Shown piece by piece: positions 1 through 64,000 of a stretch of DNA of 64,000 bases. Below the pieces are notes generated by a model that saw nothing but the letters and a program-made list of their open reading frames with translations, had not been told where the DNA came from and ran no database searches. How positions within the stretch are numbered: position 1 is the stretch's first letter; each line of letters starts with the position of its first letter. Source of the stretch: Gemmataceae bacterium (GTDB lineage Bacteria; Planctomycetota; Planctomycetia; Gemmatales; Gemmataceae); NCBI GenBank assembly GCA_003136315.1, contig PLDW01000518.1, forward strand, positions 55,443-119,442, written 5' to 3'. The translations under genes were made by a program, and so were the position numbers.

Positions 1-630
1 AGCACACTCGTCGGCGAGCGAACTCGGAGCTATCGCGCGGTGGCAGCGCTTGGGTACGCTGCCCAGCGGACTAGCCCCGCGTGTCCTTTCCGCACAGAAC
101 TCTGTGAATCGCTCATATGGCTCAGCCAACGGCCAATGACCATCGTCAACACGATGGCCGGATTCGTTCTCGATCCGGTGGCGCTTCTGGGAATCGCAAA
201 CGGCGCTCGCTGCTCTGGTGATCCGGAAGTCGAAAAAGCGATATCAGGTTGGATGACTCGGGTTCTGGCGACCCGCGCGGGTCTGCCCATTGCTGACCTG
301 TGGGAGCGATGCTTGATTGCCGCAGTCGGATTCCGGCTTCGACTGCCGAATACTCCAGAAGTACCCAGCACTCCGAAGGTCGCCGATTGCCGACTCGTCC
401 TTCGAGCTAGGGGAGCGTTACCAGCAACACATGCTGCCGACAGCCACGCAGATGAAGCCAGTCTTCTCCCCCTGCTCCTAGACGACACCTCGGAGGATTT
501 GGGTTTCACCCGTATGGTCATTCGCGCTGCGGCGTTCGATGTCTTGAAAAACGTTACAGTTGCCTCGGGCGTCGTCGGGGGACTGAACGCCGAAAAGGGA
601 CACTTGACGATAGTGGAAGGAGTAAAGGCC

Positions 631-1143
631 ATGAAGAAGGTTTTTGTAAGCTACTCGTGGGACTCGGAGGAGCACCAGCAACGGGTTCGTCAATTGGTGG
701 ATGACCTCCGGGGATATGGGTTCGCGGCGACGATGGACCTCTACGAGCCGAACCCGCCTAAGGGCTTAGCCGCATGGATGCTCGAAAGCATCCGCAACTC
801 GGATTTCGTGCTGGCGGTCATTACTGAGACCTACCGGAAGCGGTGCGAAGGTGAGGAGGAACAGGGTAAAGGCAACGGGGTGAAGTGGGAAACTGGGCTC
901 ATGATCCGCAAAATATACCAGGACGGGTTCGCAAACGAAAAGTTCATTCCCGTCATCCTGAACAAAAGCGACGCGAAGTCGATGCCAACTGTATTCCTCG
1001 GAAACGTTTACTATGACGTGTCGGACCCGGCTCGGCTTTTAGGACTCGTGCGGCTCATCTCGGATCAACCAGAATACGTCCCGCCTCCGATTGGTCGCAC
1101 GCCGGTGCTCCCGCCTCGCAACGCTGGACCCGGATCTGACTAG
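631..1143 (+). CDS. SEFIR/TIR-like domain protein
   Basis: MKKVFVSYSWDSEEHQQRVRQLVDDLRGYGFAATMDLYE... matches the SEFIR/TIR fold pattern (VSYSWDS near the start, then WMLESIRNSDFVLAVITETY). The ORF track starts at 40, but the upstream part looks non-coding; ATG at 631 is in frame. Confidence 0.75.
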   Translation: MKKVFVSYSWDSEEHQQRVRQLVDDLRGYGFAATMDLYEPNPPKGLAAWMLESIRNSDFVLAVITETYRKRCEGEEEQGKGNGVKWETGLMIRKIYQDGFANEKFIPVILNKSDAKSMPTVFLGNVYYDVSDPARLLGLVRLISDQPEYVPPPIGRTPVLPPRNAGPGSD

Positions 1144-1881
1144 TCCGTTCACAGCAGAAAAGCGGACAACATTCTGCGATAGGCAAATCCCCCTTTCGGA
1201 CGGCACGAAGACGACTCTGCCCGGACAAGACGAAATCCAGCGGGAATTAACCGCCGAGTCTCCGGGAGCCTACTACGACTGTAATTGAATGGTATTAGCA
1301 ACGGGTACTGCAAACGGTGGGTACAAGAAAAAGGGAGCTGGGCGATCAAGACCCTTGAGGTGAACCTCCAAGATGCCAGTCGCACATCACCCACCCCTTT
1401 GCCGCCGCGGTTACGCCACAGAACACGATTCCGCGACACGAGGGCCGGAGCTAATCGCGACACTGAGCAGACCGCATGCGGCGAGCAGCAAATGCAGGCC
1501 TGCAAGCTCTCGCGGTTCGCTATTGGGCAAGCCGTCGGTTCAGATATCTGTCCAAATGACAAGGTCGAAAGCTAGCACAATCGCCACCAATCTGGCGACA
1601 TGAACCCCGTCGACGAACATACGGGTGAGTATAAGGAAGCTCCTTTCTACTTGATGCCCCATGCTCGGGGAACATTATGTGTCAGTTTGGGTAGAATGTG
1701 CCACACTCCGTCAACGGAAATCGTTAAGCACGGTCAACTTCGGCTTCATGTGTTCGATCCCACAGCAGGTGGCATCACGAAGAGAATGTCAGATAAATTT
1801 GGCAGATAGTTGTCATATAATTTGATCAATAATTCGACAACATGACAAAAAACCGTGCGAGACAAACTCAAGCGTGCCATC

Positions 1882-2265
1882 CTAACGGATAAGCTCGATC
1901 TTAACGTCTACAGGTAGATCAGACCATTGGCGATCAGCAGTTAGAACAGGAAAATCCATTCGCTTCCCTAACGCGAGGCAACTTCGGTCGCCGAGCGAAA
2001 GTCCAGCAGCTCGCGTAGGCCCACGTAGTGCGGCGGCAACTCGGGCATCTTCCGAAGTGAAAGCAAGGATCTCAAGTTGAAGTCGATGGAGTTGGCGTTC
2101 GACTTCAGTTCCCTGCCGGCCGAAGTCGGTCATCTTGGCAATCACCTCGCTGAAATTGACGGCTGAAATTGCTGCCTCCCCCAGAACGGCACGTACTCGG
2201 TCCCCGCCTGGCTCATCTTTGATGAATGCAATCAAAGCCGAGGCGTCGAATACTATCCTACTCAC
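1882..2265 (-). CDS. vapC: PIN-domain toxin (VapC-like)
   Basis: MSRIVFDASALIAFIKDEPG... with GLSLGDRSCLALGKRMDFPVLTADRQW, PIN acidic motifs; overlaps the upstream AbrB-type gene. Confidence 0.88.
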   Translation of the reverse strand: MSRIVFDASALIAFIKDEPGGDRVRAVLGEAAISAVNFSEVIAKMTDFGRQGTEVERQLHRLQLEILAFTSEDARVAAALRGPTRAAGLSLGDRSCLALGKRMDFPVLTADRQWSDLPVDVKIELIR

Positions 2266-2530
2266 ACTCCTCCCGAGCAGCTTCAGCTCGTCGGTCTTTA
2301 ATCAGCTCGTCCGAGAGATATTCTCCCGGCGGGCCCACATCTTTGAAATAGTCTTGAACTTCAGCGAGAACCCGGTTCCAGTTCCTCAACCGAACCCCAC
2401 TACCGTCAGCTTCTATCACGACCTGCTCGCCAGGGGTCAATCCGAGTTGTTTCCGGAGAACCGCCGGGATCACAACCCGTCCGTCGTCCCCCACGGTGGT
2501 ATGGAATACGTCGCCCATCATGTCACCCAT
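2258..2530 (-). CDS. vapB: AbrB/MazE-type antitoxin (VapB-like)
   Basis: VFHTTVGDDGRVVIPAVLRKQLGLTPGEQVVIEADG, swapped-hairpin AbrB motif; 8 bp overlap with vapC. Confidence 0.85.
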   Translation of the reverse strand: MGDMMGDVFHTTVGDDGRVVIPAVLRKQLGLTPGEQVVIEADGSGVRLRNWNRVLAEVQDYFKDVGPPGEYLSDELIKDRRAEAAREECE

Positions 2531-2644
2531 ATTTCGTTAGCACAGAATTATGAATATATAACAGATTGGCAGACAGTGTCAAGAAAATGGAGTTCAGCCG
2601 GGGAGAGGAAGGTCTGCGAGGTTATCGCTGGGCTGGCAGATTGA

Positions 2645-2693
2645 GTTCCCCGATAAATGTCACCATTTTCTCCCCGCTATTTGTCACCCTGAC
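2645..2693 (+). repeat. Terminal-repeat-like element A (forward)
   Basis: gttccccgataaatgtcaccattttctccccgctatttgtcaccctgac; inverted copies at 3552-3604 and 3721-3771. Confidence 0.8.
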
Positions 2694-3551
2694 AGACCTT
2701 CATTTTCAACGATTTTGTCAAATGGCAATTCAGAGATTGGATGGCGGCACTTCGCTCCCAGGGAGTGTCCTTCGACAAAACCTAGGGAGACGATGGGCGA
2801 TTTTTGACTGCTTGGAGAATGGTTACTTCTTGGAACACGCCTCGCATCCTGCGGCATGCATCAACGTGGCTCCGTCCAGTTGGGTGAACAACAGATAGTC
2901 GTGCCCATCCTGGGCTCGAATAAGCCGAATGGATTGATAGTGCTCCACCTGCTTTGGGGCAACGTCGAGGAACTCGGAGGAGGCGGAGTTCGGTGCGGCT
3001 GGGGGCAGGCGATTGGCTGCGAAGCCACCCACTATCAGGACCGAGACGATCACGGCCGTCGCGATTATTAATCGGGTCAATTGCATCTCCTTGAGAACCG
3101 TTTCGGGTAGCGAAGTGCTACGCCCGTCAACCGCGTCCCGCGGGAGATGGCCGTAGCTTCTATTGCCGTCTACTCTGAGGAGATTGAAAATATCTGTTGG
3201 AAGATGTGCCGAAATAAAAACTCAATAGAACAGACTTGCATCTCCACTGAGTTATTCCCAGAATTAATATCCGCGTGCTAGAAATTGTTGAGTAATAGCT
3301 CATTAGTTCTGGCTGCTGTTGAGCAGACGGTTCCGCTGCTTCATCCATTCAAACCGATCACAGAGCACAATCCGGCGAGCAGCCGTTCACGCGATGCCTA
3401 ATCCCGATCAAAATACCGTCTTGTACTATTAATGCCGATGATTTAAACTGTTAAGTGACTCGCTATTTGTCACTCTTTTTACCCTGGTAGTTGTCACTGC
3501 GCTTGAGTGACAGTCACCAAATCAAGGTCTTCGCTTCCTCCTGACGACCAA

Positions 3552-3604
3552 GGGTGACAAATAGCAGGGAAAAAAGACTGTCATTTATCGGGGAAATTAA
3601 CAAG
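3552..3604 (-). repeat. Terminal-repeat-like element B (inverted copy)
   Basis: gggtgacaaatagcagggaaaaaagactgtcatttatcggggaaattaacaag; reverse complement relation to element A. Confidence 0.8.
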
Positions 3605-3608
3605 AAGT

Positions 3609-3662
3609 GTTAATTTCCGCAGTAAATGTGACCATCTTCTCCTCACTATTTGTCACCCTGAC
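3609..3662 (+). repeat. Terminal-repeat-like element C (forward)
   Basis: gttaatttccgcagtaaatgtgaccatcttctcctcactatttgtcaccctgac. Confidence 0.8.
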
Positions 3663-3720
3663 GGCCCATACTGCCCAAAGGTTTGTCGAAGGGCAACGCC
3701 GAGAACGAAGTACCAACGGA

Positions 3721-3771
3721 GTGACAAATAGCAGGGAAAGAAAGGTGACATTTATCGGGGAAATTAACAAG
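3721..3771 (-). repeat. Terminal-repeat-like element D (inverted copy)
   Basis: gtgacaaatagcagggaaagaaaggtgacatttatcggggaaattaacaag; with C brackets a ~163 bp MITE-sized unit. Confidence 0.8.
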
Positions 3772-3921
3772 TTGGCTCGGTGCTCAGGTTTCATGGTAGC
3801 GCATCATAAGACCCCTTATCGGGCGAATGTTAATAATAGCTCTAAACCACCTGCCCTTCTGAGGTGGCCTGAAACATCGACAAGATTTGTCCCATCGAGT
3901 AAAACTGGAGTCAAATTATGT

Positions 3922-3950
3922 TTGACATATTAAAATATATTGCGTATCTT
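3922..3950 (+). promoter_or_regulatory. Sigma70-like promoter for the second VapBC pair
   Basis: TTGACA-N17-TATCTT in an AT-rich stretch, 34 bp upstream of the ATG at 3984. Confidence 0.5.
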
Positions 3951-3983
3951 TAAGAAAGTGTAACGAAATAAATAAAATGAAAA

Positions 3984-4286
3984 ATGTTAAAATCCTTTCA
4001 TGTACGAATTGCCAATGACGGGCGGGTGATGATACCAGCCACACTACGAAAGCGATTGGGCCTCCACCCTGGCGACACAGTCGTCATAGAGGAGGAAGAC
4101 AACTCGGCCAGGCTCTCGGGCTACGCCCAAGTGCTCCGGGAAGTGCAAACAGCATTCGCCCCTTACCGGGTATCCGGGCTAAACGTCGTGGACGAATTGA
4201 TCGCGGAGCGCCGCGCCGAAGCCGCGAAGGAAGACGCCGAACTGGACGAGTGGCTGGACGGACGAGGCCTATCGGGAAATGCGTAG
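3984..4286 (+). CDS. vapB: AbrB/MazE-type antitoxin (VapB-like)
   Basis: SFHVRIANDGRVMIPATLRKRLGLHPGDTVVIEEED; paralogous to 2258-2530. Confidence 0.85.
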   Translation: MLKSFHVRIANDGRVMIPATLRKRLGLHPGDTVVIEEEDNSARLSGYAQVLREVQTAFAPYRVSGLNVVDELIAERRAEAAKEDAELDEWLDGRGLSGNA

Positions 4287-4662
4287 CTGCGTCCTCGACG
4301 CTTCCGCGTTGGTGGCGTTCCTGCTCGACGAGCCGGGGGCGGAGTCCGTGGCCCCCTATCTCCGTGCCGGCCTCATCTCGTCCGTCAACTACACTGAAAC
4401 ACTGACCCGCTTCCTCGACCTCGGGAAACCACTCGCCGACGCTGTTATCGCGATCGGACGGTTGGAAGTGGCGGTTGTACCTCATGACGCCGATCTGGCG
4501 GCGGTGGCCACGTCCCTTCGGCCGGCCACCAGGACTCTTGGATTGAGCCTTGCAGATCGATGTTGCCTCGCCCTGGCGGTCTCCCGCCGATTACCGGTCC
4601 TGACCGGCGACCGGCAGTGGCAGAAGGCTGGAATCGACCTGGAAATCCTTCTCATCCGCTGA
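4279..4662 (+). CDS. vapC: PIN-domain toxin (VapC-like)
   Basis: VLDASALVAFLLDEPGAESV...LGLSLADRCCLALAVSRRLPVLTGDRQW; overlaps the antitoxin. Confidence 0.88.
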   Translation: MRSCVLDASALVAFLLDEPGAESVAPYLRAGLISSVNYTETLTRFLDLGKPLADAVIAIGRLEVAVVPHDADLAAVATSLRPATRTLGLSLADRCCLALAVSRRLPVLTGDRQWQKAGIDLEILLIR

Positions 4663-5190
4663 TGGGTAGGTACCAGGCTAACGCGGCTGGGTCATAGAAA
4701 ACGCAGTCATCTCCGGCTTCCAAGGTATATACCGACCCAGCGGGGGACTCGGTCGGGCGGATCCGCTCACCGCCAGTATACTTCCCTGTCCTGTCCCCAT
4801 TGGACGACCATTGGACGACCGGGTCACCGATGCGATCGCCCCGTTCGGTTCAACAGCCACCAAATCACTACCCCGCTCCTCCGGCGTGATCTTCTGCAGC
4901 CGGGACATGACCAACTTCCTGTCGGGTGCCCAGTCGAACTCGCCACGCTCGACGTTCTCGGGCCAACCGCGATTGCGGCCACCGCCCCCAGCTTGCCTGC
5001 CTGCCCTGGTGAACGATCGGTACTCGCATTCCGCCTGGCAACTGATGGGATTCCTTCAAGAAATCGTCAACACGATAAGACCAGTTATACTTCGCTTGGG
5101 GATGAATGAGCCATTTTGACTGTATGTCGTGTCGGGATACAAAATCTCCGCGAACTGCCTGTGACGTTTGTCTGACCCGGAGAGTTTTGG

Positions 5191-6256
5191 ATGGCATGGT
5201 ATCGGATCGCCTTGCCGACCAAAGAGCAAGAAGTGGTGAACGCCGAACGCGATTCCCACCCTGATGTCCATGTCCGTCGCAAGATGCTCGTCCTCTGGTT
5301 GCTCCACTGCGGGCTCACCCGCGAACTGGCTGCCACCATCGCTGGCCTCGGCCGCGTGACCGTTCAGCGATACGTCGCGGCGTACCGCAACGGCGGCTTG
5401 GATGGGCTGCGGCAATGGGATGTGAGCGGCCCAGTCAGCGATCTGGCCGCTCACACTGACGCGATCCGCGACTCCCTCACCACGACTCCGGTTCGAACCG
5501 TGGCCGAAGCGTGTGAGCGGATCGAGAAACTGCCGGCCTGAGCCGCCGTCCGAGTCAGGTCCGCGTGTTCCTCAAGGGGCTGGGCTTCAAGTGGCGGCGG
5601 ACCCGGGCCATCCCAATCCCGCCCAAAAAAACTTACCCGAGCACATCCGAGATCAAAAAGCGTTCCTGGACACCGAACTGAGGCCGCGGTTGGATGAGGC
5701 GGTTACTGGGAAGCGGAACGTCCTGTTCGTGGACGCCGCCCATTTCGTCTTCGGGACGTTTTTGTGTTCCCTGTGGTCGATCGCCCGAATCGTGGTGCGG
5801 GCGACGTCGGGACGGCAGAGGTTCAATGTCCTCGGGGCGTGGAACGCCTGCACTCAGGAGTTGATCTCGATCACCAATATCACCGTCGTCAACACCGACA
5901 CGATGTGCGAGTTGTTGAAAGCCGTGGCCAGTCGGGGGTTGGTCGGGCCAATCACCCTGATCCTGGACAACGCCCGGTATCAGCGAAACGACATCGTGAA
6001 GGGACTGGCCAAGGTGTTGGGAATCGAATTGTTGTTTTTGCCCTCGTACTCCCCGAATCTGAACCTGATCGAAAGGTTATGGCGGTTCACCAAGCGGCAG
6101 GCTGCATACGGGAAATATTACCCGAGTTTCGCGGATTTTCGGGCGGCCATCCAGAATGTTCTGGAGGGCGTCCCCGCGAAACACGCCAGCGACCTACAAT
6201 CGCTGATGACGCTCAATTTCCAGGTGTTTGACGATGTCTCACTCCTGGCCGCGTAG
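5191..6256 (+). pseudogene. IS630-family transposase, two frame disruptions
   Basis: HTH part 5191-5541 and DDE part 5513-6256 (NVLFVDAAHFVFGTF...LILDNARYQRN...LPSYSPNLNLIERLW). The linker LSRRPSQVRVFLKGLGFKWRRTRAIPIPPKK is encoded in a third frame between them. Confidence 0.88.
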
Positions 6257-7127
6257 AGTATAGCACACGGCGGTGACGACGCGCTCGAACGAGCCGGAAT
6301 ACACCGGTCGGCAGGTGAGCAGATGTTCGACCGCTTCCCCCCGGATACCACTGCGCGGCCACAGCACCCAGCCGGCCGAAGTTCCAGTCGCTCAGGAAGT
6401 ATTCCGGCAACTGCGCGGGAAGCAACTCGCAGTAACGGTAAGCGTTCGGGTTCGGGTTGGCGTGGCTGTGCTCGAAAACCAACTCGGTTGCGCCGCCGGC
6501 CTCGCGTACTCCAGTCAGCCGCCACTGGAAGTCATCTCCGAGCCACGTCACCACAACGACGCGGAGGCACTCTGCGTCGATCAGAACAGTGGGTCGGTCG
6601 TTGCCCGCCGGCACCGTCGCCTCGACGAACGGGGGTGACTGCGAGTCCGACTTCACCATCCCCAAGTACGTGGCGAACGAGCGCTCCACCCAGGAAGGAT
6701 TAGACTTGAAGATGCGACCGGGGAACACCCGCTCGAGGATCGCGAACGTGCGGAAGTGCTCGTTCCGCTGGTAATGGTCGCTGATGGGGTACACACGGCA
6801 TGTGCCCTCGTGACAGAGCAACTCGACCGCCAGCGCGGGGCACTCATTGGACGCGTCGTCAGCCGAGCCGAGTTTCACGTCGATGAGAAAGCGCACCGGC
6901 CAGCGGGTGCCGGCACCGCGGGCGAGTGCAACGAACTGCGTTCGGAGGGCACGGCATTCGTCACCGTGGCGGCCGGCGAAGGTGCTGCGGTACGGGATCG
7001 CGACCGTCCACACCGACTCGTCCGCCGCTCGGCTGAACGGGGTGTCGATCTTACTCAATCGCTTCTCGCCGTCGTCAAGGACGACGACCCGCGGGTACGC
7101 ATACGCGGCGAACATGCCAAGCAACAC
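6213..7127 (-). CDS. Hypothetical protein of the sensory cluster; 3' end altered at the IS630 boundary
   Basis: Long coding-like ORF on the operon strand. The last ~40 aa run into transposon-side sequence and turn Arg-rich. Confidence 0.5.
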   Translation of the reverse strand: MLLGMFAAYAYPRVVVLDDGEKRLSKIDTPFSRAADESVWTVAIPYRSTFAGRHGDECRALRTQFVALARGAGTRWPVRFLIDVKLGSADDASNECPALAVELLCHEGTCRVYPISDHYQRNEHFRTFAILERVFPGRIFKSNPSWVERSFATYLGMVKSDSQSPPFVEATVPAGNDRPTVLIDAECLRVVVVTWLGDDFQWRLTGVREAGGATELVFEHSHANPNPNAYRYCELLPAQLPEYFLSDWNFGRLGAVAAQWYPGGSGRTSAHLPTGVFRLVRARRHRRVLYSTRPGVRHRQTPGN

Positions 7128-7130
7128 GTC

Positions 7131-7382
7131 TCACGCGCCCCACGGGTCGGCGGGCAGCGTGCAATTGCGAGGTTCTGTCCAGTGCACATCGGCCGCTGCC
7201 GGGCGAGCCCGATAGTCGTCCACGAATAGCACCGGCAGTTTCGGGGAGCGCAGATATAAGTCCGACAACCAGCTTCGGACGGTCGCTTTGTCCGTGTCGG
7301 TTGTCACGGTCGCGAACACTACAATATGCAATGAATCGTTCGGATACAGCGTCGCGAATGCCTCATCATAGAACACCAGCAC
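7131..7382 (-). CDS. Small hypothetical protein, possible receiver-like fragment
   Basis: MLVFYDEAFATLYPNDSLHIVVFATVTTDTDKATVRSWLSDLYLRSPKLPVLFVDDYRARP; collinear with the operon. Confidence 0.45.
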   Translation of the reverse strand: MLVFYDEAFATLYPNDSLHIVVFATVTTDTDKATVRSWLSDLYLRSPKLPVLFVDDYRARPAAADVHWTEPRNCTLPADPWGA

Positions 7383-7467
7383 TAGTTTGATTTAGGCGTT
7401 TGCATGCTCGTCCCCGAGCGCGCACCGCGGTATCATGGATGACAGTCACCTTGAGCATCGGGCGTCC

Positions 7468-8904
7468 TCAGTCGTCGTCCGGGTAGTAACTCGTCAGCGT
7501 CGGGTAAGCTTTCCATAGCTCGGGGTATAGTTCACGGAGTCGCTTGGCATTCCGCCGCATGGTCGAGCGGTCGGCGAAGCCGAGGAGTTGCCGCGCCGCC
7601 TCCTTGGAACCGCGGGCGCGGTCGAGTGCTTCGGCGAACACTTCGATCTGGGCGTGCGCCGCCCTGCGATCGAAGTCCAGCCCGCAGGCCGCCGGTTCCA
7701 CCGGCGCACTCAGGAGCCACGGCCCGACCAGCTCGGCCGGGATCACTTCAGTCGGGCACAGCGTCGCGGCCCGCTGCACGATGTTGTCCAACTCGCGCAC
7801 GTTGCCCGGCCACGCATACCCGATCAGGCGATCCACCGCCACTGGGTCGAAGCGGCGGGCAGCGCACGGCACGCGGTCGCGGAACCGGTCGAGGCAATGC
7901 TGTGCTAGCAGCGGCACGTCCAGCAGGCGCTCGCGCAGCGGCGGAACTGACAGCCGCAGGACGTTCAACCGGTAGTACAGGTCGGACCGAAACCGCTGGT
8001 CGCGAACCGCCGCTTCCGGGTCGCGGTTGGACGCGGCGATCACCCGCACGTCGATACCGCGCTCGCTCGTACCGCCGATCCGCCGCACCCGTCGTTCCTG
8101 CAAGACTCGCAGCAGCTTTGCCTGCGACTCGAGCGGCAACTCGGTCACTTCGTCAAGAAGGAGCGTACCGCCGTGAGCCTGCTCGAACAGCCCCGGTCGC
8201 ATCCGGTCGGAGCCGGTGTACGCACCCTTTTCCGCACCAAACAGCTCCGCCTCCACCAACGACCCAGGCAGCGCCGCGCAGTTCACGGCGACGAACGGGC
8301 CGTCCTTCCGCGGGCTGGCGCGGTGAATTCCCTGCGCCACGACCTCCTTACCTGCGCCCGATTCGCCTGTGATAAAGACCGTCGCCTCGCTGGCCGCGTA
8401 TGCCAAGAGCATCGCCTTTAACGACCGCATCGGCTCGGACTCGCCGACCAGTTCCGACCCTTCGTAGCGGTCCAGCCGGTCGCGCAACACCACCGTTTGC
8501 GAACGGAGGCGGCGACGCTCGAGGAGCGCCTCCACCTTCGCGACGAGCAGGTCGATTCGCAGTTGCTCCTTGCCGATAAAATCCGCCGCGCCGCGGCGAA
8601 GCGCTTCCACTTCGACGTCGTCAGCGCCGAGGCCTGTGAGGATGATGATGGGCACATCCGGGACGTGTTCCTGCGCCCAACTGAGGAACTCCAAGCCGCT
8701 ACGGTCGTTCGGATCAGCGCGGCCGGCAAGCCCGACGTCGACCATCGCAAGGTCGATCCCGTCTTCGAGATGCCTCTGCGCCGCCGCGACAGCGGTCGCC
8801 GTGAGGAGTTCGAACCGCTCCGGCGTGCCACGCCGGAGCGCCGCGGCAAAGCGCGCGTCGTCGTCGAGTAGGAGTAGGCGCGGACGGGTCATGTTTGGGG
8901 CCAA
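7468..8904 (-). CDS. NtrC-family response regulator (REC + sigma54-interaction AAA+ + HTH-like tail)
   Basis: RLLLLDDDARFAAAL (REC); GESGAGKEVVAQGIH (Walker A); LFGAEKGAYTGSD; GGTLLLDEVTELP; WPGNVRELDN. Confidence 0.93.
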   Translation of the reverse strand: MAPNMTRPRLLLLDDDARFAAALRRGTPERFELLTATAVAAAQRHLEDGIDLAMVDVGLAGRADPNDRSGLEFLSWAQEHVPDVPIIILTGLGADDVEVEALRRGAADFIGKEQLRIDLLVAKVEALLERRRLRSQTVVLRDRLDRYEGSELVGESEPMRSLKAMLLAYAASEATVFITGESGAGKEVVAQGIHRASPRKDGPFVAVNCAALPGSLVEAELFGAEKGAYTGSDRMRPGLFEQAHGGTLLLDEVTELPLESQAKLLRVLQERRVRRIGGTSERGIDVRVIAASNRDPEAAVRDQRFRSDLYYRLNVLRLSVPPLRERLLDVPLLAQHCLDRFRDRVPCAARRFDPVAVDRLIGYAWPGNVRELDNIVQRAATLCPTEVIPAELVGPWLLSAPVEPAACGLDFDRRAAHAQIEVFAEALDRARGSKEAARQLLGFADRSTMRRNAKRLRELYPELWKAYPTLTSYYPDDD

Positions 8905-9118
8905 GCAGTTGCGTCAGCGCGGCGAGAAGGTCGCTGACGCGGATCGGTTTGAGTAATATCAGGCGGGTGCCGTAGCGGACAGCCTCGCGCGGCAGCGCCG
9001 GGTCGTTGAGAGCGGACATCGCGATGACTACCGCGGCCTTGCGGTTGTCGCGACACCACCGCACCACGTCCAACCCGTCGCGGCTGTCCGGCCGTACGTC
9101 GGCGAGCGCAGCGGCCAA
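8714..9118 (-). CDS. Receiver-domain protein (5' end unclear, frame open upstream to about 9240)
   Basis: Upstream in-frame sequence reads VYTALILDDQPTYLRALSLALRDEYDLITTSAVAEAQ, then DGLDVVRWCRDNRKAAVVIAMSAL...LLKPIRVSDLLAALTQLLG. No clear start codon; the tail overlaps the NtrC gene. Confidence 0.6.
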   Translation of the reverse strand: MAAALADVRPDSRDGLDVVRWCRDNRKAAVVIAMSALNDPALPREAVRYGTRLILLKPIRVSDLLAALTQLLGPKHDPSAPTPTRRRRALCRGAPAWHAGAVRTPHGDRCRGGAEASRRRDRPCDGRRRACRPR

Positions 9119-9279
9119 CCCGGACGTTGCCGCGGCCTGCGCCTCTGCTACGGCGGATGTGGTGATGAGATCATACTCGTCCCGCAGCGCCAGCGAAAGG
9201 GCCCGCAGGTAAGTCGGTTGGTCGTCCAGAATCAGCGCGGTGTAGACACGGGGACATCCGATACGAGAAGGCGAGTCGT

Positions 9280-10119
9280 TCAGCGGGCGCGGCGGGCGGC
9301 GCGCAGCGCGGCGACGACCGCCGCGACGGCGGCGCTCGCGGCCTCCAACGCGCGGACGCGGGCGGCCACAGCCGCGGGTTCGGCAGAGGCGAGGTCGATC
9401 GCGCGGATGGCGGCGGTTGCGGTAGCGAGTGGCCCGTCAATCACCCCCGGCGGAAGTGCCGCTCGCACCTCCGGCGCGGCCAGTGCGTCGTCGATCGCGC
9501 GGACTAGCGCCGGCTCGTCGCCAGGTACCGCGCCGAAACAGTCCGCGTCGATCTCGGCGCATATCCGCCGGTCGCGGTCGCTCAGCGGTGCGCCGCACGC
9601 CGTCATCTTGAGCAACACGTCGCGCTCGCACAGGATCGGAATGTTTAGCAGGAAGTGAATCGCATCCGACACCCGTGATGCCGCGGCGGGCGGGCCGGGC
9701 GGCCGCCGGCCGGTACGGAGGAATGTCAGCACGGCGGCGAGTTCGGCGGCGCGGTCGGTGTCGCGCTTGGCGTACAGCAGGCTCCGTGCCGGGTCCAGGA
9801 GGTTGGCCTCCTGACCCGGTTGTGACGAGTAAACGCACCCGCGAACGAACCGGCCGTCAGGCCGCTCGGCTAGCGCGTTCAGCAGCGTCATCCCGCCGTC
9901 CGGCTCCGCGCCGAACCGCGCGTCGGTGATCAGGCAGTACTCCTCCGGCCGATCGTTAAGTACGGCATCTATCAGATTCGCGAAGTGCCGGGAGTACGGC
10001 CGCCGGGGGCTGCGCGGCGGTGGGCCGAAGAACGGGTGCAGCTCGAACCCCATCCACAGAGCGACCGGCAGATCCTCCCAAAACGGCTGGAGCGCGTCAT
10101 CGGTAACGAACAGGAGCAT
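9280..10119 (-). CDS. Hypothetical, receiver-like N-terminus
   Basis: MLLFVTDDALQPFWEDLPVALWMGF...YCLITDARFGAEPDGG...GCVYSSQPGQ; collinear and tightly packed. Confidence 0.6.
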   Translation of the reverse strand: MLLFVTDDALQPFWEDLPVALWMGFELHPFFGPPPRSPRRPYSRHFANLIDAVLNDRPEEYCLITDARFGAEPDGGMTLLNALAERPDGRFVRGCVYSSQPGQEANLLDPARSLLYAKRDTDRAAELAAVLTFLRTGRRPPGPPAAASRVSDAIHFLLNIPILCERDVLLKMTACGAPLSDRDRRICAEIDADCFGAVPGDEPALVRAIDDALAAPEVRAALPPGVIDGPLATATAAIRAIDLASAEPAAVAARVRALEAASAAVAAVVAALRAARRAR

Positions 10120-10122
10120 GGC

Positions 10123-11685
10123 TCACCGGTCGGGCATGAGGATGGTCATGCGGATGCCGCCGCGGCCGCCGGCCGCGGGTTCGGGCGTCGCTTCGTCCGA
10201 CCCGCGGACCGGGTGCCACCGATCCGCGATCAGAATCGCGAGCGAGTCGGCCCGGTACCGGCTGGCGAAGAGCAGCAGTTGGGGTAGGCCGCGGTGCCAG
10301 CCCTTCTCGATCGAGGCCACGGCCGTGGCGCGGAAATCGTCCTCGTCCCGGAACGAGGATCCGCCGATGAACCGAAGTACGAGCCGGGAGTTGCACAGGT
10401 CGGCCCGCAACTCGAACTGCTCGCCGTCGGCGTTCGCGGTCAGGACGGACTGCACCGCATTCCAGTGGTTGAGGTCGAGCGGTAGCCGCTTGCGGCGGAG
10501 TCGTGGAACCTCCCACACTGGGTCGATCGGCTCGCCCTGTCTACTCGGGGCTGGGTAATCCGGCAGGTCTCGGGACTCCTTCGCCATCTTCCGGATGAGT
10601 GGCAACCCGTCGTAGAGAGTAGCCCAGGCGGATTCCCACGCCCCACGGTAATCGCCCGCCTGGAACTGGCTGAGCGCGGGCGCGCTGCGGGGCAGGCTGC
10701 CGAACAGCAGGTCGTTGACGAGGCTGCGGGTTTTGTCGTTGAGCGCTCCGCCTCTCACCGGCTCGCGGAGGAGGTGTTCCGCCCCGCTGAGCGCGGCGGC
10801 CGCCTGATCCGGTACGACCGCGAACACGATCGGTTCGAGTTGCTGCAGTTCCTGCTGGCGATCCAACAACCAGCTCGAGTCGAGCTGTGGGAAGAACACC
10901 CGCGGCTCGTACCGGACCAGCCCGCCGGCCTCTGCCGACGCCATGACGAGGTCGGGTGCCTGGGTGTCGAGAGACTCGCATAGCCACACCTTCTGCGCCC
11001 ACAGGCGCAACTCCATGTTCCGATTCAATCGCCCCACTTGAAGTTTGCGGAGGAGCGGCAGCAGATCCCACTTGTCCAGCGGCTGGTTCGCGTCCTGGTG
11101 CAGCACGTGCGTATGCGGCGAGCGGAAGCGCAGCCACGGTGCCAGTCCCGGCCGGCACTCGATTTCCTTGGCCGACGACGAGTACAGGGCCAACTCGGCC
11201 TCGGGGTAGAGGTGGCTGACCCACGCCGCCAGCCACAGCCCAATGTCCTTGCTGTTAATCAGCCATTGAAGCCAAGTCGTGGCGCTCTTCTGGGCAAACG
11301 CGATGCGGTCGAGCCACTGCTGCGTGAACGCCGCTCGGGCGCGGAGGCAGGTTTCGCTCGTCAGCGGATTATCGACTTGGTCGGCCAGCCCGCACGAACA
11401 TGCGGGCTGGCCGCACTCCAGAACTGGAAGCCCGGTCCCTGCCAGTGCCGGATCTTCCTCAGCCCAGCGGGGGACGTTGTCCCAGACCAGATCGACCAGC
11501 ACGACATGGGGGCGCTCGTTCCCCTCCCAGATCTCGTCGAGCCGGTACAGCTCTTCGAACCGCCCGCCGGCGCTCTGCACGCGGCAGGCCCCAGCCAGCA
11601 TCCAGGGCAGTTTGTCGGGCGTGGCGTCGCCGGGGTTCTCGTCGAGTACGAGAAACTCCCAGCGGAAGGCGACTGCGTCACTCAT
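10123..11685 (-). CDS. Hypothetical 520-aa protein, possible degenerate receiver plus HATPase-like C-terminus
   Basis: FLVLDENPGDATP...HVVLVDLVWDNVP at the N-terminus; ends ...AGGRGGIRMTILMPDR, like an HATPase terminal strand. Confidence 0.6.
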   Translation of the reverse strand: MSDAVAFRWEFLVLDENPGDATPDKLPWMLAGACRVQSAGGRFEELYRLDEIWEGNERPHVVLVDLVWDNVPRWAEEDPALAGTGLPVLECGQPACSCGLADQVDNPLTSETCLRARAAFTQQWLDRIAFAQKSATTWLQWLINSKDIGLWLAAWVSHLYPEAELALYSSSAKEIECRPGLAPWLRFRSPHTHVLHQDANQPLDKWDLLPLLRKLQVGRLNRNMELRLWAQKVWLCESLDTQAPDLVMASAEAGGLVRYEPRVFFPQLDSSWLLDRQQELQQLEPIVFAVVPDQAAAALSGAEHLLREPVRGGALNDKTRSLVNDLLFGSLPRSAPALSQFQAGDYRGAWESAWATLYDGLPLIRKMAKESRDLPDYPAPSRQGEPIDPVWEVPRLRRKRLPLDLNHWNAVQSVLTANADGEQFELRADLCNSRLVLRFIGGSSFRDEDDFRATAVASIEKGWHRGLPQLLLFASRYRADSLAILIADRWHPVRGSDEATPEPAAGGRGGIRMTILMPDR

Positions 11686-11892
11686 GGAGAAACCCTCTAT
11701 TGGGGGTTCCGTGTAGCGCCCAGATATTCTCCATCAGCGGGCCACTCTCGACCGCTAAGCCGGGCAGGCGCTCGCCGTTGCCGGCTTGGAAGCCGTCCGC
11801 AAGCGCCGGCGCTCGCGGACGCGATCGAGAGGAGTTGGAATCGCTCGTTCGAACGATTGAAAAGCACCGAAGTAGGTTCTGTTGCGGCCCTT

Positions 11893-12438
11893 TTAGATCG
11901 GTTGCCCAGCGCTCACACCGACGATCAACGGCTTCACGCCGCCGGACACGATTTCGTCGATACGGTGTAGTAACTCCGCATCTCGCCGAAAATGCTTGGC
12001 GATATAATTGGCGAACGGGATAAACGCCGTCTTGAGGAAGAATTCGACGACCGTGCCTTCTGGACCTAAGAGATCCTTGTACTGCGAACACACCAGGGTG
12101 TGTCGCCAATAGGGCCGCAGCCCGTCGTCTATAAGTTTGTTATAGATGTCGATACCGCCGTAGTCCAAATCCCCGAATTGAATGTCCAAAAGCATGAAGT
12201 CGAACGGCGTGTTGGCCGATGCGTGAGTAACCAACTGGGCGCGTGTCTGGGAGTAGGCGTCTGCCGTTTGCTTCTCAAAGACGGACATGACATGATGCCC
12301 TCGGGCATGTAAGGCTTGAACGAGGGAATCGCGCTGCGCTTGCCGATCCTCGATGAGCAAAAACGTGAACGGACGAGTCGGGGTAGACACGTTATACCTG
12401 GGGAAAGCGGTATTCGAAGCAGTTGCATTTGCCATCAT
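11893..12438 (-). CDS. Receiver-domain protein
   Basis: FTFLLIEDRQAQRDSLVQALHARGHHV...FDFMLLDIQFGDLDYGGIDIYNKL. Confidence 0.75.
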   Translation of the reverse strand: MMANATASNTAFPRYNVSTPTRPFTFLLIEDRQAQRDSLVQALHARGHHVMSVFEKQTADAYSQTRAQLVTHASANTPFDFMLLDIQFGDLDYGGIDIYNKLIDDGLRPYWRHTLVCSQYKDLLGPEGTVVEFFLKTAFIPFANYIAKHFRRDAELLHRIDEIVSGGVKPLIVGVSAGQPI

Positions 12439-13810
12439 CGTACACTCGCCAGTCACCGCCGTGGTCGGTCGTAATACGGTGGCAGAAGTAGAGGCCGTAC
12501 CCCATACCGGATGTCTTCACCTGATTGCCGAATAAGTCGATGAGGGGAGCTTTAAGACCGGGGGTACGGCCGATTCGTTCCCTAAATTCGGAAGCAATGC
12601 ATTTCCCTCCCCGCGCGAGACTCCGGAACGTCAGGTAGATGGACATGTCCTCGCTTCGCACGTCAACCACCAGTGGGACATTCGAATCACCGTGGCTCGA
12701 ATGATTACGCAGTTGCTGATAAACCAAGATTCGGAGTTGGTCGAGATTCGCGGCCATCGTCAATTCTTGGTCGCACTTGGCGACGATTGATTGACCCGAG
12801 TCAGCCTTTCTGGTGATGCAAGTCGAAAAAAATTCGCCCATGTAATCGAATAGTGCGGTCGAGACGAAGAATGTGTCGTATGTTCGAGACTTCAGACTGC
12901 CGGACTTGCCAAGGTCCGTCGCATAGTACCAAGATAGATGCATGAGATACGCGCTCATAAAACAAATTGGGATGTACTGATTGAGCGCAAAGGTAAGTAA
13001 CGTCCCGGCGAATGTCTCAGCCGTCGGGGCCAGGGGCACATCCTCGTCTGACGCCGGTGTGTAAAGCCGCGTGTCCTGGCCCAGCTTCAACAGCCGCTGC
13101 GCCCGTTGCCGTTCTGTCAGGTAGTCCGGGTGTTGCCCGTTGGCTACTAACGTTAGCGTCTCTTCGAGTTGCTTCCGTAAAGCTAATAACGTGTCCGCGG
13201 CCCAGTCGTGGGAGATCAGCTTTACCACCTCCGCGATACTCCGCTGCTTTGTGAAGAAGCTGACATCCTCGGAGACGGATATCACCCCGATGCTCGGCCC
13301 TTCAGGCTCCGCCGCGGCGACGATAGGGTAGCGCGTTGTCCGAATCTCGCGGTATATGCCGTTCTCGTCCGCTTGGAGAGCGGTCCACGGCTCAACGACG
13401 GTGTGCGGACGCTTATCCTGCATCACCTGACTATCCAGGTCATAATACCGTTGCCATTCCGACCTCACCTGCACCAATTCTATGTCCTTCATGCCGAGGG
13501 GATTTACATTCGGATAGTTGAGTAGCTTTCTCGCCTTTGCGTTAAGGTAGACGTATCGACGTTCCCGAGCGTCTTTCGCATAGATTTGGATCGGGGCGAC
13601 GTTCAATAACTGTTGTGCGAATCCTCCACTCGACAGATCGTCGAGGCTATCGACCACGACTTGTTGCAAGTGGCTCGGCTGGGGTTCATCGGGTGGGTCG
13701 TCGTAAACGCCCTTCTGGTGTATGATCGCCTTGAGGCGAGTGATCTCACGCTCCTGCGCGGCAATCACTGCCCGGAGTGCCTCTGGGTCATCCTGGTCGA
13801 TTCCCACCAT
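12392..13810 (-). CDS. PAS-domain sensor histidine kinase-like protein
   Basis: PAS-like IQIYAKDARERRYVYLNAKARKLLNYPN...; C-terminal HATPase-like GMGYGLYFCHRITTDHGGDWRVYDDGK. Confidence 0.75.
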   Translation of the reverse strand: MVGIDQDDPEALRAVIAAQEREITRLKAIIHQKGVYDDPPDEPQPSHLQQVVVDSLDDLSSGGFAQQLLNVAPIQIYAKDARERRYVYLNAKARKLLNYPNVNPLGMKDIELVQVRSEWQRYYDLDSQVMQDKRPHTVVEPWTALQADENGIYREIRTTRYPIVAAAEPEGPSIGVISVSEDVSFFTKQRSIAEVVKLISHDWAADTLLALRKQLEETLTLVANGQHPDYLTERQRAQRLLKLGQDTRLYTPASDEDVPLAPTAETFAGTLLTFALNQYIPICFMSAYLMHLSWYYATDLGKSGSLKSRTYDTFFVSTALFDYMGEFFSTCITRKADSGQSIVAKCDQELTMAANLDQLRILVYQQLRNHSSHGDSNVPLVVDVRSEDMSIYLTFRSLARGGKCIASEFRERIGRTPGLKAPLIDLFGNQVKTSGMGYGLYFCHRITTDHGGDWRVYDDGKCNCFEYRFPQV

Positions 13811-13833
13811 TGTATCCTTACGCTCGGTTCCTC

Positions 13834-14856
13834 TTACCGCCGGCGGTACTGCTCACAATTCTCCTTTGTGATGAGTTCGACCGGTACGATAATCTGCCGT
13901 GGCAACGTCCGCGTGTCTCCCTTTCCGAACTTCCCGAAACTCTTCTCTTTCTGGGATAGAAGGATCGTGTACCCGAGGTAAGTCATGAATTCCGAATTTT
14001 GGGCGACCGATGCCTGGATCCAACCATCATTAATCATGTCGATCACCTGATTGTCGAAGTCCCACGCTGACACGATCACTTCGCCAGGTTTGTAGCCAGA
14101 CTCCTTGAGCGCCTGGACGGCCCCGACTGCGGATCGCGAGTCGCAGCCGAAGATCCCGGTAATGTCCTTGCTCTGGGCCAAGATGACGCGAAGGGCTTCG
14201 GCCCCGACCGCGTCGTCGAATTTGTCCTCGATAGTAACGACTTGACGGAATTCGGGAGTGCGGCTCAGAACGTTTCGGATGCCTCGAGCGCGGGCCTCCT
14301 GCTCGTCGTTACCGGCTTGGCCGTAGGAGACCACCGCGCGGCCCTGCTGGGGTTTGTTCGCGGTCGCGCGCGTCGCCACCCGCTCGCCGGCAGCCTCAAG
14401 ATCGGACGTGATGTAGGTCAAACGTTTGCTCTCCGGGCAGTCCGTCAAGAAGGTGACGACCGGAATTCCCCTGTCCGCCGCGCCGTTGATGGACCGAGTC
14501 AGCGTTTTCGAGTCTCCAGGATAAATGAACAGGCCGTCGATACCACCCGCGGCGACGAGGGCATCGATCTCCTCGGCCTGTCGTTGCGCGTCCGTGTTAG
14601 TCGGACCGCCATACGTCGCGGTAGTGTTGACGTACACATCCGGCATCTTTGCCCATGTGGCTCGTGCCTCCGTCCAAAACGGCACGCCGCTCACTACCAC
14701 GTTCATCGAGAACTTGGTCGCCTTCGTTGCGCCCAGCTTGGCCGGGGTGCTGCTGTTGTCTGATCCGTCGGAAGATCGGGGCAACCGCAGTCCCACGAAG
14801 ACGCCGACACCGAGGGCGGCGATTGTCACCAGAAGAATTGGCAACCGTTTACTCAT
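13834..14856 (-). CDS. Sugar ABC transporter substrate-binding protein (ribose-type)
   Basis: Signal/TM N-terminus, then periplasmic binding-protein pattern (QAEEIDALVAAGGIDGLFIYPGD...GIPVVTFLTDCP...ITGIFGCDSRSAVGAVQALKESGY). Confidence 0.9.
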   Translation of the reverse strand: MSKRLPILLVTIAALGVGVFVGLRLPRSSDGSDNSSTPAKLGATKATKFSMNVVVSGVPFWTEARATWAKMPDVYVNTTATYGGPTNTDAQRQAEEIDALVAAGGIDGLFIYPGDSKTLTRSINGAADRGIPVVTFLTDCPESKRLTYITSDLEAAGERVATRATANKPQQGRAVVSYGQAGNDEQEARARGIRNVLSRTPEFRQVVTIEDKFDDAVGAEALRVILAQSKDITGIFGCDSRSAVGAVQALKESGYKPGEVIVSAWDFDNQVIDMINDGWIQASVAQNSEFMTYLGYTILLSQKEKSFGKFGKGDTRTLPRQIIVPVELITKENCEQYRRR

Positions 14857-14872
14857 CGCTCTTGCTCCTTAT

Positions 14873-15844
14873 TCATTTCGTCACAGACCGCTTCGCACTC
14901 ACATCGGCTGCAGCCGCGATCAACAGGAACATGCCGACGACCAAATATCGCCAGTACAGCGGCACGTCCATCGCCACAACGAGGTTCCGCGTCGATACCA
15001 CGAGGATCAGCCCGAAGGCGGCACCGATCATACTCCCCCTGCCCCCCTTCAGTGTCCCTCCTCCGATAATGCAGGCCGCAATGCACTCCAACGGCAAATC
15101 TTGGAAACTGAGCGGTGAGGCAGACATTGATCGCGCCGCCTGAATGATCCCCGTACACGCGCCGCCGATGGCCGAGAGGGCATATGCATAAACGATCAGA
15201 CCGCGTACGGGCAAACCTACCGCTCGAGCAGCCGGTTCGCTGCTGCCAAGCGCGTACAGCCTTCGCGACGCCAGATGGTATCGAAACACCCAGGTACCAA
15301 TCAGCAGCAAGCATGCGGACATTGCCAACAGCCGGGAATCATCGCCGGGGGTTCCGAGCGTCTCTGCTTGCAACGACGGCGGGAACTCGGAGAGTGTCCT
15401 CCCGTCCGCGACGACAAGGGCGATCGACCGGACGATGCCCATGAGAGCGAGCGACGCGATGAGGCCGTCGATACGGAACAAGGTCGTTAGCGCGGCCGTC
15501 GCAACTCCGACGGCGGCACCTGCTAACATCCCCCCCGCGATAGCGACCCACACCGGTTGGCCCCGGAGAAGCATCACTCCCGTGACTACCCCGGCCAGCG
15601 CGGCCGTCGCCCCGCTGGCCAGATCGAATCGTCCCGCGATCAGCAGCGTCTGCATCCCGAGCACGGCAGGAAGCAAGATCGCGGCGGAGCACACCACGCT
15701 CAGGAGTGTCGACGGGAGCAGAAACCGCGGCGCGTAAACTGCCGCGACCGCGAGCAACGCGAGTAAGAGTAGTACGCTCAGATAGTCACGGACTTGAGAC
15801 ATCGTCGGCACTACCCCGAAGTTGCCACCGTTCAACTTTCGCAT
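14873..15844 (-). CDS. ABC transporter permease (RbsC-like)
   Basis: Multi-TM protein with ILLPAVLGMQTLLIAGRFDLASGATAALAGVVTGV and ECIAACIIGGGTLKGGRGSMIGAAFGLILV. Confidence 0.9.
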   Translation of the reverse strand: MRKLNGGNFGVVPTMSQVRDYLSVLLLLALLAVAAVYAPRFLLPSTLLSVVCSAAILLPAVLGMQTLLIAGRFDLASGATAALAGVVTGVMLLRGQPVWVAIAGGMLAGAAVGVATAALTTLFRIDGLIASLALMGIVRSIALVVADGRTLSEFPPSLQAETLGTPGDDSRLLAMSACLLLIGTWVFRYHLASRRLYALGSSEPAARAVGLPVRGLIVYAYALSAIGGACTGIIQAARSMSASPLSFQDLPLECIAACIIGGGTLKGGRGSMIGAAFGLILVVSTRNLVVAMDVPLYWRYLVVGMFLLIAAAADVSAKRSVTK

Positions 15845-16644
15845 CCGGCCATCATCAGTCCGATCTGCGAATCCGTCATCTGCGTTGTTTCGCCTTCCGA
15901 CACAATCCGACCTTCACTCATGGCGACGACTCGGGTCGTCACCGCGCGGATGTCTCGGACCGAGTGGGAAACGATCACGACGCCGAGTCCTGCTGAAGAT
16001 AACTTCCTAATCGTTTCGTACAGCCACCTTTGCTCAGCAACCCCGAGCGAATTCGTCGGCTCGTCAAGGAGGAGAACGGCGGGTCTGACGAGGAGCGCCC
16101 GCGCCAACGCGAGCGCCTTCCGCTGGCCGCCGGAGAGTTCGCCAGCGGGCTTGTCCAAGTCGATGTTCGGATTCCCCGCGAGTTCCAGCCCTTGCTTCGC
16201 GAAAACTTGGCAGCGGTGCCACTGGATGAAAGATGCCAACCCCCATCCCACAGTGATTTCGCGACCTGCACAAATATTCTCACAAACAGATAATTCAGAG
16301 AACAATTCATCGTCTTGTGTTAACAGGCAAACTCCTTCCGCGATCCCGTCCCTTGGGGTACGTAATTTTGCGTCCCGTTGCTGGATCCTCAGCTCGCCAC
16401 TGTCGAGCACCGCGTGGCCCGAGCAGATTCTCACGAGCGTTGACTTGCCCGACCCGTTGGGGCCGACGACGCCCACAACCTCTCCAGAACGGAGGCGAAA
16501 CGATGCTTCCGCGAGCACGTGTGTCGAGCCGTACGATTTGGTGACACGATCCGCGACGAGGAGCGTTGATCCAAGTTCGAGTGCATTCGTCGGAAGGTGA
16601 GTCACAATCTCTCTTGGTTCGATGTTCATGACACTATTGGACAC
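15832..16644 (-). CDS. ABC transporter ATPase, single cassette
   Basis: GVVGPNGSGKSTLVRICSG, AGELSGGQRKALALARALL, VLLLDEPTNSLG; 13 bp overlap with the permease. Confidence 0.93.
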   Translation of the reverse strand: MSNSVMNIEPREIVTHLPTNALELGSTLLVADRVTKSYGSTHVLAEASFRLRSGEVVGVVGPNGSGKSTLVRICSGHAVLDSGELRIQQRDAKLRTPRDGIAEGVCLLTQDDELFSELSVCENICAGREITVGWGLASFIQWHRCQVFAKQGLELAGNPNIDLDKPAGELSGGQRKALALARALLVRPAVLLLDEPTNSLGVAEQRWLYETIRKLSSAGLGVVIVSHSVRDIRAVTTRVVAMSEGRIVSEGETTQMTDSQIGLMMAGCES

Positions 16645-16676
16645 AAAAACTCATCAGTCTTTCATTCTATTTATAG

Positions 16677-17264
16677 TCATATTGTTTGATTGTGAAGTAA
16701 AACTCCCTCGGCTGCCGGCCCGCGACGGTCGGTGTCCATGTCTCCGTACGACAGAGGACTCCAATACACAACCGCCCTGCGACGACTCCCGCCAGCGCGA
16801 TTGAGAGGGGCGAAGTCCGGTGACGTCGTGTCCAGCGGCGCGAAGGCAGTGGAGTGAGGGGACATAAGTCTCGCAACGACCTCCAACAGCGTCGCTTTTC
16901 CGGCCCCGTTCTCGCCGAGTCGTGCAAGTACCTCACCCGCCGCGAGCGGCAGCGTCATGCCCTGCGGATATCCTCGCACCGAACGCTGCATGAACCGCAG
17001 TAACTGCCAGCAGCAGCCATCGGTCGATTGCTTGCGGTTCAACGGGCGTTGGCTTTTGAACAGGAGCAAAGCGTGTACCTCTCGTCGGAGCCGGAGAATT
17101 TTCAACAGGAACACTCCGAATTGGTGCTGTGGCGTGGGAATCCGCGTCATCGGGAGGGGCAAGTTCGCCTCACAATGAAGCAGGAGTGCCCCACCGTAAA
17201 ATCGGGTTTCAAGGCTACAGGCCAGCGGACTCGTAGCGTTCGAAGCAAGCATGCGGTGCTTCAA
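16677..17264 (-). pseudogene. ABC ATPase remnant
   Basis: Only GYPQGMTLPLAAGEVLARLGENGAGKATLLEVVARL is recognisable (Walker A); no Walker B or signature. Confidence 0.4.
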
Positions 17265-17339
17265 AGACCAACGTTCGGTGCATGTGTCCTAGCCGAACGT
17301 ACCGACCAACGGTGAGCAGTCCTGACGCGCGCGGCGTTC

Positions 17340-18125
17340 ATGTCGGCCGGGCTGGCATTATCGACTTGGGCCACGCTCATTCCTTTTGCCAAAGCGCGGC
17401 TGCAACTCAACGATGGGCAATTGGGGTCGCTGCTGCTGTGCCTTGGGCTCGGGTCGATCGTAACGATGCCGTTCGCCGGGTCGCTGGCGGGGCGATTCGG
17501 GTGCCGGCGGGTGATTGTGGTCGCGGCGTTGGTGATCTGCGGGTTGCTGCCGCCGCTGGCGATGCTGCACGACCCGATCGGCGTCTGCATCGTGCTGCAG
17601 GGGTTCGGCGGTGCATTGGGAACGCTAGACGTGACCATGAACGTGCAGGCTGTGCTCGTGGAACGCGACAGCAGCCGGGCGATCATGAGCAGCTTCCATC
17701 GCCTGTTCAGCGTCGGCGGCCTGATCGGTGCCGGCGGCCTCGGCCTGTTGCTGTCGGTCGGGCTGACACCCGCGACCGCGACGCTGGTTGCCGTGACAAC
17801 GATTTTCAGCCTCATCGGCTTGAGCTTCCCAGCGTTGCTGACTTTCGGCAGCGACGAGGCACCGCCGGCGTTCGTCCTCCCGCGCGGGTACGTGCTGCTA
17901 CTGGACGTCATGTGCTTCGTACTGTTCATCGGCGAAGGCGCTGTCACAGACTGGAGCGGCGTACGTCTGCAGCCTGGTCGCGATCCGCGCGCCGCGCCTG
18001 CCGATCAGACCGGACCCGCTCGTTGTCGTCGGGGTCGATCTGCGCGGGTGGGTGGTCGGCTGGAACCTGCGGACCGGGGATCCCGGGGCGCGCTGACTCG
18101 TGACCGGGACGCGCCGCCCGACTGA
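17340..18125 (+). pseudogene. Truncated MFS transporter joined to WD40-type sequence
   Basis: MFS-like through about 17960 (SLAGRFGCRRVIVVAALVICG...GEGAVTDWSGV), then composition changes to charged non-membrane sequence. Confidence 0.6.
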
Positions 18126-18639
18126 GCGGGAGCAGGCCGGGCAGAAGCTGTCAGAACCCTGGGACGCGCTCTGCGTCTGGGACCCGGCGGACGCGGCGGC
18201 GCTCGACGCGGGCCGGCCGCGCTACCGGGTCGCGGTCGATAACGGCTGGGGCCGGGTCACGGCCGTCGCGCTCCGGGCGGACGGCGGGCACCTGTACGTG
18301 GGCCACTCGGCCGCCCCCGTGTGCCGGATCGAGGCGCTCGACCTGACGCCCGACGGGCCGCGCCGCGCGTGGGTGCGGGCGCTCGACGGGCCGGCGGAGG
18401 CGGTCGTGGACCTGGCCGCGAGCCCGGACGGCCGGTGGCTTGCGGTGGTCGCCAACGGCGTCGGCTCCGGGCACAACGTCCATGCGCGGCGCGCGACGGA
18501 CGGGGCCGAACTCGACGGCGTGACGGCGTTCCCGGGGCGTGACTCGCCGTGCGCCGGGGCGATCGCGCCGACCGGGCGCGCTCTCGTCGCCGCGTCCCAG
18601 AGCGGTGTGGTCACGGTGTGGCCGATCGAAGTCGAATAA
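18100..18639 (+). pseudogene. WD40-repeat protein 3' fragment
   Basis: WDALCVWDPADAAALDAG...VTAVALRADGGHLYVGHS...DLAASPDGRWLAVVANG...VVTVWPIEVE. Confidence 0.6.
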
Positions 18640-18858
18640 CCGCCGGAAGGCGTCCCCGGTCGTCCGGCGGACGCCCCTCTCGCCCCTCGGCCGTGCGAAT
18701 TACGGGCGGGCCGGTCCTCGGACTCAGTTCCGGCGGAGCTACACCTGCCGCGCGGGCCAGTCGGACCGAGAACAGCCGAAGGGCGGAATTCGGGCTCCCG
18801 GCGACCGACCGGTTGTTTCGGGTCGTGGTGTGCCCCTCCCTTGGGAGAGGCGTGGTGT

Positions 18859-19438
18859 TACTTCCGCTTGTGCACGCAGATCTCGGCCAGCCCGATCTCC
18901 GGCGACTTCCACTCGTCACTCACATTCGCGATGTCCAGGCCGTACTGACCGAACGGCCCGACGAGCAGCCGGCGGCCCGACTCCACCACGTCCTGGCACC
19001 GCAACCGCGGGGTTTCGAGGCGCTCGCCGGTCGCCAGGAAGTGCAGGACGAGAACGTGACGACCTCGCGGGCCGCCGGTGGCGCACCGAGGAGGAGCCGT
19101 TTCCGCTGCTCCGCGAACGCCTGCCCCGGCTCGACGGCGCGCAGCTTAATCTGCTTCCACCACCACGCATCCGTATCCGCCGCGAACCGCCCGGAAAACT
19201 CCTTGAGGGCGAACAGCGCGCGGTACTTCGCGACGAGCGTCCGGATCGAGACACCGGGGTCCCAGAACGTGACGAAGCCGGTCACCCGCGCGGGCGGCGG
19301 GGGCTGGTCGTACGGGCCGGGGAGCCCGAACAGCTCCTGAACCTTCTGCGGGGCGAGCGGCTCGACCGCCTTCGGCTCATCGACCGCCGTTGCCTTCTCG
19401 TCAACCTTCTTCTGCGCGGGCTTCTTGGCTCTGGCCAT
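18859..19438 (-). pseudogene. Hypothetical gene with one frameshift
   Basis: MARAKKPAQKKVDEK...RKRLLLGAPPAAR, then the coding pattern continues in another frame as VLVLHFLATGERLETPRLRCQDVVESGRRLLVGPFGQYGLDIANVSDEWKSPEIGLAEICVHKRK. Confidence 0.55.
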
Positions 19439-19655
19439 GACTGCCTCCGGTTGGGAACGAACACCTGCGACAGGGTGGCACGAGCCGCCCCGCCGGCGCA
19501 ACCGGCCCAACCAGACGCTGGCGCGAACGCCGCATTTGGCGCGGGAGACATGGCCCTCACGGGCGCGACGCCTGCGCGACGGAAGCGGCGGATCGGTAAT
19601 CGAACCGTCGGAGCCCTCCCGACCACTGTAGTCGCGTCCATAAAGGACGTTATGA

Positions 19656-20027
19656 TTGACAATTGTCATTTTCATTCAGTATGTGAATTCATCTCCGATT
19701 AGCAACCGGGAAGGCATAGGAAAGAGGACCGTGACAAGAGAACACGTCGAATTAGACGCCAAGATGGCCACCTTTGCCGGGACATTCCCTACTCTACGGG
19801 AATCTCCGGGAACAGTTCGGTGGGATGCCAACACCCTCGATTATTGGGCAGCCGACACCCCCCTCTCGCCAGGGGAATTGTGGACAGCGCGGTTTGTGCT
19901 GGCGGTGTGGGATGCGAGCCACCCGTGGCAGTGTGGCCGTTTCGATGTGATGGAAGCGTTACGGGTCTGGGATCTGAAGCACAGGGCCGCGTTCCTCGCC
20001 TGGGTGAATGACCCGTGGTGGCCGTGA
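19656..20027 (+). CDS. Hypothetical protein upstream of integrase
   Basis: ORF overlapping the integrase start by 13 bp; start codon uncertain (GTG 19731 possible). Confidence 0.45.
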   Translation: MTIVIFIQYVNSSPISNREGIGKRTVTREHVELDAKMATFAGTFPTLRESPGTVRWDANTLDYWAADTPLSPGELWTARFVLAVWDASHPWQCGRFDVMEALRVWDLKHRAAFLAWVNDPWWP

Positions 20028-21003
20028 CGACAACAAGCGACGCGAGAGCCGACGAAGTGATGCGGCTCGATAGAGGGACTGTTCTCCCTTCGACCCTCCT
20101 TCAGGCTGGACCCCGCGCTTCGGAGAAGTTCGTCGAATTCTTTACAGCAGCAATACGGAACCCGAATACTCGTAGTGCCTACCACCGGGCCTCGGTGAAG
20201 TTCTTCGATTGGTGTGGTGCGGTTGGCCTGTCCCTGGAGCAGATCCTGCCTGTTCACGTCGCCACGTACATCGAGGCCCTCGGCCGGGAGATGTCGGCCC
20301 CAACGGTCAAGCAGAATCTCGCCGCCATCCGAATGCTCTTCGACTACCTCGTGGTCGGTCAGGTCGTCGAGATGAACGCAGCGGCCGCTGTCCGTGGGCC
20401 GAGCTACTCAGCGAAGAAGGGAAGACTCTGGTCCTCGACGAGGACGAGGCACGGACACTGCTGAAGAGCATCGACCACACGAGCGTGGTCGGCCTTCGTG
20501 ACAGGGCTGTCATCGGGTTGATGGTCTACACCTTTGCCCGAGTTGGAGCGCTGGTCGCGTTAAACGTTGAGGACTACTACCCGCAAGGCAAGAGGTGGTG
20601 GGTGCGGTTGCATGAGAAGGGCGGAAAACTTCACGAGGTGCCGTGTCACCACAAGCTTGAAGAGTGGCTGGATGCCTACCTCGATGCGGCTGGGCACAGA
20701 GATACAAGAAAGGCACCCCTCTTCAAAACAGTGATCGGAAGGACCAGGAAGTTGAGTGAGGGGCGGATGACCCGCGGGGACGTTTACAAGATGGCCAAAC
20801 GACGGGCAGTTGGGGCTGGGATCGAGACCGCGATCGGCTGTCACACGTTTCGGGCGACCGGGATTACCAACTACCTGTCCAACGGGGGGACGCTGGAAAA
20901 GGCCCAGGCTATCGCCAATCACGAGTCCACACGGACCACGAAACTCTACGACCGCCGAGAAGACAAGCTATCACTCGACGAAGTAGAGAGGATTACGATC
21001 TGA
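20015..21003 (+). pseudogene. Tyrosine recombinase/integrase with a frameshift near 20410-20430
   Basis: N-terminal SAM-like domain in 20015-20464; catalytic domain in the next frame (FARVGALVALN, CHTFRATGITNYL, ANHESTRTTKLYDR). The sequence joins smoothly as GPSYSAKKG/KTLVLDEDEAR. Confidence 0.85.
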
Positions 21004-21014
21004 TAAAAATCTAT

Positions 21015-21677
21015 TCACTCGTCAGTGGCGATTGCGTTGAATTCACCACGAAACCACGACCGCCCAAGCAGCTTTCTGAGTCGGTTCACCTGCCGGTTGT
21101 GACACCGTCCAAGGCGGCGGTGACTGCCACACGGGCATGGTTCTTTATTCGCGACACGTCGTCGAAGTGAAGTGAGATGAACGAACACGCGCGCGGCAGC
21201 CCGACTTGGTGCCCTGAACAGTGAGGCAAAGTATTGGAGTAAGCCGTCCCGGCCATGTTCGAGTTCGCCAAACGGCATCACACCGTGGGCCTCATGGTAG
21301 CTGTGGCCGAACAGATACGGGATGACGAGCCGATCGACGAAGCCGAGAAGTGTCGGCGCTGTCGCCAATTGGATCTGGATTTCCGTACGCGCCCCGAGGC
21401 AAAGCAGATCGCCTTCGAGTTTGTGAAAGGCGGGAGCGATTCGCCCGCCGGTTTCACGGACAGTCGGGATCCCCCGAGGAAACGTCGACTGGACCCGGAT
21501 TTCGATCGCGTAGCAATCCTCGACCGTACGCCCGTCGGGGCCTGTTGCCCGGAACGGAAGATCCCCGGCGAGAAGTAGATCGTCACCGGAATTCGGCATG
21601 ATCCGCAGCCCGGAGTGACGCAGCAGTAGGTCTTGCAACCGCCAGCGGGCAAAGCGGTCGGAGGCCGATTCAGCCAT
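21015..21677 (-). CDS. E2-like (UBC fold) CBASS-associated protein with C-terminal SEC-C zinc motif
   Basis: YAIEIRVQSTFPRGIPTVRETGGRI...HKLEGDLLCLGARTEI...FVDRLVIPYLFGHSYHEAHGVMPFGELEHGRDGLLQYF is E2-like; C-terminal CPCGSHRRLGRCH fits CxCx8CH. 8 bp overlap with the CD-NTase gene. Confidence 0.75.
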   Translation of the reverse strand: MAESASDRFARWRLQDLLLRHSGLRIMPNSGDDLLLAGDLPFRATGPDGRTVEDCYAIEIRVQSTFPRGIPTVRETGGRIAPAFHKLEGDLLCLGARTEIQIQLATAPTLLGFVDRLVIPYLFGHSYHEAHGVMPFGELEHGRDGLLQYFASLFRAPSRAAARVFVHLTSLRRRVANKEPCPCGSHRRLGRCHNRQVNRLRKLLGRSWFRGEFNAIATDE

Positions 21678-22833
21678 GTTGTCCCCAGGGCCTTGGGCCC
21701 GAAGGAATGATCAGTGGCGGTGCGGCCTTCAGGATCGTCGGGGCCGTGGTCACCGATCCTGATCCAAACTCCCGAAGTTCAGTCTGTGTCAGGTCAACAC
21801 GGAGGATAGCCCGCACTTCCCGACCAAGGGTCGGACTGCGGAGGAGCCCTGGGAGTTTTGCAACATCGGCCTTCACAGCCGCGTACCAGGCCCAGAAATT
21901 CGTTTCGAGCCGGGCGTCTCGCGACCACTTGTCGGCGTAGTCCTCGCCCGGAGCTGCCGGGTTCGGAACGCGGGGACGTTCGCTCCGTACGAACGATGCC
22001 ATTCGCTCGACGATATTCACCAGAGCCGCGTAGATGTCGGGCTCGCCGTCATAGGCCCGTGCAGCAAGATTGGTAATGATCATCGAAATCGGTTGCAGGT
22101 CGGTATTATTTCGAAACATGACGTCGCGATGCCGTTTCAAAAACTGAATGCTCCGCTGGAGCGTTGTCTTCCACTCGTACGGGGGCACGTCTTCGATCGA
22201 GGCTTTTAGACGGCCTTCGAGCAGACTCCGAGATCGGCCCAAGGCTGCGCGTGACTCGAACCAATGGGCGAACCCGCGTGGGTTGCTGCTCGTCCATCGC
22301 TGCGAGAGGACTCGATAATCCGGATGTTTGCGGTCGGTGATCGCAATCGCGCGGCCGGCGAGGTCCTGGGGCACCCCAAATTCGGCCAGATGTCGGATGA
22401 CCACCGCGTCCTCCGGGACACAGGGCAGCGTGTCGAGATGGAAGTTGACATCGTCAGCGTACACAAGCCGCCAGCACCGATTGTGCTCTTCAACAGGGGC
22501 CAGCATGTTGTAGGCTTTGGCGTAGGCTCGAATCTCTTCGCCATACAGCCGCTTCAGCTCCACCTGTGTGAGTGTCCCTTTCGTCAACCCCCGCAGCAGG
22601 CAAACATCGTCGAGATCGTACTCGTCATTCTCGTTTAGAGGCCGGTTCACAGTCCCGTACCGGAACGAGCCTTGCGGCCGCACGTCAGGGTTGAAGGCTC
22701 GCACGAGGGAATTCGGGCGATGTAGCCACTCGCCGAGCGAGCGGTGCCTGGCTGCCGCCTTCTCGTAGAGCGATTTTGGCACGTCGAAGTGTTCGATGAT
22801 GGCCGTCAAGAGACGGCTCAGCTCAGGGTTCAT
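21670..22833 (-). CDS. CD-NTase (CBASS cyclic oligonucleotide synthase)
   Basis: PQGSFRYGTVNRPLNENDEYDLDDVCLL (GSxxxGT and DxD) plus FHLDTLPCVPED (third acid); C-terminus ...PRPWGQHG ends in Gly. Confidence 0.92.
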   Translation of the reverse strand: MNPELSRLLTAIIEHFDVPKSLYEKAAARHRSLGEWLHRPNSLVRAFNPDVRPQGSFRYGTVNRPLNENDEYDLDDVCLLRGLTKGTLTQVELKRLYGEEIRAYAKAYNMLAPVEEHNRCWRLVYADDVNFHLDTLPCVPEDAVVIRHLAEFGVPQDLAGRAIAITDRKHPDYRVLSQRWTSSNPRGFAHWFESRAALGRSRSLLEGRLKASIEDVPPYEWKTTLQRSIQFLKRHRDVMFRNNTDLQPISMIITNLAARAYDGEPDIYAALVNIVERMASFVRSERPRVPNPAAPGEDYADKWSRDARLETNFWAWYAAVKADVAKLPGLLRSPTLGREVRAILRVDLTQTELREFGSGSVTTAPTILKAAPPLIIPSGPRPWGQHG

Positions 22834-22835
22834 GA

Positions 22836-24023
22836 TCAATCTCCGTTCGGGATAGACAGGGCGTGAATGAAGCCACCGCGAGCGTTCACCTGGTCGTACA
22901 CATGCCACGGCGTATCGGCCTTCGGCATCCGAATGCGGCCGAGTTCGACGGCCATCGCAGCTGACACCGCCGGAAAGATGTGGATGGGGGTGATTTGACC
23001 GTGGACCGCCTTGATGCGGTCCAACTGCGTGCGGAGGACGGCCCGAAACCGACCGAGCTGCTCCCGGCTCTTGGTCATGTCGTTGTGCGGTTGATCAACG
23101 GTGACCTCCCAGACACTCACAGTTGGGCCGAGCACGGCTTCAATCCGGTCGGGGGTGACCGTCGCGCTGAGGGCCAGGACGAGAGCCGCCGGCCCGTCCG
23201 TGGTCGCCGGTTGTCGTACGATGAACTCCGGGGTCACGCGGGCTACCGGCCAGCTCCATGATGGTGGCTCGCGGTGGCGCTGGTACACGTCCGCCGGCGT
23301 GATGTCGCCGAGAAGCGTGCCGAGCAGAACGAGCAGCGGTTGCGGGGCGAGTGCGAACACGGACAAGTGCTCGATCTCGGCCGACGACAACCGCTCCCGC
23401 ACCCTGCGGCTAAAGTGCGACCGCAGGTGAGTGGCTTCCATTTGCCAGAACTCGTCGCTCCGGTCCTGTGTCGGGCAGTCCAGCGAACCGAGGCTGATGG
23501 GCGTCGCCGAGGCCGGATACCGTAACGGGAACATGGCGCTGGCCGCGTCCGTCATCAGCCGCGGGGAATTGTGTTCCCCGATGTTCGCGCCGTAAAGCAG
23601 GACGTGACTGCGAAGCTCGGCATTGATGCCCGTGACGATCTCGATGCGAAGTTCGTGTCGCGCCTTCATCTCCTGCAACACCTGAGCGGCGTACCGCCCG
23701 CCGTCCGGAGCGCGATCAATTGTTAAGTGGCAGATGGGGCAGACGAGGATCAGGTTGTCGACCGAGTTGATGTCGTCCGTAGCAACGCCCGCGTTCCCCC
23801 TCGGCCCGTCGCAGCTGAACGAATAAATGTGCGCCCGCTGGGCGACGTTCACCGGCTCCTTGGTTACGGGGGAACGCCACAGGGGCAAATTGCACCCAGC
23901 AAACTCGCACCGCCCGCCGGCGCGCCCCCAGAGCATCGCGGTCATGTGAGGCGAAATGTAACGGGTCACTTCGCGCGGCTCGTCGGAGCTGTTGACAGTA
24001 GGTGGTGTCGTTTTGGGGGCCAT
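22836..24023 (-). CDS. HNH endonuclease-SAVED domain CBASS effector (Cap5-like)
   Basis: HNH: CEFAGCNLPLW...NVAQRAHIYSFSCDGPRGN...DNLILVCPICHLTID; SAVED-like C-terminus ...HIFPAVSAAMAVELGRIRMPKADTPWHVYDQ. Start re-assigned to MAPKTTPP at 24023. Confidence 0.9.
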   Translation of the reverse strand: MAPKTTPPTVNSSDEPREVTRYISPHMTAMLWGRAGGRCEFAGCNLPLWRSPVTKEPVNVAQRAHIYSFSCDGPRGNAGVATDDINSVDNLILVCPICHLTIDRAPDGGRYAAQVLQEMKARHELRIEIVTGINAELRSHVLLYGANIGEHNSPRLMTDAASAMFPLRYPASATPISLGSLDCPTQDRSDEFWQMEATHLRSHFSRRVRERLSSAEIEHLSVFALAPQPLLVLLGTLLGDITPADVYQRHREPPSWSWPVARVTPEFIVRQPATTDGPAALVLALSATVTPDRIEAVLGPTVSVWEVTVDQPHNDMTKSREQLGRFRAVLRTQLDRIKAVHGQITPIHIFPAVSAAMAVELGRIRMPKADTPWHVYDQVNARGGFIHALSIPNGD

Positions 24024-24080
24024 TTTTGTCTTTGCCGGACGGGTGATGCAGGATACTTCAGTGAGCCGCAGGCGGTTTGC

Positions 24081-24195
24081 CGTGGGTCTGAAGAAGTAAT
24101 CGCTCGCCCGGGAAGCGACCGGTAACATCACCCGAGATTTTTTTTCAGCAGCCCGTCGGCCAGCGGGGACAGGTTCTGCTCGGTTTGAGTGGGAC
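24081..24195 (-). repeat. Degenerate direct copy of the helicase-gene 3' end (copy 1)
   Basis: CGTGGGTCTGAAG..TAATCGCTCG.CCGGGAAGCGACCGGTAACATCACCCGAGATTTTTTTTCAGC... matches 26636-26775 with an internal deletion. Confidence 0.9.
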
Positions 24196-24242
24196 CCGGC
24201 CCGCGGGACTCGATCGCTCGACTTCAGAAACCTTGCGAAGGC

Positions 24243-24698
24243 TCATCGCCGCCAAGCTGAGAGCCACAAACATAGCCGAGCCCACCAACTTAGTAATTTC
24301 TCATCGCGTACAGTCGAAATCGATGTCGGTTGTGGTGGGGTTGTCGTCGCCGCTGGAGTGTCGCCACTCGCCGAGGTGGTGATGTCCCGCTGACGCACCG
24401 CCGCGACTTGCGAGTTGTTCCAGTGCCCAGCCTCAAGGACTCGCCCGCGGTCAATCACGTAATGTGAACGGCACGGCAAAGTCCAACTTCCCACCGACGG
24501 CCACACGGAAACGGTCTCGCCGTCGTACGTCATCTTCCAACCGGTCGGCGAGAACGGGGTCACGACCTCCTCACCGCACCCACAGCAGCAACTGTGGGTG
24601 GCGGTGCCGAACTCCATCGACACGTAGAGAACTCCCGGCTCAAGACGGTCCGGAAAGTTACACACGAATCGGTGTTCGAGGCGGTGGCAGCGGATCAC
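24243..24698 (-). CDS. DUF6527-like cysteine-rich protein
   Basis: VIRCHRLEHRFVCNFPDRLEPGVLYVSMEFGTATHSCCCGCGEEVVTPFSPTGWKMTYDGETVSVWPSVGSWTLPCRSHYVI; GTG start overlaps the stop of the ThiF gene (GTGA). Confidence 0.75.
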   Translation of the reverse strand: MIRCHRLEHRFVCNFPDRLEPGVLYVSMEFGTATHSCCCGCGEEVVTPFSPTGWKMTYDGETVSVWPSVGSWTLPCRSHYVIDRGRVLEAGHWNNSQVAAVRQRDITTSASGDTPAATTTPPQPTSISTVRDEKLLSWWARLCLWLSAWRR

Positions 24699-25870
24699 GC
24701 CCGGTCTCCGTTTTCGAGTTGGTTGCCGTCGGTCGTATAGGTGCAATGATGTTCCCGTTCGAGGTCGCGATAGAACCCCCGAATCTTCTTCCACTTGATG
24801 ACGGCCAGCACGGCGTTGAGTGCGTTTAGGTCGGCGACCTGGATGTTGGAGGAGTAAACGTCGTCCGCCCCGCCGCCGGCGAAGGAGATGCGGCCTTGGT
24901 GAACGTGGTCGCGCTTTTCGGGCGTGCTGGCCGTCACCCGGAGGATGCCGCCGAGCGAACCGTCGACCAGCTCCAACCCCATGCCCGAATCGATGAACGG
25001 GACCCCGAGCGCCTCAAGCTTCCCGACGATCACTCGCTTCGCGTCGCCCGCGCCCAGGCACAGAAAGGCAAAGGTGGTTCCGTCGAGCAGGGGCAGATTG
25101 TCCGCGGTGAGCCGGGTCTTGTGCGCAACGATCCCGCGGTGCATCTTCGAATAAATCCCCTTGAGATAATCGACTTTCGACGGTGCGTCTCGAAGCTCCT
25201 CGATCGACGGCGCACCGGGCGCGCGAAATGCGTTGTGCTGGAGGAACTCGTCCGCGTCGAAGAGGCGGATCTCCCGCACCGGTGCCTTCGCCACGAAGTC
25301 AAGCAGGTACGAGCCGGTCCCCCCTAGGCCGATGATGCTCACGATCTCACGGGTCAGCAGATCACTCAGCGCGCCGATCCCCACCCTGCCGGACGCGGTC
25401 TCGATGTAGTTAAAGACGCCGTCGTTTTCGTCTTCTGGTTCGCGGAACACTCGCGGCGTGGCATTGGGCTTCAACACCGCGGCCGGGCCGGAGAGGATGC
25501 CGGCGTATGTGGTCATCTTCTCGTGGTAGTCGAGATAATTCCGACCGGGCTTGGTCGAAAAGTGGTACTTCGCGGTCAAGCCGTGGCCGAGGTTGTGATC
25601 TCCCGCACCATCGCCGATGCCCGTGATTCGCTTGCCGTCGGCGTTGCACGGGAACTCCCCGTCGAACCACACCTGGTGCGTGTCGGGAGGCCGGGTCTGG
25701 TCTCTGGCCAAGGTGAGGCTTGAGATGAGCGTACCCGTCAGCACCTCTCGCTTCGCGTTGACGTAGGGCACCTCGCGCATCACCAGGAGCGAGCCCCGGA
25801 TCTGCACGAAGTAGCCCTCGTCACGAAGGCGCTTGAGATCGGCGTTACGACTGAGTAGTGCGTGTGACAT
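24695..25870 (-). CDS. ThiF/E1-like adenylyltransferase with N-terminal E2-like (DUF6791-type) region
   Basis: VSIIGLGGTGSYLLDFVAKAPVREIRLFDADEFLQHNAFRAPG is the E1/ThiF nucleotide-binding motif; ~190-aa N-terminal extension; 26 bp overlap with the multiubiquitin gene. Confidence 0.85.
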   Translation of the reverse strand: MSHALLSRNADLKRLRDEGYFVQIRGSLLVMREVPYVNAKREVLTGTLISSLTLARDQTRPPDTHQVWFDGEFPCNADGKRITGIGDGAGDHNLGHGLTAKYHFSTKPGRNYLDYHEKMTTYAGILSGPAAVLKPNATPRVFREPEDENDGVFNYIETASGRVGIGALSDLLTREIVSIIGLGGTGSYLLDFVAKAPVREIRLFDADEFLQHNAFRAPGAPSIEELRDAPSKVDYLKGIYSKMHRGIVAHKTRLTADNLPLLDGTTFAFLCLGAGDAKRVIVGKLEALGVPFIDSGMGLELVDGSLGGILRVTASTPEKRDHVHQGRISFAGGGADDVYSSNIQVADLNALNAVLAVIKWKKIRGFYRDLEREHHCTYTTDGNQLENGDRA

Positions 25871-26600
25871 TGAACACAGTTCCGTTCTTGACTTGGACTC
25901 TCCCGCCGGCCCCGAGCTCCCCCGACGGGGGCTTCGAAGCGGCGTGGCGGTATGAGATGGAAAAGACAACATCCGGGTTGTGCGCCCCGGGGAACGCCAA
26001 CTGCACGATCTGCTCGAACGTCACGTCCGGCCCAGTGACAGTCTTCGGTCGCGCGTTTACGATGATTTCGAAGGTCGGCCGAGGGGCCGTGAAGAATCGT
26101 TCGACGCCCGGCTTCGTCAGGTCGATCAGTTCGCAAGGTTCTACGAGGCGGTCTTCGCCCCCGCGCACCTCCAGGTACACGACCTGGTCGTCAGAGGGGT
26201 TCGCCAAAGTGCGGAGGGCCCTGCCGCTGATCGTTGGCTTGCCCCACCGCAACTCGTGGTCGTTTAAGGTGAGGTGGAAGTCGCGGTCGGAGCGGAACGT
26301 CACGAATCGCTCGGCCCCCTTCGCACGGAGGTCGAACGTCTCATCCAGGCGGATGTCTTCGAAGTCTCCGCTGGGAAGGATTGCGAAGAGACTAAATTCG
26401 TCGATCGGCGCAAGACCGGCAGCCGTCAGAATCTGGCGCCCCAAGGGAACCGGGACGGAGATGGTGACCGGGCGAAAGTTGAGGCTTTCGTCGCTCACGG
26501 CAATCCGGTACGACGCGGCGACGCGGACGGCGCGGCCCTCTCGCACCGCGGCGCCAATGTCTTCGGTGTCTCCGGGAGTTGTCGTTATGTTGTCGTTCAC
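25845..26600 (-). CDS. Multiubiquitin protein (three tandem beta-grasp Ubl domains)
   Basis: Three repeats: VSDESLNFRPVTISVPVPLGRQIL, LTLNDHELRWGKPTISGRALRTLA, and FEIIVNARPKTVTGPDVTFEQIVQLAFP...GTVFNVTRTTQS; matches the multiubiquitin family pattern as I recall it. Confidence 0.85.
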   Translation of the reverse strand: MNDNITTTPGDTEDIGAAVREGRAVRVAASYRIAVSDESLNFRPVTISVPVPLGRQILTAAGLAPIDEFSLFAILPSGDFEDIRLDETFDLRAKGAERFVTFRSDRDFHLTLNDHELRWGKPTISGRALRTLANPSDDQVVYLEVRGGEDRLVEPCELIDLTKPGVERFFTAPRPTFEIIVNARPKTVTGPDVTFEQIVQLAFPGAHNPDVVFSISYRHAASKPPSGELGAGGRVQVKNGTVFNVTRTTQS

Positions 26601-26635
26601 GAGGATCGTCCTTTCAGTTAGTCCCAGGCATTTCG

Positions 26636-26775
26636 CGTGGGTCTGAAGGACTAATCGCTCGACCGGGAAGCGACCGGTAACATCACCCGAGATTTTTTTT
26701 CAGCGGTCCGTCGGGCAGCGCGCCGCAGATGAAAAACGCAGGGCAGCGGGGACAGGTTCTGCTCAGCTTGAGCGG
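26636..26775 (-). repeat. Direct repeat covering the 3' end of the IrrE-UvrD gene (copy 2)
   Basis: Aligned by eye to 24081-24195. Confidence 0.9.
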
Positions 26776-29700
26776 GAAACGGCCGGCCTGCACCGCGTTC
26801 CCCATTTGGTCAATCGACGCGCGCCGGTTTGCAAGGACGCGAGCCGTCATCGCGACCGGTGTTATCACCGCGTCGCTCAGGTGAACCAGTTCGACCGCGC
26901 AGTCCGAGGAGTGGGTATGCGCCGCGATGACGAACGCCGCAGTCGCAAGGCTCTCGTCGTCCTTAGAGCCCTTGTGCCCGGTGTCGACCCGGCGCATCGT
27001 GATCTTCCCGCCGACACTTAGCACCTGGTCGGGCCGGATCACGATCTCGCCACCCGGGACCGGTAGGCGGAGGCACGGCACCTGGCGGACTTCTGCACCG
27101 ATCACGGTTCCCGCGTAGAAGTTCAGCAGTTGCATGGCGATTCGCTTGTACTCGTCTCCGTAGCCGTGGTCCACCAGACCGTGCTCAGCCCACACGGCGT
27201 CTAACGAAGCCTCCAGCTCCACGAGCGAAGGTTCTTTACCTCCTATCCCGTCAACGACCTTCTGAACCGCGACGTGCAACTGCATGAACCCGGTCTCCGT
27301 CCGACGGCCGCCCACGTCAAGGATGTGCGTGTACAGAAAGCGGCGCGGGCACCGCTCGTACAGGGCCAGTTGGTGATCGGTGAAAGCGAACGGCCCATCC
27401 ATCGTCAGCGGAACCGGCGAATCTTCTGGGCTCGGAGGTAGCACCTTCGTCGGCGTTACGTGGCGCATATCGATTCGGCTGCTCAAACGATCGATGAACG
27501 GCGACCGTGGGTGACTCGCGCTGTTCGACTTTTTCGTCTGAGAGTACATGACGAGTCGGTCGCGGGCTCTTGAGAGGGCGACGAAGAACAAGCACTCTTG
27601 TTCCTCGCTCAAGGCTTCTTTCACAGCATCGATTGCCTTGCCGGCAGCCCCGTCGATCAGTCCGTCGGGAGGAACAATCATGCCCGCAACTAAGGCGTTC
27701 GGCGAGCGTGGCAGACTCGCGTTGGTCAGGCCGGGGATGTGGACGGCCCGGAATTCGAGCCCCTTGCTCCCGTGCATCGTCATGAGCCGAACGGCATCAA
27801 TTCCTTGCGCGGCCGCGGGGAGCTGACGCAGGTCGCGTTCGTCGGAAAAAAGAACCAGACGACGAATTCTGGTGAGCAGGCGGGACAGCGGGAGCCCCTG
27901 TCCGTCGGATTGGCTTCGAACGAAATTCATGAACTGCCAGATCGCAATGCCGCGCGACCGCGCCCGAAGATCCTCGGCCGGGGCGATCTCGGCAGCGGCC
28001 CGCGTGCGGTCGAGTAGCACCGCGCAAAGGATGTCCCACGGATTCGCGTCCGACGTGAATCCGGCAAGTAGCTCGGCGATGCCCCGAAGCCCATCGAGCC
28101 CCGCCGGAGAAAGTGCCGTGAGGGTGCCGAGGGCCTCCACCCACTTCATCGGCTCGCAGTCGTCCTTTTTGAGATGCGAGAGCACAAGAGCGACATCGGC
28201 AAGCGGGACGGCGTGGGACTTCTGCGCCGCGACGCGCAGTAGCCCCATCGCCCTGCGATCAACGAGGATCGACAGCAGCGAGAGGAGATCCTTGATCTCG
28301 TCTCGCTCAAACAAGCTCCCGAGATAGAGAACCGGAACGCCGAGGCTCTCCAGCCCTTCGGTCAACCGCCCGAGCCGCTCGTTGCCAGCGCTCAAGATCG
28401 CTTGGTCGCGGTACGAGTATCCCTCCTTCTGCAGTTCCTCGATCGCTTCCGCGACCGCCGCGATTTCTTGGTCGCCAGTCTCGACCGACCGGTACTCGGG
28501 CCGCCGCCCGGCCGCGCCGCGGGCCGCCCGCAAGCCGATCTCGGTGCCGCGGACGCTCGGGATCTCCGCAGCAAAAGCGAGGTACGTGTCGACCACCTCC
28601 TCGACGCTTCGGTAATTCGTCGTCAGCCGCCCGCGCTTCGCCCCCGAGAAATCCTCACGGTCGAAGCGAACCATGTTGAACGCGGACGCCCCCCGGAACC
28701 GGTAGATGGATTGCTTGACGTCACCGACCGCCCAAAGATTGCGACCGTCCCCGGCGATGGCCTTCAGCAATCGCACACTGCTTCGGTTGACGTCCTGATA
28801 CTCGTCGACAAGGATGTGCTCGTAGCGCGCGGCCAGGTGCTCGCGGACGTCCTCTTGCTCTTCACACAGGCGGACCGGCAACGCCACGAGGTCGCCGAAG
28901 TCGATGTACCCTTTAGCCGCCTTCATTTTCTCGTAGGCCGCGAAAACGGTCGCCACTTCGAGGCTGCGCCCAGCGGCCTCGCGCGCTTCGGGAGTAGTGG
29001 CAGACGCGAGCATCGACTCCGCCAGGGTGCGGTATCCGACAGAGTCGATAACTTCGTCTCGGGCGCGCGAGATCGCGTCGAGGATGCTCTTGATCGAACC
29101 CGACGGATCCCGCAAGTCTTTGAAGTGTTCAAGGCCGAGTTTCGGGTACTCGTCCTCCAGGAACCCGATCGCGTCGGTCCGCTCAAGGAGCTTCGGGTTG
29201 CGTGGCAAGTCCAAGCGATCGTGGAAACGGCGGATGATATCGAGCCCGAAGCCGTGGAACGTGCCAATCCAGATGCTCGCCGCTGCCGCTCGGTGTTTGG
29301 CCCCGATTCTCTCCGAAAGCTCGCCGGCGGCCTTGTTGGAGAAGGTCAGAATGAGGATTTTCCCAGGCTCCACCCCCTTCGAGAGCAGGTAATCGACTCT
29401 GCCGACCAGCGTCTGCGTTTTCCCCGTCCCCGGCCCGGCCTCGAGCAGGTAAGCAAATCCCTCGTGCGTTGCCGCCGCTTCCTGGTCCGGCTTCAGCGGC
29501 TTGTTCTCAATTTCTTTGGGCGGGGGAATCTCGAACCGGGGAAGGAGGAGCGCGTCGAGGAGTTGCTGCGCGACAACCGCGTGTGGCGCTCCGAGCTTTG
29601 ACGCGATGGTGTCTGCTGAAACTCCGTCCTCAAGGTGGAGCGTTCGTACCCACGGCCTTGGTACCAAGAACTCTCGTGCAAACAGGTCCATCTGGACCTC

Positions 29701-30084
29701 GCGCCGTTGCCGCTGACTGTAGTCGACGACACGATCAACGCCGACGGGGACGGCCTCGGATGCCCTGAGCGGATCGCCATCCGACATCGCGTCCGCCTCG
29801 TCTTGACCGTCAAATTCAACGTGTCCGATCTCGTGAGCTACCAGAAACGCGCTGGCAAACTCGTCTCCCGTGTCCTCGTGGAGGATCAGGAGTGCGTCGG
29901 GATCGTAAACCGCTCGACCGCCGAAGAGGCGCACATCCCCCACCGAAACCCTCTCGACCGCAATCTCCCGTCTGGTCGCTTCCGCGCAGGCAAAGGCGTA
30001 CGGTTTCCACGGATCGTGGCCCGCCGCGACGGCGTTGACATGGAACCGCTCGGCGCACTGTCGGCTGATTTCAATAGAGTCCAT
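26683..30084 (-). CDS. ImmA/IrrE metallopeptidase-UvrD/Rep helicase-PD-(D/E)XK-like fusion
   Basis: HEIGHVEFD (HExxH); EAGPGTGKTQTLV; ILVDEYQDVN; NYRSVEEVV; TMHGSKGLEFRAVHIPGL; FVALSRARDRL; C-terminal YERCPRRF and CPRCPAFFIC. Confidence 0.93.
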   Translation of the reverse strand: MDSIEISRQCAERFHVNAVAAGHDPWKPYAFACAEATRREIAVERVSVGDVRLFGGRAVYDPDALLILHEDTGDEFASAFLVAHEIGHVEFDGQDEADAMSDGDPLRASEAVPVGVDRVVDYSQRQRREVQMDLFAREFLVPRPWVRTLHLEDGVSADTIASKLGAPHAVVAQQLLDALLLPRFEIPPPKEIENKPLKPDQEAAATHEGFAYLLEAGPGTGKTQTLVGRVDYLLSKGVEPGKILILTFSNKAAGELSERIGAKHRAAAASIWIGTFHGFGLDIIRRFHDRLDLPRNPKLLERTDAIGFLEDEYPKLGLEHFKDLRDPSGSIKSILDAISRARDEVIDSVGYRTLAESMLASATTPEAREAAGRSLEVATVFAAYEKMKAAKGYIDFGDLVALPVRLCEEQEDVREHLAARYEHILVDEYQDVNRSSVRLLKAIAGDGRNLWAVGDVKQSIYRFRGASAFNMVRFDREDFSGAKRGRLTTNYRSVEEVVDTYLAFAAEIPSVRGTEIGLRAARGAAGRRPEYRSVETGDQEIAAVAEAIEELQKEGYSYRDQAILSAGNERLGRLTEGLESLGVPVLYLGSLFERDEIKDLLSLLSILVDRRAMGLLRVAAQKSHAVPLADVALVLSHLKKDDCEPMKWVEALGTLTALSPAGLDGLRGIAELLAGFTSDANPWDILCAVLLDRTRAAAEIAPAEDLRARSRGIAIWQFMNFVRSQSDGQGLPLSRLLTRIRRLVLFSDERDLRQLPAAAQGIDAVRLMTMHGSKGLEFRAVHIPGLTNASLPRSPNALVAGMIVPPDGLIDGAAGKAIDAVKEALSEEQECLFFVALSRARDRLVMYSQTKKSNSASHPRSPFIDRLSSRIDMRHVTPTKVLPPSPEDSPVPLTMDGPFAFTDHQLALYERCPRRFLYTHILDVGGRRTETGFMQLHVAVQKVVDGIGGKEPSLVELEASLDAVWAEHGLVDHGYGDEYKRIAMQLLNFYAGTVIGAEVRQVPCLRLPVPGGEIVIRPDQVLSVGGKITMRRVDTGHKGSKDDESLATAAFVIAAHTHSSDCAVELVHLSDAVITPVAMTARVLANRRASIDQMGNAVQAGRFPLKLSRTCPRCPAFFICGALPDGPLKKNLG

Positions 30085-30673
30085 CGGCGTCGCAGTCCCG
30101 GAGGAGGAGTTGCCGTTGCTCGTCGGTCATTTCCGTGGCCAGAACAAGCTCTCGAAACGTCTTCTGACCCTGGTGCGATGGCTTCACGTCCGATTTGAAC
30201 GCGAGCGCCGCCAGTCCAGGTTGCGCCTGCACGAAATAGTCGCGAGCTGACTCGACGGACAAGCTGGTCGCATCGGCGAATCGCCTCGTGAAAGGCTCTG
30301 GAATGGACGTGGCCGTCACCAGGCCGTCCCGGAATGCCGTGAGAAACGAGCGCGGGACGTTCAGTGCTGCCGCCAGTTGCACGAAGGCTGCGCCCTTGCA
30401 ACGCACGAACGGATTCACGACCTCGTTGCTGGGCACCGCTTGTCGCTTGCAGCCGAGGAATTCTTGCCACGCCGCTTCGAGGCCCGGGTCCGCCACCGTA
30501 CCGCCGGCCGGTTTCCCCGGAGCATTCGCAAGACGGAGTTCTGACGACAGGTCGATTAGCTCCTCAGTGAGTTCCGGATACTGCCGAAGGTAGCGATCAA
30601 GCGTACTCCAGTCGTGAGTTGCCTCGACTGCGAACGCGTCAAGAATTGCCTCCGGATCGTGGGGGTTGCTCAT
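30071..30673 (-). CDS. Regulatory partner of the IrrE/helicase gene, hypothetical
   Basis: 200 aa; overlaps both neighbours (4 bp with the sigma gene, 14 bp with the helicase). Confidence 0.7.
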   Translation of the reverse strand: MSNPHDPEAILDAFAVEATHDWSTLDRYLRQYPELTEELIDLSSELRLANAPGKPAGGTVADPGLEAAWQEFLGCKRQAVPSNEVVNPFVRCKGAAFVQLAAALNVPRSFLTAFRDGLVTATSIPEPFTRRFADATSLSVESARDYFVQAQPGLAALAFKSDVKPSHQGQKTFRELVLATEMTDEQRQLLLRDCDADGLY

Positions 30674-31506
30674 ACGTCGTCCTCCTCTTTCAGGGCGTCC
30701 CGCAGTGTTTTAAACGCCCGATCACGCCTATTGCGCACTGTTTGCTCGACGCAACCAACGAGCTTGGCAATTGTAGTAACCCCTTCCTCCTGGGAGTCGA
30801 TCGGCACCTCTTGGAAGATCAGCTCGATGACCCGCCGCTGGTCGGGCGGCAGGGAATTAATCGCCGTGTGGAGTTTGGACCGGTAAAGGAAATCCACGCC
30901 TTCGTCATTCAGAGCGTTTCTCATCGCCGCCAGGGCCGATTCTATCTCCTCCGAGGCCTCCCCTGCATTGTCCGTGAAGTCCGTCGATTCGTAACGGGAC
31001 TCGTCCCGCCAGACCCGCTTTCGCGCAGTCGACCGAAGACGGGCGAGCGCGAAGTTAAAACGGCACTCGAAGCAATCGAGCCTGTCGTCGTATTCTCCGC
31101 CACGGTCTCCACAGAGCATCTCTTGGAACTTCTGGATGACGACTTCCTGGATTTCCTGTTCCCCCGACTTCTCGACAAGTTTCGCCGTGCCGGCCAGACG
31201 CCGAGCGGTCACAGGCACAGCCCGAAGTACTCGCTGGCGTAAAATCACGAACAGATCGTGAAGAGCGTCGTCGACCAAGCCAGGTCGACGGAAAAAGTAC
31301 AAAACACACTCAGACAGAACATAGTTCGGAGCGTCGACGTCCTCAATGCGGGAGCGTTCGATGAGTTCGTGTGTCGACAGCTCTAAAAGGGCTGTGAGCG
31401 CCGTTTCGACCTCGTTGGGGCGACAATACAGACCACCGTCAGGTAACCGCTTGCGGAGCGGTGCGACCGGCGGTTGTGTTCGTTCTCGGGCGACGTTCTG
31501 AGTCAT
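30670..31506 (-). CDS. Sigma-70 family (ECF-like) RNA polymerase sigma factor
   Basis: C-terminal region 4: LHTAINSLPPDQRRVIELIFQEVPIDSQEEGVTTIAKLVGCVEQTVRNRRDRAFKTLRDAL. Confidence 0.8.
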   Translation of the reverse strand: MTQNVARERTQPPVAPLRKRLPDGGLYCRPNEVETALTALLELSTHELIERSRIEDVDAPNYVLSECVLYFFRRPGLVDDALHDLFVILRQRVLRAVPVTARRLAGTAKLVEKSGEQEIQEVVIQKFQEMLCGDRGGEYDDRLDCFECRFNFALARLRSTARKRVWRDESRYESTDFTDNAGEASEEIESALAAMRNALNDEGVDFLYRSKLHTAINSLPPDQRRVIELIFQEVPIDSQEEGVTTIAKLVGCVEQTVRNRRDRAFKTLRDALKEEDDV

Positions 31507-31809
31507 GTTCTGCTCGCCGCCTCCCCACACACCTCGGGATCCAACAGTCGCAAGCGTGGAACGTCCTAACGTTGGCTGAACTGTTTGACGCGTCTTTTCG
31601 TCGCATTATGCAATTTGAGGTCGTGCGTGGTCGTCAGCCGGTGACCATTGCGGCCTATTCGCCGCATGCTCGATCACAAAGTGTTGCTATGATACTGAAC
31701 TCGATGCGCCAGCGATTGTCCCATGATTTTACCGCAACTGCACTCTGTCTTGCAGGGAAAAAACGAGCTCTGGGAAATCTAGTGGCCGATCGGAATGTGG
31801 AACCGGCAT

Positions 31810-31933
31810 ACTAGTGGGTCACTTGCGTGAGTCGTAGCCTTTCGTGGCCAGGCTGGTTCAGACTGTTGCCCCTCGAAACACCAGGGTATTCGAGGGTCGG
31901 AAAGGCCATACTCGACCCAGGTGACCCACTAGT
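31810..31933. mobile_element. MITE-like 124 bp element
   Basis: Perfect 13 bp ends actagtgggtcac/gtgacccactagt, extending imperfectly to ~35 bp. Confidence 0.65.
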
Positions 31934-32166
31934 TGCTAGCCAGGGGGTTCACCTGACCGCATATGCCCAGCCCAGATTCTCCATTTCCATGAACGCAACA
32001 CCCTCCCCGTTGTCTACCCGGCCACGCTTTGCATGAAACCGCAGCCGGTGAGCAGAGGGTGATTTTGACCGACAACACCCGCGCAACCCGATCTCGTCAG
32101 CAATTGCCGGTTATCAAGGTTCCCCGATGACTTTATTCCCGTACTTGCTTGTCCTACCGTGGGCGA

Positions 32167-32660
32167 ATGTCCACGCCATTCCCTCATCGCCGGCCCGTTC
32201 TCTTATCCTTCCGATCCGTTGAAACCGCCTTGATCGGCTCGCTCGTGATGGCCCTGGTAGCAATCTTCGCCCCTGGCGGCTCAACTCGCTGTGCTCGGGC
32301 CTTCGTTATTATACTCGGCGGTCTGTTCCTCAGCTATCTGGATCAGGAAGAAGTCTGGATCGTCGTCCAACGGAAATGATCCAGCTTCTGGTCGACACAC
32401 TCTCCCTCGCACCGGAGGACGAACTCTTCCCCCCCTTCACCTTGGCCTATAGCTGGGCCATCACCGCCCTTGCCGAGCAGACCGGCCCATGCTCCGCGAA
32501 ATCGCCACCCTCAAACGCACCTCTGTCTATGCCCTGATCGATACGCTCACCGCCAGGACGATCGGGTTCGAAGGGACGGAGACCTGGCGGGCGGTCTACG
32601 AGCAGTTGCTCGCCAAATGGAGCGTTCAAGATTATCGGTCCGTGGCCGTGGTCACAGGTG
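32167..32660 (+). pseudogene. Decayed tandem copy of the 32920 membrane protein
   Basis: LLSFRSVETALIGSLVMALVAIFAPGG...ILGGLFLSYLDQEE and LREIATLKRTSVYALIDTLTARTIGFEGTETWRAVYEQLLA align with 32920-33834. Confidence 0.85.
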
Positions 32661-32919
32661 TTCCAACCAGCATGCTGAGAAGCTGGGTCTTCCCCCGGCT
32701 TCTGATGCAAGGGCACCAACCAACCCAGATCGGGGCCAACCCAGTGATCAAAACAAAAAAGTGGAGATTGTGGCTCTGCGCTGTTAGTTGGAAACGAGAG
32801 GGGCCTTGGGTGACAACAGCTTCCGGAGTCCCCTCACAGGGCTCTGAAGTGGCAACAAGTGTCTTGCTGGTTGTGAGTTCCGGCTTGCCTGACACCCCCG
32901 GCCGTCATACCGTGCGGGC

Positions 32920-33834
32920 ATGGCGAGCCCACCCACCCTGCGACGCGCGATACTTTTCAGTTTCAAGTTTGTCGGCACCTCACTGATCGGGTCGCTGACA
33001 ATGACTCTTGTTTGCGTCTTCGCCGGCGCTCCCGCCCAGTTGGCCGTTCTGGGGGCATTAATCAGCATCCTCGGGGGGCTGTTCCTCAGCTACCTCGACC
33101 AGGACGAGGAACGAGACCGACGACGAAATGAGGTTCTTGAACGGCTAGCCGTGCCGCTCACCCTGGCTCCTGAGCACGACCTCTACACTCAATACCTCGC
33201 CTTCTGCAAAACGCTCACCGATCTGGCCAATCAGACTGACCCGCTTCTTCGCGAGATCGCAACGCTCAAACTCGCTTCTGTGAACTCGCAGATCGAGTCG
33301 TTAGCCCAGGGAACGGTCGTGTTCGCAGGAACCGAGACGTGGCGGGCAGTCTACGAAGTGCTCCTCGCCGGCACCGATCTCCGGGAATACCAGTCGGCGG
33401 CATGGGTCCGGAGCAAGGATTACTGGCAGGATGCTCCGGGACGGCAGAGCATGAAAGCCAACTTCGAGGCGGTCAATCGCGGAGTGCTGGTCGAGCGGAT
33501 CGTCATCCTCCGGGACGACCTGTGGCCGCGGGGCCAGATCCTGCCAACGGACGACATCCTTCCTTGGCTCGAAGAGCAGAACAACCACGGATTGGATATC
33601 ACTCTGGTGCGGGAGTCGGACCTGGCTTCCGAGCCGGACCTACTGGCCGACATCGGGGTGTATGGCGAACGAGCGTGCGGCACTCAAGAACTCGACGAGC
33701 GCTCTCGGACCGTCCGATTTATCCTGTATTTCGACCGGCAGGCCGTCCGCTTGGCCAAGGATCGGTGGCGGAGGCTCGCGATTTACGCCACCCCGCTCAG
33801 CACACTACTGGATCAGATCGACGATGATCGGTAG
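32920..33834 (+). CDS. Membrane-anchored protein of unknown function
   Basis: Two predicted N-terminal TM segments (SLIGSLTMTLVCVFAGAPAQLAVLGALISILGGLFLSYL) and a ~220-aa soluble domain. Confidence 0.75.
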   Translation: MASPPTLRRAILFSFKFVGTSLIGSLTMTLVCVFAGAPAQLAVLGALISILGGLFLSYLDQDEERDRRRNEVLERLAVPLTLAPEHDLYTQYLAFCKTLTDLANQTDPLLREIATLKLASVNSQIESLAQGTVVFAGTETWRAVYEVLLAGTDLREYQSAAWVRSKDYWQDAPGRQSMKANFEAVNRGVLVERIVILRDDLWPRGQILPTDDILPWLEEQNNHGLDITLVRESDLASEPDLLADIGVYGERACGTQELDERSRTVRFILYFDRQAVRLAKDRWRRLAIYATPLSTLLDQIDDDR

Positions 33835-33852
33835 GATCGAGATCGGTGATCT

Positions 33853-35097
33853 TTGGGGGGGCAGCCCGTGGGCGAGTTACTCTACCTGGACACGGCACGG
33901 CTGGGCCGGATGACGGCGGGAGCCCGGCAGGCCCATCACGCTTTCACGGAACTGGCCGGTGAGGAAGGCGGCTCAGCGTACTTCGAACGCTTCCTCCGCG
34001 GAGGACTCGATTGCCTCCCGAGCAGTTTTCAGGGCCGATATCCGGGGCTGGCAGGGTGGCGGGGAGTAGGTTCGCTGAAGGAATCGCTCCGGCGACTAAC
34101 TGGCAGACGCACGGATCTCCCGGTCCTACTCGCCAACCGGTCGGCCCAACTTATGAAACTGGCTGCACGCCTCCTGTTCCACAGCTGCCGGAACGCTCTC
34201 ACGACCGACCTCGACTGGCCGGGTTACCAAGACATCCTTCTTGCTGAGTGCCGCCGTGTGAATCGAGCGGTGACGGTTGTACCGGCTCGTTCGGGGATCG
34301 CAGTGGAGGGTATCGGCGAGGACGAATTGGTGGAAAGGATTCGTTCTGAGTTCACCCGTAACGGCTGCGACGGGCTGTTCCTCACGGCGGTCAGCAGTGA
34401 CGGCATCCGCTTGCCAGTCGAGCGGATTGTACGCTCGTTGGAGGCCCGCTGCCGAGTCAAGTTCGTGGGAGTGGATGGTGCCCAGGACTTCTGCCACGCC
34501 GGAGCGGATCTGCGGTGCTGTGACCTCTACTTGGCTGGATCGCATAAGTGGCTCGGGGCATACCATCCGCTCGGAATCGGCTTCTATGGCCGGCGAAGAT
34601 CGATCGGCAGAATCGAGACGACACTCGTCACTATGACGGCGTGCGGCGATCTCGACGACCCTTTACTCCGGTTCTCGGGCCGTCTGGAGGCAGGCTCTCT
34701 AGCCGGGCTGGCCGAGACCGTCTCAGTCGCTCCCCTGTTCTCGTGCCAAGGTGCGGTTGACGATTGCCTCGATTCGCTCGACGCTGCAGGCTCAGTGTTC
34801 ACGGACCGCCTGAAGACGCTAGAGACAACTGCCGAGTTGTCACAGGCGGAGGGCTGGCGACCCATTCTCCCGGACCAGGCGTTCCGTTCGGGTATACTGC
34901 TTTTACGGCCCGAAGAGGATCATAGCGATCGGTTACTGCCAGATGCCTTGAGGAACGCATTTCGAGACCGAGGCATCTCTCTTTCGACTTACGAGGGGGG
35001 CTCGATCCGCCTTTCGATCCCGGCCACTCCGTGGTCTGGGGATGAACGAGACCACCTCCAAGATGCCTTGCGAAGCGTCGCCACAGGCCAATGCTGA
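33853..35097 (+). CDS. Class V aminotransferase-like PLP enzyme
   Basis: LYLDTARLGRM...VGVDGAQDFCHAGADLRCCDLYLAGSHKWLG, with SHKWLG as candidate PLP-Lys. Confidence 0.75.
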   Translation: MGGQPVGELLYLDTARLGRMTAGARQAHHAFTELAGEEGGSAYFERFLRGGLDCLPSSFQGRYPGLAGWRGVGSLKESLRRLTGRRTDLPVLLANRSAQLMKLAARLLFHSCRNALTTDLDWPGYQDILLAECRRVNRAVTVVPARSGIAVEGIGEDELVERIRSEFTRNGCDGLFLTAVSSDGIRLPVERIVRSLEARCRVKFVGVDGAQDFCHAGADLRCCDLYLAGSHKWLGAYHPLGIGFYGRRRSIGRIETTLVTMTACGDLDDPLLRFSGRLEAGSLAGLAETVSVAPLFSCQGAVDDCLDSLDAAGSVFTDRLKTLETTAELSQAEGWRPILPDQAFRSGILLLRPEEDHSDRLLPDALRNAFRDRGISLSTYEGGSIRLSIPATPWSGDERDHLQDALRSVATGQC

Positions 35098-35387
35098 TGC
35101 TTATGTTTTGGTCGGGGAACGGCTCAGTGGCGACGGGGTACTGCGACTCCGCCACGTCCGCCGGGCCAACACCTCCCGCCTGGTCGGTATCCTACCCAGC
35201 CGAGGCAATCGGTGTGAACATGTGAATGGCTCCATCCGCGGTCCAGCCGAACCCTGGAAGTGGCTCATCGAGGAGAGATCGGATGAAGCGAGACGACAAG
35301 AAACGAACCCCTCAACCCTGACCCCTCTCCTTCAGAGTGCGTAGGGGGGAAAGTGCGATTTGAACCTCTCGGTCGTCTCCGGACTCT

Positions 35388-36263
35388 TTGAGTCCCATGA
35401 TACGCTCAAGGTGTCCCCCCGTGCCCCCCTCAACGTATCTCGTCTTCGGCGACTTACACGGCCGCGTCCTGCCAGCGTTCAGGCTCGCGCAGGCGTGGTC
35501 GCGTGAGCACAATGTCGCCCTCGCCGGCCTGTTGCAGGTCGGCGATCTCGGCGAGTTTCCCGCGAGGCACCACTTTGATGAGGACAGGAGCCGCCACGCA
35601 CAGAAGGAATCACTTGAAGGCGGCATGCGGTTCGTGGCGCAGCCCAGTGAGGAAGCAGACGCGGTCTTCGCCGACGAATCCTGCCCCGAGGCACTGTGGT
35701 TCACTGCCGACAATCACGAAGATTACGACCTGTTGAAGGAGTTTGAGCGGGGGGGCGGCCGGGCGGCGAACAGCTTCGGAGTTGACGCTTACGACAAGCT
35801 GCGCTGCGTTCGAGACGGCCATGTCGCCGAACTGCCGGGTGGGCTCCGCGTCGGGGCGATCTGGGGTGTCGACCCGAGCACCCGCAGAAGGATCCCGCCA
35901 CGCGCCCGGATCAGCCATCGCAGCACGACTGTGCTGAGCAGCGCCAGCTTCGACGTGCTGCTCACGCACGATTCGCCGCGCGATGCCATCCTCGCTGACA
36001 GCGGCAGCGAGGAGATCGGGTCGGTCATCCGCAGCGCCCGGCCCGCGTTCGCCTTCTTCGGCCACTACCACAGTACCGGCCGCGAGGCTGACGGGGAGTT
36101 CGGTCCCACGCGAGCTTACCACCTCAGCCACCTGGAGCTTGACTCACGCGCTGAGGAGGGGTCGGTCGGCGTGATGAGTTGGGAGGGCGGGGCCGGCAGC
36201 TTTGCCTACCTCGACCCCGCCTGGCTGCGCACCGTCACGCGCCACAACTGGAAACATCGGTAA
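35388..36263 (+). CDS. Metallophosphoesterase
   Basis: YLVFGDLHGRVLPAF, LLQVGDLGEF, WFTADNHEDY, VLLTHDSPRD, FAFFGHYHSTGR. Confidence 0.88.
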   Translation: MSPMIRSRCPPVPPSTYLVFGDLHGRVLPAFRLAQAWSREHNVALAGLLQVGDLGEFPARHHFDEDRSRHAQKESLEGGMRFVAQPSEEADAVFADESCPEALWFTADNHEDYDLLKEFERGGGRAANSFGVDAYDKLRCVRDGHVAELPGGLRVGAIWGVDPSTRRRIPPRARISHRSTTVLSSASFDVLLTHDSPRDAILADSGSEEIGSVIRSARPAFAFFGHYHSTGREADGEFGPTRAYHLSHLELDSRAEEGSVGVMSWEGGAGSFAYLDPAWLRTVTRHNWKHR

Positions 36264-36625
36264 GCGACGAAACCACCGCGCCCCTCACGTACCACTGATC
36301 GTTCGCGAGCTGGACGAATGTCAGCGGATCGCGCATGACAAGGAACTTCACCAGGTAACCTCGGCTCCCCTTCCTGCATCGCTTCATCAAGTGGTGTGGA
36401 CACCCCCCAAGACTCACTCGACATCAACTCGACAACTCGACATGACTCGACATCGAGGCGGCCGATTTCCCTTGCCTCCCGGTTCTGGCACTGTTACCAG
36501 GGAAGATCCCCTCCGGGCCACCCGGGAGGCGGGAGTTCCTCCGCCACCGATAGTGGTACGCCTCGCCCAACGCGATCAATGCACTGCCGAGGCCGATGTC
36601 ACCAAGGCTGGACAGGCGGGAGATG

Positions 36626-36675
36626 ATGGTACATAATACCTCCAGAATAATAAAAGTGGTGGTAAATCGTACCAT
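36626..36675. promoter_or_regulatory. Inverted repeat overlapping the AbiEi-like start codon
   Basis: ATGGTAC (36626-36632) ... GTACCAT (36669-36675) around the ATG at 36674. Confidence 0.45.
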
Positions 36676-37297
36676 GCCGAACAGTGCCTCCAGTACCGAA
36701 GACGCCTACACCAGGGCTGAGCGCCTGTTCCGCGAGCGGGGCGGGATGCTCAGGATGGCCGAGGCCGTCGAGGCCGGTATCCACCGCCACACCCTGTACA
36801 CCCTCCGAGATCAGGGAGTCCTCGAACAACTCAGCCGCGGGCTCTACCGCCTGGCCGACGCCCCGACACTCGGTCACCCGGACCTCGTCGCCGTCGCCCG
36901 CCGGGCCCCGAAGGGCGTCATCTGCCTCGTCTCAGCGCTCGCCTTCCATGACCTCACAACCCAGGTTCCGCACGAGGTCTACCTGGCGGTGCCCCGGGGC
37001 TCCGAGCCGCCCCGGATCGACTACCCGCCTGTCCGCGTGTTCCGAGTCGGCGAGCGAGCGTTCACGGAAGGGATCGAGACGCATGATCTTGACGGCGTCC
37101 CCGTGCGGATCTACTCCCGGGAAAAGACGCTCGCCGATGGATTCAAGTATCGCTCGGCGATCGGGCTCGACACTGCAGTCGAAGCCGTCCGTCGGTATCG
37201 AGACCAAGGCCGCATCGATGTCGAGGCCCTCCTCCGGGCCGCCCGGGCGTGCCACGTGGAGAACGTCATGCGGCCTTACCTGGAAGCCGTCCTGTGA
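36674..37297 (+). CDS. AbiEi-like antitoxin/transcriptional repressor
   Basis: wHTH-like RMAEAVEAGIHRHTLYTLRDQGVLEQLSRGLYRLA, then ICLVSALAFHDLTTQVPHEVYLAVP...SREKTLADGFKYRSAIGLDTAVEAVRRY. Confidence 0.85.
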   Translation: MPNSASSTEDAYTRAERLFRERGGMLRMAEAVEAGIHRHTLYTLRDQGVLEQLSRGLYRLADAPTLGHPDLVAVARRAPKGVICLVSALAFHDLTTQVPHEVYLAVPRGSEPPRIDYPPVRVFRVGERAFTEGIETHDLDGVPVRIYSREKTLADGFKYRSAIGLDTAVEAVRRYRDQGRIDVEALLRAARACHVENVMRPYLEAVL

Positions 37298-38205
37298 CCA
37301 AGCCGGTAAAAGACATCGCGGCCTCCGTCCGCCACCGTCTCCAGAATGCGGCCAAGGCGTCAGGTCGCCCGTTTCAGGAGGTGCTGGAATACTTCGCTAT
37401 GGAGCGGTTCCTCTACCGCCTCGCCCAGTCCCCGCACGCCGGCCGGTTCGTGCTCAAGGGAGCGCTCCTGTTCCGGGCGTGGGGCGGCCCGGCCTCTCGG
37501 CCCACCCGAGACATCGACCTGCTCGCACGGATGGAGAACACGGTCGAAGCGGTTGTCCGCGTGTTCCGTGAGGTATGTGGGATCGGGGTGGAATCGGACG
37601 GCATGGTGTTCGACTCGGAGTCAGTGGTCGGGACTGTCATCAAGGAAGACGCCGAATACTCGGGAGTCCGAGTGACCTTCCTGGGGAGGCTCCAGAACGC
37701 ACGGGTGGCGATGCAGGCCGACATCGGGTTCGCGGACGTGGTGACGCCGGGGCCGGTGCCGATGGTCTACCCAGTCATCCTCGAACTCCCTGCCCCACAC
37801 CTCGACGGCTACACCCGGGAGACGGTGGTCGCCGAGAAGTTCGAGGCGATGATGAAACTCGGAGCGCTGAACAGCCGGATGAAGGACTTCTATGACCTAT
37901 GGGTTCTGGCCCGACGATTCGACTTCGATGGGGCGACGCTCGCTTTGGCCGTGGCCCGGACGTTCGCGAACCGGAAGACGGCCGTTCTCCCAGGCACGTT
38001 GGCCCTGACTCCGGGGTTCGCTCTGGTCGCTGGGAAGGAGGCCCAGTGGAAAGGGTTCCTCCGGAAGACGAAGATCACCGACGCGCCGGGGGAACTCGCG
38101 GCGGTGACCGCGAAACTCGGGGAGTTCCTTCGACCGGTTGCCACGGCGGTCGCTGCCGGGGCTGACTTTCGCCACGCCTGGCGAGCACCCGGTCCGTGGG
38201 GATGA
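37294..38205 (+). CDS. AbiEii-like nucleotidyltransferase toxin
   Basis: FVLKGALLFRAWGGPASRPTRDIDLLARM...ETVVAEKFEAMMKLGALNSRMKDFYDLWVLAR; GTG start overlaps the antitoxin stop (GTGA). Confidence 0.9.
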   Translation: MTKPVKDIAASVRHRLQNAAKASGRPFQEVLEYFAMERFLYRLAQSPHAGRFVLKGALLFRAWGGPASRPTRDIDLLARMENTVEAVVRVFREVCGIGVESDGMVFDSESVVGTVIKEDAEYSGVRVTFLGRLQNARVAMQADIGFADVVTPGPVPMVYPVILELPAPHLDGYTRETVVAEKFEAMMKLGALNSRMKDFYDLWVLARRFDFDGATLALAVARTFANRKTAVLPGTLALTPGFALVAGKEAQWKGFLRKTKITDAPGELAAVTAKLGEFLRPVATAVAAGADFRHAWRAPGPWG

Positions 38206-38322
38206 GCGGGACGGGACATCGATCAACTGCGATCTATGCCAGAGAAAAAGTCGGCCGATCCCGGAAAGAACGCCCTATGGAAGGCGGTCGTGCGGAAAGC
38301 GAAGCTCACGAACGTGCCGGTG

Positions 38323-39210
38323 TCATGCGGCGACCACGACGTCAGCGAACATCCCGGCATCCCTCCGAAGCCTCTCCTCGGCAATCGCAACGTACTCGGG
38401 GTTGAGTTCGATTCCGACGCAGTGCCGACCAAGACGGTCAGCGACCAGACCGGTCGTGCCCGCCCCGAAGAATGGGTCAAGCACCGTGCCCCCGGCCGGA
38501 CACCCAGCGAGAATGCATGGCTCGATCAGCTTGGGCGGGAAGGTTGCGAAGTGAGCTTGGCTGAATGGCTGGGTGGGCATCGTCCACACCGTCCGCTTGT
38601 TCCGACCCAAAAGAGTGTGGGTCCGATTGGTCGTGGGAAGTGAGACGATCGATCTCTGCACCCTCGGTTCGCGAATGGCGTTGCTATCGTAGAAATACCG
38701 CTCGAATTTACTGAGCAGGAACAGGTATTCGTGGGCCTTTGTCGGGCGATCGCAGACCGATTCTGGCATCGGATTGGTCTTGTGCCAGATGATGTCGCTG
38801 CGGAGGAACCACCCATCCTCTTGGAGGGCGAACGCGACCCGCCACGGAACCCCGATCAAGTCCTTGGTCTTCACCCCCGTCTGCTTCTTCGCATGAGCCG
38901 GCATGTGGTCGTTTCGAGACTGCTTCGGCCACCGCTTCTCGTCACGCGTGCCGCAGCCACCGTTGGCGTAACTATCCCCGAGGTTGAGCCAGAGCGTGCC
39001 GTCATCCCTGAGCACTCGCTTCACCTCGCGGAACACGGCGACCAGGTTCCTCACGAACTCGTCCGGCGTCGGCTCCAGACCGAGTTGTGCGGCATGCCCG
39101 TAATCACGGAGGCCCCAGTACGGCGGAGAGGTGACGCAGGTATGGACTGACTCGTCAGCGAGGGCCGCGAGGTGTGACTGGCAGCATCCTGTAAGAATTT
39201 GAATTGCCAT
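38323..39210 (-). CDS. Site-specific DNA methyltransferase (N4-cytosine/N6-adenine type)
   Basis: TSPPYWGLRDYG (catalytic) and DPFFGAGTTGLVADRLGRHCVGIELNPEY (SAM binding). Confidence 0.9.
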   Translation of the reverse strand: MAIQILTGCCQSHLAALADESVHTCVTSPPYWGLRDYGHAAQLGLEPTPDEFVRNLVAVFREVKRVLRDDGTLWLNLGDSYANGGCGTRDEKRWPKQSRNDHMPAHAKKQTGVKTKDLIGVPWRVAFALQEDGWFLRSDIIWHKTNPMPESVCDRPTKAHEYLFLLSKFERYFYDSNAIREPRVQRSIVSLPTTNRTHTLLGRNKRTVWTMPTQPFSQAHFATFPPKLIEPCILAGCPAGGTVLDPFFGAGTTGLVADRLGRHCVGIELNPEYVAIAEERLRRDAGMFADVVVAA

Positions 39211-39730
39211 CAGAAGCTTTTGCGCTACTGTCGCAGGAGATGATCGCTCGCCTGACACGTTTCGGGTCTGGGGAACACCAGCAGTGTTGATCGCACGGAG
39301 GCGGCCCACCCGGTTACCCCACATCGGCTCTGATATTTCAAGCATTATGCCAGATGTTTGGTGTGAGTGCCAGGTGGTGTGTGTTTCGGTGTTTCGTTGC
39401 TCGCTGGCACTCTGGCGATGGTCATCGACCATGCATACTGCGCCGGCCTGATTGTTGTCATTCCTTGCAACACGCTCAGACTTGATTCAGCAACTCAACT
39501 CTCCCTCTGCAAGCAACGCCTCGTGATGAGCCGGAACACCTGCCCTGAATCCTCTAGCGTTCCGGAGGAAGTTTGCAGCGGTCGGAGCCTGGCGGACATC
39601 ACATTTTTCTTGATAATGGCTATTTTCTTGCGTCGGCCGAGTTCCGGGAATTCCTCCGCAACTTAGGCCGAGACGACTCAGAACCGGATCGCCCTCAGCG
39701 GCACGAGTTCCATCGAGACAATGCAATCAT

Positions 39731-40017
39731 GACCCGCGATGCCTTCCTCGCCGACAGCGGCAGCGAGGAAATCAGGTCGGTCATCCGCAGCGCCCGGCCG
39801 GCGTTCGCCTTCTTTGGCCACTACCACAGCACCGGCCGCCAGGCTGACGGGGACTTCGGTCCTACGCGCGTCTACCACCTCAGCCATCTGGAACTTGACT
39901 TGCGCTGAAGAGGGGTCGGTCGGTGTGCTGACCTGAGAGGGTGGAGCCGGCAACTTCGTCTACCTTGACCCCGCCTGGCTGCGCACCGTCACGCGCCACA
40001 ACTGGAAACATCGGTAA
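39731..40017 (+). pseudogene. Duplicated 3' fragment of the metallophosphoesterase gene
   Basis: Near-identical to 35976-36264 (ADSGSEEIRSVIRSARPAFAFFGHYHSTGRQADGDFGPTRVYHLSHLEL...WLRTVTRHNWKHR) with an internal frameshift. Confidence 0.9.
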
Positions 40018-40384
40018 GGCTGCGGAACCGCCATGCCCACCACTCTCACGCAGGACCGATGGTGGACGAAGTGATGGGTTGTGCGCTGAACGCACCAGCG
40101 ACAAGCTTGTCGAGGTCCACGAGACGCCCATCACCGAGGCCATTCCTCGATTCGGTGTGGACCCTTTTCGTGGCCGACTTCCTCTCCCTCCGATCACGAT
40201 TCATGCCCACCTGAGAACCTCTACGGATCGTCACTGGAGATAGATGTTCGTCTCTCACCGATCATGGTATAGCTCCCGGATACAGGCTTTCATTCGGTAG
40301 ATGTGCTCATCTCCCGGTCCCACCCACCGCGTGCTCGCGGCGACTCGGACCCGGTGGTGCATCCCAGGTTCATTGGAGGTTCTC

Positions 40385-40750
40385 ATGGATGCGGGCGACG
40401 ACCCGCCACTTCCGACGGTTGCGCTGGCCGACATCGTGCGGCTTCGCGTGCCGTATCAGCCTGTCCGCGGACAGGATCGCCAATGTGGGCCGTTCGGGTT
40501 CGGGATCGTGGCCGAACTCCTGAACGTCCTTCCAGACGGCCAGGTGAGGAACGTCAGCCTCTACCTGTACGACCCCGCCCGGCGGGAAGTATTTATGGGA
40601 CCGAACGGCATCCCAGAATTTGTGGACTGCCACGGTTCCGAGTTCGAGTTGTACAAGCGGGCCGAGGACATGGGATACACCCCACTCGTCCCCCCACCCT
40701 TCTTCACCGATCCAGCAAATGACGAAAGGCAGGTGTCCGATGACTCGTGA
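40385..40750 (+). CDS. Hypothetical protein
   Basis: Coding-like ORF MDAGDDPPLPTVALADIVRLRVPYQPVRGQDRQCGPFGFGIVAELLNVLPDG. Confidence 0.5.
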   Translation: MDAGDDPPLPTVALADIVRLRVPYQPVRGQDRQCGPFGFGIVAELLNVLPDGQVRNVSLYLYDPARREVFMGPNGIPEFVDCHGSEFELYKRAEDMGYTPLVPPPFFTDPANDERQVSDDS

Positions 40751-40965
40751 CAGGAACAGCGACCGGCCGATCACGGCCGACCACCCGACATAAGGAACGG
40801 TTTTTCGAGGGGCGTGCGCGGTGCCACCCCGAGACCCGATTGCACCACCCGGGTCTCACCACTCAGGAGAACGCTAGTTTCGTGTGACACTCGGGAAGAG
40901 GAGGAATTTGTCCAGAGCCCCGCCCACGAGCACCCAGACTGAGATGCCGTGTCTGGCATTGGCCA

Positions 40966-41877
40966 TCAACTCCATCCCCTACCCGGATCCCATACCGCAT
41001 CGAATGTGTTGGTTCCACGCGCTGCATCAAGTGGTGGCAACACAAACCCTTCAAGCTCTATCACCACCTCGCTCAGTTCACCCACCCTCTGTCCCAACCC
41101 GCTTCGCCGCACGAAGGCTTTCCATTGCTTCTGCTTGGCGTCATCTGTTGCGAACGCTTTGGTGAGTGCGATGGGAGCCGTGGCGGGTATCACGGTTTCC
41201 CGCCTCCGGAACGTGGCGGTGATCGCATCACGCACCCGCGCGCCCTCGAACGGAAGCATTCCCGATAACACGAGCAGATCGTAGAAATCCTTCATCCGTG
41301 AGTTGGCCAGCCCGAGCTTCACCATCGCCTCGATTTTCTCCGCCACCACAGTTTCCTTCGGGTATGCTCGGAGCCTCGGCGGCTCCATGCCAAGGAGCGT
41401 CGGATACTCGACGGCTTCGGCTCCCGGTGTGATCGCATCTCCAAAGCCCACATCCACCTGGAGTGACACTCGCGCCGGCCCCAGCGTTGCTTGGAACGTA
41501 ACCCGCCTCCCGCCGTATTCGTCTTCCTCGCGGATCTGTTCGACCGACACCGAGTTGGGGTCGAAGACGAGCCCGTCGTCACCAGAGTCGCCATCGCAAA
41601 GGGCACGAAAGACCTCTGTCAGCCGTGCGTCACTATTCTCGCCAAATCCGAGGAAGTCCACATCCCGGGTCGGTCGGTGCATCTCCCCCGTCCAGAGAGC
41701 AAAGAGCATCGCTCCTTTCAACACGAAGTTGTCCACATGGTCGGAACCCGCGAGCCGGCAGAGCAGTCGCTCGACGGCGTATCGGGTGAGGAGAAGTTGG
41801 AAGTCCTCACCTGTCCTCTTGCTGATGTTCAGCAGTCGCTACTTGGACGAGGCAGCAGGATTTTTCTTCTTCGTCAT
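40966..41877 (-). pseudogene. AbiEii-like nucleotidyltransferase toxin with in-frame TAG at 41839-41841
   Basis: ATG at 41877 (ATGA overlap with antitoxin): MTKKKNPAASSK*RLLNISKRTGEDFQLLLTRYAVERLLCRLAGSDHVDNFVLKGAMLFALWTGEMHRPTRDVDFLG... Confidence 0.85.
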
Positions 41878-42482
41878 ACGAGTGACTCGATGTACGGCCG
41901 CATGACGTTTGCCATCCGGCACACCCGAGCGGCTGCCCACATCTCGCCCATTGTTGCCTTTCGCTTTCGCCAGCAGTCACGGAGCGCCTCGATCGCCACG
42001 TCGAGGCCGACCGTGTTCCGGAACTTGAAACAGTCTGCCACTGTCTTCGCCGGTGTGTAGACTCGCACGGTGACTTTCTCGATCAGGTGGGGTTCGAGAA
42101 AGTCCGTGAGTGACGGGCCAGAAAACCGCATGATTCGCAGTTTGGGTGATTCGAGTTTCGGAACCCAGGCTTTGTTTGGGAGGGCGAGCCACACCTCGTG
42201 CGGGGACTGCGTGGTGAGACCGTGGAACTGGAGGGCCGAGAGCAGGCACGCCACACCGGCAGGGACAGACCGGGTGGCCTCAGCGAGCGAATGGTGCTCG
42301 GTGACTTCCCGGTCGGGCCAGGCGTAGACCCCACGGGCCACACGCTCGATCACCCCTCGGCGGCGGAGCCGGTCCAGATAATCCGTTGGAATGTCGTGGC
42401 CTGCGAGGTCGCGAGGTCGGAGAATCCCCTTCTTCTTGACGAGTCGGATGGCTTCTTTCAGCTTGGTCGTGGGAACCGGCAC
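41874..42482 (-). CDS. AbiEi-like antitoxin
   Basis: ILRPRDLAGHDIPTDYLDRLRRRGVIERVARGVYAWPDREVTEHHSLAEATRSVPAGVACLLSALQFHGLTTQSPHEVWLALP. Confidence 0.85.
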   Translation of the reverse strand: MPVPTTKLKEAIRLVKKKGILRPRDLAGHDIPTDYLDRLRRRGVIERVARGVYAWPDREVTEHHSLAEATRSVPAGVACLLSALQFHGLTTQSPHEVWLALPNKAWVPKLESPKLRIMRFSGPSLTDFLEPHLIEKVTVRVYTPAKTVADCFKFRNTVGLDVAIEALRDCWRKRKATMGEMWAAARVCRMANVMRPYIESLV

Positions 42483-43278
42483 GGCAATAAAACCTCGGTA
42501 TTTAAGGATAGCTACCGAGGAATTGTTGCACGACTCCGCTCTTCTAGCAAGTGGAACCGTGGACCCCTGGATGCTTGGTGGTGCAAAATCCTACGAGAAA
42601 CTTGAAGGCTTCGGCTTCATATGCTCGGCCCGGAATGGGAATAGATCGCACCCGCGACGGCGAAGCCTGGCATCCGTGCCGAAGAGCGTCGCCATCCTGG
42701 CGACGGGATTTTCCGAGGCATGACTCCGGTGTTCGATGGCCGGGGATGGGCGTGGTGACGGGTGTTTCTCAGGGCACACGCCGTCAAGGCCCGAACCGTC
42801 TCGCCAAAATGCACGAAGAACCGTGAGGGCTAAACGTGGCTCCGGTAGCGCAGGCCTACCGGAGCCCGACACTGCATCCATCGACGCACCGTCGGCCCGG
42901 CTATCCCTTGGTTGGTTGCGTCCCCGCAGAGCCCACCTCCGTTTCACCGGGCCAAGCAACGATAGCTCGATCGTCCAAATCGGACAATTGACACCGAATG
43001 GGGGGAGGGGCGTTGCTCTGTAGACCAGGTTTGCTCGGTCCACGGCGGCGGTTCAAATCACCCCATTCGTCGCAGGCATCCAATGAACTGGCGCTTCGCG
43101 ATGACCTTCAGCCGAAACCACGTCGGTGTGTCGGACCGAAGCGGGAAAGCTAATCTTGGCACCCTGTCTCGGAACCCGGCATTGTTTCGTCGCGGTCAGA
43201 AGTTGTGGATAGCGGATCATTGCGGACCTGAGTAATTGTCACTCTGCGTCGCGTCGCGCATCAGGTAGCACCGACACC

Positions 43279-43779
43279 TCACCCGTTGGAAGATCTGGCC
43301 CGGATCTTCGTGGACGGCCGCTGGCGCATGCCTTCCGCCTGAAGCAACTGCGCTTGCTGGACGCCCGAGAGAAGGTCAGCAGTGACCGACACCACCACTA
43401 CCTCAAAGTGGAACTCGCGAACGACCGCGGAGCACCACGATTTTCCACAGAGGAAAGACCGCGCCGGCTCGTCAACGACACAGATGATTTTGCGCCATGC
43501 CCCGCCGAGGGCGTGCTCGATCGCAAGGAGCTTCAGCATGTCCTTGGCAAGCTTCTTTTTCTGCCCGTCCTTCATGCTCCCGACGTGAGCGAAGAACTCA
43601 CACAAAACCTTTGCCTGCTGGTCCATACCGTCAATGCGGAATTGAGTGCCGTCCTCCAGCCGAATCTCCTCGGGCTCTAATCGCACCTGTAACTCGGTGC
43701 CGACCAGAGAGAGGCAAAATAGTTCGGCCGCTGACTGGACAGAGGAATCGGAAAGGTGCTTTGGCATTGTGTTCTTCAC
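43279..43779 (-). CDS. Possible PD-(D/E)XK-like hypothetical protein
   Basis: LCEFFAHVGSMKDGQKKKLAKDMLKLLAIEHAL...KSWCSAVVREFHFEVVVVSV resembles restriction-fold families. Confidence 0.5.
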   Translation of the reverse strand: MKNTMPKHLSDSSVQSAAELFCLSLVGTELQVRLEPEEIRLEDGTQFRIDGMDQQAKVLCEFFAHVGSMKDGQKKKLAKDMLKLLAIEHALGGAWRKIICVVDEPARSFLCGKSWCSAVVREFHFEVVVVSVTADLLSGVQQAQLLQAEGMRQRPSTKIRARSSNG

Positions 43780-43784
43780 GGTTG

Positions 43785-44432
43785 TTACTCGACCCAGACG
43801 GGGAGGGCGTCCGCGTTCGCAAGCACGATGCGCGCCACCTCGCCGCCGCAGACGTCAAAGTAATTCGCCCCTTCCCGGCCGCAGAACTGGTTGTGGCTCG
43901 CAAGGAAGTTGCCGGCGGAGATGCTGATGTGCAGCAGGGGGAAGACATTTACGGCCAGGACGTCAAAGAGCGGCAATCGCTCCCTAAAGGCCTGCCCAAG
44001 CGTCCTGGCCCCCCAGTAATCGTAGCGCCGCATGGGTTCCTGCCCGAGGGCTCGGCGGGCAAACTCGTAAGCGAACGCCCCGAAGGAGAACAGGAACACC
44101 GGCTTGTGCTGCCCCAAGAGGTGAGACAAAGCGGTCACCTCGGCGTTGACCTCGATCGGCCAATCGACGTCCCGGTCTCGGGGCTTATCCTTTGCCTTTT
44201 CGATGGCGTTGCGGATGTGGAGGGCTGACGTGTCGATCCGGCCACGCCGGGCGCGGAACACCTTATCCTGCACCACGTCGGCCACGGAAGTCCAGATGTT
44301 GTGCCGCGCAGAGTGGCGGGGGTCGAGAGGCGTCTCCAGGCGGTCTTCCCACTCCTCGGGGTTCGAGTCACCGAGGAGCCAGATGGGGAAGTTCCTCGTG
44401 CCGACTTCACGTTGCATCGTGTTCACCTCCAC
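43785..44432 (-). CDS. Hypothetical partner of 43279
   Basis: Coding-like 215 aa ORF immediately upstream on the same strand. Confidence 0.55.
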   Translation of the reverse strand: MEVNTMQREVGTRNFPIWLLGDSNPEEWEDRLETPLDPRHSARHNIWTSVADVVQDKVFRARRGRIDTSALHIRNAIEKAKDKPRDRDVDWPIEVNAEVTALSHLLGQHKPVFLFSFGAFAYEFARRALGQEPMRRYDYWGARTLGQAFRERLPLFDVLAVNVFPLLHISISAGNFLASHNQFCGREGANYFDVCGGEVARIVLANADALPVWVE

Positions 44433-44618
44433 CCCATTCTAGCTGGCGGGACACAGGCGGACATCGCGGTGTCCCCCCGGTTGTCTCCGAGAAGGGGTTG
44501 CGCGCTTCGGTCACATCGACCGACGCGTCGAGCGGCACTCGGAACTGAACTCACAGAGGTCGTGTAGCCAGGTCACAGTGGGACAGATGCAGACCGGTTG
44601 ATTTCGGTCGGCTTCCCT

Positions 44619-45248
44619 TCACTCTTTCCCCCGTTTCGCTTCCCCGAAAACCGTCCCTATTCGTCTGCGCAGGCGTAGACACGAGAGCGGAACGCGGTCG
44701 AGGCCGGCCTCCCGCCTCGCCCGATTGATCGTCCCGAGCAAGCCGAGCATCTGGCGGCGAATCGGAGCATAAGGCTCATACGGGAGTGACCCGAGTTCAT
44801 CGGCCAGCACCGCGACCGGCCGCCGGGTGGCAATCCCCCGGAAGTAGGCTTTGAGGTCACGATACTCGTTCTGCTCGATCCGGACCGACACACGCCCTGC
44901 CCGGACGCTGATCGAATACCCCTCAACCTTGAGTGGCTCACGCCGCACGTCTCGGATCTGACCCGCCTCAGCGGTGAAGAACGGGTGTGTCCCGTGGGTG
45001 GCCAGGAGCACGAACACGCCCCGAAACCGGAGATAGTGGAGGTTCGCCTTCCCCGCCTGCTTCCGCCTCGCCCGAACGTATTTCGAGCAGTCGATGCCGT
45101 AACGCCCGATGAGCTTCGCATCCACGGCCCGGGGATCCTTGGCCTGCGGAACCTGGCCGAGGACATAGAAGACGTACCCGTTCGCCACGTAGCTCACGGC
45201 CAGTTGCTGAATGAACCCTGGGAGGGAAAGTGCTTCGCAGCGGTACAT
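44619..45248 (-). CDS. Small basic hypothetical protein
   Basis: MYRCEALSLPGFIQQLAVSYVANGYVFYVLGQVPQAKDPRAVDAKLIGRYGIDCSKYVRARRKQAGKANLHYLRFRGVFVLLATHG...; the longer track ORF (to 46037) looks non-coding upstream. Confidence 0.7.
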   Translation of the reverse strand: MYRCEALSLPGFIQQLAVSYVANGYVFYVLGQVPQAKDPRAVDAKLIGRYGIDCSKYVRARRKQAGKANLHYLRFRGVFVLLATHGTHPFFTAEAGQIRDVRREPLKVEGYSISVRAGRVSVRIEQNEYRDLKAYFRGIATRRPVAVLADELGSLPYEPYAPIRRQMLGLLGTINRARREAGLDRVPLSCLRLRRRIGTVFGEAKRGKE

Positions 45249-46625
45249 ACCCGGTTCGGGTGACAGATCGACCCGTGTCCTACACCGTCGATCACCCGGC
45301 CGGAAATTCGGGCAAGCCCGCGAAATGCTCCCCAAGTGGGGGCGGTGTTTGTCGGCACACCGCCCGGAAGCCGTCCCTTGCGCGGAACCCTGTTCGGCGC
45401 TCGCCGCTGCTCGGACCCCTGCCCCTGCTGTATTCAGGAGTTGCAGTTGCCCTTTACTGGCGGTTGCGCCAACCGGAACCTCTGGCGGACCTCGGATACA
45501 CCCCGAGCGTCCGCCGTCCGTTCGCCGCCAAACGACTCCCCACCTCCCGATGGAGACTTGTTTGGCCGCAGATACGCCCTGCCAAGGGAAGGGCATCCAT
45601 GCCCCACGATCATCGAGACAAGAATCACCCGTCAGGGCTTTCGTCGTGGCTCGCACCCGGCACCACCCGGACACGCCAACGGAGCGAGCACTGCCTTGCC
45701 CCCTCCCCGCCCGGCTCCCGCCGGCTCCTACTTGCCCCCCGCTCCCAGTCCTCGGCATTTGAATCACCCGGAGACCACTCCGGGCACCGGGGGGACCACC
45801 CCCGGCCGCCGAGCACCTTCCCAGGTTAGTGTCGAACGTCCTTCCGCCAGTCACGTTGCTAGGGTTTGGACCCAGAGCCAGATGGTGTGCCGCGCGTTCC
45901 CGCGCAGACACTGTTTGCAGCCGCCCGGTATTCCGGGCGACCGATTTCTGGGGGCCGAATACAGAAGCGCCCCCGTACCCCTCCACCTGGCCTTTTCGCG
46001 GTTCGGCCTCGCGTCTCTGGACGGAACTGACCGGCAAGCCCTTGCAGGCCTCTCGTGGTTGAGCTGTTCATGGCCCCCGGATTTGCCGGAGGACCCCGGG
46101 CCAGGTCATGGCCCGGTCCCAACTGTTGCCAGCCGGGAACTCCCCACGCCGGCACGGTTGAACGGACCTGACGGGACTTCCACCCGAATTGCCGCACCTG
46201 GCGGCTGTGGTCCGAACCCCCGCGGTGGGATTGTGTCGGCAAATACCGACGGCACCCACTTCACTCGACACGGCCCTCCGCAGGATAACGCTGCGGCGGG
46301 TCTGTCCCTGTCGCCCTGTTTCGCACTTCGCCATCGGATAGAACGCCGGGATTCCTCCCCTGGGTTTCGCCTCTGCCCTACGACGGCAGCGGCCCCGGGG
46401 GCACTACACCGACGAGCCTCCGTCGCACCGGACGAACACGTCACCGCGTATCCGGCGCTACGGGCCTCGGCACCTCTTGCGGCTGGTGAAGCCGTCCCCT
46501 TCGTTCCGCTGGTGAGGCGAAACTTCCGGGTGGTGCCGCCCGTCTCGATGACCGTCCGTAACGCTCCACGTTATTCAGACAGCCGCAGCGTTTCCGCTGC
46601 TGACAGGCGGAGCATCGCACGATGA
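45249..46625 (-). ncRNA. Candidate large structured non-coding region upstream of the 44619 protein
   Basis: About 1.4 kb without convincing protein signal; many stems, e.g. GCCCGGAATACCGGGC, CCGCAG..CTGCGG, and tandem hairpins with GTGGTC loops near 45771-45815. Confidence 0.35.
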
Positions 46626-46807
46626 CGGGGGAGTACACACCGGGGAAAGTGAGGGTCACCGCCGAGCAGCCGACCAGAGGAACCAGAACAGCCACAGGGT
46701 CACGAGCCAGCCGAGTAATCGGGGGAAGGCCACGAGCATCGCACCAATGAACAGAAAGATCGGGTTCATATCGGCGTCAGCGACATCGCTCCCCATCGTG
46801 CAAGCGT

Positions 46808-46970
46808 ATTGAACCGACGTAGCACGATCGGTCGGCCAGTTCCACAGGATCTGCCTCCGGTCCGACCCGGATTTTCCGTGTCGAACCGGCGGCCCAACTG
46901 CCGCCGTTCTCTGAGTCGGGCTCAACAGTTAGCCAGGAATTGCCCGTGGCAATCCGGCCTAGAGTCTGTT
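46808..46970 (+). repeat. Copy of the repA-parA intergenic region
   Basis: Shares TTGAACCGAsGTAGCACGAyCGG, GACCCGGATTTTCC and GAGTCGGGCTCAACAGTTAGCCrGGAATTGCCCGTGGCAATCCGG with 50799-50960. Confidence 0.85.
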
Positions 46971-46990
46971 ATGAACCTAAGGCAGTTGCC

Positions 46991-47440
46991 TCACAGACTC
47001 GCCCCGGCCAGCGCCTCCTCGATCTGGTCGAGGTGGCCCTCCCGGTGCGAACCCCGGTCCAGGTTCGGGCGGTCGGGACGTGCCAGGGCCGTGTCCACGA
47101 CCTCGTCGGGTACGGTCAGCAGGAACGCATCGACTTCCTCGGCCGACTTCAAAGCGATCTCGGCAGCCCTGTCCGGCGGGATCGTCTCCAAAAACGGTAG
47201 CAGCACCTCGTTGAACACCTCGCCATCGTAACCCCCGTTACACCAGTTGCCCGCTGCCCACCGCCGCATCAGGCACAGCCGCTGGCGGTCCCAGAAGGCG
47301 ATGTGGGCGAGGGCGACGGCAACCGTCCACCCGTTGGGCAGCCGCACGGCGAGCATGGATGCGTCGAGGCGGCCGACCAGTTTTCGCAGCCGCTCTGTCT
47401 GGGCGCGGTTGCTCTCGGCGAAGGCAGGTGACACTGGCAT
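46991..47440 (-). CDS. DinB-superfamily/mycothiol-dependent isomerase-like protein
   Basis: AQTERLRKLVGRLDASMLAVRLPNGWTVAVALAHIAFWDRQRLCLMRRWAAG. Confidence 0.75.
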   Translation of the reverse strand: MPVSPAFAESNRAQTERLRKLVGRLDASMLAVRLPNGWTVAVALAHIAFWDRQRLCLMRRWAAGNWCNGGYDGEVFNEVLLPFLETIPPDRAAEIALKSAEEVDAFLLTVPDEVVDTALARPDRPNLDRGSHREGHLDQIEEALAGASL

Positions 47441-47476
47441 ACAACACCTCCTGAGTAAGGAGATAGCACAGACCGT

Positions 47477-47863
47477 TCATCCCTCTGCCACCGGCTGCGT
47501 GAAGCAGTAGCAGTACCCGTTCTCGGCCTCGCGGAGGAAGAACACGCGGTACTTCTTCCCGTCCCACTCATCCACCCGGATGCCGCCGAGGTCGAGGCCG
47601 CGACCGTCCAGCTCCGCCCGCATGGCGTCGAGGTCGGCCACCGCTATCGCGAATGACCCGGCCTCCCCCGGCTTGTGGTCCGGCTTCCTGACCAGCCCGA
47701 TCCTCGCGTCGTCCCGCTGGAGGGTCGCCGCTGCATCGTCCCGATCCACGACGGTGAAGCCGAGCACGGTGCGGTAGAACTCCACCGCTGGAGCGATGGC
47801 CTTCACGGGGAGGGCGGACAGGTCCTCGCCGGAGATCGGGTACACGCCGTTGAGCTGCTTCAT
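47477..47863 (-). CDS. VOC/glyoxalase family protein
   Basis: VEFYRTVLGFTVVDRDDAAATLQRDDARIGLVRKPDHKPGEAGSFAIAVADLDAMRAELDGRGLDLGGI. Confidence 0.85.
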   Translation of the reverse strand: MKQLNGVYPISGEDLSALPVKAIAPAVEFYRTVLGFTVVDRDDAAATLQRDDARIGLVRKPDHKPGEAGSFAIAVADLDAMRAELDGRGLDLGGIRVDEWDGKKYRVFFLREAENGYCYCFTQPVAEG

Positions 47864-47906
47864 GACCATCTCCTTTGAAGGCCGATTTCCAGCGCGGGCC
47901 CGCCGT

Positions 47907-48278
47907 TCAGGAGATCGGCTCCAGGACCATCCGGCCATACGCGATGAACGCCATGAGGAGGCCCAGCACGCCGCTCAAGATAATGGGCGTGATCTCGCGG
48001 TACTTGGCATGCACCCAGACGAACACGAGGCTCTCGATCGCCAAGACCGTGGCGGCTACCACCGTGAGCACCGGCTGCCAATGGAAGGCAGCGGGGACGA
48101 TCAGCCCGACCGTACAGATGAGTTCGAAGACGCCGAGGGCCAGCCAGGCTTTCCGCGGCAACGCACCAAAGGACGGGACCCCTTCGCTTACCTTGTCGAA
48201 CATGAAGACCTTCATGCAGCCCGACGCTCCATACAGGAGCGCGGCCAGCACCTGCAGAGCCCACAACAGGATGTTCAT
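47907..48278 (-). CDS. DoxX-like membrane protein
   Basis: WALQVLAALLYGASGCMKVFMFDKVSEGVPSFGALPRKAWLALGVFELICTVGLIVPAAFHW. Confidence 0.8.
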   Translation of the reverse strand: MNILLWALQVLAALLYGASGCMKVFMFDKVSEGVPSFGALPRKAWLALGVFELICTVGLIVPAAFHWQPVLTVVAATVLAIESLVFVWVHAKYREITPIILSGVLGLLMAFIAYGRMVLEPIS

Positions 48279-48314
48279 TGTGTCCCTCCTCCCGGTTGCC
48301 TCGGTCGATCACGC

Positions 48315-48935
48315 TCAGACCGCGCCGGAGCGCCGGTAGGTGTTCACGAGGACTCCGGATCGCAGGGCGCGGGTCTCGGCCAGAGTGAGTCTGGCGAGCG
48401 CGAACCCGTCAGAGAACAGCTTCTTGCCGGTCCCAAGCACGAGCGGGTAGACAGCGAGCCGGTACTCGTCGATCAGGTCGTGCTCGGCCAGCGTCCGGAT
48501 CAGCTCGGTGCTCCCCCACACACGAATCTCGCCGCCCGGCTCCGCACGGAGCTTCGCCACCGCAGCCGGCACGTCGGGGCCGAGAAGGCGCGAGTTCTTC
48601 CAGCCCACCTCTGTCAGCGTGCGGGACGCGACGTACTTGGGGATGCGGTTGTACCTCCTGGTCAGCTCCCCTTGCAGGCCCTCGGCGTTCTCGTCCCACA
48701 CGCCCCAGGCTCCGGCCCAGATCTCGTACGTCTTGCGGCCCAGCAGCAGCGCCTCGGTCCTGCTCTCCCACTCCAAGACGAGCTTCCCGCCCTCATCGGC
48801 CTTGTCCATCTGCTCGTCATACCCCATCATCCAGCCGCCGTGCTCGAAGCCGCCGTCGCGGTCCTCGTCCGGGCCGCCGCCCGCCTGGACGACGCCGTCG
48901 AGGGTGATGAACGCATGCACCACAATCCTGCTCAT
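48315..48935 (-). CDS. Dihydrofolate reductase/RibD C-terminal family protein
   Basis: MSRIVVHAFITLDGVVQAGGGPDEDRDGGFEHGGW...LLLGRKTYEIWAGAW...EIRVWGSTELIRTLAEHDLIDEYRLAVYPLVLGTGKKLF. Confidence 0.9.
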   Translation of the reverse strand: MSRIVVHAFITLDGVVQAGGGPDEDRDGGFEHGGWMMGYDEQMDKADEGGKLVLEWESRTEALLLGRKTYEIWAGAWGVWDENAEGLQGELTRRYNRIPKYVASRTLTEVGWKNSRLLGPDVPAAVAKLRAEPGGEIRVWGSTELIRTLAEHDLIDEYRLAVYPLVLGTGKKLFSDGFALARLTLAETRALRSGVLVNTYRRSGAV

Positions 48936-49227
48936 ATTCGGTTATCCTTAGTCTGGTTCGAGCTCTTGCCTTCTCCACGAACACCTAAATGATGAATGGA
49001 ACAAAGCCAAAATACTGAGCCCGCCCGAGCGTGACGCCGATTGGGTACACGCCTTTGAACTGCTTCAGGTCACTCCCATGCGGAGGTAGGTTACCGTCGA
49101 CTGGGGTGCCGGGGAAGGTCAGCAGGAAGGCGTGGAGGGCAACGTGAGTTGCGCGACTGACAGGCCGGAGGAGCGGGGAAAATCGCCTCGGCTCTGTTCG
49201 ACAGACATTCGTGAAACGAGATAACAG

Positions 49228-49314
49228 ACGTGTCTCTCGCGTTACGCTTGAAGTGTCTAAAGCGTGTCTCCCGCGTTACGCTTTCGCATGAGAGGCGTGT
49301 CTCTGGCGTTACGC
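49228..49314 (+). repeat. Three iteron-like repeats
   Basis: CGTGTCTCtcGCGTTACGC at 49228, 49262 and 49295, spaced 34 and 33 bp. Confidence 0.75.
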
Positions 49315-49474
49315 GGGAGGGGCCAGTTGCCACGGGCAATTCCTGGTAAGCCCTCCGTACTCCTGAAGTTTTTCCGGGGATCGCGAGGACAGTTCGGTTG
49401 CGCCAAAGAAGATCAACAAAGATCTCTGAATACAAAGGCGATGATCTGCCATCTGACAGAGTCAGAGAAAGCGA

Positions 49475-50776
49475 TCACCGGATGCTGCGAACGAGCCCCT
49501 CCGCCGGGGTATTGGGTTGAGTGTCAGGCGGGAAGACCGCCTCCGTCACCCGGCGGAGAACTTCCCCACTGTGGTCGACGAGGTCGTCCGACCGACTCGG
49601 TTCGGAACCGACGACCGAGAGTGGCCGGGGCTGACTTCGCTCACGGGTGCGGAGGTCGTGCCACCAGTCCGGGGCGGTCCGGCCAGATGAGACCGCCTCC
49701 CGCACGTTGTCGACGAGATAGGCTTGCGGGCTCCGTTTGAAGAACCCCGGGCCATACCGCTCCCGGGCCGCGAGGGTAATGTCGAGCCACTCACGGACGA
49801 CACGGTGCGGGGCGTCCGCCAGCAGCCGGCGGGCGGCGGCCGAATCGAAGCCGAGGGCCAGGAGGCCGTCCCAGAGTGGGGAATCGGCCTCCAGTCGAAT
49901 GGTCGGGGCCGATGGGTTCGAGAACCGCGGGCCGCGTGCGAGGACGATTGAGACAGATCGGTCCGGGCAGCGCTCGAATACTGCGGGGCTCTCGACCACC
50001 CCGATTGCTGCGAGGGTTGCAATCACCCGCTGGAGTTTCTGCCGCTGGTGACGCGGGGCGAGGGTCGGCGAGAACCCGAGGACATCGACCGCCAGGTGGC
50101 CGACATCGAACCTTGGGGTCTGTGCCCGCCTCTGGAAGATCTTGCTCACAAGCAGGAACAGCCGCCGGGCGGCTGGGTCGAGAGACCGATAGGTGTCGAG
50201 GTCGAACCGGAACTGACCGCCGAGAGGCCGGACCAGATCGAAGAACACCGGATCCCAGGCGACCCGCCACGCTCGCGACGAGTCCGGGTCAAGTGGCAGG
50301 CTGTAACTCAGGAATCCGAACCGCACCCGCCGGTGTTCCCCCCGGACCGGGTCGTAGAACGCATCGCTCGCGTAGCTCACCTGGGCCAGACGGTCGAGGG
50401 CGTCAGCAAACTGCTGGTACTGCCGGCCACCCCGGTTGGCGTGCTGATCGATGAGGCCAAGTCGCCGCAGGCAGTGGTGGGGTGTCGCGTGGAACTCCCC
50501 GTCGGGCTCCGGTTCCGCGCACGTCAGGGCGAGGAGCCCCCAGAGGTAGAACTCATCTCCCGGAGAGAGCCCAGCAGGGCAAGTGACCCGCACCGACGCT
50601 TTCCGGTAATGGCGGGACTTGTCCGCGAAGTAATACCCGGTCTCGAAGACCAGGTTCTCCTGGAGTGATTGCCCGGCATCGAGTGGGCAGAGGGCGTGCT
50701 CGACGAGTGTCAACTGGCCGAGTCCTGTTGAGGATCGGCGGGCCATCCCGTTCTGTGCTGTCGGTCGCCGCGGCAT
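49475..50776 (-). CDS. Plasmid replication initiator (RepA-like)
   Basis: ENLVFETGYYFADKSRHYRKASVRV...LSPGDEFYLWGLLALT...FGFLSYSLPLD...WDPVFFDLVRPLGGQFRFDLDTYRSLDPAARRLFLLVSKIF; next to iterons and parAB. Confidence 0.8.
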   Translation of the reverse strand: MPRRPTAQNGMARRSSTGLGQLTLVEHALCPLDAGQSLQENLVFETGYYFADKSRHYRKASVRVTCPAGLSPGDEFYLWGLLALTCAEPEPDGEFHATPHHCLRRLGLIDQHANRGGRQYQQFADALDRLAQVSYASDAFYDPVRGEHRRVRFGFLSYSLPLDPDSSRAWRVAWDPVFFDLVRPLGGQFRFDLDTYRSLDPAARRLFLLVSKIFQRRAQTPRFDVGHLAVDVLGFSPTLAPRHQRQKLQRVIATLAAIGVVESPAVFERCPDRSVSIVLARGPRFSNPSAPTIRLEADSPLWDGLLALGFDSAAARRLLADAPHRVVREWLDITLAARERYGPGFFKRSPQAYLVDNVREAVSSGRTAPDWWHDLRTRERSQPRPLSVVGSEPSRSDDLVDHSGEVLRRVTEAVFPPDTQPNTPAEGLVRSIR

Positions 50777-50798
50777 CCGCCCCCGTGGTTTAAGTGAG

Positions 50799-50960
50799 TT
50801 GAACCGAGGTAGCACGACCGGCCGACTCGGGAAACCGGATTTCGTTCCGGCCCGACCCGGATTTTCCTTGACGACCCTCTGGGCCGCGTGCGACCGTTCC
50901 CCGAGTCGGGCTCAACAGTTAGCCGGGAATTGCCCGTGGCAATCCGGTCCGGAGGGGGAT
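50799..50960 (+). promoter_or_regulatory. repA-parA intergenic control region with a 15 bp palindrome
   Basis: ATTGCCCGTGGCAAT at 50929-50943; second copy of region at 46808-46970. Confidence 0.6.
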
Positions 50961-51777
50961 GTCCACTACAACGGTTTGCTTCATCAACCAGAAAGGCGGG
51001 TGCGGGAAGTCAAGTTCCTGCTATCACCTCGGGGGAGCGCTCGCCGAGCGAGGACTCAACATCCTGCTCGTCGACGCCGACCCCCAGGGATCGCTCAGTC
51101 AGGCGTTCTTCGGCTCGGCCGCCGTCGAATCGCTGGCCGCTCGCGACACCCTCGCGGCCGTCTTCGACCAGAACTCCATCCTCATGCACCCAAGCCGACT
51201 CGCTGTTGCGACAGGGCTCGACCGGTTGAGCATGATCCGGGCAAACCAGTCCCTCGCTCCCCACAACCGGCCCGAGCCGGAGCGTGAGGGGCTGACCCAG
51301 TTCCTGCTCCGGGACGTCCTGGCGGATGTTCCCGGCTACGATCTCATTCTGATCGATTGTCCACCAAACCTCTACCTGGCGAGTTGGAACGCGATGCTCG
51401 CAGCCGACCACGTTGTCATTCCAGTCCCGCCTGAAGACTTCGGAGCGCAGGGGCTGCGGGTCGTCCACCAGGCCATCGAATTGGCCGCCCGGCTCAACCC
51501 ACGGTTGTCCCTCCTGGGCCATCTCGTGACCCGATTTGACGGCCGCCTGGCAGTCCACCGGGCCTACGAGCAGAAGCTCCGGGGGCTTTACCGGGAGACC
51601 GTGTTCGAGGCCGTCGTGCCCGAAGCTTCCGCGTTCAAGGTGGCCCTCGCGTGTCGGACACCTGTCACGGCCTACTCGCCTGCGTCGAAGGCCGCACGAA
51701 GCATGATTCAGGTCGGTGACGAACTGCTGGCCCGGATCTCTCTCGCCGGGAAAGCCAGCATCCGGAGCGTGGGTTAG
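50959..51777 (+). CDS. parA: ParA-family partition ATPase
   Basis: FINQKGGCGKSSSCYHLGGALAERGLNILLVDADPQGSLSQAF and DLILIDCPPNLYLASWNAMLAADHVVIPVPPEDF. Confidence 0.93.
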   Translation: MSTTTVCFINQKGGCGKSSSCYHLGGALAERGLNILLVDADPQGSLSQAFFGSAAVESLAARDTLAAVFDQNSILMHPSRLAVATGLDRLSMIRANQSLAPHNRPEPEREGLTQFLLRDVLADVPGYDLILIDCPPNLYLASWNAMLAADHVVIPVPPEDFGAQGLRVVHQAIELAARLNPRLSLLGHLVTRFDGRLAVHRAYEQKLRGLYRETVFEAVVPEASAFKVALACRTPVTAYSPASKAARSMIQVGDELLARISLAGKASIRSVG

Positions 51778-51779
51778 CG

Positions 51780-52694
51780 ATGGCGACCGTCCGGAACATC
51801 CTCGAAAGGGCCGGTTCAAACCTCGACGAATCGATGGGTGTGCGGGTCGTTGACCTCCGCCCAGCCCTCGCCCCGGTCCCCGATCCGCGAGACCTCGGCC
51901 GCCGGCCGCTCCGAAACGTCGGCCAGGTGGACGTGAACCAGGTGGTCCCTGACCCGGACCAGCCACGGGCCGAGTTCTCCGAGGAGGCCCTCGACCGGCT
52001 CGCCGACAGTATCCGGGAGCAAGGCCAACTCGCACCGATCCGTGTGCGGTGGTCGGGGCCACTTGAGAAGTGGGTGATTGTCGTCGGTGAGCGCCGGTGG
52101 CGGGCAACTCGCCGCGCCGGGTTGGAGACCATCGACTGTGTGTTCGTCGATGGAGATCTCTCCCGTGGCGAACTGCTGTCCCAGCAACTCATCGAGAACT
52201 TGCTCCGGGAAGACCTCCGGGCGATCGAGGAGGCCAAAGCCTTTCAACAACTCATGGACCTGAACGCCTGGACGGGGAAGGAACTTGCTGACGCCCTGCG
52301 GCTCCCGCCGTCGAAGGTCAGTCGGTCGCTCGCATTGCTCGACCTGCCAGAAGATCTCCAGGAGCGGGTCGAGACCGGGGAACTCGGTGCCCGGTCCGCT
52401 TACGAGATTGCGAAACTTCCCCACGACGATTCGCGCCGGGCGCTGGCCGATACCGTTCGTGAGCGGGGCCTCACATCCGAGGATGCCCGCAACGCGGTGC
52501 GGGTGAGGAAGGGCAGGGCCGCGCCCAAGGCCCGGATGAGCCGAGAACGATTCACCGCACCGGGTGGGGTGACAGTGACCGTTTCCGCCAGCCGCCTCCT
52601 TCTGGACGACGAGGTGCTGGCCGCATTGACCCACGCTCTGGGAATTGTCCGGAGTCGTTCCGGGGTCGGCAACGATCCATCAGAATCGCATTAG
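51780..52694 (+). CDS. parB: ParB-family partition protein
   Basis: VNQVVPDPDQPRAEFSEEALDRLADSIREQGQLAPIRVRW...VIVVGERRWRATRRAGLETIDCV...LIENLLREDLRAIEEAKAFQQLMD. Confidence 0.94.
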   Translation: MATVRNILERAGSNLDESMGVRVVDLRPALAPVPDPRDLGRRPLRNVGQVDVNQVVPDPDQPRAEFSEEALDRLADSIREQGQLAPIRVRWSGPLEKWVIVVGERRWRATRRAGLETIDCVFVDGDLSRGELLSQQLIENLLREDLRAIEEAKAFQQLMDLNAWTGKELADALRLPPSKVSRSLALLDLPEDLQERVETGELGARSAYEIAKLPHDDSRRALADTVRERGLTSEDARNAVRVRKGRAAPKARMSRERFTAPGGVTVTVSASRLLLDDEVLAALTHALGIVRSRSGVGNDPSESH

Positions 52695-52803
52695 ATTCCC
52701 GCAATTGGCCCCAAACGGGATTTTCTCTCCGAGTCCAGGCTTTCCCCCCGCCGGACTCAGGTTCGTTGTCATGCGGAGCATCCCCCGCCTCCCCCGAACG
52801 GCG

Positions 52804-53185
52804 AAGCGCCGGCATTTCCGCGTTGCGGAAGATGCCGCTGTGTTGCTGGGAATTGCCCCGCTCCATTCCCGCGTTGCGGGAGATGGAGCCACCCCGCCCC
52901 ACGCTCGCCTCTCGAATTCCCGCTTCGCGGGAGATGTTCGGCTCCCTCCCCCGAGTGGTCGGTCAACCGACTGGGCTCTCCGGTCGCTCCCCTTGCAGGG
53001 AGCCCGCCAGGCTCCCCCACACCCTCCACCACCGCCCCCCTTCGAGCCTGTCATGCTCCCTGCCGCGCTCCGCTCCCTCCGATCCCAGCCGGTTGACCGG
53101 CCGTCTTCGCTTTCTGCATGAGGGGCGGGTCTCCACTGCGTTTTGAAAGACACCGCCCCTCACGCAGAAAGCTTGTGGGCTGGGG
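52804..53185 (+). repeat. 382 bp direct repeat, copy 1
   Basis: Constant offset of 1272 bp to copy 2, only a few mismatches seen. Confidence 0.95.
53110..53171 (+). terminator. Long hairpin, terminator-like, inside the 382 bp repeat
   Basis: CTTTCTGC.TGAGGGGCGG ... CCGCCCCTCA.GCAGAAAG. Confidence 0.5.
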
Positions 53186-53223
53186 CCACATCGCACCGGT
53201 CGGTAACAGGGGGCTGAAAGATT

Positions 53224-53994
53224 ATGGCATCGGCAAATTTGGATTACTTGCGACGCTGTGACTCGTTTACCGTCGGGCCGTTCATGTTCGCCCGGTTCGA
53301 GACCAACCCAAACGAGCACCCTGACACGCGACTGTGCTGGAGCAGTCGGAGGGGGTACTACCTCGTCGGCATCGTCAACGAATGCTTCTGGGAGCAAGAC
53401 CCGGCCGAAGTCTCGAAACCGCTCGTCGTCGTGAGTGATATCTGGGGGAGAGTTCTTCTCATGAACGAATTCGCCTCGCTCGAACAAGCCGAGCGTGCCA
53501 TGTTGCGTTCACGCGAGACGGGCTCATCGTCGGAATCGGATTACCGACCGACCAGGGAGGGTCTTAATACCCGGAGGACTGCGACACAGGACCACCGAGA
53601 CGAGAAGATGGAGCGAGGCGGAGGTAGTGAGGACGCACGGGAATTACTGACCCGTTACAAAGGGAAGGTCTACCGCGTGGTGTTCGGGCCGCCGTGCTTC
53701 GTCGAACAACGCAACGGGGCGTTGTTGGGCACCGGGATGCCGAGTATCGAATTGGCCGACCCCGAAACCGGTGTGCCGCTCCACGGCCTGACCTTCGACA
53801 TTCCCGAGGCACCGCTACGGCCGGGTCAGGTGCTCGTTGGGGGCCGGGAAGAAGGCCTCCAGGCCCTCACAGAAGCGGGGGTCGTCCGCTTCACAGGGGC
53901 CTATTACCGCTCCAAGCGGTTCTTGGCGACGTTCGCAGTGTGTGACCTCCTCGTCGGCCCCTTCCGCCGACGCACCCCGACGGCGCTCCGCTGA
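53224..53994 (+). CDS. Hypothetical protein
   Basis: Coding-like ORF bracketed by the 382 bp repeats. Confidence 0.6.
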   Translation: MASANLDYLRRCDSFTVGPFMFARFETNPNEHPDTRLCWSSRRGYYLVGIVNECFWEQDPAEVSKPLVVVSDIWGRVLLMNEFASLEQAERAMLRSRETGSSSESDYRPTREGLNTRRTATQDHRDEKMERGGGSEDARELLTRYKGKVYRVVFGPPCFVEQRNGALLGTGMPSIELADPETGVPLHGLTFDIPEAPLRPGQVLVGGREEGLQALTEAGVVRFTGAYYRSKRFLATFAVCDLLVGPFRRRTPTALR

Positions 53995-54075
53995 CCGTCA
54001 TCGCTTGCCTCGCCCGGGTAGTTCGGCCACCCTCCTCGCCCGATTCCGCCGCTGAGGTCGGGGGTTTTTGCTCCA

Positions 54076-54457
54076 AAGCGCCGGCATTTCCGCGTTGCGG
54101 AAGATGCCGCTGTGTTGCTGGGAATTGCCCCGCTCCATTCCCGCGTTGCGGGAGATGGAGCCACCCCGCCCCACGCTCGCCTCTCGAATTCCCGCTTCGC
54201 GGGAGATGTTCGGCTCCCTCCCCCGAGTGGTCGGTCAACCGACTGGGCTCTCCGGTCGCTCCCCTTGCAGGGAGCCCGCCAGGCTCCCCCACACCCTCCA
54301 CCACCGCCCCCCTTCGAGCCTGTCATGCTCCCTGCCGCGCTCCGCTCCCTCCGATCCCAGCCGGTTGACCGGCCGTCTGCGCTTTCTGCATGAGGGGCGG
54401 GTCTCCACTGCGTTTCGAAAGACCCCGCCCCTCACGCAGAAAGCTTGTGGGGTGGGG
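54076..54457 (+). repeat. 382 bp direct repeat, copy 2
   Basis: See copy 1. Confidence 0.95.
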
Positions 54458-54516
54458 GTCTGTGGATGAACGCAATGCTCCGGGAACACCCCGGGGCACA
54501 ACCTATCGGAGGACAC

Positions 54517-55104
54517 ATGGAGACGAACGCAACACCGACCTACTACGGTTGCGCGAACTATGAGACCTGGGCCGTGAACCTGTGGCTATCGAACGATGCC
54601 ACGAGCTATTCGCACTGGACTGAGCGAACACGCGAGATTCTGGCCGAATCCGGCATAATCGAAGACAATCGCTCCGCAGTCGGGCAGCTTGCCGACGCAC
54701 TCCGCGAAGCCATCAATGACGAATACCACACGGAGGGCGCGGGCCTGATATCGGACCTGCTGACCGCGGCTCTGAGCAAGGTCGATTGGCACGAAATCGC
54801 ACAGTCGTTTATCGACGACGTCTCACTAACACCCACCGGGAAGGTTGTTCCGCTGGGCCTGGTGGTTGCCACCCCTGGAGTGTTGGCAGAACTGACGGAG
54901 GAAGACCGACTCGGGGCATTGGCACGGCATGCCCGCGGGGACTGGGGGGACGTGGACGCAGAGGATTGGGCGGAGAACGAATTGTCCCTCAACGAGGGCT
55001 TTCGACTCCTCTCGGCTTACCACTCCGCAGGTGGTGTCAAATTCTGGATTATCACGGAGGCCGACCGCTCCATCACGACCATGCTGCTCCCGATTGAATA
55101 CTGA
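54517..55104 (+). CDS. Hypothetical, phage/plasmid-type NYETW protein
   Basis: METNATPTYYGCANYETWAVNLWLSNDATSYSHWTERTREIL; conserved-looking NYETW..NLWLSND motif. Confidence 0.7.
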   Translation: METNATPTYYGCANYETWAVNLWLSNDATSYSHWTERTREILAESGIIEDNRSAVGQLADALREAINDEYHTEGAGLISDLLTAALSKVDWHEIAQSFIDDVSLTPTGKVVPLGLVVATPGVLAELTEEDRLGALARHARGDWGDVDAEDWAENELSLNEGFRLLSAYHSAGGVKFWIITEADRSITTMLLPIEY

Positions 55105-55173
55105 GCGGATTGATTGGATGAACCCAAGCCCGGGTGGTGATGACCCGGGCTTCTCAGACTTGTTAGAGGGACT

Positions 55174-56188
55174 ATGAAACGACTGGATTGCAACTGTCAC
55201 GCACTTCTCAAAAGCCACAGCCACCCACTCAACCCGCCGACGGCCGCTCACTTCCCGCATGAGGAGACCGTCTCTCGGTTCGCGAAGCGTGTCCGCTCTC
55301 ACCCGGCTGGGGAGTTCACACTTGGCCATAACCACCTCAACCCGAGCGAGCGGCCGGACTCTGTGCTGAAATCGCATTATCGGCAGTATTCGGCGGTTCA
55401 AGGCGACCACGACATTCTCTCTGTTGCGGTCGTGCCGGTGACCGCTGAGGAACTTGACAGCTGGCCCGGCCAAGACGCGACCGGTGGGAGTGACCACCTG
55501 GTCGCCCTCGCGGACGCCGCGGGCAAGCTCCTGCTGTTCGATTGCTACACGCAGGCCGGGGCGGAGCAGGTGATGGAGAAGGCCGCACGCGCGACGACCG
55601 AATGGACCACTGCACAGGGTCGAAATCCGCTCTCGCCCGAGTCCGGAGAATTCATCGCTGGCTACCCGCTCACCAAGGAGGAACTCCGCCTGCTCGCCAT
55701 CCACTGGGCAACACTTCATATCGACAATGCGGCATGGTGCGTTCTCGCCGCGACGGTCGGGACCACTGAACTCGGGGTCGCGGATTACACAGGAACCCGC
55801 TTGGATCTTATCGCCGGCATCCTCGGGGATGAGGCGATCGAGGCCGCTTACTTCGCGGCTGAGGAGCGTATCCGAGAAAGGCTAGTACTACAGCGCAGCG
55901 GCCATGAACCCCTTCCGCAAACGCCATGAAAACGGCCTAGGAAACCGCAATTCTGAAGGATATCAGACCGACTCGGCGAGTGATGTCTAGTACTGCTTCC
56001 TAGCTGGCATCGACGCAACTTCTTATCTTGCTAGTGGTTAGTGACAAGCGTTGAAGGCTGCGTGCGGCTGCGCTGTAGTACTAGGCGACGAACTGTGGAC
56101 AGCATTCCGGGAGCGAAAACCGGTCCTACGCGAGCGGATGGATGCCGACCAAATGGCGACCACAGAGTCTGAGACGGAAGGGTCTTGA
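55174..56188 (+). pseudogene. Hypothetical gene interrupted by a MITE
   Basis: Exact removal of 55885-56083 gives an 816 nt frame with junction AGG CTA GGC GAC GAA CTG (ERIRERL/GDELWTAFRERKPVLRERMDADQM...). Confidence 0.8.
55883..56083. mobile_element. MITE with perfect terminal inverted repeats and TA duplication
   Basis: ctagtactacagcgcagc (55882-55899) and gctgcgctgtagtactag (56067-56084); TA at both ends. Confidence 0.88.
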
Positions 56189-56201
56189 GTGACCGCCTGA
56201 G

Positions 56202-57068
56202 ATGCAGGTGGTGGACGCGGCGGCCGGGGCCATTCCGGCCGTCGTTGAGACAAACGACGGTATTCCCTATTCCTTGATGAGGCTTATGCACTTTCTGGTG
56301 ACCGTTTTTGGCGAAGATGTGGACCGGCAACTTGCACCCTACCAGGAGAACAACTTCGGAACCTGTCCCGAGACCTATCTGGAGTTTTACGACGTGGAGG
56401 AGGAATTCCGGGAAGAATTCCGAAGTGGACGGTTCGGCACGACCGGGCTTGGGTGGTTCCACCCGATTCGTCTCCTGAAACTCGTCCGCAGCACTTTCAT
56501 GGCGTTCGACAGCGACATGGCCGAGGCACACTCCGGTCTGCGGGACGAGCGGACCGGGCGTTACGGCGACTGGTGGAACCCGAATTCGGAATATGACTTT
56601 TATGAAGTCGGTGGACGGTGGGCCAGCCACCTGATTCTCCGTGGCGAGCGAATCGGGCAACTCTGGACACCCGCGGCTCGCACGCCCCAAGCCGGTCCCT
56701 GTCGGGCCGACCAGGCGAGAAAGGGAGACATCGACTTTCGGGCGATGGGGTGGGAATGCCACAACCGGTTTCTCGACGCCTGGGATGAGTTGGAGCGGAC
56801 GGGGCGGACGAGCGACCGTTGGGCCAAGTGGAATCGCCGCATCCCGGAGAGCATCACGACCCGAGAGCAATTGGCGGCTTACGCCCTCAAACGGTACCGA
56901 GTCAGCGCTCCGGACGCGGTTGTGTTCGAGGGTGAGTGGACTGGCCCGTGGTGGGACAAGGACGACCTGACGGAAGAAGCGGCGGACCGGTGGGACGCCT
57001 GGTATGCCGCCCTCCTGGCGTCACTCTCCGATGAGACGCTTGTGACCGTTGTCGATTGCCACACCTGA
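56202..57068 (+). CDS. Hypothetical protein
   Basis: Coding-like ORF, e.g. EYDFYEVGGRWASHLILRGE...FLDAWDELERTGRTSDRWAKW. Confidence 0.65.
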   Translation: MQVVDAAAGAIPAVVETNDGIPYSLMRLMHFLVTVFGEDVDRQLAPYQENNFGTCPETYLEFYDVEEEFREEFRSGRFGTTGLGWFHPIRLLKLVRSTFMAFDSDMAEAHSGLRDERTGRYGDWWNPNSEYDFYEVGGRWASHLILRGERIGQLWTPAARTPQAGPCRADQARKGDIDFRAMGWECHNRFLDAWDELERTGRTSDRWAKWNRRIPESITTREQLAAYALKRYRVSAPDAVVFEGEWTGPWWDKDDLTEEAADRWDAWYAALLASLSDETLVTVVDCHT

Positions 57069-57180
57069 AGCCTTGGGACAATCTGCCGTGTGCCGCAGGA
57101 GAGTGCCGGCACACGGCACGCTGTCGGAGGCGCGTGGCAATTCCCGTCACGGTTCTGGGTGAATCGGGGGAAGCGGTCTC

Positions 57181-57611
57181 GGCCGGGATTTCCGCAGGGC
57201 AGTGCCCCACGGAGAATCCCGGCCTCGTGCCCCACCCGGCATTCCCCGGTGCTTTGCACCAGGGAGATGCCACCGCGGAATTCCCGACCGCGTTGCGGTC
57301 AGGACATTCCGCCCACCACTCCGGTTTTTTCCCGCCGCCCTGGCGGGCGGCTCGGGCCGTGTCCTGAACGGACACCGGCCATTGAGATGGGCCAGGACGG
57401 GCGATGCTGGGGCGCGGAGGATGCAGCCCTTCGGGCCTCGGACCGCAGGGAGCAGTCGCGGATCGTGGCCCCGCGGAACGCTTCGCCCCAGGCCGACCGC
57501 ACTTGCGGTCTGTTGGCTCATTCCCGATCGGCGGGATCATCGCAAGACCGCGTTGAAGGCCCATCTGGGTGCTCTCTCTCTCACGATCCCGCCGGTTGGC
57601 GGGATCGTCTG
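57181..57611. other. Hairpin-rich intergenic region
   Basis: GGCCGGGATT...AATCCCGGCC, GGCATTCCCCGGTGC ttt GCACCAGGGAGATGCC, ACGATCCCGCC ggtt GGCGGGATCGT. Confidence 0.6.
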
Positions 57612-57823
57612 GTCCCCAGGGACGGAGCGAATTGTTACCGTGCGGCTGCCGGGGTACATTCAATTGGATTCAGAACGTCTGCCACCATCGTTCTATGGAG
57701 AGCACGTGGTTCGCATGTTTCGCGTGAACGGCGGCGGACGAGTCGTTGCGAACGGATGCCGGGTGTGTCAAGAAGGACAGGGGGAATCGGAGGCCGATCC
57801 GATTCCACCTGCCTGGGGGCCTG

Positions 57824-58171
57824 TTACGCGCCGAGGATTATCCTAATCGTTACGAACACAATTTCGGCGAGTAAAACCGTTGCCATGCCGATCGTGACGT
57901 GTAACAGGTCCCTGCCACTGGGCCACTCGTCGTGGAACTCCCAGAAGCGATACCGGGGTTTCGGGTTCATGAGCACCTCGGCCATGTGCTCACCGCTATG
58001 ACTCTCCCCGGTGAAGAGCGAGATCGAGTCGGGCAGCTTTTTCTCGGCCAGGGTGTAAAGCCTGCCGTCCGTCGCCTGGATGGCGACGGAGTAAATCCGC
58101 CTCGTCACGACCCGCCCGTTCTCGTAGTGGGTGACCTTGCAATACCATTTGTCACCTGATTTGAGTGCCAT
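57824..58171 (-). CDS. Small membrane-anchored hypothetical protein
   Basis: MALKSGDKWYCKVTHYENGRVVTRRIYSVAIQ...LHVTIGMATVLLAEIVFVTIRIILGA, C-terminal TM. Confidence 0.6.
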   Translation of the reverse strand: MALKSGDKWYCKVTHYENGRVVTRRIYSVAIQATDGRLYTLAEKKLPDSISLFTGESHSGEHMAEVLMNPKPRYRFWEFHDEWPSGRDLLHVTIGMATVLLAEIVFVTIRIILGA

Positions 58172-58677
58172 CGCACTTCTCCTTGAAAATCCCGGCTTGC
58201 AGCCGGGGTGGGTTGAAAATCCGGCGCCATGCCGAACACGAGATCAACAGTCACAAGGACCGCTCAACTCGACCCACGCGAGGCCGTCACTACGAGAAAA
58301 ACAAGAGACCCACTCGGGGTCTCTTGCGACACGAAAGGCACGAACGGCGTTTTTACGGTCCCGTTCTTGTCACCCCGGTTGCCGGATCACACGGATCGGC
58401 TCGGGTTGCGCCTGTGTCTGTTGCCCTGGGTTGCACTTCCGGGCAGCGGGAAGGATCTGAGGGATAAGCTCAGCCACCGCATGTTTTTGGAAATTTCCGG
58501 GTGGGGGGAAATTGAGAAGACCGGTCCGCGGCCAGGACACCTCGTTTCTCATTCAGACCGCGGCAGTGTGCGGGGTTGGTCAGAGACCGTCGGGAACGTT
58601 GGCCCCGATGAATTCAGGATACCGCGGCCCCGGAGCACCGCGAGTCGACGGTGGGGCGATTCTGGGGTGGGAGTCGA

Positions 58678-60048
58678 TTATTTGGCGAGCAGCCCTTCCT
58701 CGACCATGACTGGGCCGAGTTCGTTGAGGAGATCCTGGGCCTTCTTAATCGAGGTTTGATCATCGCCCGTCCACAGGTGACTGGCCGGCTGATACCCCCA
58801 TCGTGGTCGTTCATTATCGCGGGGGCTGGAGGCTATGTAGGTTAATTCCTCCAGCCCCTTCACCGTCTGGTCGAGCGCCCCGGCCGTCTTCAATGCCCGA
58901 AGTGAGACCGGCTGTTTGTTGACTGAGCGCTCGAACGCTCGGCTACCGTGTGGTTGGGTAAACCCAGGCGCGAGAAAGGGAGCGAGGGCCTGCTTCACCT
59001 CCGCCGTGTTTGCCTTCTTGAGTAGCCGGTCCCGCTCGGCCTTGGCCTTCTCCTGTTCGACCGCCTCCTTTGCTTTCTGGACCGTGATCTCGGCATCCCT
59101 CTCGATCCGTTTCGCCTCGGCGGTCTTCGCTGCACGCAGCTTCTCCCGCTTTGCCTCCTCGATCTTGCGTTCGTGCTCGCCGGTCTCCTTCACCAGCTTC
59201 GCATTCTCTTCCTCCCGAACCCGCGACCGCTCCTTCTCCAACGCCGTCGCCAGGGCCAACGCCTCCGCCTCGGCATCCGCCCGTAACGCCTGGTCGAGTG
59301 TCCGGGATGACGGAGACCACGCTCCCCGACGGGCGTCGGCGACAATGGCCTCGATCGTCCGTCGGTCCTGCTCCCAGGCCCGTTTCACGCGGGTGATTTC
59401 GGCAGTCAACCGATCCAATTCGATTGTGATTGCATCCATCGGATTCGATCCGTCCTTGGGGTTGCCCAGGGAGACTCGGACCGGGGCGATCAAACTCTCC
59501 GCGGATCGCCGACATCGCTCGGCCCCCTCTTTGGCGGGCCGGTCTTTCTCCAGGACTGCCCGGAACCGGGTGAGTTGAGCCGGGTGGCCGGCGACTTTCT
59601 TGCCGTCATCCCCGTTCAGGAGGGGTTGGAGCACGGCATCGAACGCAGTGATCTCCCGCTGGCACTCGTCGGCGAGGTGAATCACCGCGTCCCCCTGGTC
59701 GACAACCAGTTTCTGCCGGGTCTTGGCAAAGGCCAACGCCTGTTGCTCCGCGCCTCGATCTGACGCCAACTTGATCTCCGGCGGGACGGACACGGCCGGT
59801 GTGGGAGGCGGGGCGGGATTTGGTGCGACGGACGAGACGGCACTCGATGTGGCCGCCTGGATCGGGTCCGGGAGCGTGCCCGAGTTCGCCAATTTCGCCG
59901 GCCCAGCCCACTTGTCGAGGTTGTTCAGGGCGAAGTAAGCGATCACGATCAAGACGACCACCCAACTCCAGCCCGGCACGCTCTGGAACAGGCTTCGTCG
60001 ACCGGGTGGGACGGTGGAATACCCCCGCCCTCCGGATGGGTTCAACAT
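58678..60048 (-). CDS. Membrane-anchored coiled-coil hypothetical protein
   Basis: N-terminal TM (WSWVVVLIVIAYFALNNL) and long Glu/Lys/Ala-rich helical region. Confidence 0.7.
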   Translation of the reverse strand: MLNPSGGRGYSTVPPGRRSLFQSVPGWSWVVVLIVIAYFALNNLDKWAGPAKLANSGTLPDPIQAATSSAVSSVAPNPAPPPTPAVSVPPEIKLASDRGAEQQALAFAKTRQKLVVDQGDAVIHLADECQREITAFDAVLQPLLNGDDGKKVAGHPAQLTRFRAVLEKDRPAKEGAERCRRSAESLIAPVRVSLGNPKDGSNPMDAITIELDRLTAEITRVKRAWEQDRRTIEAIVADARRGAWSPSSRTLDQALRADAEAEALALATALEKERSRVREEENAKLVKETGEHERKIEEAKREKLRAAKTAEAKRIERDAEITVQKAKEAVEQEKAKAERDRLLKKANTAEVKQALAPFLAPGFTQPHGSRAFERSVNKQPVSLRALKTAGALDQTVKGLEELTYIASSPRDNERPRWGYQPASHLWTGDDQTSIKKAQDLLNELGPVMVEEGLLAK

Positions 60049-60090
60049 GGGTGCGTCCTCCGTATCAGGATGAGAAACGAGTGGGTGAGG

Positions 60091-62805
60091 TCACAGGGAG
60101 TCGTTCCGGAATCGCTCGTCCCAGTCGGTCGCCGGTCTGCCAGGCAATACCTGCGGAACCCGTTCCGGCTGGGTTCGTCTGACCGGGTCAGGCCCCGGTG
60201 CTGGCTCGTCGGGAAGGATCGGCCACGAGGCTTTCTCACGCTTCTCGTGGGTCTCTTTGTCGACCGGGAAGAGCGACCGGACGATCGTCGTCTTGGCCCC
60301 GAACTGAGTATAGCCACTGCCAAATGTGAAGCGAATCAAACTCGCCTGCGGGTCCGCGCTTGCGGCCATGATGGTGTTCCGGTCCAGTGCTGGACCGGGC
60401 GACTCGCTCAGTTGGAGAAACCCCTCGACTGCTCGTGATGGATCAATCTCCACGTCCCTGCGGGCCACGATGTCCTGGGTCCACGTCAACGAATGGTAGG
60501 TTTGCACCCCGGACATCTCCTCGATCCGCTTGACCATCCTCAGGTCCGACACCCGCAAGATGTGCTTCACGGCGGTGCAGGAGTCGATCGTGTCCCCCAG
60601 ATCGGTGCCCTGCCGGAGCAACTGCCCGCCCGTTTGGTGGATCGGCACCAGGGTCACCCCGAGCCCACGAATCTGTTCAAACACCAGTTTGATACCGTCG
60701 GCGATGATCTGCTGGAACTCGTCAATGAACAGGTAAACCCGGTTGTCCCGACTCGGACGGTTGGCGGCAGCCGAGAACAGTGACCAGAGGAACAGGCGAG
60801 CGATCGTCGCCGCCGCAAGCGGCTCCTGGGCGGATTTCAGGTTCAGGTAGACGACCTGTTTGGTGTGCAGGATGTCGGCCACCTCAATCCGCCGGGGCGA
60901 ACCCTCGGGCCGCACCTCGTTGAGCGGCTTCACCGCGGCCAGGCGATTGACGAGCGCTGTCAGGTGACCCGCGTCGCGGAGATCCTTCGGGGTCATGAAG
61001 TCCAGCCCCTGGGGGCTATTTAACATCGCATTGAGTTCCGTGAAAGACGTCACCTCCACCGTCCGGAGAATCGACTTCATCACCTTCTCGTTAATCGCCG
61101 TGAAATAGGCCCGACCGTAGTCCATGCCGTAGTCGAGTGAGAGCCCCTGAATCAGGGTCTCCGCCCGCTGGTCGGTCGTTACGTCCCGGTGGTAGGACTG
61201 CACGAACGGGTTGAACGTGAAACTCGACTGTCCCCGTTCCGAGGTGAACCACCGGAACGGCAGCCTCGCCTTCGCCGCCTCGATCCGGCAAGACTCGAAG
61301 AGGGCCATGTCCCCCTTGAGGTCGAGGATCACGACCGAACAGTCGTCGCGGGCAATCAACTGGGTCGCAAGCGGGCCGGCGACGAGTGACGACTTCATCG
61401 AGCCGGTGTCCCCCGTCAGGTGATAGTGCTGGTCGAGGATCGCCTTGTGCAGCAGCACCGGGTAGTCGCCGAACAGGCTGAACCCGACCAGCACGTGTTG
61501 CTTTTCGAGTCGGTGCTGGGTGCTGAGCAGCCGGCAGACATAAACATCCCACTCGCTGTCGGGTGTCTGGGCCTGACCGCCTGGGGCTTCGAGCGCCAGG
61601 TAGTAGCCGGTGAGCAGTTCACCCACGGCCACCCAGACCACCGCCACGATCAAGAACACCATCCCCAACGGCATCACCACCAGGGCCGTGAAGATTCGTG
61701 TGGGGATCGAGACCCACCGCTCCTGCCTCATTCGCTCGATATCCTCCTGGGTGACGGTCCGACTCCGCACCAACTCCGCCGTTTGTCGTCGTGACTCCTC
61801 GGGCGAGAGTGTGGCCAGGTACTGGCGTTCATGGGGAAGCAGTCCTCCCTGAGCGAGTTGGGCCGTCACGGGTGGTGGCCAGACGGGCGGGATGACGACG
61901 GCCGTTGCGAGGCCGGCGGTGAGCAGCAGGACGATCACAAACCGCTTCCGCTGGTCCACGTCGACAAGCCGACGGGCGGGGAACCGGAACACCCCGGCGG
62001 CCGGGGTGCGGTGCCGGTTGTAGGTGACGAACACGACGAAGAGTTCCCACAGCACGCGGGCTGTCAGACGGAGTGAGAACCCCTCATCCTTGCCGAACAG
62101 TCTCCGCAGGAGCACGATGAGGACGAGAAAGAGCGTGAAGCCAACTGCAGCGACCGCCGGAGTGAGAGGGTTGCTGCCGTCGAAACCGAGTCGATCGAAG
62201 ACGAGGATCCCGAATCCATACGCAGCGAGCAGGAAGAGCGGAGCCAGCACCGTGGCCCGCGTGGCAGGTAACGCTTCGGCCACCACCCACCGGCCCGGGT
62301 GTGGGAAATAGCCCAGCCACTTCCGGCCGATGTCGCTATGCACCTTCGGATTGACCGCCATCCACCCCACGACCTGGCGGGCGGAGATGAGGGCCAGTCC
62401 ACCGATGGCGAGGACCGCACATGGGAAAGCGATCAGATAGCCGGCGAGGTGAGGTGGGAGAGTGGTATGGAGTGCCAGGCCCACAACCACCACAGCGAAG
62501 AGCCAGAGACGGAACTCTCTCAGTCGACCGGGCGTCTCCGGATCGGACCGGGTGACATCAGGGACCAACCACCAGGTCCGCCAGAAGAGGGCGATGATCG
62601 CATAGCCGAGTGTGTTGAGACCAAAGAATCTGAGGAGGAGGGCGACAACCACGGCCCAGATGACTGCGACTCGCAAAGTGTGGAGAGTGAATCGGAGTTC
62701 GGTGTCGACGTCCGGGCGGGTGCGATAGTCGAGTTCGGTCCCCTCGGTCGGGGGTAAGGACGCGGCGTCGAGCGTGTCGTTCGTCTCTGACGTCGGGATG
62801 CGCAT
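60091..62805 (-). CDS. Type IV coupling protein-like ATPase (TraD/TraG/VirD4-like)
   Basis: HYHLTGDTGSMKSSLVAGPLATQLI (Walker A position), VVILDLKGDMALFESCR, VYLFIDEFQQIIADGI, VTLVPIHQTGGQLLRQG; multiple N-terminal TM segments. Confidence 0.85.
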   Translation of the reverse strand: MRIPTSETNDTLDAASLPPTEGTELDYRTRPDVDTELRFTLHTLRVAVIWAVVVALLLRFFGLNTLGYAIIALFWRTWWLVPDVTRSDPETPGRLREFRLWLFAVVVVGLALHTTLPPHLAGYLIAFPCAVLAIGGLALISARQVVGWMAVNPKVHSDIGRKWLGYFPHPGRWVVAEALPATRATVLAPLFLLAAYGFGILVFDRLGFDGSNPLTPAVAAVGFTLFLVLIVLLRRLFGKDEGFSLRLTARVLWELFVVFVTYNRHRTPAAGVFRFPARRLVDVDQRKRFVIVLLLTAGLATAVVIPPVWPPPVTAQLAQGGLLPHERQYLATLSPEESRRQTAELVRSRTVTQEDIERMRQERWVSIPTRIFTALVVMPLGMVFLIVAVVWVAVGELLTGYYLALEAPGGQAQTPDSEWDVYVCRLLSTQHRLEKQHVLVGFSLFGDYPVLLHKAILDQHYHLTGDTGSMKSSLVAGPLATQLIARDDCSVVILDLKGDMALFESCRIEAAKARLPFRWFTSERGQSSFTFNPFVQSYHRDVTTDQRAETLIQGLSLDYGMDYGRAYFTAINEKVMKSILRTVEVTSFTELNAMLNSPQGLDFMTPKDLRDAGHLTALVNRLAAVKPLNEVRPEGSPRRIEVADILHTKQVVYLNLKSAQEPLAAATIARLFLWSLFSAAANRPSRDNRVYLFIDEFQQIIADGIKLVFEQIRGLGVTLVPIHQTGGQLLRQGTDLGDTIDSCTAVKHILRVSDLRMVKRIEEMSGVQTYHSLTWTQDIVARRDVEIDPSRAVEGFLQLSESPGPALDRNTIMAASADPQASLIRFTFGSGYTQFGAKTTIVRSLFPVDKETHEKREKASWPILPDEPAPGPDPVRRTQPERVPQVLPGRPATDWDERFRNDSL

Positions 62806-62808
62806 GTG

Positions 62809-63498
62809 CTAACCGCCTGTGAGCCACTCTCCCAGTTCCGGCACGATGACGACGCGGACCCTCACTGGTCCACGGTGACCAGCCCGAACGGCCTGTTCGA
62901 GTTCGACACACTTCGCCGGATATCCTGTCAGTATGACGAGTTGGAACTTGCCGCACAAGATCAGGTCTCGGAATGTCGGCATCCGATACCGCTGGGCGAT
63001 CACCTTACGGACCTTTGCCATCATCCGCTTCGGGGACGTCGCCCGGTCGATGAGGAACAGACCCAGCGTAAATCGGCCCTCGACCTCCTCCTTGAAATAA
63101 TTGGACCGGCACTGCGTCGGCTTGCACAGGTCGGGATGGCACTCCAGGAATTTTGCCGCCGTGTATCGCTTCGCCCCAGTGGCGACGCAAAAGCAGGCTG
63201 CCCCGAATGCTCCCGGGAACGATTGCTCGGTGAACGGAACCGGCTCCCGCACTTTCGTCCCGACGAGTCGGCATGCCCGCGGGGCGAGGACGTAGTAAGC
63301 CGCCTTCGGACTCAGTGGGAATTTGCGTAGGTAGTTGTGTTGGACGAGCCGAAACGTCACCTTGCGGATGGCCCGCAGGTCGGTTACGTCCGGGAAAAAC
63401 ATCCGCCGGAACAGATCGTCGGTGCCGAGGCGATACTGGCCGACGAACTCCAGGAGAGCGCGGTCGCGGTCGGAGAGGTCGTGTTTTCGCTTCGCCAT
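62809..63498 (-). CDS. Replication-relaxation family-like protein
   Basis: MAKRKHDLSDRDRALLEFVGQYRLGTDDLFRRMFFPDVTDLRAIRKVTFRLVQHNYLRKFPLSPKAAYYVLAPRAC. Confidence 0.7.
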   Translation of the reverse strand: MAKRKHDLSDRDRALLEFVGQYRLGTDDLFRRMFFPDVTDLRAIRKVTFRLVQHNYLRKFPLSPKAAYYVLAPRACRLVGTKVREPVPFTEQSFPGAFGAACFCVATGAKRYTAAKFLECHPDLCKPTQCRSNYFKEEVEGRFTLGLFLIDRATSPKRMMAKVRKVIAQRYRMPTFRDLILCGKFQLVILTGYPAKCVELEQAVRAGHRGPVRVRVVIVPELGEWLTGG

Positions 63499-63503
63499 CG
63501 GCT

Positions 63504-63971
63504 TCACCACAGTTCGTAAGAGAGGGATTTCGTCGCACACATGACGTGGAAATCTCGCAGCCGTTCGTCCCCGTAAGCCCCGCCAAAATCGACCGCCCGG
63601 ACCGGATTTCCGCCCTTGTTGCACAGCACCGCGTCGGGGAGCTTTTTCCATTCCCACCGAGCCGCAATCATGTCCTCACCCACCCACTGCTCACGCCAGT
63701 TCAGCCCGGCCTCTCGGTAGCGGAGGAAAATCTCGGCGAGGTGGAGATCGTGGGTCGTCTGGCAGGCGTTCTTCACATCGCCCGGGGTCGATCCGCCGAA
63801 CACCTCCAGTGCCCGTCGTCCTGCGACCACGACTTCGGTTTGCACTGCCGGACATTCCCACCGCTCCTGGCAGCGATTTTCCAGGAGCGTAAATGCGGGC
63901 TCGGGATCTCCCGGAGCCCACTCGAAAATCGGCGCCGATAATTCGAGCATCGGTCGGGCGAGGACGGTCAC
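63504..63971 (-). CDS. Hypothetical protein near the window edge
   Basis: Coding-like ORF upstream of the replication-relaxation gene. Confidence 0.5.
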   Translation of the reverse strand: MTVLARPMLELSAPIFEWAPGDPEPAFTLLENRCQERWECPAVQTEVVVAGRRALEVFGGSTPGDVKNACQTTHDLHLAEIFLRYREAGLNWREQWVGEDMIAARWEWKKLPDAVLCNKGGNPVRAVDFGGAYGDERLRDFHVMCATKSLSYELW

Positions 63972-64000
63972 CGGGCAGTGGTCTTCCCCAAGAAAAATGG

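Follow-up and report, generated by a model that had tools for sequence, protein, structure and literature searches.

A multiubiquitin, E1-like and DUF6527 gene trio belongs to a larger, widespread operon of six genes, including those for a protease-helicase and a probable sigma factor, whose promoter-like element is copied ahead of a CBASS

In the window, a 64,000-nucleotide stretch of DNA from a Gemmataceae bacterium, genes for a ubiquitin-like (Ubl) protein, an E1-like enzyme and a DUF6527 protein lie beside a CBASS, which raises the question of what unit this trio belongs to, how it may be switched on and whether the CBASS is its partner. The domain content proposed by the first-pass annotation, a three-domain Ubl, an E1 with an N-terminal extension and a DUF6527 protein, was confirmed using Pfam. 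The Ubl (25845..26600, (-) strand; 251 aa, ending in ...FNVTRTTQS) has three Multi_ubiq matches (1.4e-60), and the E1 (24695..25870, (-)) comprises an N-terminal DUF6791 domain (residues 9-157, 1.9e-56) and an adenylation domain whose ThiF match (3.3e-6) is slightly below the curated cut-off in bits; over its full length the E1 is matched above cut-off by NCBIfam NF004802, and a fold search groups it with BubCD, UBA5, MccB and ThiF. The product of the third gene (24243..24698, (-); 151 aa) matches DUF6527 (1.7e-22) and is zinc-finger-like, with the signature C-x3-C-x34-C-x2-H present in 77 of 77 homologues and no noteworthy match in the PDB. Translational coupling had also been claimed, and the gene overlaps agree with it, with the E1 and DUF6527 genes shorter than first listed. 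Relatives and the sequence itself place the E1 start at ATG 25870 (not 25972) and the DUF6527 start at GTG 24698 (not 24794), giving an overlap of 26 nt between Ubl and E1 and of 4 nt (GTGA) between the DUF6527 start and the E1 stop. As identical overlaps at both junctions are annotated in public plasmids, coupling of the three genes is plausible. As such the trio is already known: Iyer et al. had predicted it as operon type 6e in 2006, its genes carry standard names at NCBI (multiubiquitin, ThiF family, DUF6527), and solved structures are available for related Ubls, including 9cd2. PADLOC 2023 contained no model matching Ubl or DUF6527.

A survey of 85,462 species genomes gave 249 E1 relatives, from which 80 loci were kept. 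The order of the trio was retained far beyond chance (Ubl in 80/80 loci, DUF6527 in 77/80), and the loci further encoded a helicase homologue (HEL, 58 loci), a protein of about 200 aa (ORF200, 54) and a sigma-70 region-4 protein (SIG, 54). Of the 53 three-domain loci whose upstream sequence reached 5.5 kb or more, 47 had the full order SIG-ORF200-HEL-Ubl-E1-DUF6527, in several phyla and on plasmids, whereas it was absent from 7 short-Ubl loci. The six genes co-evolve, with pairwise distance correlations of 0.74-0.90 against a permutation maximum of 0.23, values inflated by the kinship of the loci, as shared descent contributes. The trio is thus half of a larger, widespread operon, in which a protease-helicase and a probable sigma factor are encoded as well. 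Its position had initially been given as between a helicase and a CBASS; the CBASS does adjoin it, but the helicase gene (26683-30084) is no mere flank and belongs to the operon. Beyond the six genes no recurrent set was seen among the loci, the identity and strand of the neighbours being variable.

The E1 was also found in 115 plasmid records. Of the three plasmids in which the whole operon was read, two carry it beside Tn7-like genes; phage records gave no E1 match. The operon appears to be mobile and is probably stress- or phage-responsive. No paper describing it was encountered in the literature searched, and as far as that literature shows, the six-gene unit, its dedicated promoter-like element and the copy of this element before a CBASS are new. 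On the Acinetobacter plasmid pXBB1-8 (L121), an IS5-like transposase gene (7387-8133) separates the helicase and Ubl genes. The genome under study (C516, L027:4021-6020 and L026:6077-9270) additionally encodes a second module, in which a single Ubl goes with a DUF6791-E1 and DUF6527, and, apart from it, a two-Ubl protein with a ThiF protein after it.

The first of the six genes, SIG (30670..31530, (-); 286 aa), has a sigma region 4, the part that binds the -35 box (Sigma70_r4_2, 1.1e-6); this family was matched by 22 of 32 SIG homologues, and an Acinetobacter homologue is annotated as 'sigma-70 family RNA polymerase sigma factor'. Region 2, which binds the -10 box and the core enzyme, was not detected by Pfam or PDB profile searches and could be divergent. 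SIG is accordingly regarded as a probable sigma factor. ORF200 (30071..30673, (-)) occupies a fixed position in 54 loci; the window copy has no Pfam match, and 3 of 46 homologues weakly match an Xre-like HTH, a similarity on which its candidacy as a repressor is based, an anti-sigma function being the other candidate role. HEL (26683..30084, (-)) combines, according to Pfam, an M78 (IrrE/ImmA) protease, a UvrD helicase and a PD-(D/E)XK-like C-terminus. Among 56 aligned homologues, the Walker lysine, the DE of DEYQD and four C-terminal cysteines are invariant, and the M78 HExxH motif (HE..H) is present in 55. In the C-terminal domain an invariant Arg occupies the position of the expected acidic residue of (D/E)xK (alignment by eye), so that an active nuclease is doubted and HEL may not cut DNA.

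The two halves of the operon share a 28-bp element, TTACCGG-N16-CGATT. One exact copy (P1; 30859..30886, (-)) is located within the 3' end of SIG, ahead of ORF200, and a second (P2; 26653..26680, (-)) 52 nt upstream of the Ubl start. The first half-site is common to the HEL-Ubl spacers of 35 of 52 loci (shuffle maximum 6), and the element is spacing-specific, with 110 matches at 16 nt compared to 1-12 for any of the remaining spacings between 10 and 23. P2 was perfect in 36 of 57 loci and had at most one mismatch in 55 (shuffled sequences, 3-6 mismatches), whereas P1 was found with at most two mismatches in 53 of 54 SIG loci, a conservation that is partly protein-level, since P1 overlaps the codons for the conserved YRxxLxxAI motif. 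P1 and P2 have matching -35 variants in 41 of 53 loci, compared with a mean of 21.8 and a maximum of 31 after shuffling, an agreement inflated by the kinship of the loci; clade variants common to both copies include TTTCCGG in sphingomonads and TTACCGA in Acinetobacter and Kluyvera. P1 and P2 were also seen in three plasmids from a separate collection. Across loci the element depends on the presence of SIG, as SIG-less loci with full flanks contained no TTACCGG-N16-CGATT. Exact matches to the element number 6 in the 11.6-Mb genome, 3 of them at the six-gene/CBASS locus; the reversed-pattern control occurs twice.

The simplest reading of the element is that of a promoter for SIG, which would act as a dedicated sigma factor, P1 driving ORF200-HEL and P2 driving Ubl-E1-DUF6527. 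It could instead be an operator at which ORF200 or SIG represses or activates transcription, in an otherwise unchanged operon, and the failure to detect region 2 in SIG as well as the faint HTH similarity of ORF200 agree with that. The element is, however, built like a -35/-10 pair: its two half-sites are asymmetric and always 16 nt apart, most copies lie 25-65 nt upstream of the start codon, and the -10-like box is directly followed by a hairpin in the Ubl leader (26604-26652 (-) in the window, and in relatives), whose pairing and some covariation exceed shuffled and slid controls. Together with the region 4 domain of SIG, this makes the operator unlikely.

In the preferred account, HEL would be the trigger. 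Activation by ssDNA and cleavage of repressors are described for two M78 proteases, PprI and CapP (PMC10904395), and we infer that HEL senses DNA and cleaves ORF200: its helicase would detect DNA damage or foreign DNA, and its M78 domain would then cut ORF200, as repressor or anti-sigma, thereby freeing SIG. In loci without SIG-ORF200-HEL, other regulators occupy the same place. L075, L095, L099 and L100 encode a GHKL-ATPase protein and, after it, a wHTH protein, L105 has a similar GHKL-like first gene and L096 the same arrangement by gene sizes, and in L094 an HTH and M78 protease pair is found instead (the domains were checked for L100 and L094). These pairs match the description of CapK+CapS (GHKL/wHTH) or resemble CapH+CapP (HTH/M78), which control Bub, Bil and CBASS operons in response to DNA damage (PMC13373217). 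A genome from the same family (L030, G047) has retained HEL-Ubl-E1-DUF6527 with a diverged helicase (34% identity), and neither SIG, ORF200 nor the promoter element was found in it.

Turning to the effector half, the Ubl ends exactly in ...N-V-x-x-T-x-x-S, without Gly-Gly, in all 79 readable loci, the final Ser being invariant, and the solved three-domain protein 9cd2 has the same ending as the window Ubl. The tail partly overlaps the region of the E1 start codon, where the Ubl frame is the better conserved of the two. This fixed tail suggests that the native C-terminus is already mature and agrees with the lack of any recognisable peptidase; none of the six genes could be confidently assigned as an E2, E3 or peptidase. 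The E1 would be expected to adenylate the three-domain Ubl at the Ser that forms its native C-terminus, and the activated Ubl would modify or assemble on targets, helped by DUF6791 (Cys74) or DUF6527. The same invariant ending, in 9cd2 as well, is also what a self-assembling scaffold could have, with the E1-like enzyme capping, modifying or regulating the Ubl C-terminus and no tag being conjugated. That reading is improbable given that the Ubl co-evolves with an E1 in which nearly all residues for adenylation are conserved and that the related Bub systems are, by the title of Ye et al. 2026, a conjugation pathway.

Loss of conserved catalytic residues in the E1 had been named beforehand as evidence against the proposed module, and in this one genome such a loss is partly seen. 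With residues numbered excluding the start Met, the glycine-rich loop (GxGGxG), Arg215 and Lys231 are invariant in 87 of 87 sequences and intact in the window, but Asp272, which aligns with the Asp of the BubCD CVDT stretch and is kept in 86 of 87, is Gly in the window copy alone (codon 272 at 25052-25054). This points either to an inactivating change, i.e. a recent loss, or to an assembly error, and unless the base is such an error the window copy may not adenylate. Taken with a split integrase nearby, the substitution might suggest that the module is a decaying remnant in an ordinary defence island where unrelated genes meet by coincidence. This is hardly probable at all in the face of the same gene order across phyla, the co-evolution and the conserved promoter-like elements.

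The DUF6791 domain may be a divergent E2. A spacing of ten residues between His and Cys is known from E2 enzymes, and it is matched by His64 (87 of 87 sequences) and Cys74 (85 of 87, Ser in 2). The domain was modelled confidently (pLDDT 89), and approximately 13 of the best 50 PDB matches in the fold search, counted by eye, were E2, UEV or UFC1 proteins, all with E above 0.7; no match in this search was significant, and the viral library gave nothing. As an E2 by sequence the domain was rejected, since hhalign against the CBASS E2 was negative and no Pfam or PDB profile relation was found; gathering Prok-E2_B for the profile comparison yielded one match. A divergent E2 with Cys74 is hence treated as a lead only. 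In two Verrucomicrobia loci that adjoin a CBASS (L102 and L104), Cys74 is replaced by Ser.

The CBASS of the window (21015-24023) is a type II-short set, with a CD-NTase, an E2 without an E1 and an effector. The effector is the HNH-SAVED protein Cap5 (22836..24023, (-); Pfam SAVED 3.6e-48, PADLOC effector 1.8e-139). The CD-NTase (21670..22833, (-); PADLOC cyclase 2.2e-111) ends in ...WGQHG and matches PDB 9woo (2.3e-88) and SmCdnG (8hsb, 2.3e-24), the latter presumably belonging to an E2-only CBASS. The E2-only protein (21015..21677, (-); PADLOC E2 1.4e-55) has a SEC-C tail, and its His85 and Cys93 are invariant in the four CBASS E2s aligned. Beside its gene, a tyrosine integrase is split over two frames (20015-21003 (+); SAM-like N-terminus and catalytic part), and an AbiEi/AbiEii toxin-antitoxin pair, a further defence-type system, is encoded at 40969-42482 (-).

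Between DUF6527 and Cap5 lies a direct repeat of the HEL 3' end and the HEL-Ubl spacer (24076..24204, (-); partner 26631-26787), with 90 nt at 91% and 47 nt at 85% identity, which carries the third exact copy of the element (P3; 24098..24125, (-)) roughly 75 nt before the likely Cap5 ATG (24023). The repeat is also detectable in the relative L037, with P3 at 11731-11758. CD-NTase and E2 adjoin the module in 3 of 80 related loci, in two lineages; apart from the window, they do so in L037 and the two Verrucomicrobia loci. As the CBASS of the latter lack P3, the promoter capture has been observed in a single lineage. Because an exact P3 within the duplicated HEL end and spacer precedes Cap5, the CBASS is probably a co-regulated passenger of the six-gene operon, P2 having been duplicated before it in this lineage, which would place it in the regulon.

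The adjacent CBASS E2 had been put forward as a possible partner of the trio, an idea that is not supported: adjacency in only 3 of 80 loci rules it out as a required partner, the CBASS has its own E2-only set, and the data suggest shared transcriptional control. The two systems might still be coupled biochemically, the E1 charging the CBASS E2 or the CD-NTase C-terminus in a split type II CBASS. Such an arrangement could be read from the shared strand and adjacency here, in L037 and in the Verrucomicrobia loci, from the Gly that ends the CD-NTase, and from the presence of an E2 but no E1 in the window CBASS. We consider it very unlikely, as adjoining modules are so rare, the CD-NTase relative SmCdnG is presumably a member of an E2-only CBASS, the E1 has its own co-evolving Ubl, and the window E1 lacks the conserved Asp.

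Overall, a SIG-controlled, HEL-triggered six-gene operon with a Ubl effector half, a putative role in defence and the CBASS in the same regulon is the account that we consider reasonably probable. A more specific version, in which the DNA-sensing protease-helicase frees the sigma factor for Ubl conjugation by an E2-like DUF6791 (Cys74) fused to the E1, with activation of the C-terminal Ser and a promoter-captured CBASS, is tentative and, taken as a whole, doubtful. What had been a vague 'Ubl module next to CBASS' becomes a defined unit with a testable switch, made up of a candidate inhibitor of approximately 200 aa, a protease-helicase as putative sensor, and a probable sigma factor with a promoter element of 28 bp that occurs in several phyla. 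A P2 reporter would be a direct route to when bacterial Ubl systems turn on, and can open the question of their substrates. A CBASS also seems to have been wired into the regulon of another operon by promoter copying.

Among known systems, the trio resembles operon type 6e of Iyer et al. 2006 (PMC1779556), whose components are a polyUbl, an E1 carrying either a JAB or a domain X unrelated to it, and a small protein that binds metal. Its X-E1 subtype has one to three tandem Ubls and a non-JAB E1 N-terminus, and the window operon encodes three Multi_ubiq domains and a DUF6791-ThiF protein without a JAB match in Pfam, together with a small, putatively metal-binding protein; DUF6791 may correspond to the 'domain X'. 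The 6e description in that paper includes no sigma, ORF200 or helicase genes and no promoter element, and the inactive E2/RWD gene of type 6e is absent from the window operon. The metal signature also differs, being C-x3-C-x34-C-x2-H here and C-x3-C-x(35-38)-H-x2-C as published, the published order being seen in 4 of 77 homologues.

The Bub system (BubA-BubB-BubCD) has related Ubl domains and operons likewise placed behind DNA-damage regulators, and the E1 adenylation domain is closest in structure to Citrobacter BubCD (best fold match 1.2e-13; profile match 1.1e-6). BubCD appears to be an E1 fused to a JAB-type peptidase, an assignment derived from D104A and type 6e, whereas DUF6791 has neither a JAB match nor detectable similarity to the BubCD N-terminal region, and no separate E2 (BubB) homologue was found in the six-gene unit by domain search or operon survey. 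Similarly, the multi-domain Ubl of Bil (BilABCD; 8u38) is alike across two domains, but the six-gene unit has no identified separate E2 or JAB peptidase. With CapH+CapP, CapK+CapS and PprI-DdrO the operon shares an M78 domain, in HEL, and M78 protease or GHKL/wHTH regulators upstream of related modules; HEL differs from them in joining its protease to a UvrD helicase, and the operon adds a sigma-like protein and a dedicated promoter element. The genes at 21015-24023 match type II-short CBASS (CD-NTase, E2 and effector) and are set apart from it by carrying, in the window, the duplicated promoter-like element of the six-gene operon.

Follow-up and report, generated by a model that had tools for sequence, protein, structure and literature searches.

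CapH+CapP is an ssDNA-activated peptidase and repressor pair that is found at immune operons (PMC13373217). The Bub ubiquitin-like operons are often under the control of CapW, CapH+CapP, or CapK+CapS, all of which are DNA damage responsive, and 219 of 544 Bub operons have CapW or CapH+CapP; the trigger or phenotype of these operons is not shown in that study, which nowhere uses the term "helicase" (PMC13373217). In Deinococcus, DdrO is the substrate of the IrrE peptidase, and PprI is activated by ssDNA (PMC10904395). In the description of the polyUbl operons in row 6e of Iyer et al. 2006, neither "helicase" nor "sigma factor" appears in the text (PMC1779556). The window, which is the whole 64,000-nucleotide stretch of Gemmataceae DNA analyzed here, carries a three-gene cassette encoding a sigma-like protein, a helix-turn-helix (HTH) protein, and a helicase, upstream of a polyUbl-type operon. 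The cassette resembles CapH+CapP (Corbett laboratory) in that an IrrE-type peptidase and an HTH protein are encoded side by side, ahead of an immune or ubiquitin-like operon. However, the CapP peptidase is small and stands alone, whereas that of the cassette is fused to a UvrD motor and an Fe-S pseudo-nuclease; in addition, the cassette HTH protein is not a simple CapH, and the cassette further includes a sigma-like gene and private promoters. With PprI/IrrE-DdrO, the cassette shares an M78 peptidase and an HTH partner with a DdrO-like fold, whereas the Deinococcus system has no helicase or sigma-like gene and has other operon targets. The cassette is therefore best classed with the DNA-damage controllers, as a variant whose peptidase carries a fused motor and whose gene set includes an additional sigma-like factor.

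The central gene of the cassette (positions 26683 to 30084; features lie on the minus strand unless stated otherwise) encodes a protein of 1133 aa with Pfam matches to Peptidase_M78 at residues 63 to 175 (1e-10), UvrD at 197 to 476 (3e-61), and PDDEXK_1 at 905 to 1120 (6e-8), and the protease-helicase-nuclease fusion read from this open reading frame (ORF) in the first-pass annotation is borne out. The HEIGH metallopeptidase motif (residues 84 to 88, positions 29821 to 29835), from which an active-looking IrrE protease had been read, is intact, with H84, E85, G87, and H88 being invariant in the aligned relatives. Also invariant is E129 (29698 to 29700), which by its position in the M78 motif (Glu before FA..LLxP) is the third metal ligand of the peptidase; it lies within REVQMDLFAREFLLP, with EIEANLFAAELLMP as the counterpart in the stand-alone CapP-like IrrE protein of locus L083. 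The full set of UvrD motifs is likewise present and nearly invariant among the aligned relatives (Walker A, DEYQD, GDVKQ..RGA, TMHGSKGLEF, and VALSRARDRL). The AlphaFold2 model of the protein (pLDDT 86.8, pTM 0.85) aligns with UvrD at a Z score of 39.8, and the structures of AdnA, AddA, AddB, and RecB align with the model into the nuclease region. Helicase homologs, which are 34 to 83% identical, are encoded on both chromosomes and plasmids in Planctomycetota, Acidobacteriota, Pseudomonadota, Cyanobacteriota, and Verrucomicrobiota; this odd protein is real and conserved across five bacterial phyla. In L083, positions 2567 to 4075 encode a CapH-like HTH protein (113 aa) and the CapP-like IrrE protein (176 aa); a small ubiquitin-like/JAB-E1 operon diverges from this pair.

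Taken alone, the C-terminal domain matches PF12705 at 4.5e-9, above the cutoff, which assigns it to the RecB/AddB-type PD-(D/E)XK superfamily fold. Like AdnA/AdnB, AddA/AddB, and RecB, the protein joins a UvrD core to a RecB-type domain at its C terminus, in which the cysteines follow the AddB-type pattern: C912 (27349 to 27351) and the three cysteines of CPRCPAFFIC (C1111, C1114, and C1120; residues 1111 to 1120, positions 26725 to 26754), putative Fe-S ligands in a C..CxxCxxxxxC arrangement, are kept in 37 of 37 aligned relatives. Unlike those enzymes, the family has lost the D-x-K center and has an N-terminal peptidase, and the window protein is a single subunit encoded in a regulatory operon. 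The stretch in which the usual acid and lysine had been noted as replaced (residues 1029 to 1036, ..MRRVDTG; 26977 to 27000) was placed by alignments of the relatives and AddB-like proteins; a profile alignment to the intact AddB-like proteins of L007 and L077 sets (V/L)RDYKTG on MRRVDTG and IDRL on PDQV, with low hhalign probabilities, and supports this register. It is very improbable that an atypical active site keeps the domain active as a nuclease: His937 (36 of 37 relatives), Asp1019 (28 of 37), Lys1034 (8 of 37), and the TG (34 to 37 of 37) are retained, but the catalytic Asp position 1032 is never D or E in the 37 relatives and is R in 28 of them, the adjacent R1031 is invariant, the Lys position is D in the window protein, and the earlier Asp is missing in 9 relatives. 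No intact D/ExK was found elsewhere in the domain. Thus, the alignments indicate that loss of nuclease activity is very probably common to the whole family, in which the Fe-S site is probably retained for structure or DNA binding.

The genes for the sigma-like protein, the approximately 190-aa HTH protein, and the helicase lie in this order on one strand in 46 of 48 loci, the two exceptions being L017, which is truncated where its contig stops, and L009, which is rearranged. The cassette adjoins ubiquitin-like conjugation genes in 47 loci, and the downstream sets, some of which (e.g., L030 and L070) were assigned from annotation, synteny, or reading by eye, include a multi-ubiquitin gene with DUF6791-E1 and DUF6527, with another E1 form and DUF6527, or with E2 and ThiF; small proteins with JAB and ThiF; and JAB and E1 with Mre11-like and AAA ATPase genes. 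In the window, these are the gene for a multi-ubiquitin protein with three beta-grasp repeats (25845 to 26600; PF14452 over three stretches, 1.4e-60), that for an E1-like adenylyltransferase with an N-terminal DUF6791 (24695 to 25972; PF20590, 2e-56; ThiF, 4e-6; PRK06153, 695 bits), and that for a DUF6527 protein (24243 to 24794; PF20137, 1.7e-22). This is the polyUbl (6e/Bub) gene set of multi-ubiquitin, an E1-like protein (E1 with domain X or JAB), and a metal-binding Y protein (DUF6527); unlike row 6e (PMC1779556), the window has the cassette upstream. In L012, L017, L018, L005, and L074, the cassette or its ubiquitin-like genes are followed by genes for an Mre11/SbcD-like nuclease and an AAA ATPase. 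A second multi-ubiquitin/E1/DUF6527 operon without the helicase is present in the window's own genome (L089, contig C516), where a divergent gene reads like an ECF sigma factor; L078 is similar.

The nearly constant company of several subtypes of ubiquitin-like genes could mean that the helicase is a working part of the pathway, as a DNA-end processor, conjugation target, or E3-like recruiter, with the sigma-like and HTH proteins only setting the operon level. The addition of Mre11/SbcD-like and AAA ATPase genes in several loci would agree with this, as would the fact that CapH+CapP and other generic controllers occur at immune operons of many types (PMC13373217). However, this reading is unlikely, as the three-gene core is constant while the downstream modules vary, L018 keeps the cassette and its motif with only an exonuclease and an ATPase gene downstream and no ubiquitin-like gene, and the same promoter-like motif stands before a CBASS operon in two genomes. 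The cassette is probably, but by no means certainly, a controller that regulates the adjacent ubiquitin-like operon and, in the window's genome, the CBASS operon.

The sigma-like gene (30670 to 31530) is 286 aa long as an ORF, with the ATG at 31506 as the likely true start, as in L022, a planctomycete locus whose helicase is 83% identical to that of the window. Its product matches Sigma70_r4_2 (1.1e-6) and Sigma70_r4 (1.1e-5) in Pfam, the FliA profile (4e-5), and, below the cutoff of that model, the sigma70-ECF model TIGR02937 (2.5e-8, residues 127 to 280, from model position 32). A region 4 match was found in 25 of 25 relatives, and region 2 had no Pfam match in the window protein or these relatives. 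The HTH protein p200 (30071 to 30673, 200 aa), a homolog of which was found in 47 of 48 loci, has no Pfam, PADLOC, or NCBIfam match and no significant PDB match by sequence, and only its fold is informative. In the AlphaFold2 model (pLDDT 80.5), residues 85 to 151 form a lambda-repressor/XRE-type HTH, and such HTHs make up most of the top structural matches, which have modest VIA-align Z scores of 5 to 7 (NGO0477, 6.9; YdaS, 5.4; DdrO HTH, 5.3; SinR and 434 repressor, 5.1). These are DNA-binding folds, and no known anti-sigma family was matched.

Immediately downstream of the helicase gene, the motif TNCCG(G)-N16-CGAT(T/C) is present in 45 of 48 loci, spanning 27 bases in 44 loci and 28 in one, whereas the two test patterns occur in 0.3% and 1.0% of random 110-base stretches of the same loci. 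The motif is absent from L009, where no recognizable sigma gene was found, and L073 and L075 have the cassette with the most divergent sigma-like genes and no clear match at this site. In the window, this copy (P2, 26653 to 26680; TTACCGGT-N15-CGATT) precedes the multi-ubiquitin gene, P3 (24098 to 24125; 27 of 28 bases as in P2) precedes the CBASS operon, and P1 (30859 to 30886) lies within the sigma coding region about 185 nt before the HTH gene; 3 near-exact matches were found against 0.05 expected. An exact match to TTACCGG-N16-CGATTR occurs at four places in the 11.6-Mb genome, of which three are in the window. In 12 other genomes there are 23 sites, all on the cassette contig, one contig each, with the cassette spacing. 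P1 encodes the conserved YR..AI of the sigma-like protein, and its codons are CGG for 32 of 37 Arg, ATT for 34 of 39 Ile, and GCG for 33 of 34 Ala, compared with 19%, 39%, and 30% elsewhere; this choice is far from the background, which indicates that the DNA itself is constrained beyond the protein.

Judged from the sequence, a candidate for a dedicated two-part promoter of an ECF-like sigma factor is thus present. An operator for p200, or for the sigma-like protein in the role of an ordinary transcription factor, could also take the form TTACCGGT...CGATT. Palindromes are the binding sites of XRE-type proteins, and ACCGGT is palindromic; the lack of a Pfam region 2 in the sigma-like protein would also suit an operator. 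This alternative is nevertheless improbable, since the two half-sites are dissimilar and separated by a constant 16-base gap, which is the −35/−10 geometry, the variants TACCGA, TACCGC, and TTCCGG disrupt the palindrome in several groups, and the ECF model aligned over residues 127 to 280.

The promoter reading extends to a second operon of the window, a type II short-form CBASS at 21015 to 24131, which is joined to the ubiquitin-like operon in both the window and L022. It encodes a Cap5-like SAVED-HNH effector (22836 to 24131; PF18145, 3.6e-48; PADLOC, 1.8e-139), a CD-NTase cyclase (21670 to 22908; PADLOC, 2e-111), and an E2-like protein (21015 to 21677; PADLOC E2, 1.4e-55). These are the components of the known short form, from which the operon differs in having the cassette's promoter-like motif, as found in these two genomes only (P3 is also present in L022, at 14911). 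The true start of the SAVED-HNH gene is downstream of P3. At about 24044, the window reads ATCACCCGTCCGG where the L022 SAVED gene starts with ATGGCCCGCCCGG, and by this comparison the window start codon may be elsewhere (an ATG at about 24023) or lost.

An inverted repeat follows CGATT at P2, in which the bases after the motif pair with the multi-ubiquitin ribosome-binding site (hairpin, 26608 to 26651; AGGA, 26609 to 26612), the far arm covering the site. MAFFT with RNAalifold over all leaders gave no structure, because the arm spacing varies, and arm-swap permutations and one subgroup were used instead. The arms of the same leader pair at a mean of −8.6 kcal/mol versus −5.6 for swapped arms (z, −8.1; 0 of 20000 permutations), a difference that kinship inflates somewhat. 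Among the 11 A8 relatives, both sides have changed in 4 of 9 pairs of the outer stem, and the covariation score is 0.368, compared with 0.190 for shuffled and 0.145 for the best slid alignments, kinship somewhat inflating such tests as well. The predicted unpairedness of the ribosome site is 0.21 in read-through transcripts, 0.42 in shuffled leaders, and 0.46 for a start 7 nt after CGATT, a position assumed from the usual promoter geometry. A similar stem folds in the window's P3 leader, the hairpin being clear at P2, and no start-dependent opening was predicted for the P3 leader of L022. The only Rfam match, which was subthreshold and on the opposite strand, was taken as chance.

It had been proposed that DNA sensing by the helicase is coupled to proteolysis. 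This idea fits the active-looking protease and motor, the lost nuclease chemistry, the kept cysteines, and the DdrO/SinR-like HTH neighbor, and CapH+CapP and PprI-DdrO are experimental precedents for ssDNA-activated peptidases (PMC13373217, PMC10904395). The first-pass annotation considered the protein alone and overlooked its setting, where the sigma-like gene, the leader hairpin, the private promoters, and the neighboring ubiquitin-like and CBASS operons together point to a controller cassette. The best reading is a controller of the CapH+CapP kind with a peptidase that is fused to a DNA motor and would free a dedicated sigma factor, and the trio probably switches on the private promoter of the ubiquitin-like genes upon DNA damage. 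The sigma-like protein with RNA polymerase would recognize TTACCGG-N16-CGATT and would be silenced by p200, either through anti-sigma activity or through occupation of the promoter. The helicase would move along damaged or phage-attacked DNA, which the Fe-S pseudo-nuclease would hold without cutting, and the engagement of ssDNA would activate the fused peptidase to cleave p200. The freed sigma would transcribe the ubiquitin-like genes from P2, CBASS from P3, and, as feedback, the p200 and helicase genes from P1. The hairpin would keep the ribosome site closed in read-through transcripts, whereas a start at P2 would leave out the 5′ arm and allow translation. A more far-reaching version is a proteolytic sigma switch, in which the motor-borne IrrE peptidase destroys a sigma-holding HTH protein upon DNA damage, a private regulon of two or three promoters activates ubiquitin-like conjugation and, with it, CBASS, and read-through messages are silenced by a hairpin that depends on the start site; this version is more tentative and should be regarded as possible rather than probable. 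From the cassette, the signal (processed DNA), the switching mechanism (proteolysis and a private sigma factor), and the exact promoters of a presumed immune response can be predicted; if true, this would explain why the nuclease-like Fe-S domain persists after the loss of its chemistry, and one controller would have recruited a second defense, CBASS, by promoter copying.

The cassette was found in 1 of 392 Planctomycetota genomes and in 3 of 385 from the class to which L018 belongs, a sparse distribution as expected of a mobile, defense-like module. Phage records gave no match at 1e-60, and viral contigs gave mostly generic helicases, apart from a single partial match of 45% on a 5-kb contig (L102). 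Next to the cassette copy on a Klebsiella plasmid is a set of Tn7-like transposition genes (L011, 15956 to 21393). In several related Acinetobacter plasmids (H91 to H96), the helicase match ends at about 76 to 81% of its length, which suggests that the gene is decaying there. Upstream of the window's cassette, two adjacent plus-strand ORFs (32489 to 32986 and 32920 to 33834) have the stretch LREIATLK..GTETWRAVYE in common and are perhaps a partial duplication.

Follow-up and report, generated by a model that had tools for sequence, protein, structure and literature searches.

An undescribed family of strongly folded elements precedes accessory plasmid genes in Planctomycetota and perhaps activates them upon plasmid entry into a recipient cell

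What is a strongly structured, non-coding unit for, when it occurs twice in almost identical form on a plasmid-like contig and each copy stands just before a gene? The window, a 64-kb stretch of a contig from a Gemmataceae bacterium, raises this question with two 382-bp copies, at 52804-53185 and 54076-54457, that bracket a single gene downstream of parAB. The plasmid status is itself inferred, since the 119-kb contig is not closed and carries chromosome-like genes.

Anatomy of the repeated unit

The two copies differ at four of their 382 positions (53107 T/G, 53144 T/C, 53152 A/C, and 53180 C/G, in copy 1 numbering) and at no others. No repeat in the window is longer than the 303-bp exact block inside the pair, the runner-up reaching 52 bp. 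Sequence identity ends at both borders of the unit, and the spacers to the following start codons, of 38 nt (copy 1) and 59 nt (copy 2), differ in sequence. A sequence-only reading of this DNA had given the coordinates, the 1272 bp offset, and examples of the substitutions, all of which are exact. Its description of the unit as non-coding and structured is borne out, as RNA folding far exceeds that of shuffles (z -7.8 on the plus strand, z -6.6 on the minus strand) and relatives are conserved. A protein-coding reading was rejected, the overlapping ORFs being devoid of codon bias. The parts of the unit are the following:

52804-53185, minus strand: structured element copy 1; the strand tests assign folding to this strand, complementary to the downstream gene
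54076-54457, minus strand: structured element copy 2, 378/382 identical to copy 1
~52808-52837, 52860-52889, 52913-52940: three small 5' hairpins of copy 1, from fold and sequence; likewise in copy 2 at +1272
52957-52978 / 53081-53102: arms of the long stem P-A, copy 1, from the fold
54229-54250 / 54353-54374: arms of P-A, copy 2
52995-53014 / 53044-53063: arms of the conserved core stem P-B (CGCCAG..CTGTCA), copy 1
54267-54286 / 54316-54335: arms of P-B, copy 2
53109-53128 / 53153-53172: arms of the terminal hairpin, copy 1, with an A.C mismatch and without a T-tract
54381-54401 / 54424-54444: arms of the terminal hairpin, copy 2

The third small hairpin (52913-52940 and +1272; also in loci L016 and L085) exhibits on the minus strand a GCGAAGC tip, the motif of an unusually stable DNA mini-hairpin; the ten loci returned by a collection-wide search with the hairpin-tip pattern are unrelated and due to chance. 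The terminal hairpin had been taken for terminator-like. No T-run follows it on either strand and the terminator scan does not list it, so it is not an intrinsic terminator. An integron attC site was also considered and rejected: the RYYYAAC...GTTRRRY cores are not present, the ends reading GTTTT...AAAAC in most homologues, in the inverse order and with no purine triplet.

Relatives of the element and the genes they precede

Searching the 11.6-Mb draft genome of the organism returned the 382-bp unit at two sites only, while homologues occur elsewhere. A search of ~200 related genomes provided two divergent copies on a contig from another family (G192:C264, L016), each followed by a 97-aa gene, to which the C-terminal part of the window gene at 54517 is homologous, in a locus downstream of a parB end. 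An nhmmer search with these copies reported more members in loci of the 97-aa gene family (L019, L060, and L031). The covariance model R1, built from six sequences and run on 397 genomes of the class, identified independent members in G178 (9e-18), G109 (9e-18), G388 (5e-13), a second G263 locus, and G038, as well as two copies in G286 (9e-7 and 2e-5); G361 and G005 are further covariance-model members. The G014 match is weak with R1 and clear with a second model, R2, but R2 was built including G014. Covariance modelling, a check proposed by the sequence-only reading, thus yields good matches in 12 genomes of the class besides the window's own, with divergent relatives 58-74% identical, and because of these homologues the unit is not only a local tandem duplication. 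Two matches were set aside, one to the covariance model in chromosomal-looking gene surroundings (G295) and a 44-nt BLAST match without a covariance-model match (G092).

Rfam reports no family above its gathering threshold and, at lax thresholds (E up to 5), only chance microRNA-like matches. Neither the window unit nor the G170 homologue had a BLAST match in PLSDB, and none of the 87 matches from a core-pattern scan of IMG/VR is convincing by covariance model. The family is real and conserved, and none of the libraries searched (Rfam, IMG/VR, PLSDB) describes it.

Its members share small 5' hairpins (in several members), P-A, a CTCTGG-type segment, P-B, a CGCTCCCGCCG-type segment, and a terminal hairpin of 20-25 bp, which has a GTTTT..AAAAC base in most members and often an A.C mismatch. 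P-B contains a near-invariant CGCCAG..CTGTCA, and in the family alignment 7 of its 13 pairs are altered on both sides. Its covariation score of 0.296 compares with 0.117 in shuffles (0/500); when the partner strand is slid, pairing falls from 91% to 43% or less. Three genomes, the window's, G192, and G286, hold paired elements with each copy before a gene. The copies within these genomes (98-99, 88, and 89% identical, respectively) are far more alike than copies from different genomes, which indicates that duplication or gene conversion took place separately in at least three lineages. The term mobile non-coding element, used in the sequence-only reading, does not suit this distribution, as one or two copies were detected per genome, always heading accessory genes and never scattered.

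The gene surroundings in the window are as follows:

49475-50815, minus strand: 446-aa ORF, putative replication initiator by position alone, no family match
50959-51777, plus strand: parA, with parB directly upstream of copy 1
51780-52694, plus strand: parB, directly upstream of copy 1
53224-53994, plus strand: bracketed gene, 256 aa, no Pfam, NCBIfam, or PHROGs match
54517-55104, plus strand: gene after copy 2, 195 aa, with a DUF7249/phrog_871-like N-terminal part and a C-terminal 'KFWIITEADRS' domain
55174-57068, plus strand: further same-orientation genes, 251 aa (55174-55929) and 288 aa, phrog_10079 (56202-57068)
60091-62805, minus strand: type IV coupling protein (TrwB_AAD_bind, TraG-D_C)

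The order is hence parA-parB, element 1, the 256-aa gene, element 2, the DUF7249-like gene and others, and the coupling protein on the opposite strand, and G109 has the same. No TrwC-family relaxase was found on the window's contig, and an assignment of PF13814 (Replic_Relax) to a small gene near the coupling protein was dropped for want of a Pfam match. Across the family, the elements stand at the head of accessory genes on plasmids or integrative elements, with parAB, MobF, or coupling-protein genes nearby, other members adjoining tyrosine integrase/excisionase-like genes (read by eye) or a MobF relaxase. Every strong homologue lies ~10-110 nt upstream of an accessory gene, in the same orientation. 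The products of the headed genes comprise DUF7249, DUF6573, a zinc-ribbon-like protein, and small uncharacterised proteins, and N6_N4 methyltransferases occur in the element-headed groups of G263, G170, G038, and G014 (three of the four below the Pfam cut-off). One such group (L189 5600-8410, L190 8722-12200) lies by an N6_N4 methyltransferase and an AbiEi/AbiEii-like pair (by eye) and is divergent from a MobF relaxase gene.

The C-terminal domain 'KFWIITEADRS..LLPEEY' (window 54517-55104; L016 479-769 and 1805-2095) is found in 125 of the 397 genomes and on 168 PLSDB plasmids from several phyla, some copies carrying the annotation 'type I restriction endonuclease subunit M'; the named plasmids that harbor related genes are from Singulisphaera and Paludisphaera. 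The KFWIITE genes of pSINAC03 and PALBO2 were rejected as element carriers, their upstream hairpins being different from the window element. These other long hairpins (L099 2695-2800 and L100 2690-2800, respectively), before KFWIITE clusters near mobF, are possibly analogous. Elsewhere on the window's contig, two near-identical loci (G000:C1 7239-8428 and 50377-51444; L047 and L048) contain the same KFWIITE-type gene followed by a 145-aa gene, and their conserved upstream region may hold another structured element. Window positions 46809-46960 and 50799-50950 also resemble each other, with matching translations, one of them just upstream of parA, and possibly represent a repeated origin or regulatory region.

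The folding strand and what it may do

Two kinds of evidence discriminate between the strands. On the gene-sense strand, P-A and the terminal stems together contain 19 A.C versus 5 G.T mismatches (p 0.003, an indicative value since the stems were curated by hand, on alignments that are strand-neutral, and homologous sequences lack independence). P-B contains 17 A.C versus 2 G.T, and its C.A column reads C.A in 14 of 15 sequences and T-A in one. Gene-sense A.C mismatches read as G.T/G.U wobbles on the complementary strand. Independently of these counts, DNA folding energy beyond composition is better for the antisense strand in 9 of 10 elements, with a mean z of -1.66 (against 60 random windows with sd 1.6, p ~0.001, to be read with the same caution). 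The template strand of Frpo2 from plasmid F is known to fold, and in the same test this control gave z -2.5 with the same bias. The folded, functional strand therefore appears to be the one complementary (antisense, template) to the downstream genes. A cruciform or a double-stranded DNA binding site is disfavored, because neither would yield a strand bias. The element is probably regulatory. The sequence-only reading had suggested a repeated regulatory RNA, of which the regulatory part probably stands, while the mismatch and energy tests point away from a gene-sense RNA and to the complementary strand.

We tentatively favor, at close to even chances, the reading of the repeats as two copies of a self-contained promoter or priming element, active on the single-stranded plasmid in an Frpo/ssi-like manner and part of an establishment region. 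This RNA-start role on ssDNA is proposed because the unit is self-contained, repeated before gene clusters, folded on the template strand, and associated with establishment-type cargo. Upon conjugal entry, or during rolling-circle replication, the plasmid would become single-stranded, and the template strand of the downstream genes would fold its small hairpins, P-A/P-B, and long terminal hairpin into a multi-arm structure. RNA polymerase or another initiation factor might recognize this folded strand and initiate RNA synthesis in the direction of the gene, which begins 38-59 nt further on. Establishment genes, of the anti-defence type, would in this way be expressed before the second strand is made, and the RNA start may also prime second-strand synthesis. 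The pair, the family, the covarying P-B, the strand bias, the placement and orientation before genes, and the gene content are observed, whereas folding as ssDNA instead of RNA, polymerase recruitment, and early expression are inferred.

Since the strand tests fit ssDNA and antisense RNA alike, the main rival is a structured non-coding RNA from the antisense strand, starting near the gene start and regulating the neighbouring gene or plasmid copy number or maintenance. The mismatches, the folding energy, and the covariation of P-B suit it equally, as do unpaired segments that are purine-rich on the antisense strand. However, the duplicated unit stops directly behind the terminal hairpin, 38-59 nt short of the gene, and the promoter of such an RNA would therefore sit outside the unit, where the copies differ; no terminator lies downstream on the antisense strand, and the constant placement before gene starts is left unexplained. 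We consider this explanation unlikely. Somewhat less likely still is a single-strand initiation or transfer site (ssi/sso/oriT-like) that primes the complementary strand or binds a relaxase or Rep without a promoter role. It accounts for strand-specific structure on elements with rep/par, integrase, coupling-protein, or MobF genes, but each repeated copy precedes a different gene and is always gene-oriented, which argues for gene expression rather than a mere ssi or transfer site.

A gene-sense 5' leader RNA controlling the downstream gene, riboswitch-like or protein-binding, would agree with the strong folding and the placement directly before genes, yet it appears improbable because the gene-sense strand has conserved A.C and C.A mismatches, C-rich loops, and weaker folding beyond composition, and because no Rfam match emerges even at lax E-values. 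Moreover, a putative T-tailed hairpin (~54038-54070, by eye) ends the bracketed gene and directly precedes copy 2, leaving little room for a promoter upstream of it. Lastly, a functionless local tandem duplication or mobile repeat (e.g., REP/MITE-like) would suit near-identical copies present only twice in their own genome but is very improbable, as the homologues span several families with covariation, position and orientation are fixed, and neither terminal repeats nor a target duplication were noticed.

Comparison with plasmid leading regions

The proposed ssDNA promoter has its closest counterparts in Frpo1/Frpo2 (ssiD) of plasmid F and ssi2/ssi3 of ColIb-P9, folded non-coding elements of ~0.3-0.5 kb that likewise form near-identical intra-plasmid copies, each just before establishment or anti-defence genes. 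As in the window family, the antisense (template) strand of the F Frpo folds better. By BLAST, the F pair is 90% identical over ~520 nt, 5.4 kb apart; the reported value is 92%, with different leading genes, and folding of Frpo rebuilds canonical -35/-10 boxes (PMC9849209). In contrast, the window family belongs to another phylum, has no significant sequence or covariance-model similarity to Frpo, and displays no such boxes. R1 and R2 gave only chance-level scores on the F leading region, the one ssi region covered by the sequence comparison. A linear scan of 52600-54700 found no sigma-70-like -35/-10 hexamer pair, although the sigma-70 consensus may not be that of Planctomycetota, and no boxes were seen in the folded form upon inspection by eye.

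On the F map, sopAB is followed by methylase, antirestriction, ssb, and psiB genes, and then by oriT and tra; the leading genes lie nearly all on one strand and are transcribed towards oriT. The window order, parAB, elements with their genes, and coupling protein, resembles this succession of sopAB, leading region, oriT, and tra, and gene order makes 57069-57823 a candidate oriT region of the window. In G038 and G014, the element genes diverge from the MobF gene, and an oriT located between the two would place them on the wrong strand. The element-headed genes (methyltransferases, DUF6573, and DUF7249) resemble leading-region cargo, which includes orphan methyltransferases and anti-defence genes (PMC11541004, PMC7736820). 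Given the lack of a sequence or covariance-model match, the absence of canonical boxes, and the divergent MobF in two genomes, we propose that the element works like an Frpo and do not claim that it is one.

Single-strand origins (sso/ssi) are strand-specific hairpin elements used on ssDNA. Compared by description, the window family is alike in its hairpins but differs in being repeated before genes and gene-oriented. STAXI and similar plasmid and phage motifs also exhibit structure near antirestriction, ssb, and integrase genes, and an ssDNA function has been considered for them (Weinberg 2010, PMC2864571). The window element shares the conserved structure beside such genes and the possible ssDNA role, whereas STAXI consists of tandem pseudoknots with UUCG loops, and its Rfam models do not match.

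It is conceivable, if somewhat more doubtful than the Frpo/ssi-like reading itself, that these elements constitute a new class of strand-specific ssDNA promoters in Planctomycetota mobile elements, unrelated to Frpo in sequence, without canonical boxes, and with a copy per establishment cluster. To our knowledge, single-stranded promoters have been described chiefly in enterobacterial plasmids. If the proposal is true, it would suggest that early expression from entering ssDNA evolved more than once, and the elements would allow promoter recognition in the absence of canonical boxes to be put to the test. They would also help to locate establishment regions, and anti-defence genes as yet uncharacterised, in the poorly studied Planctomycetota.
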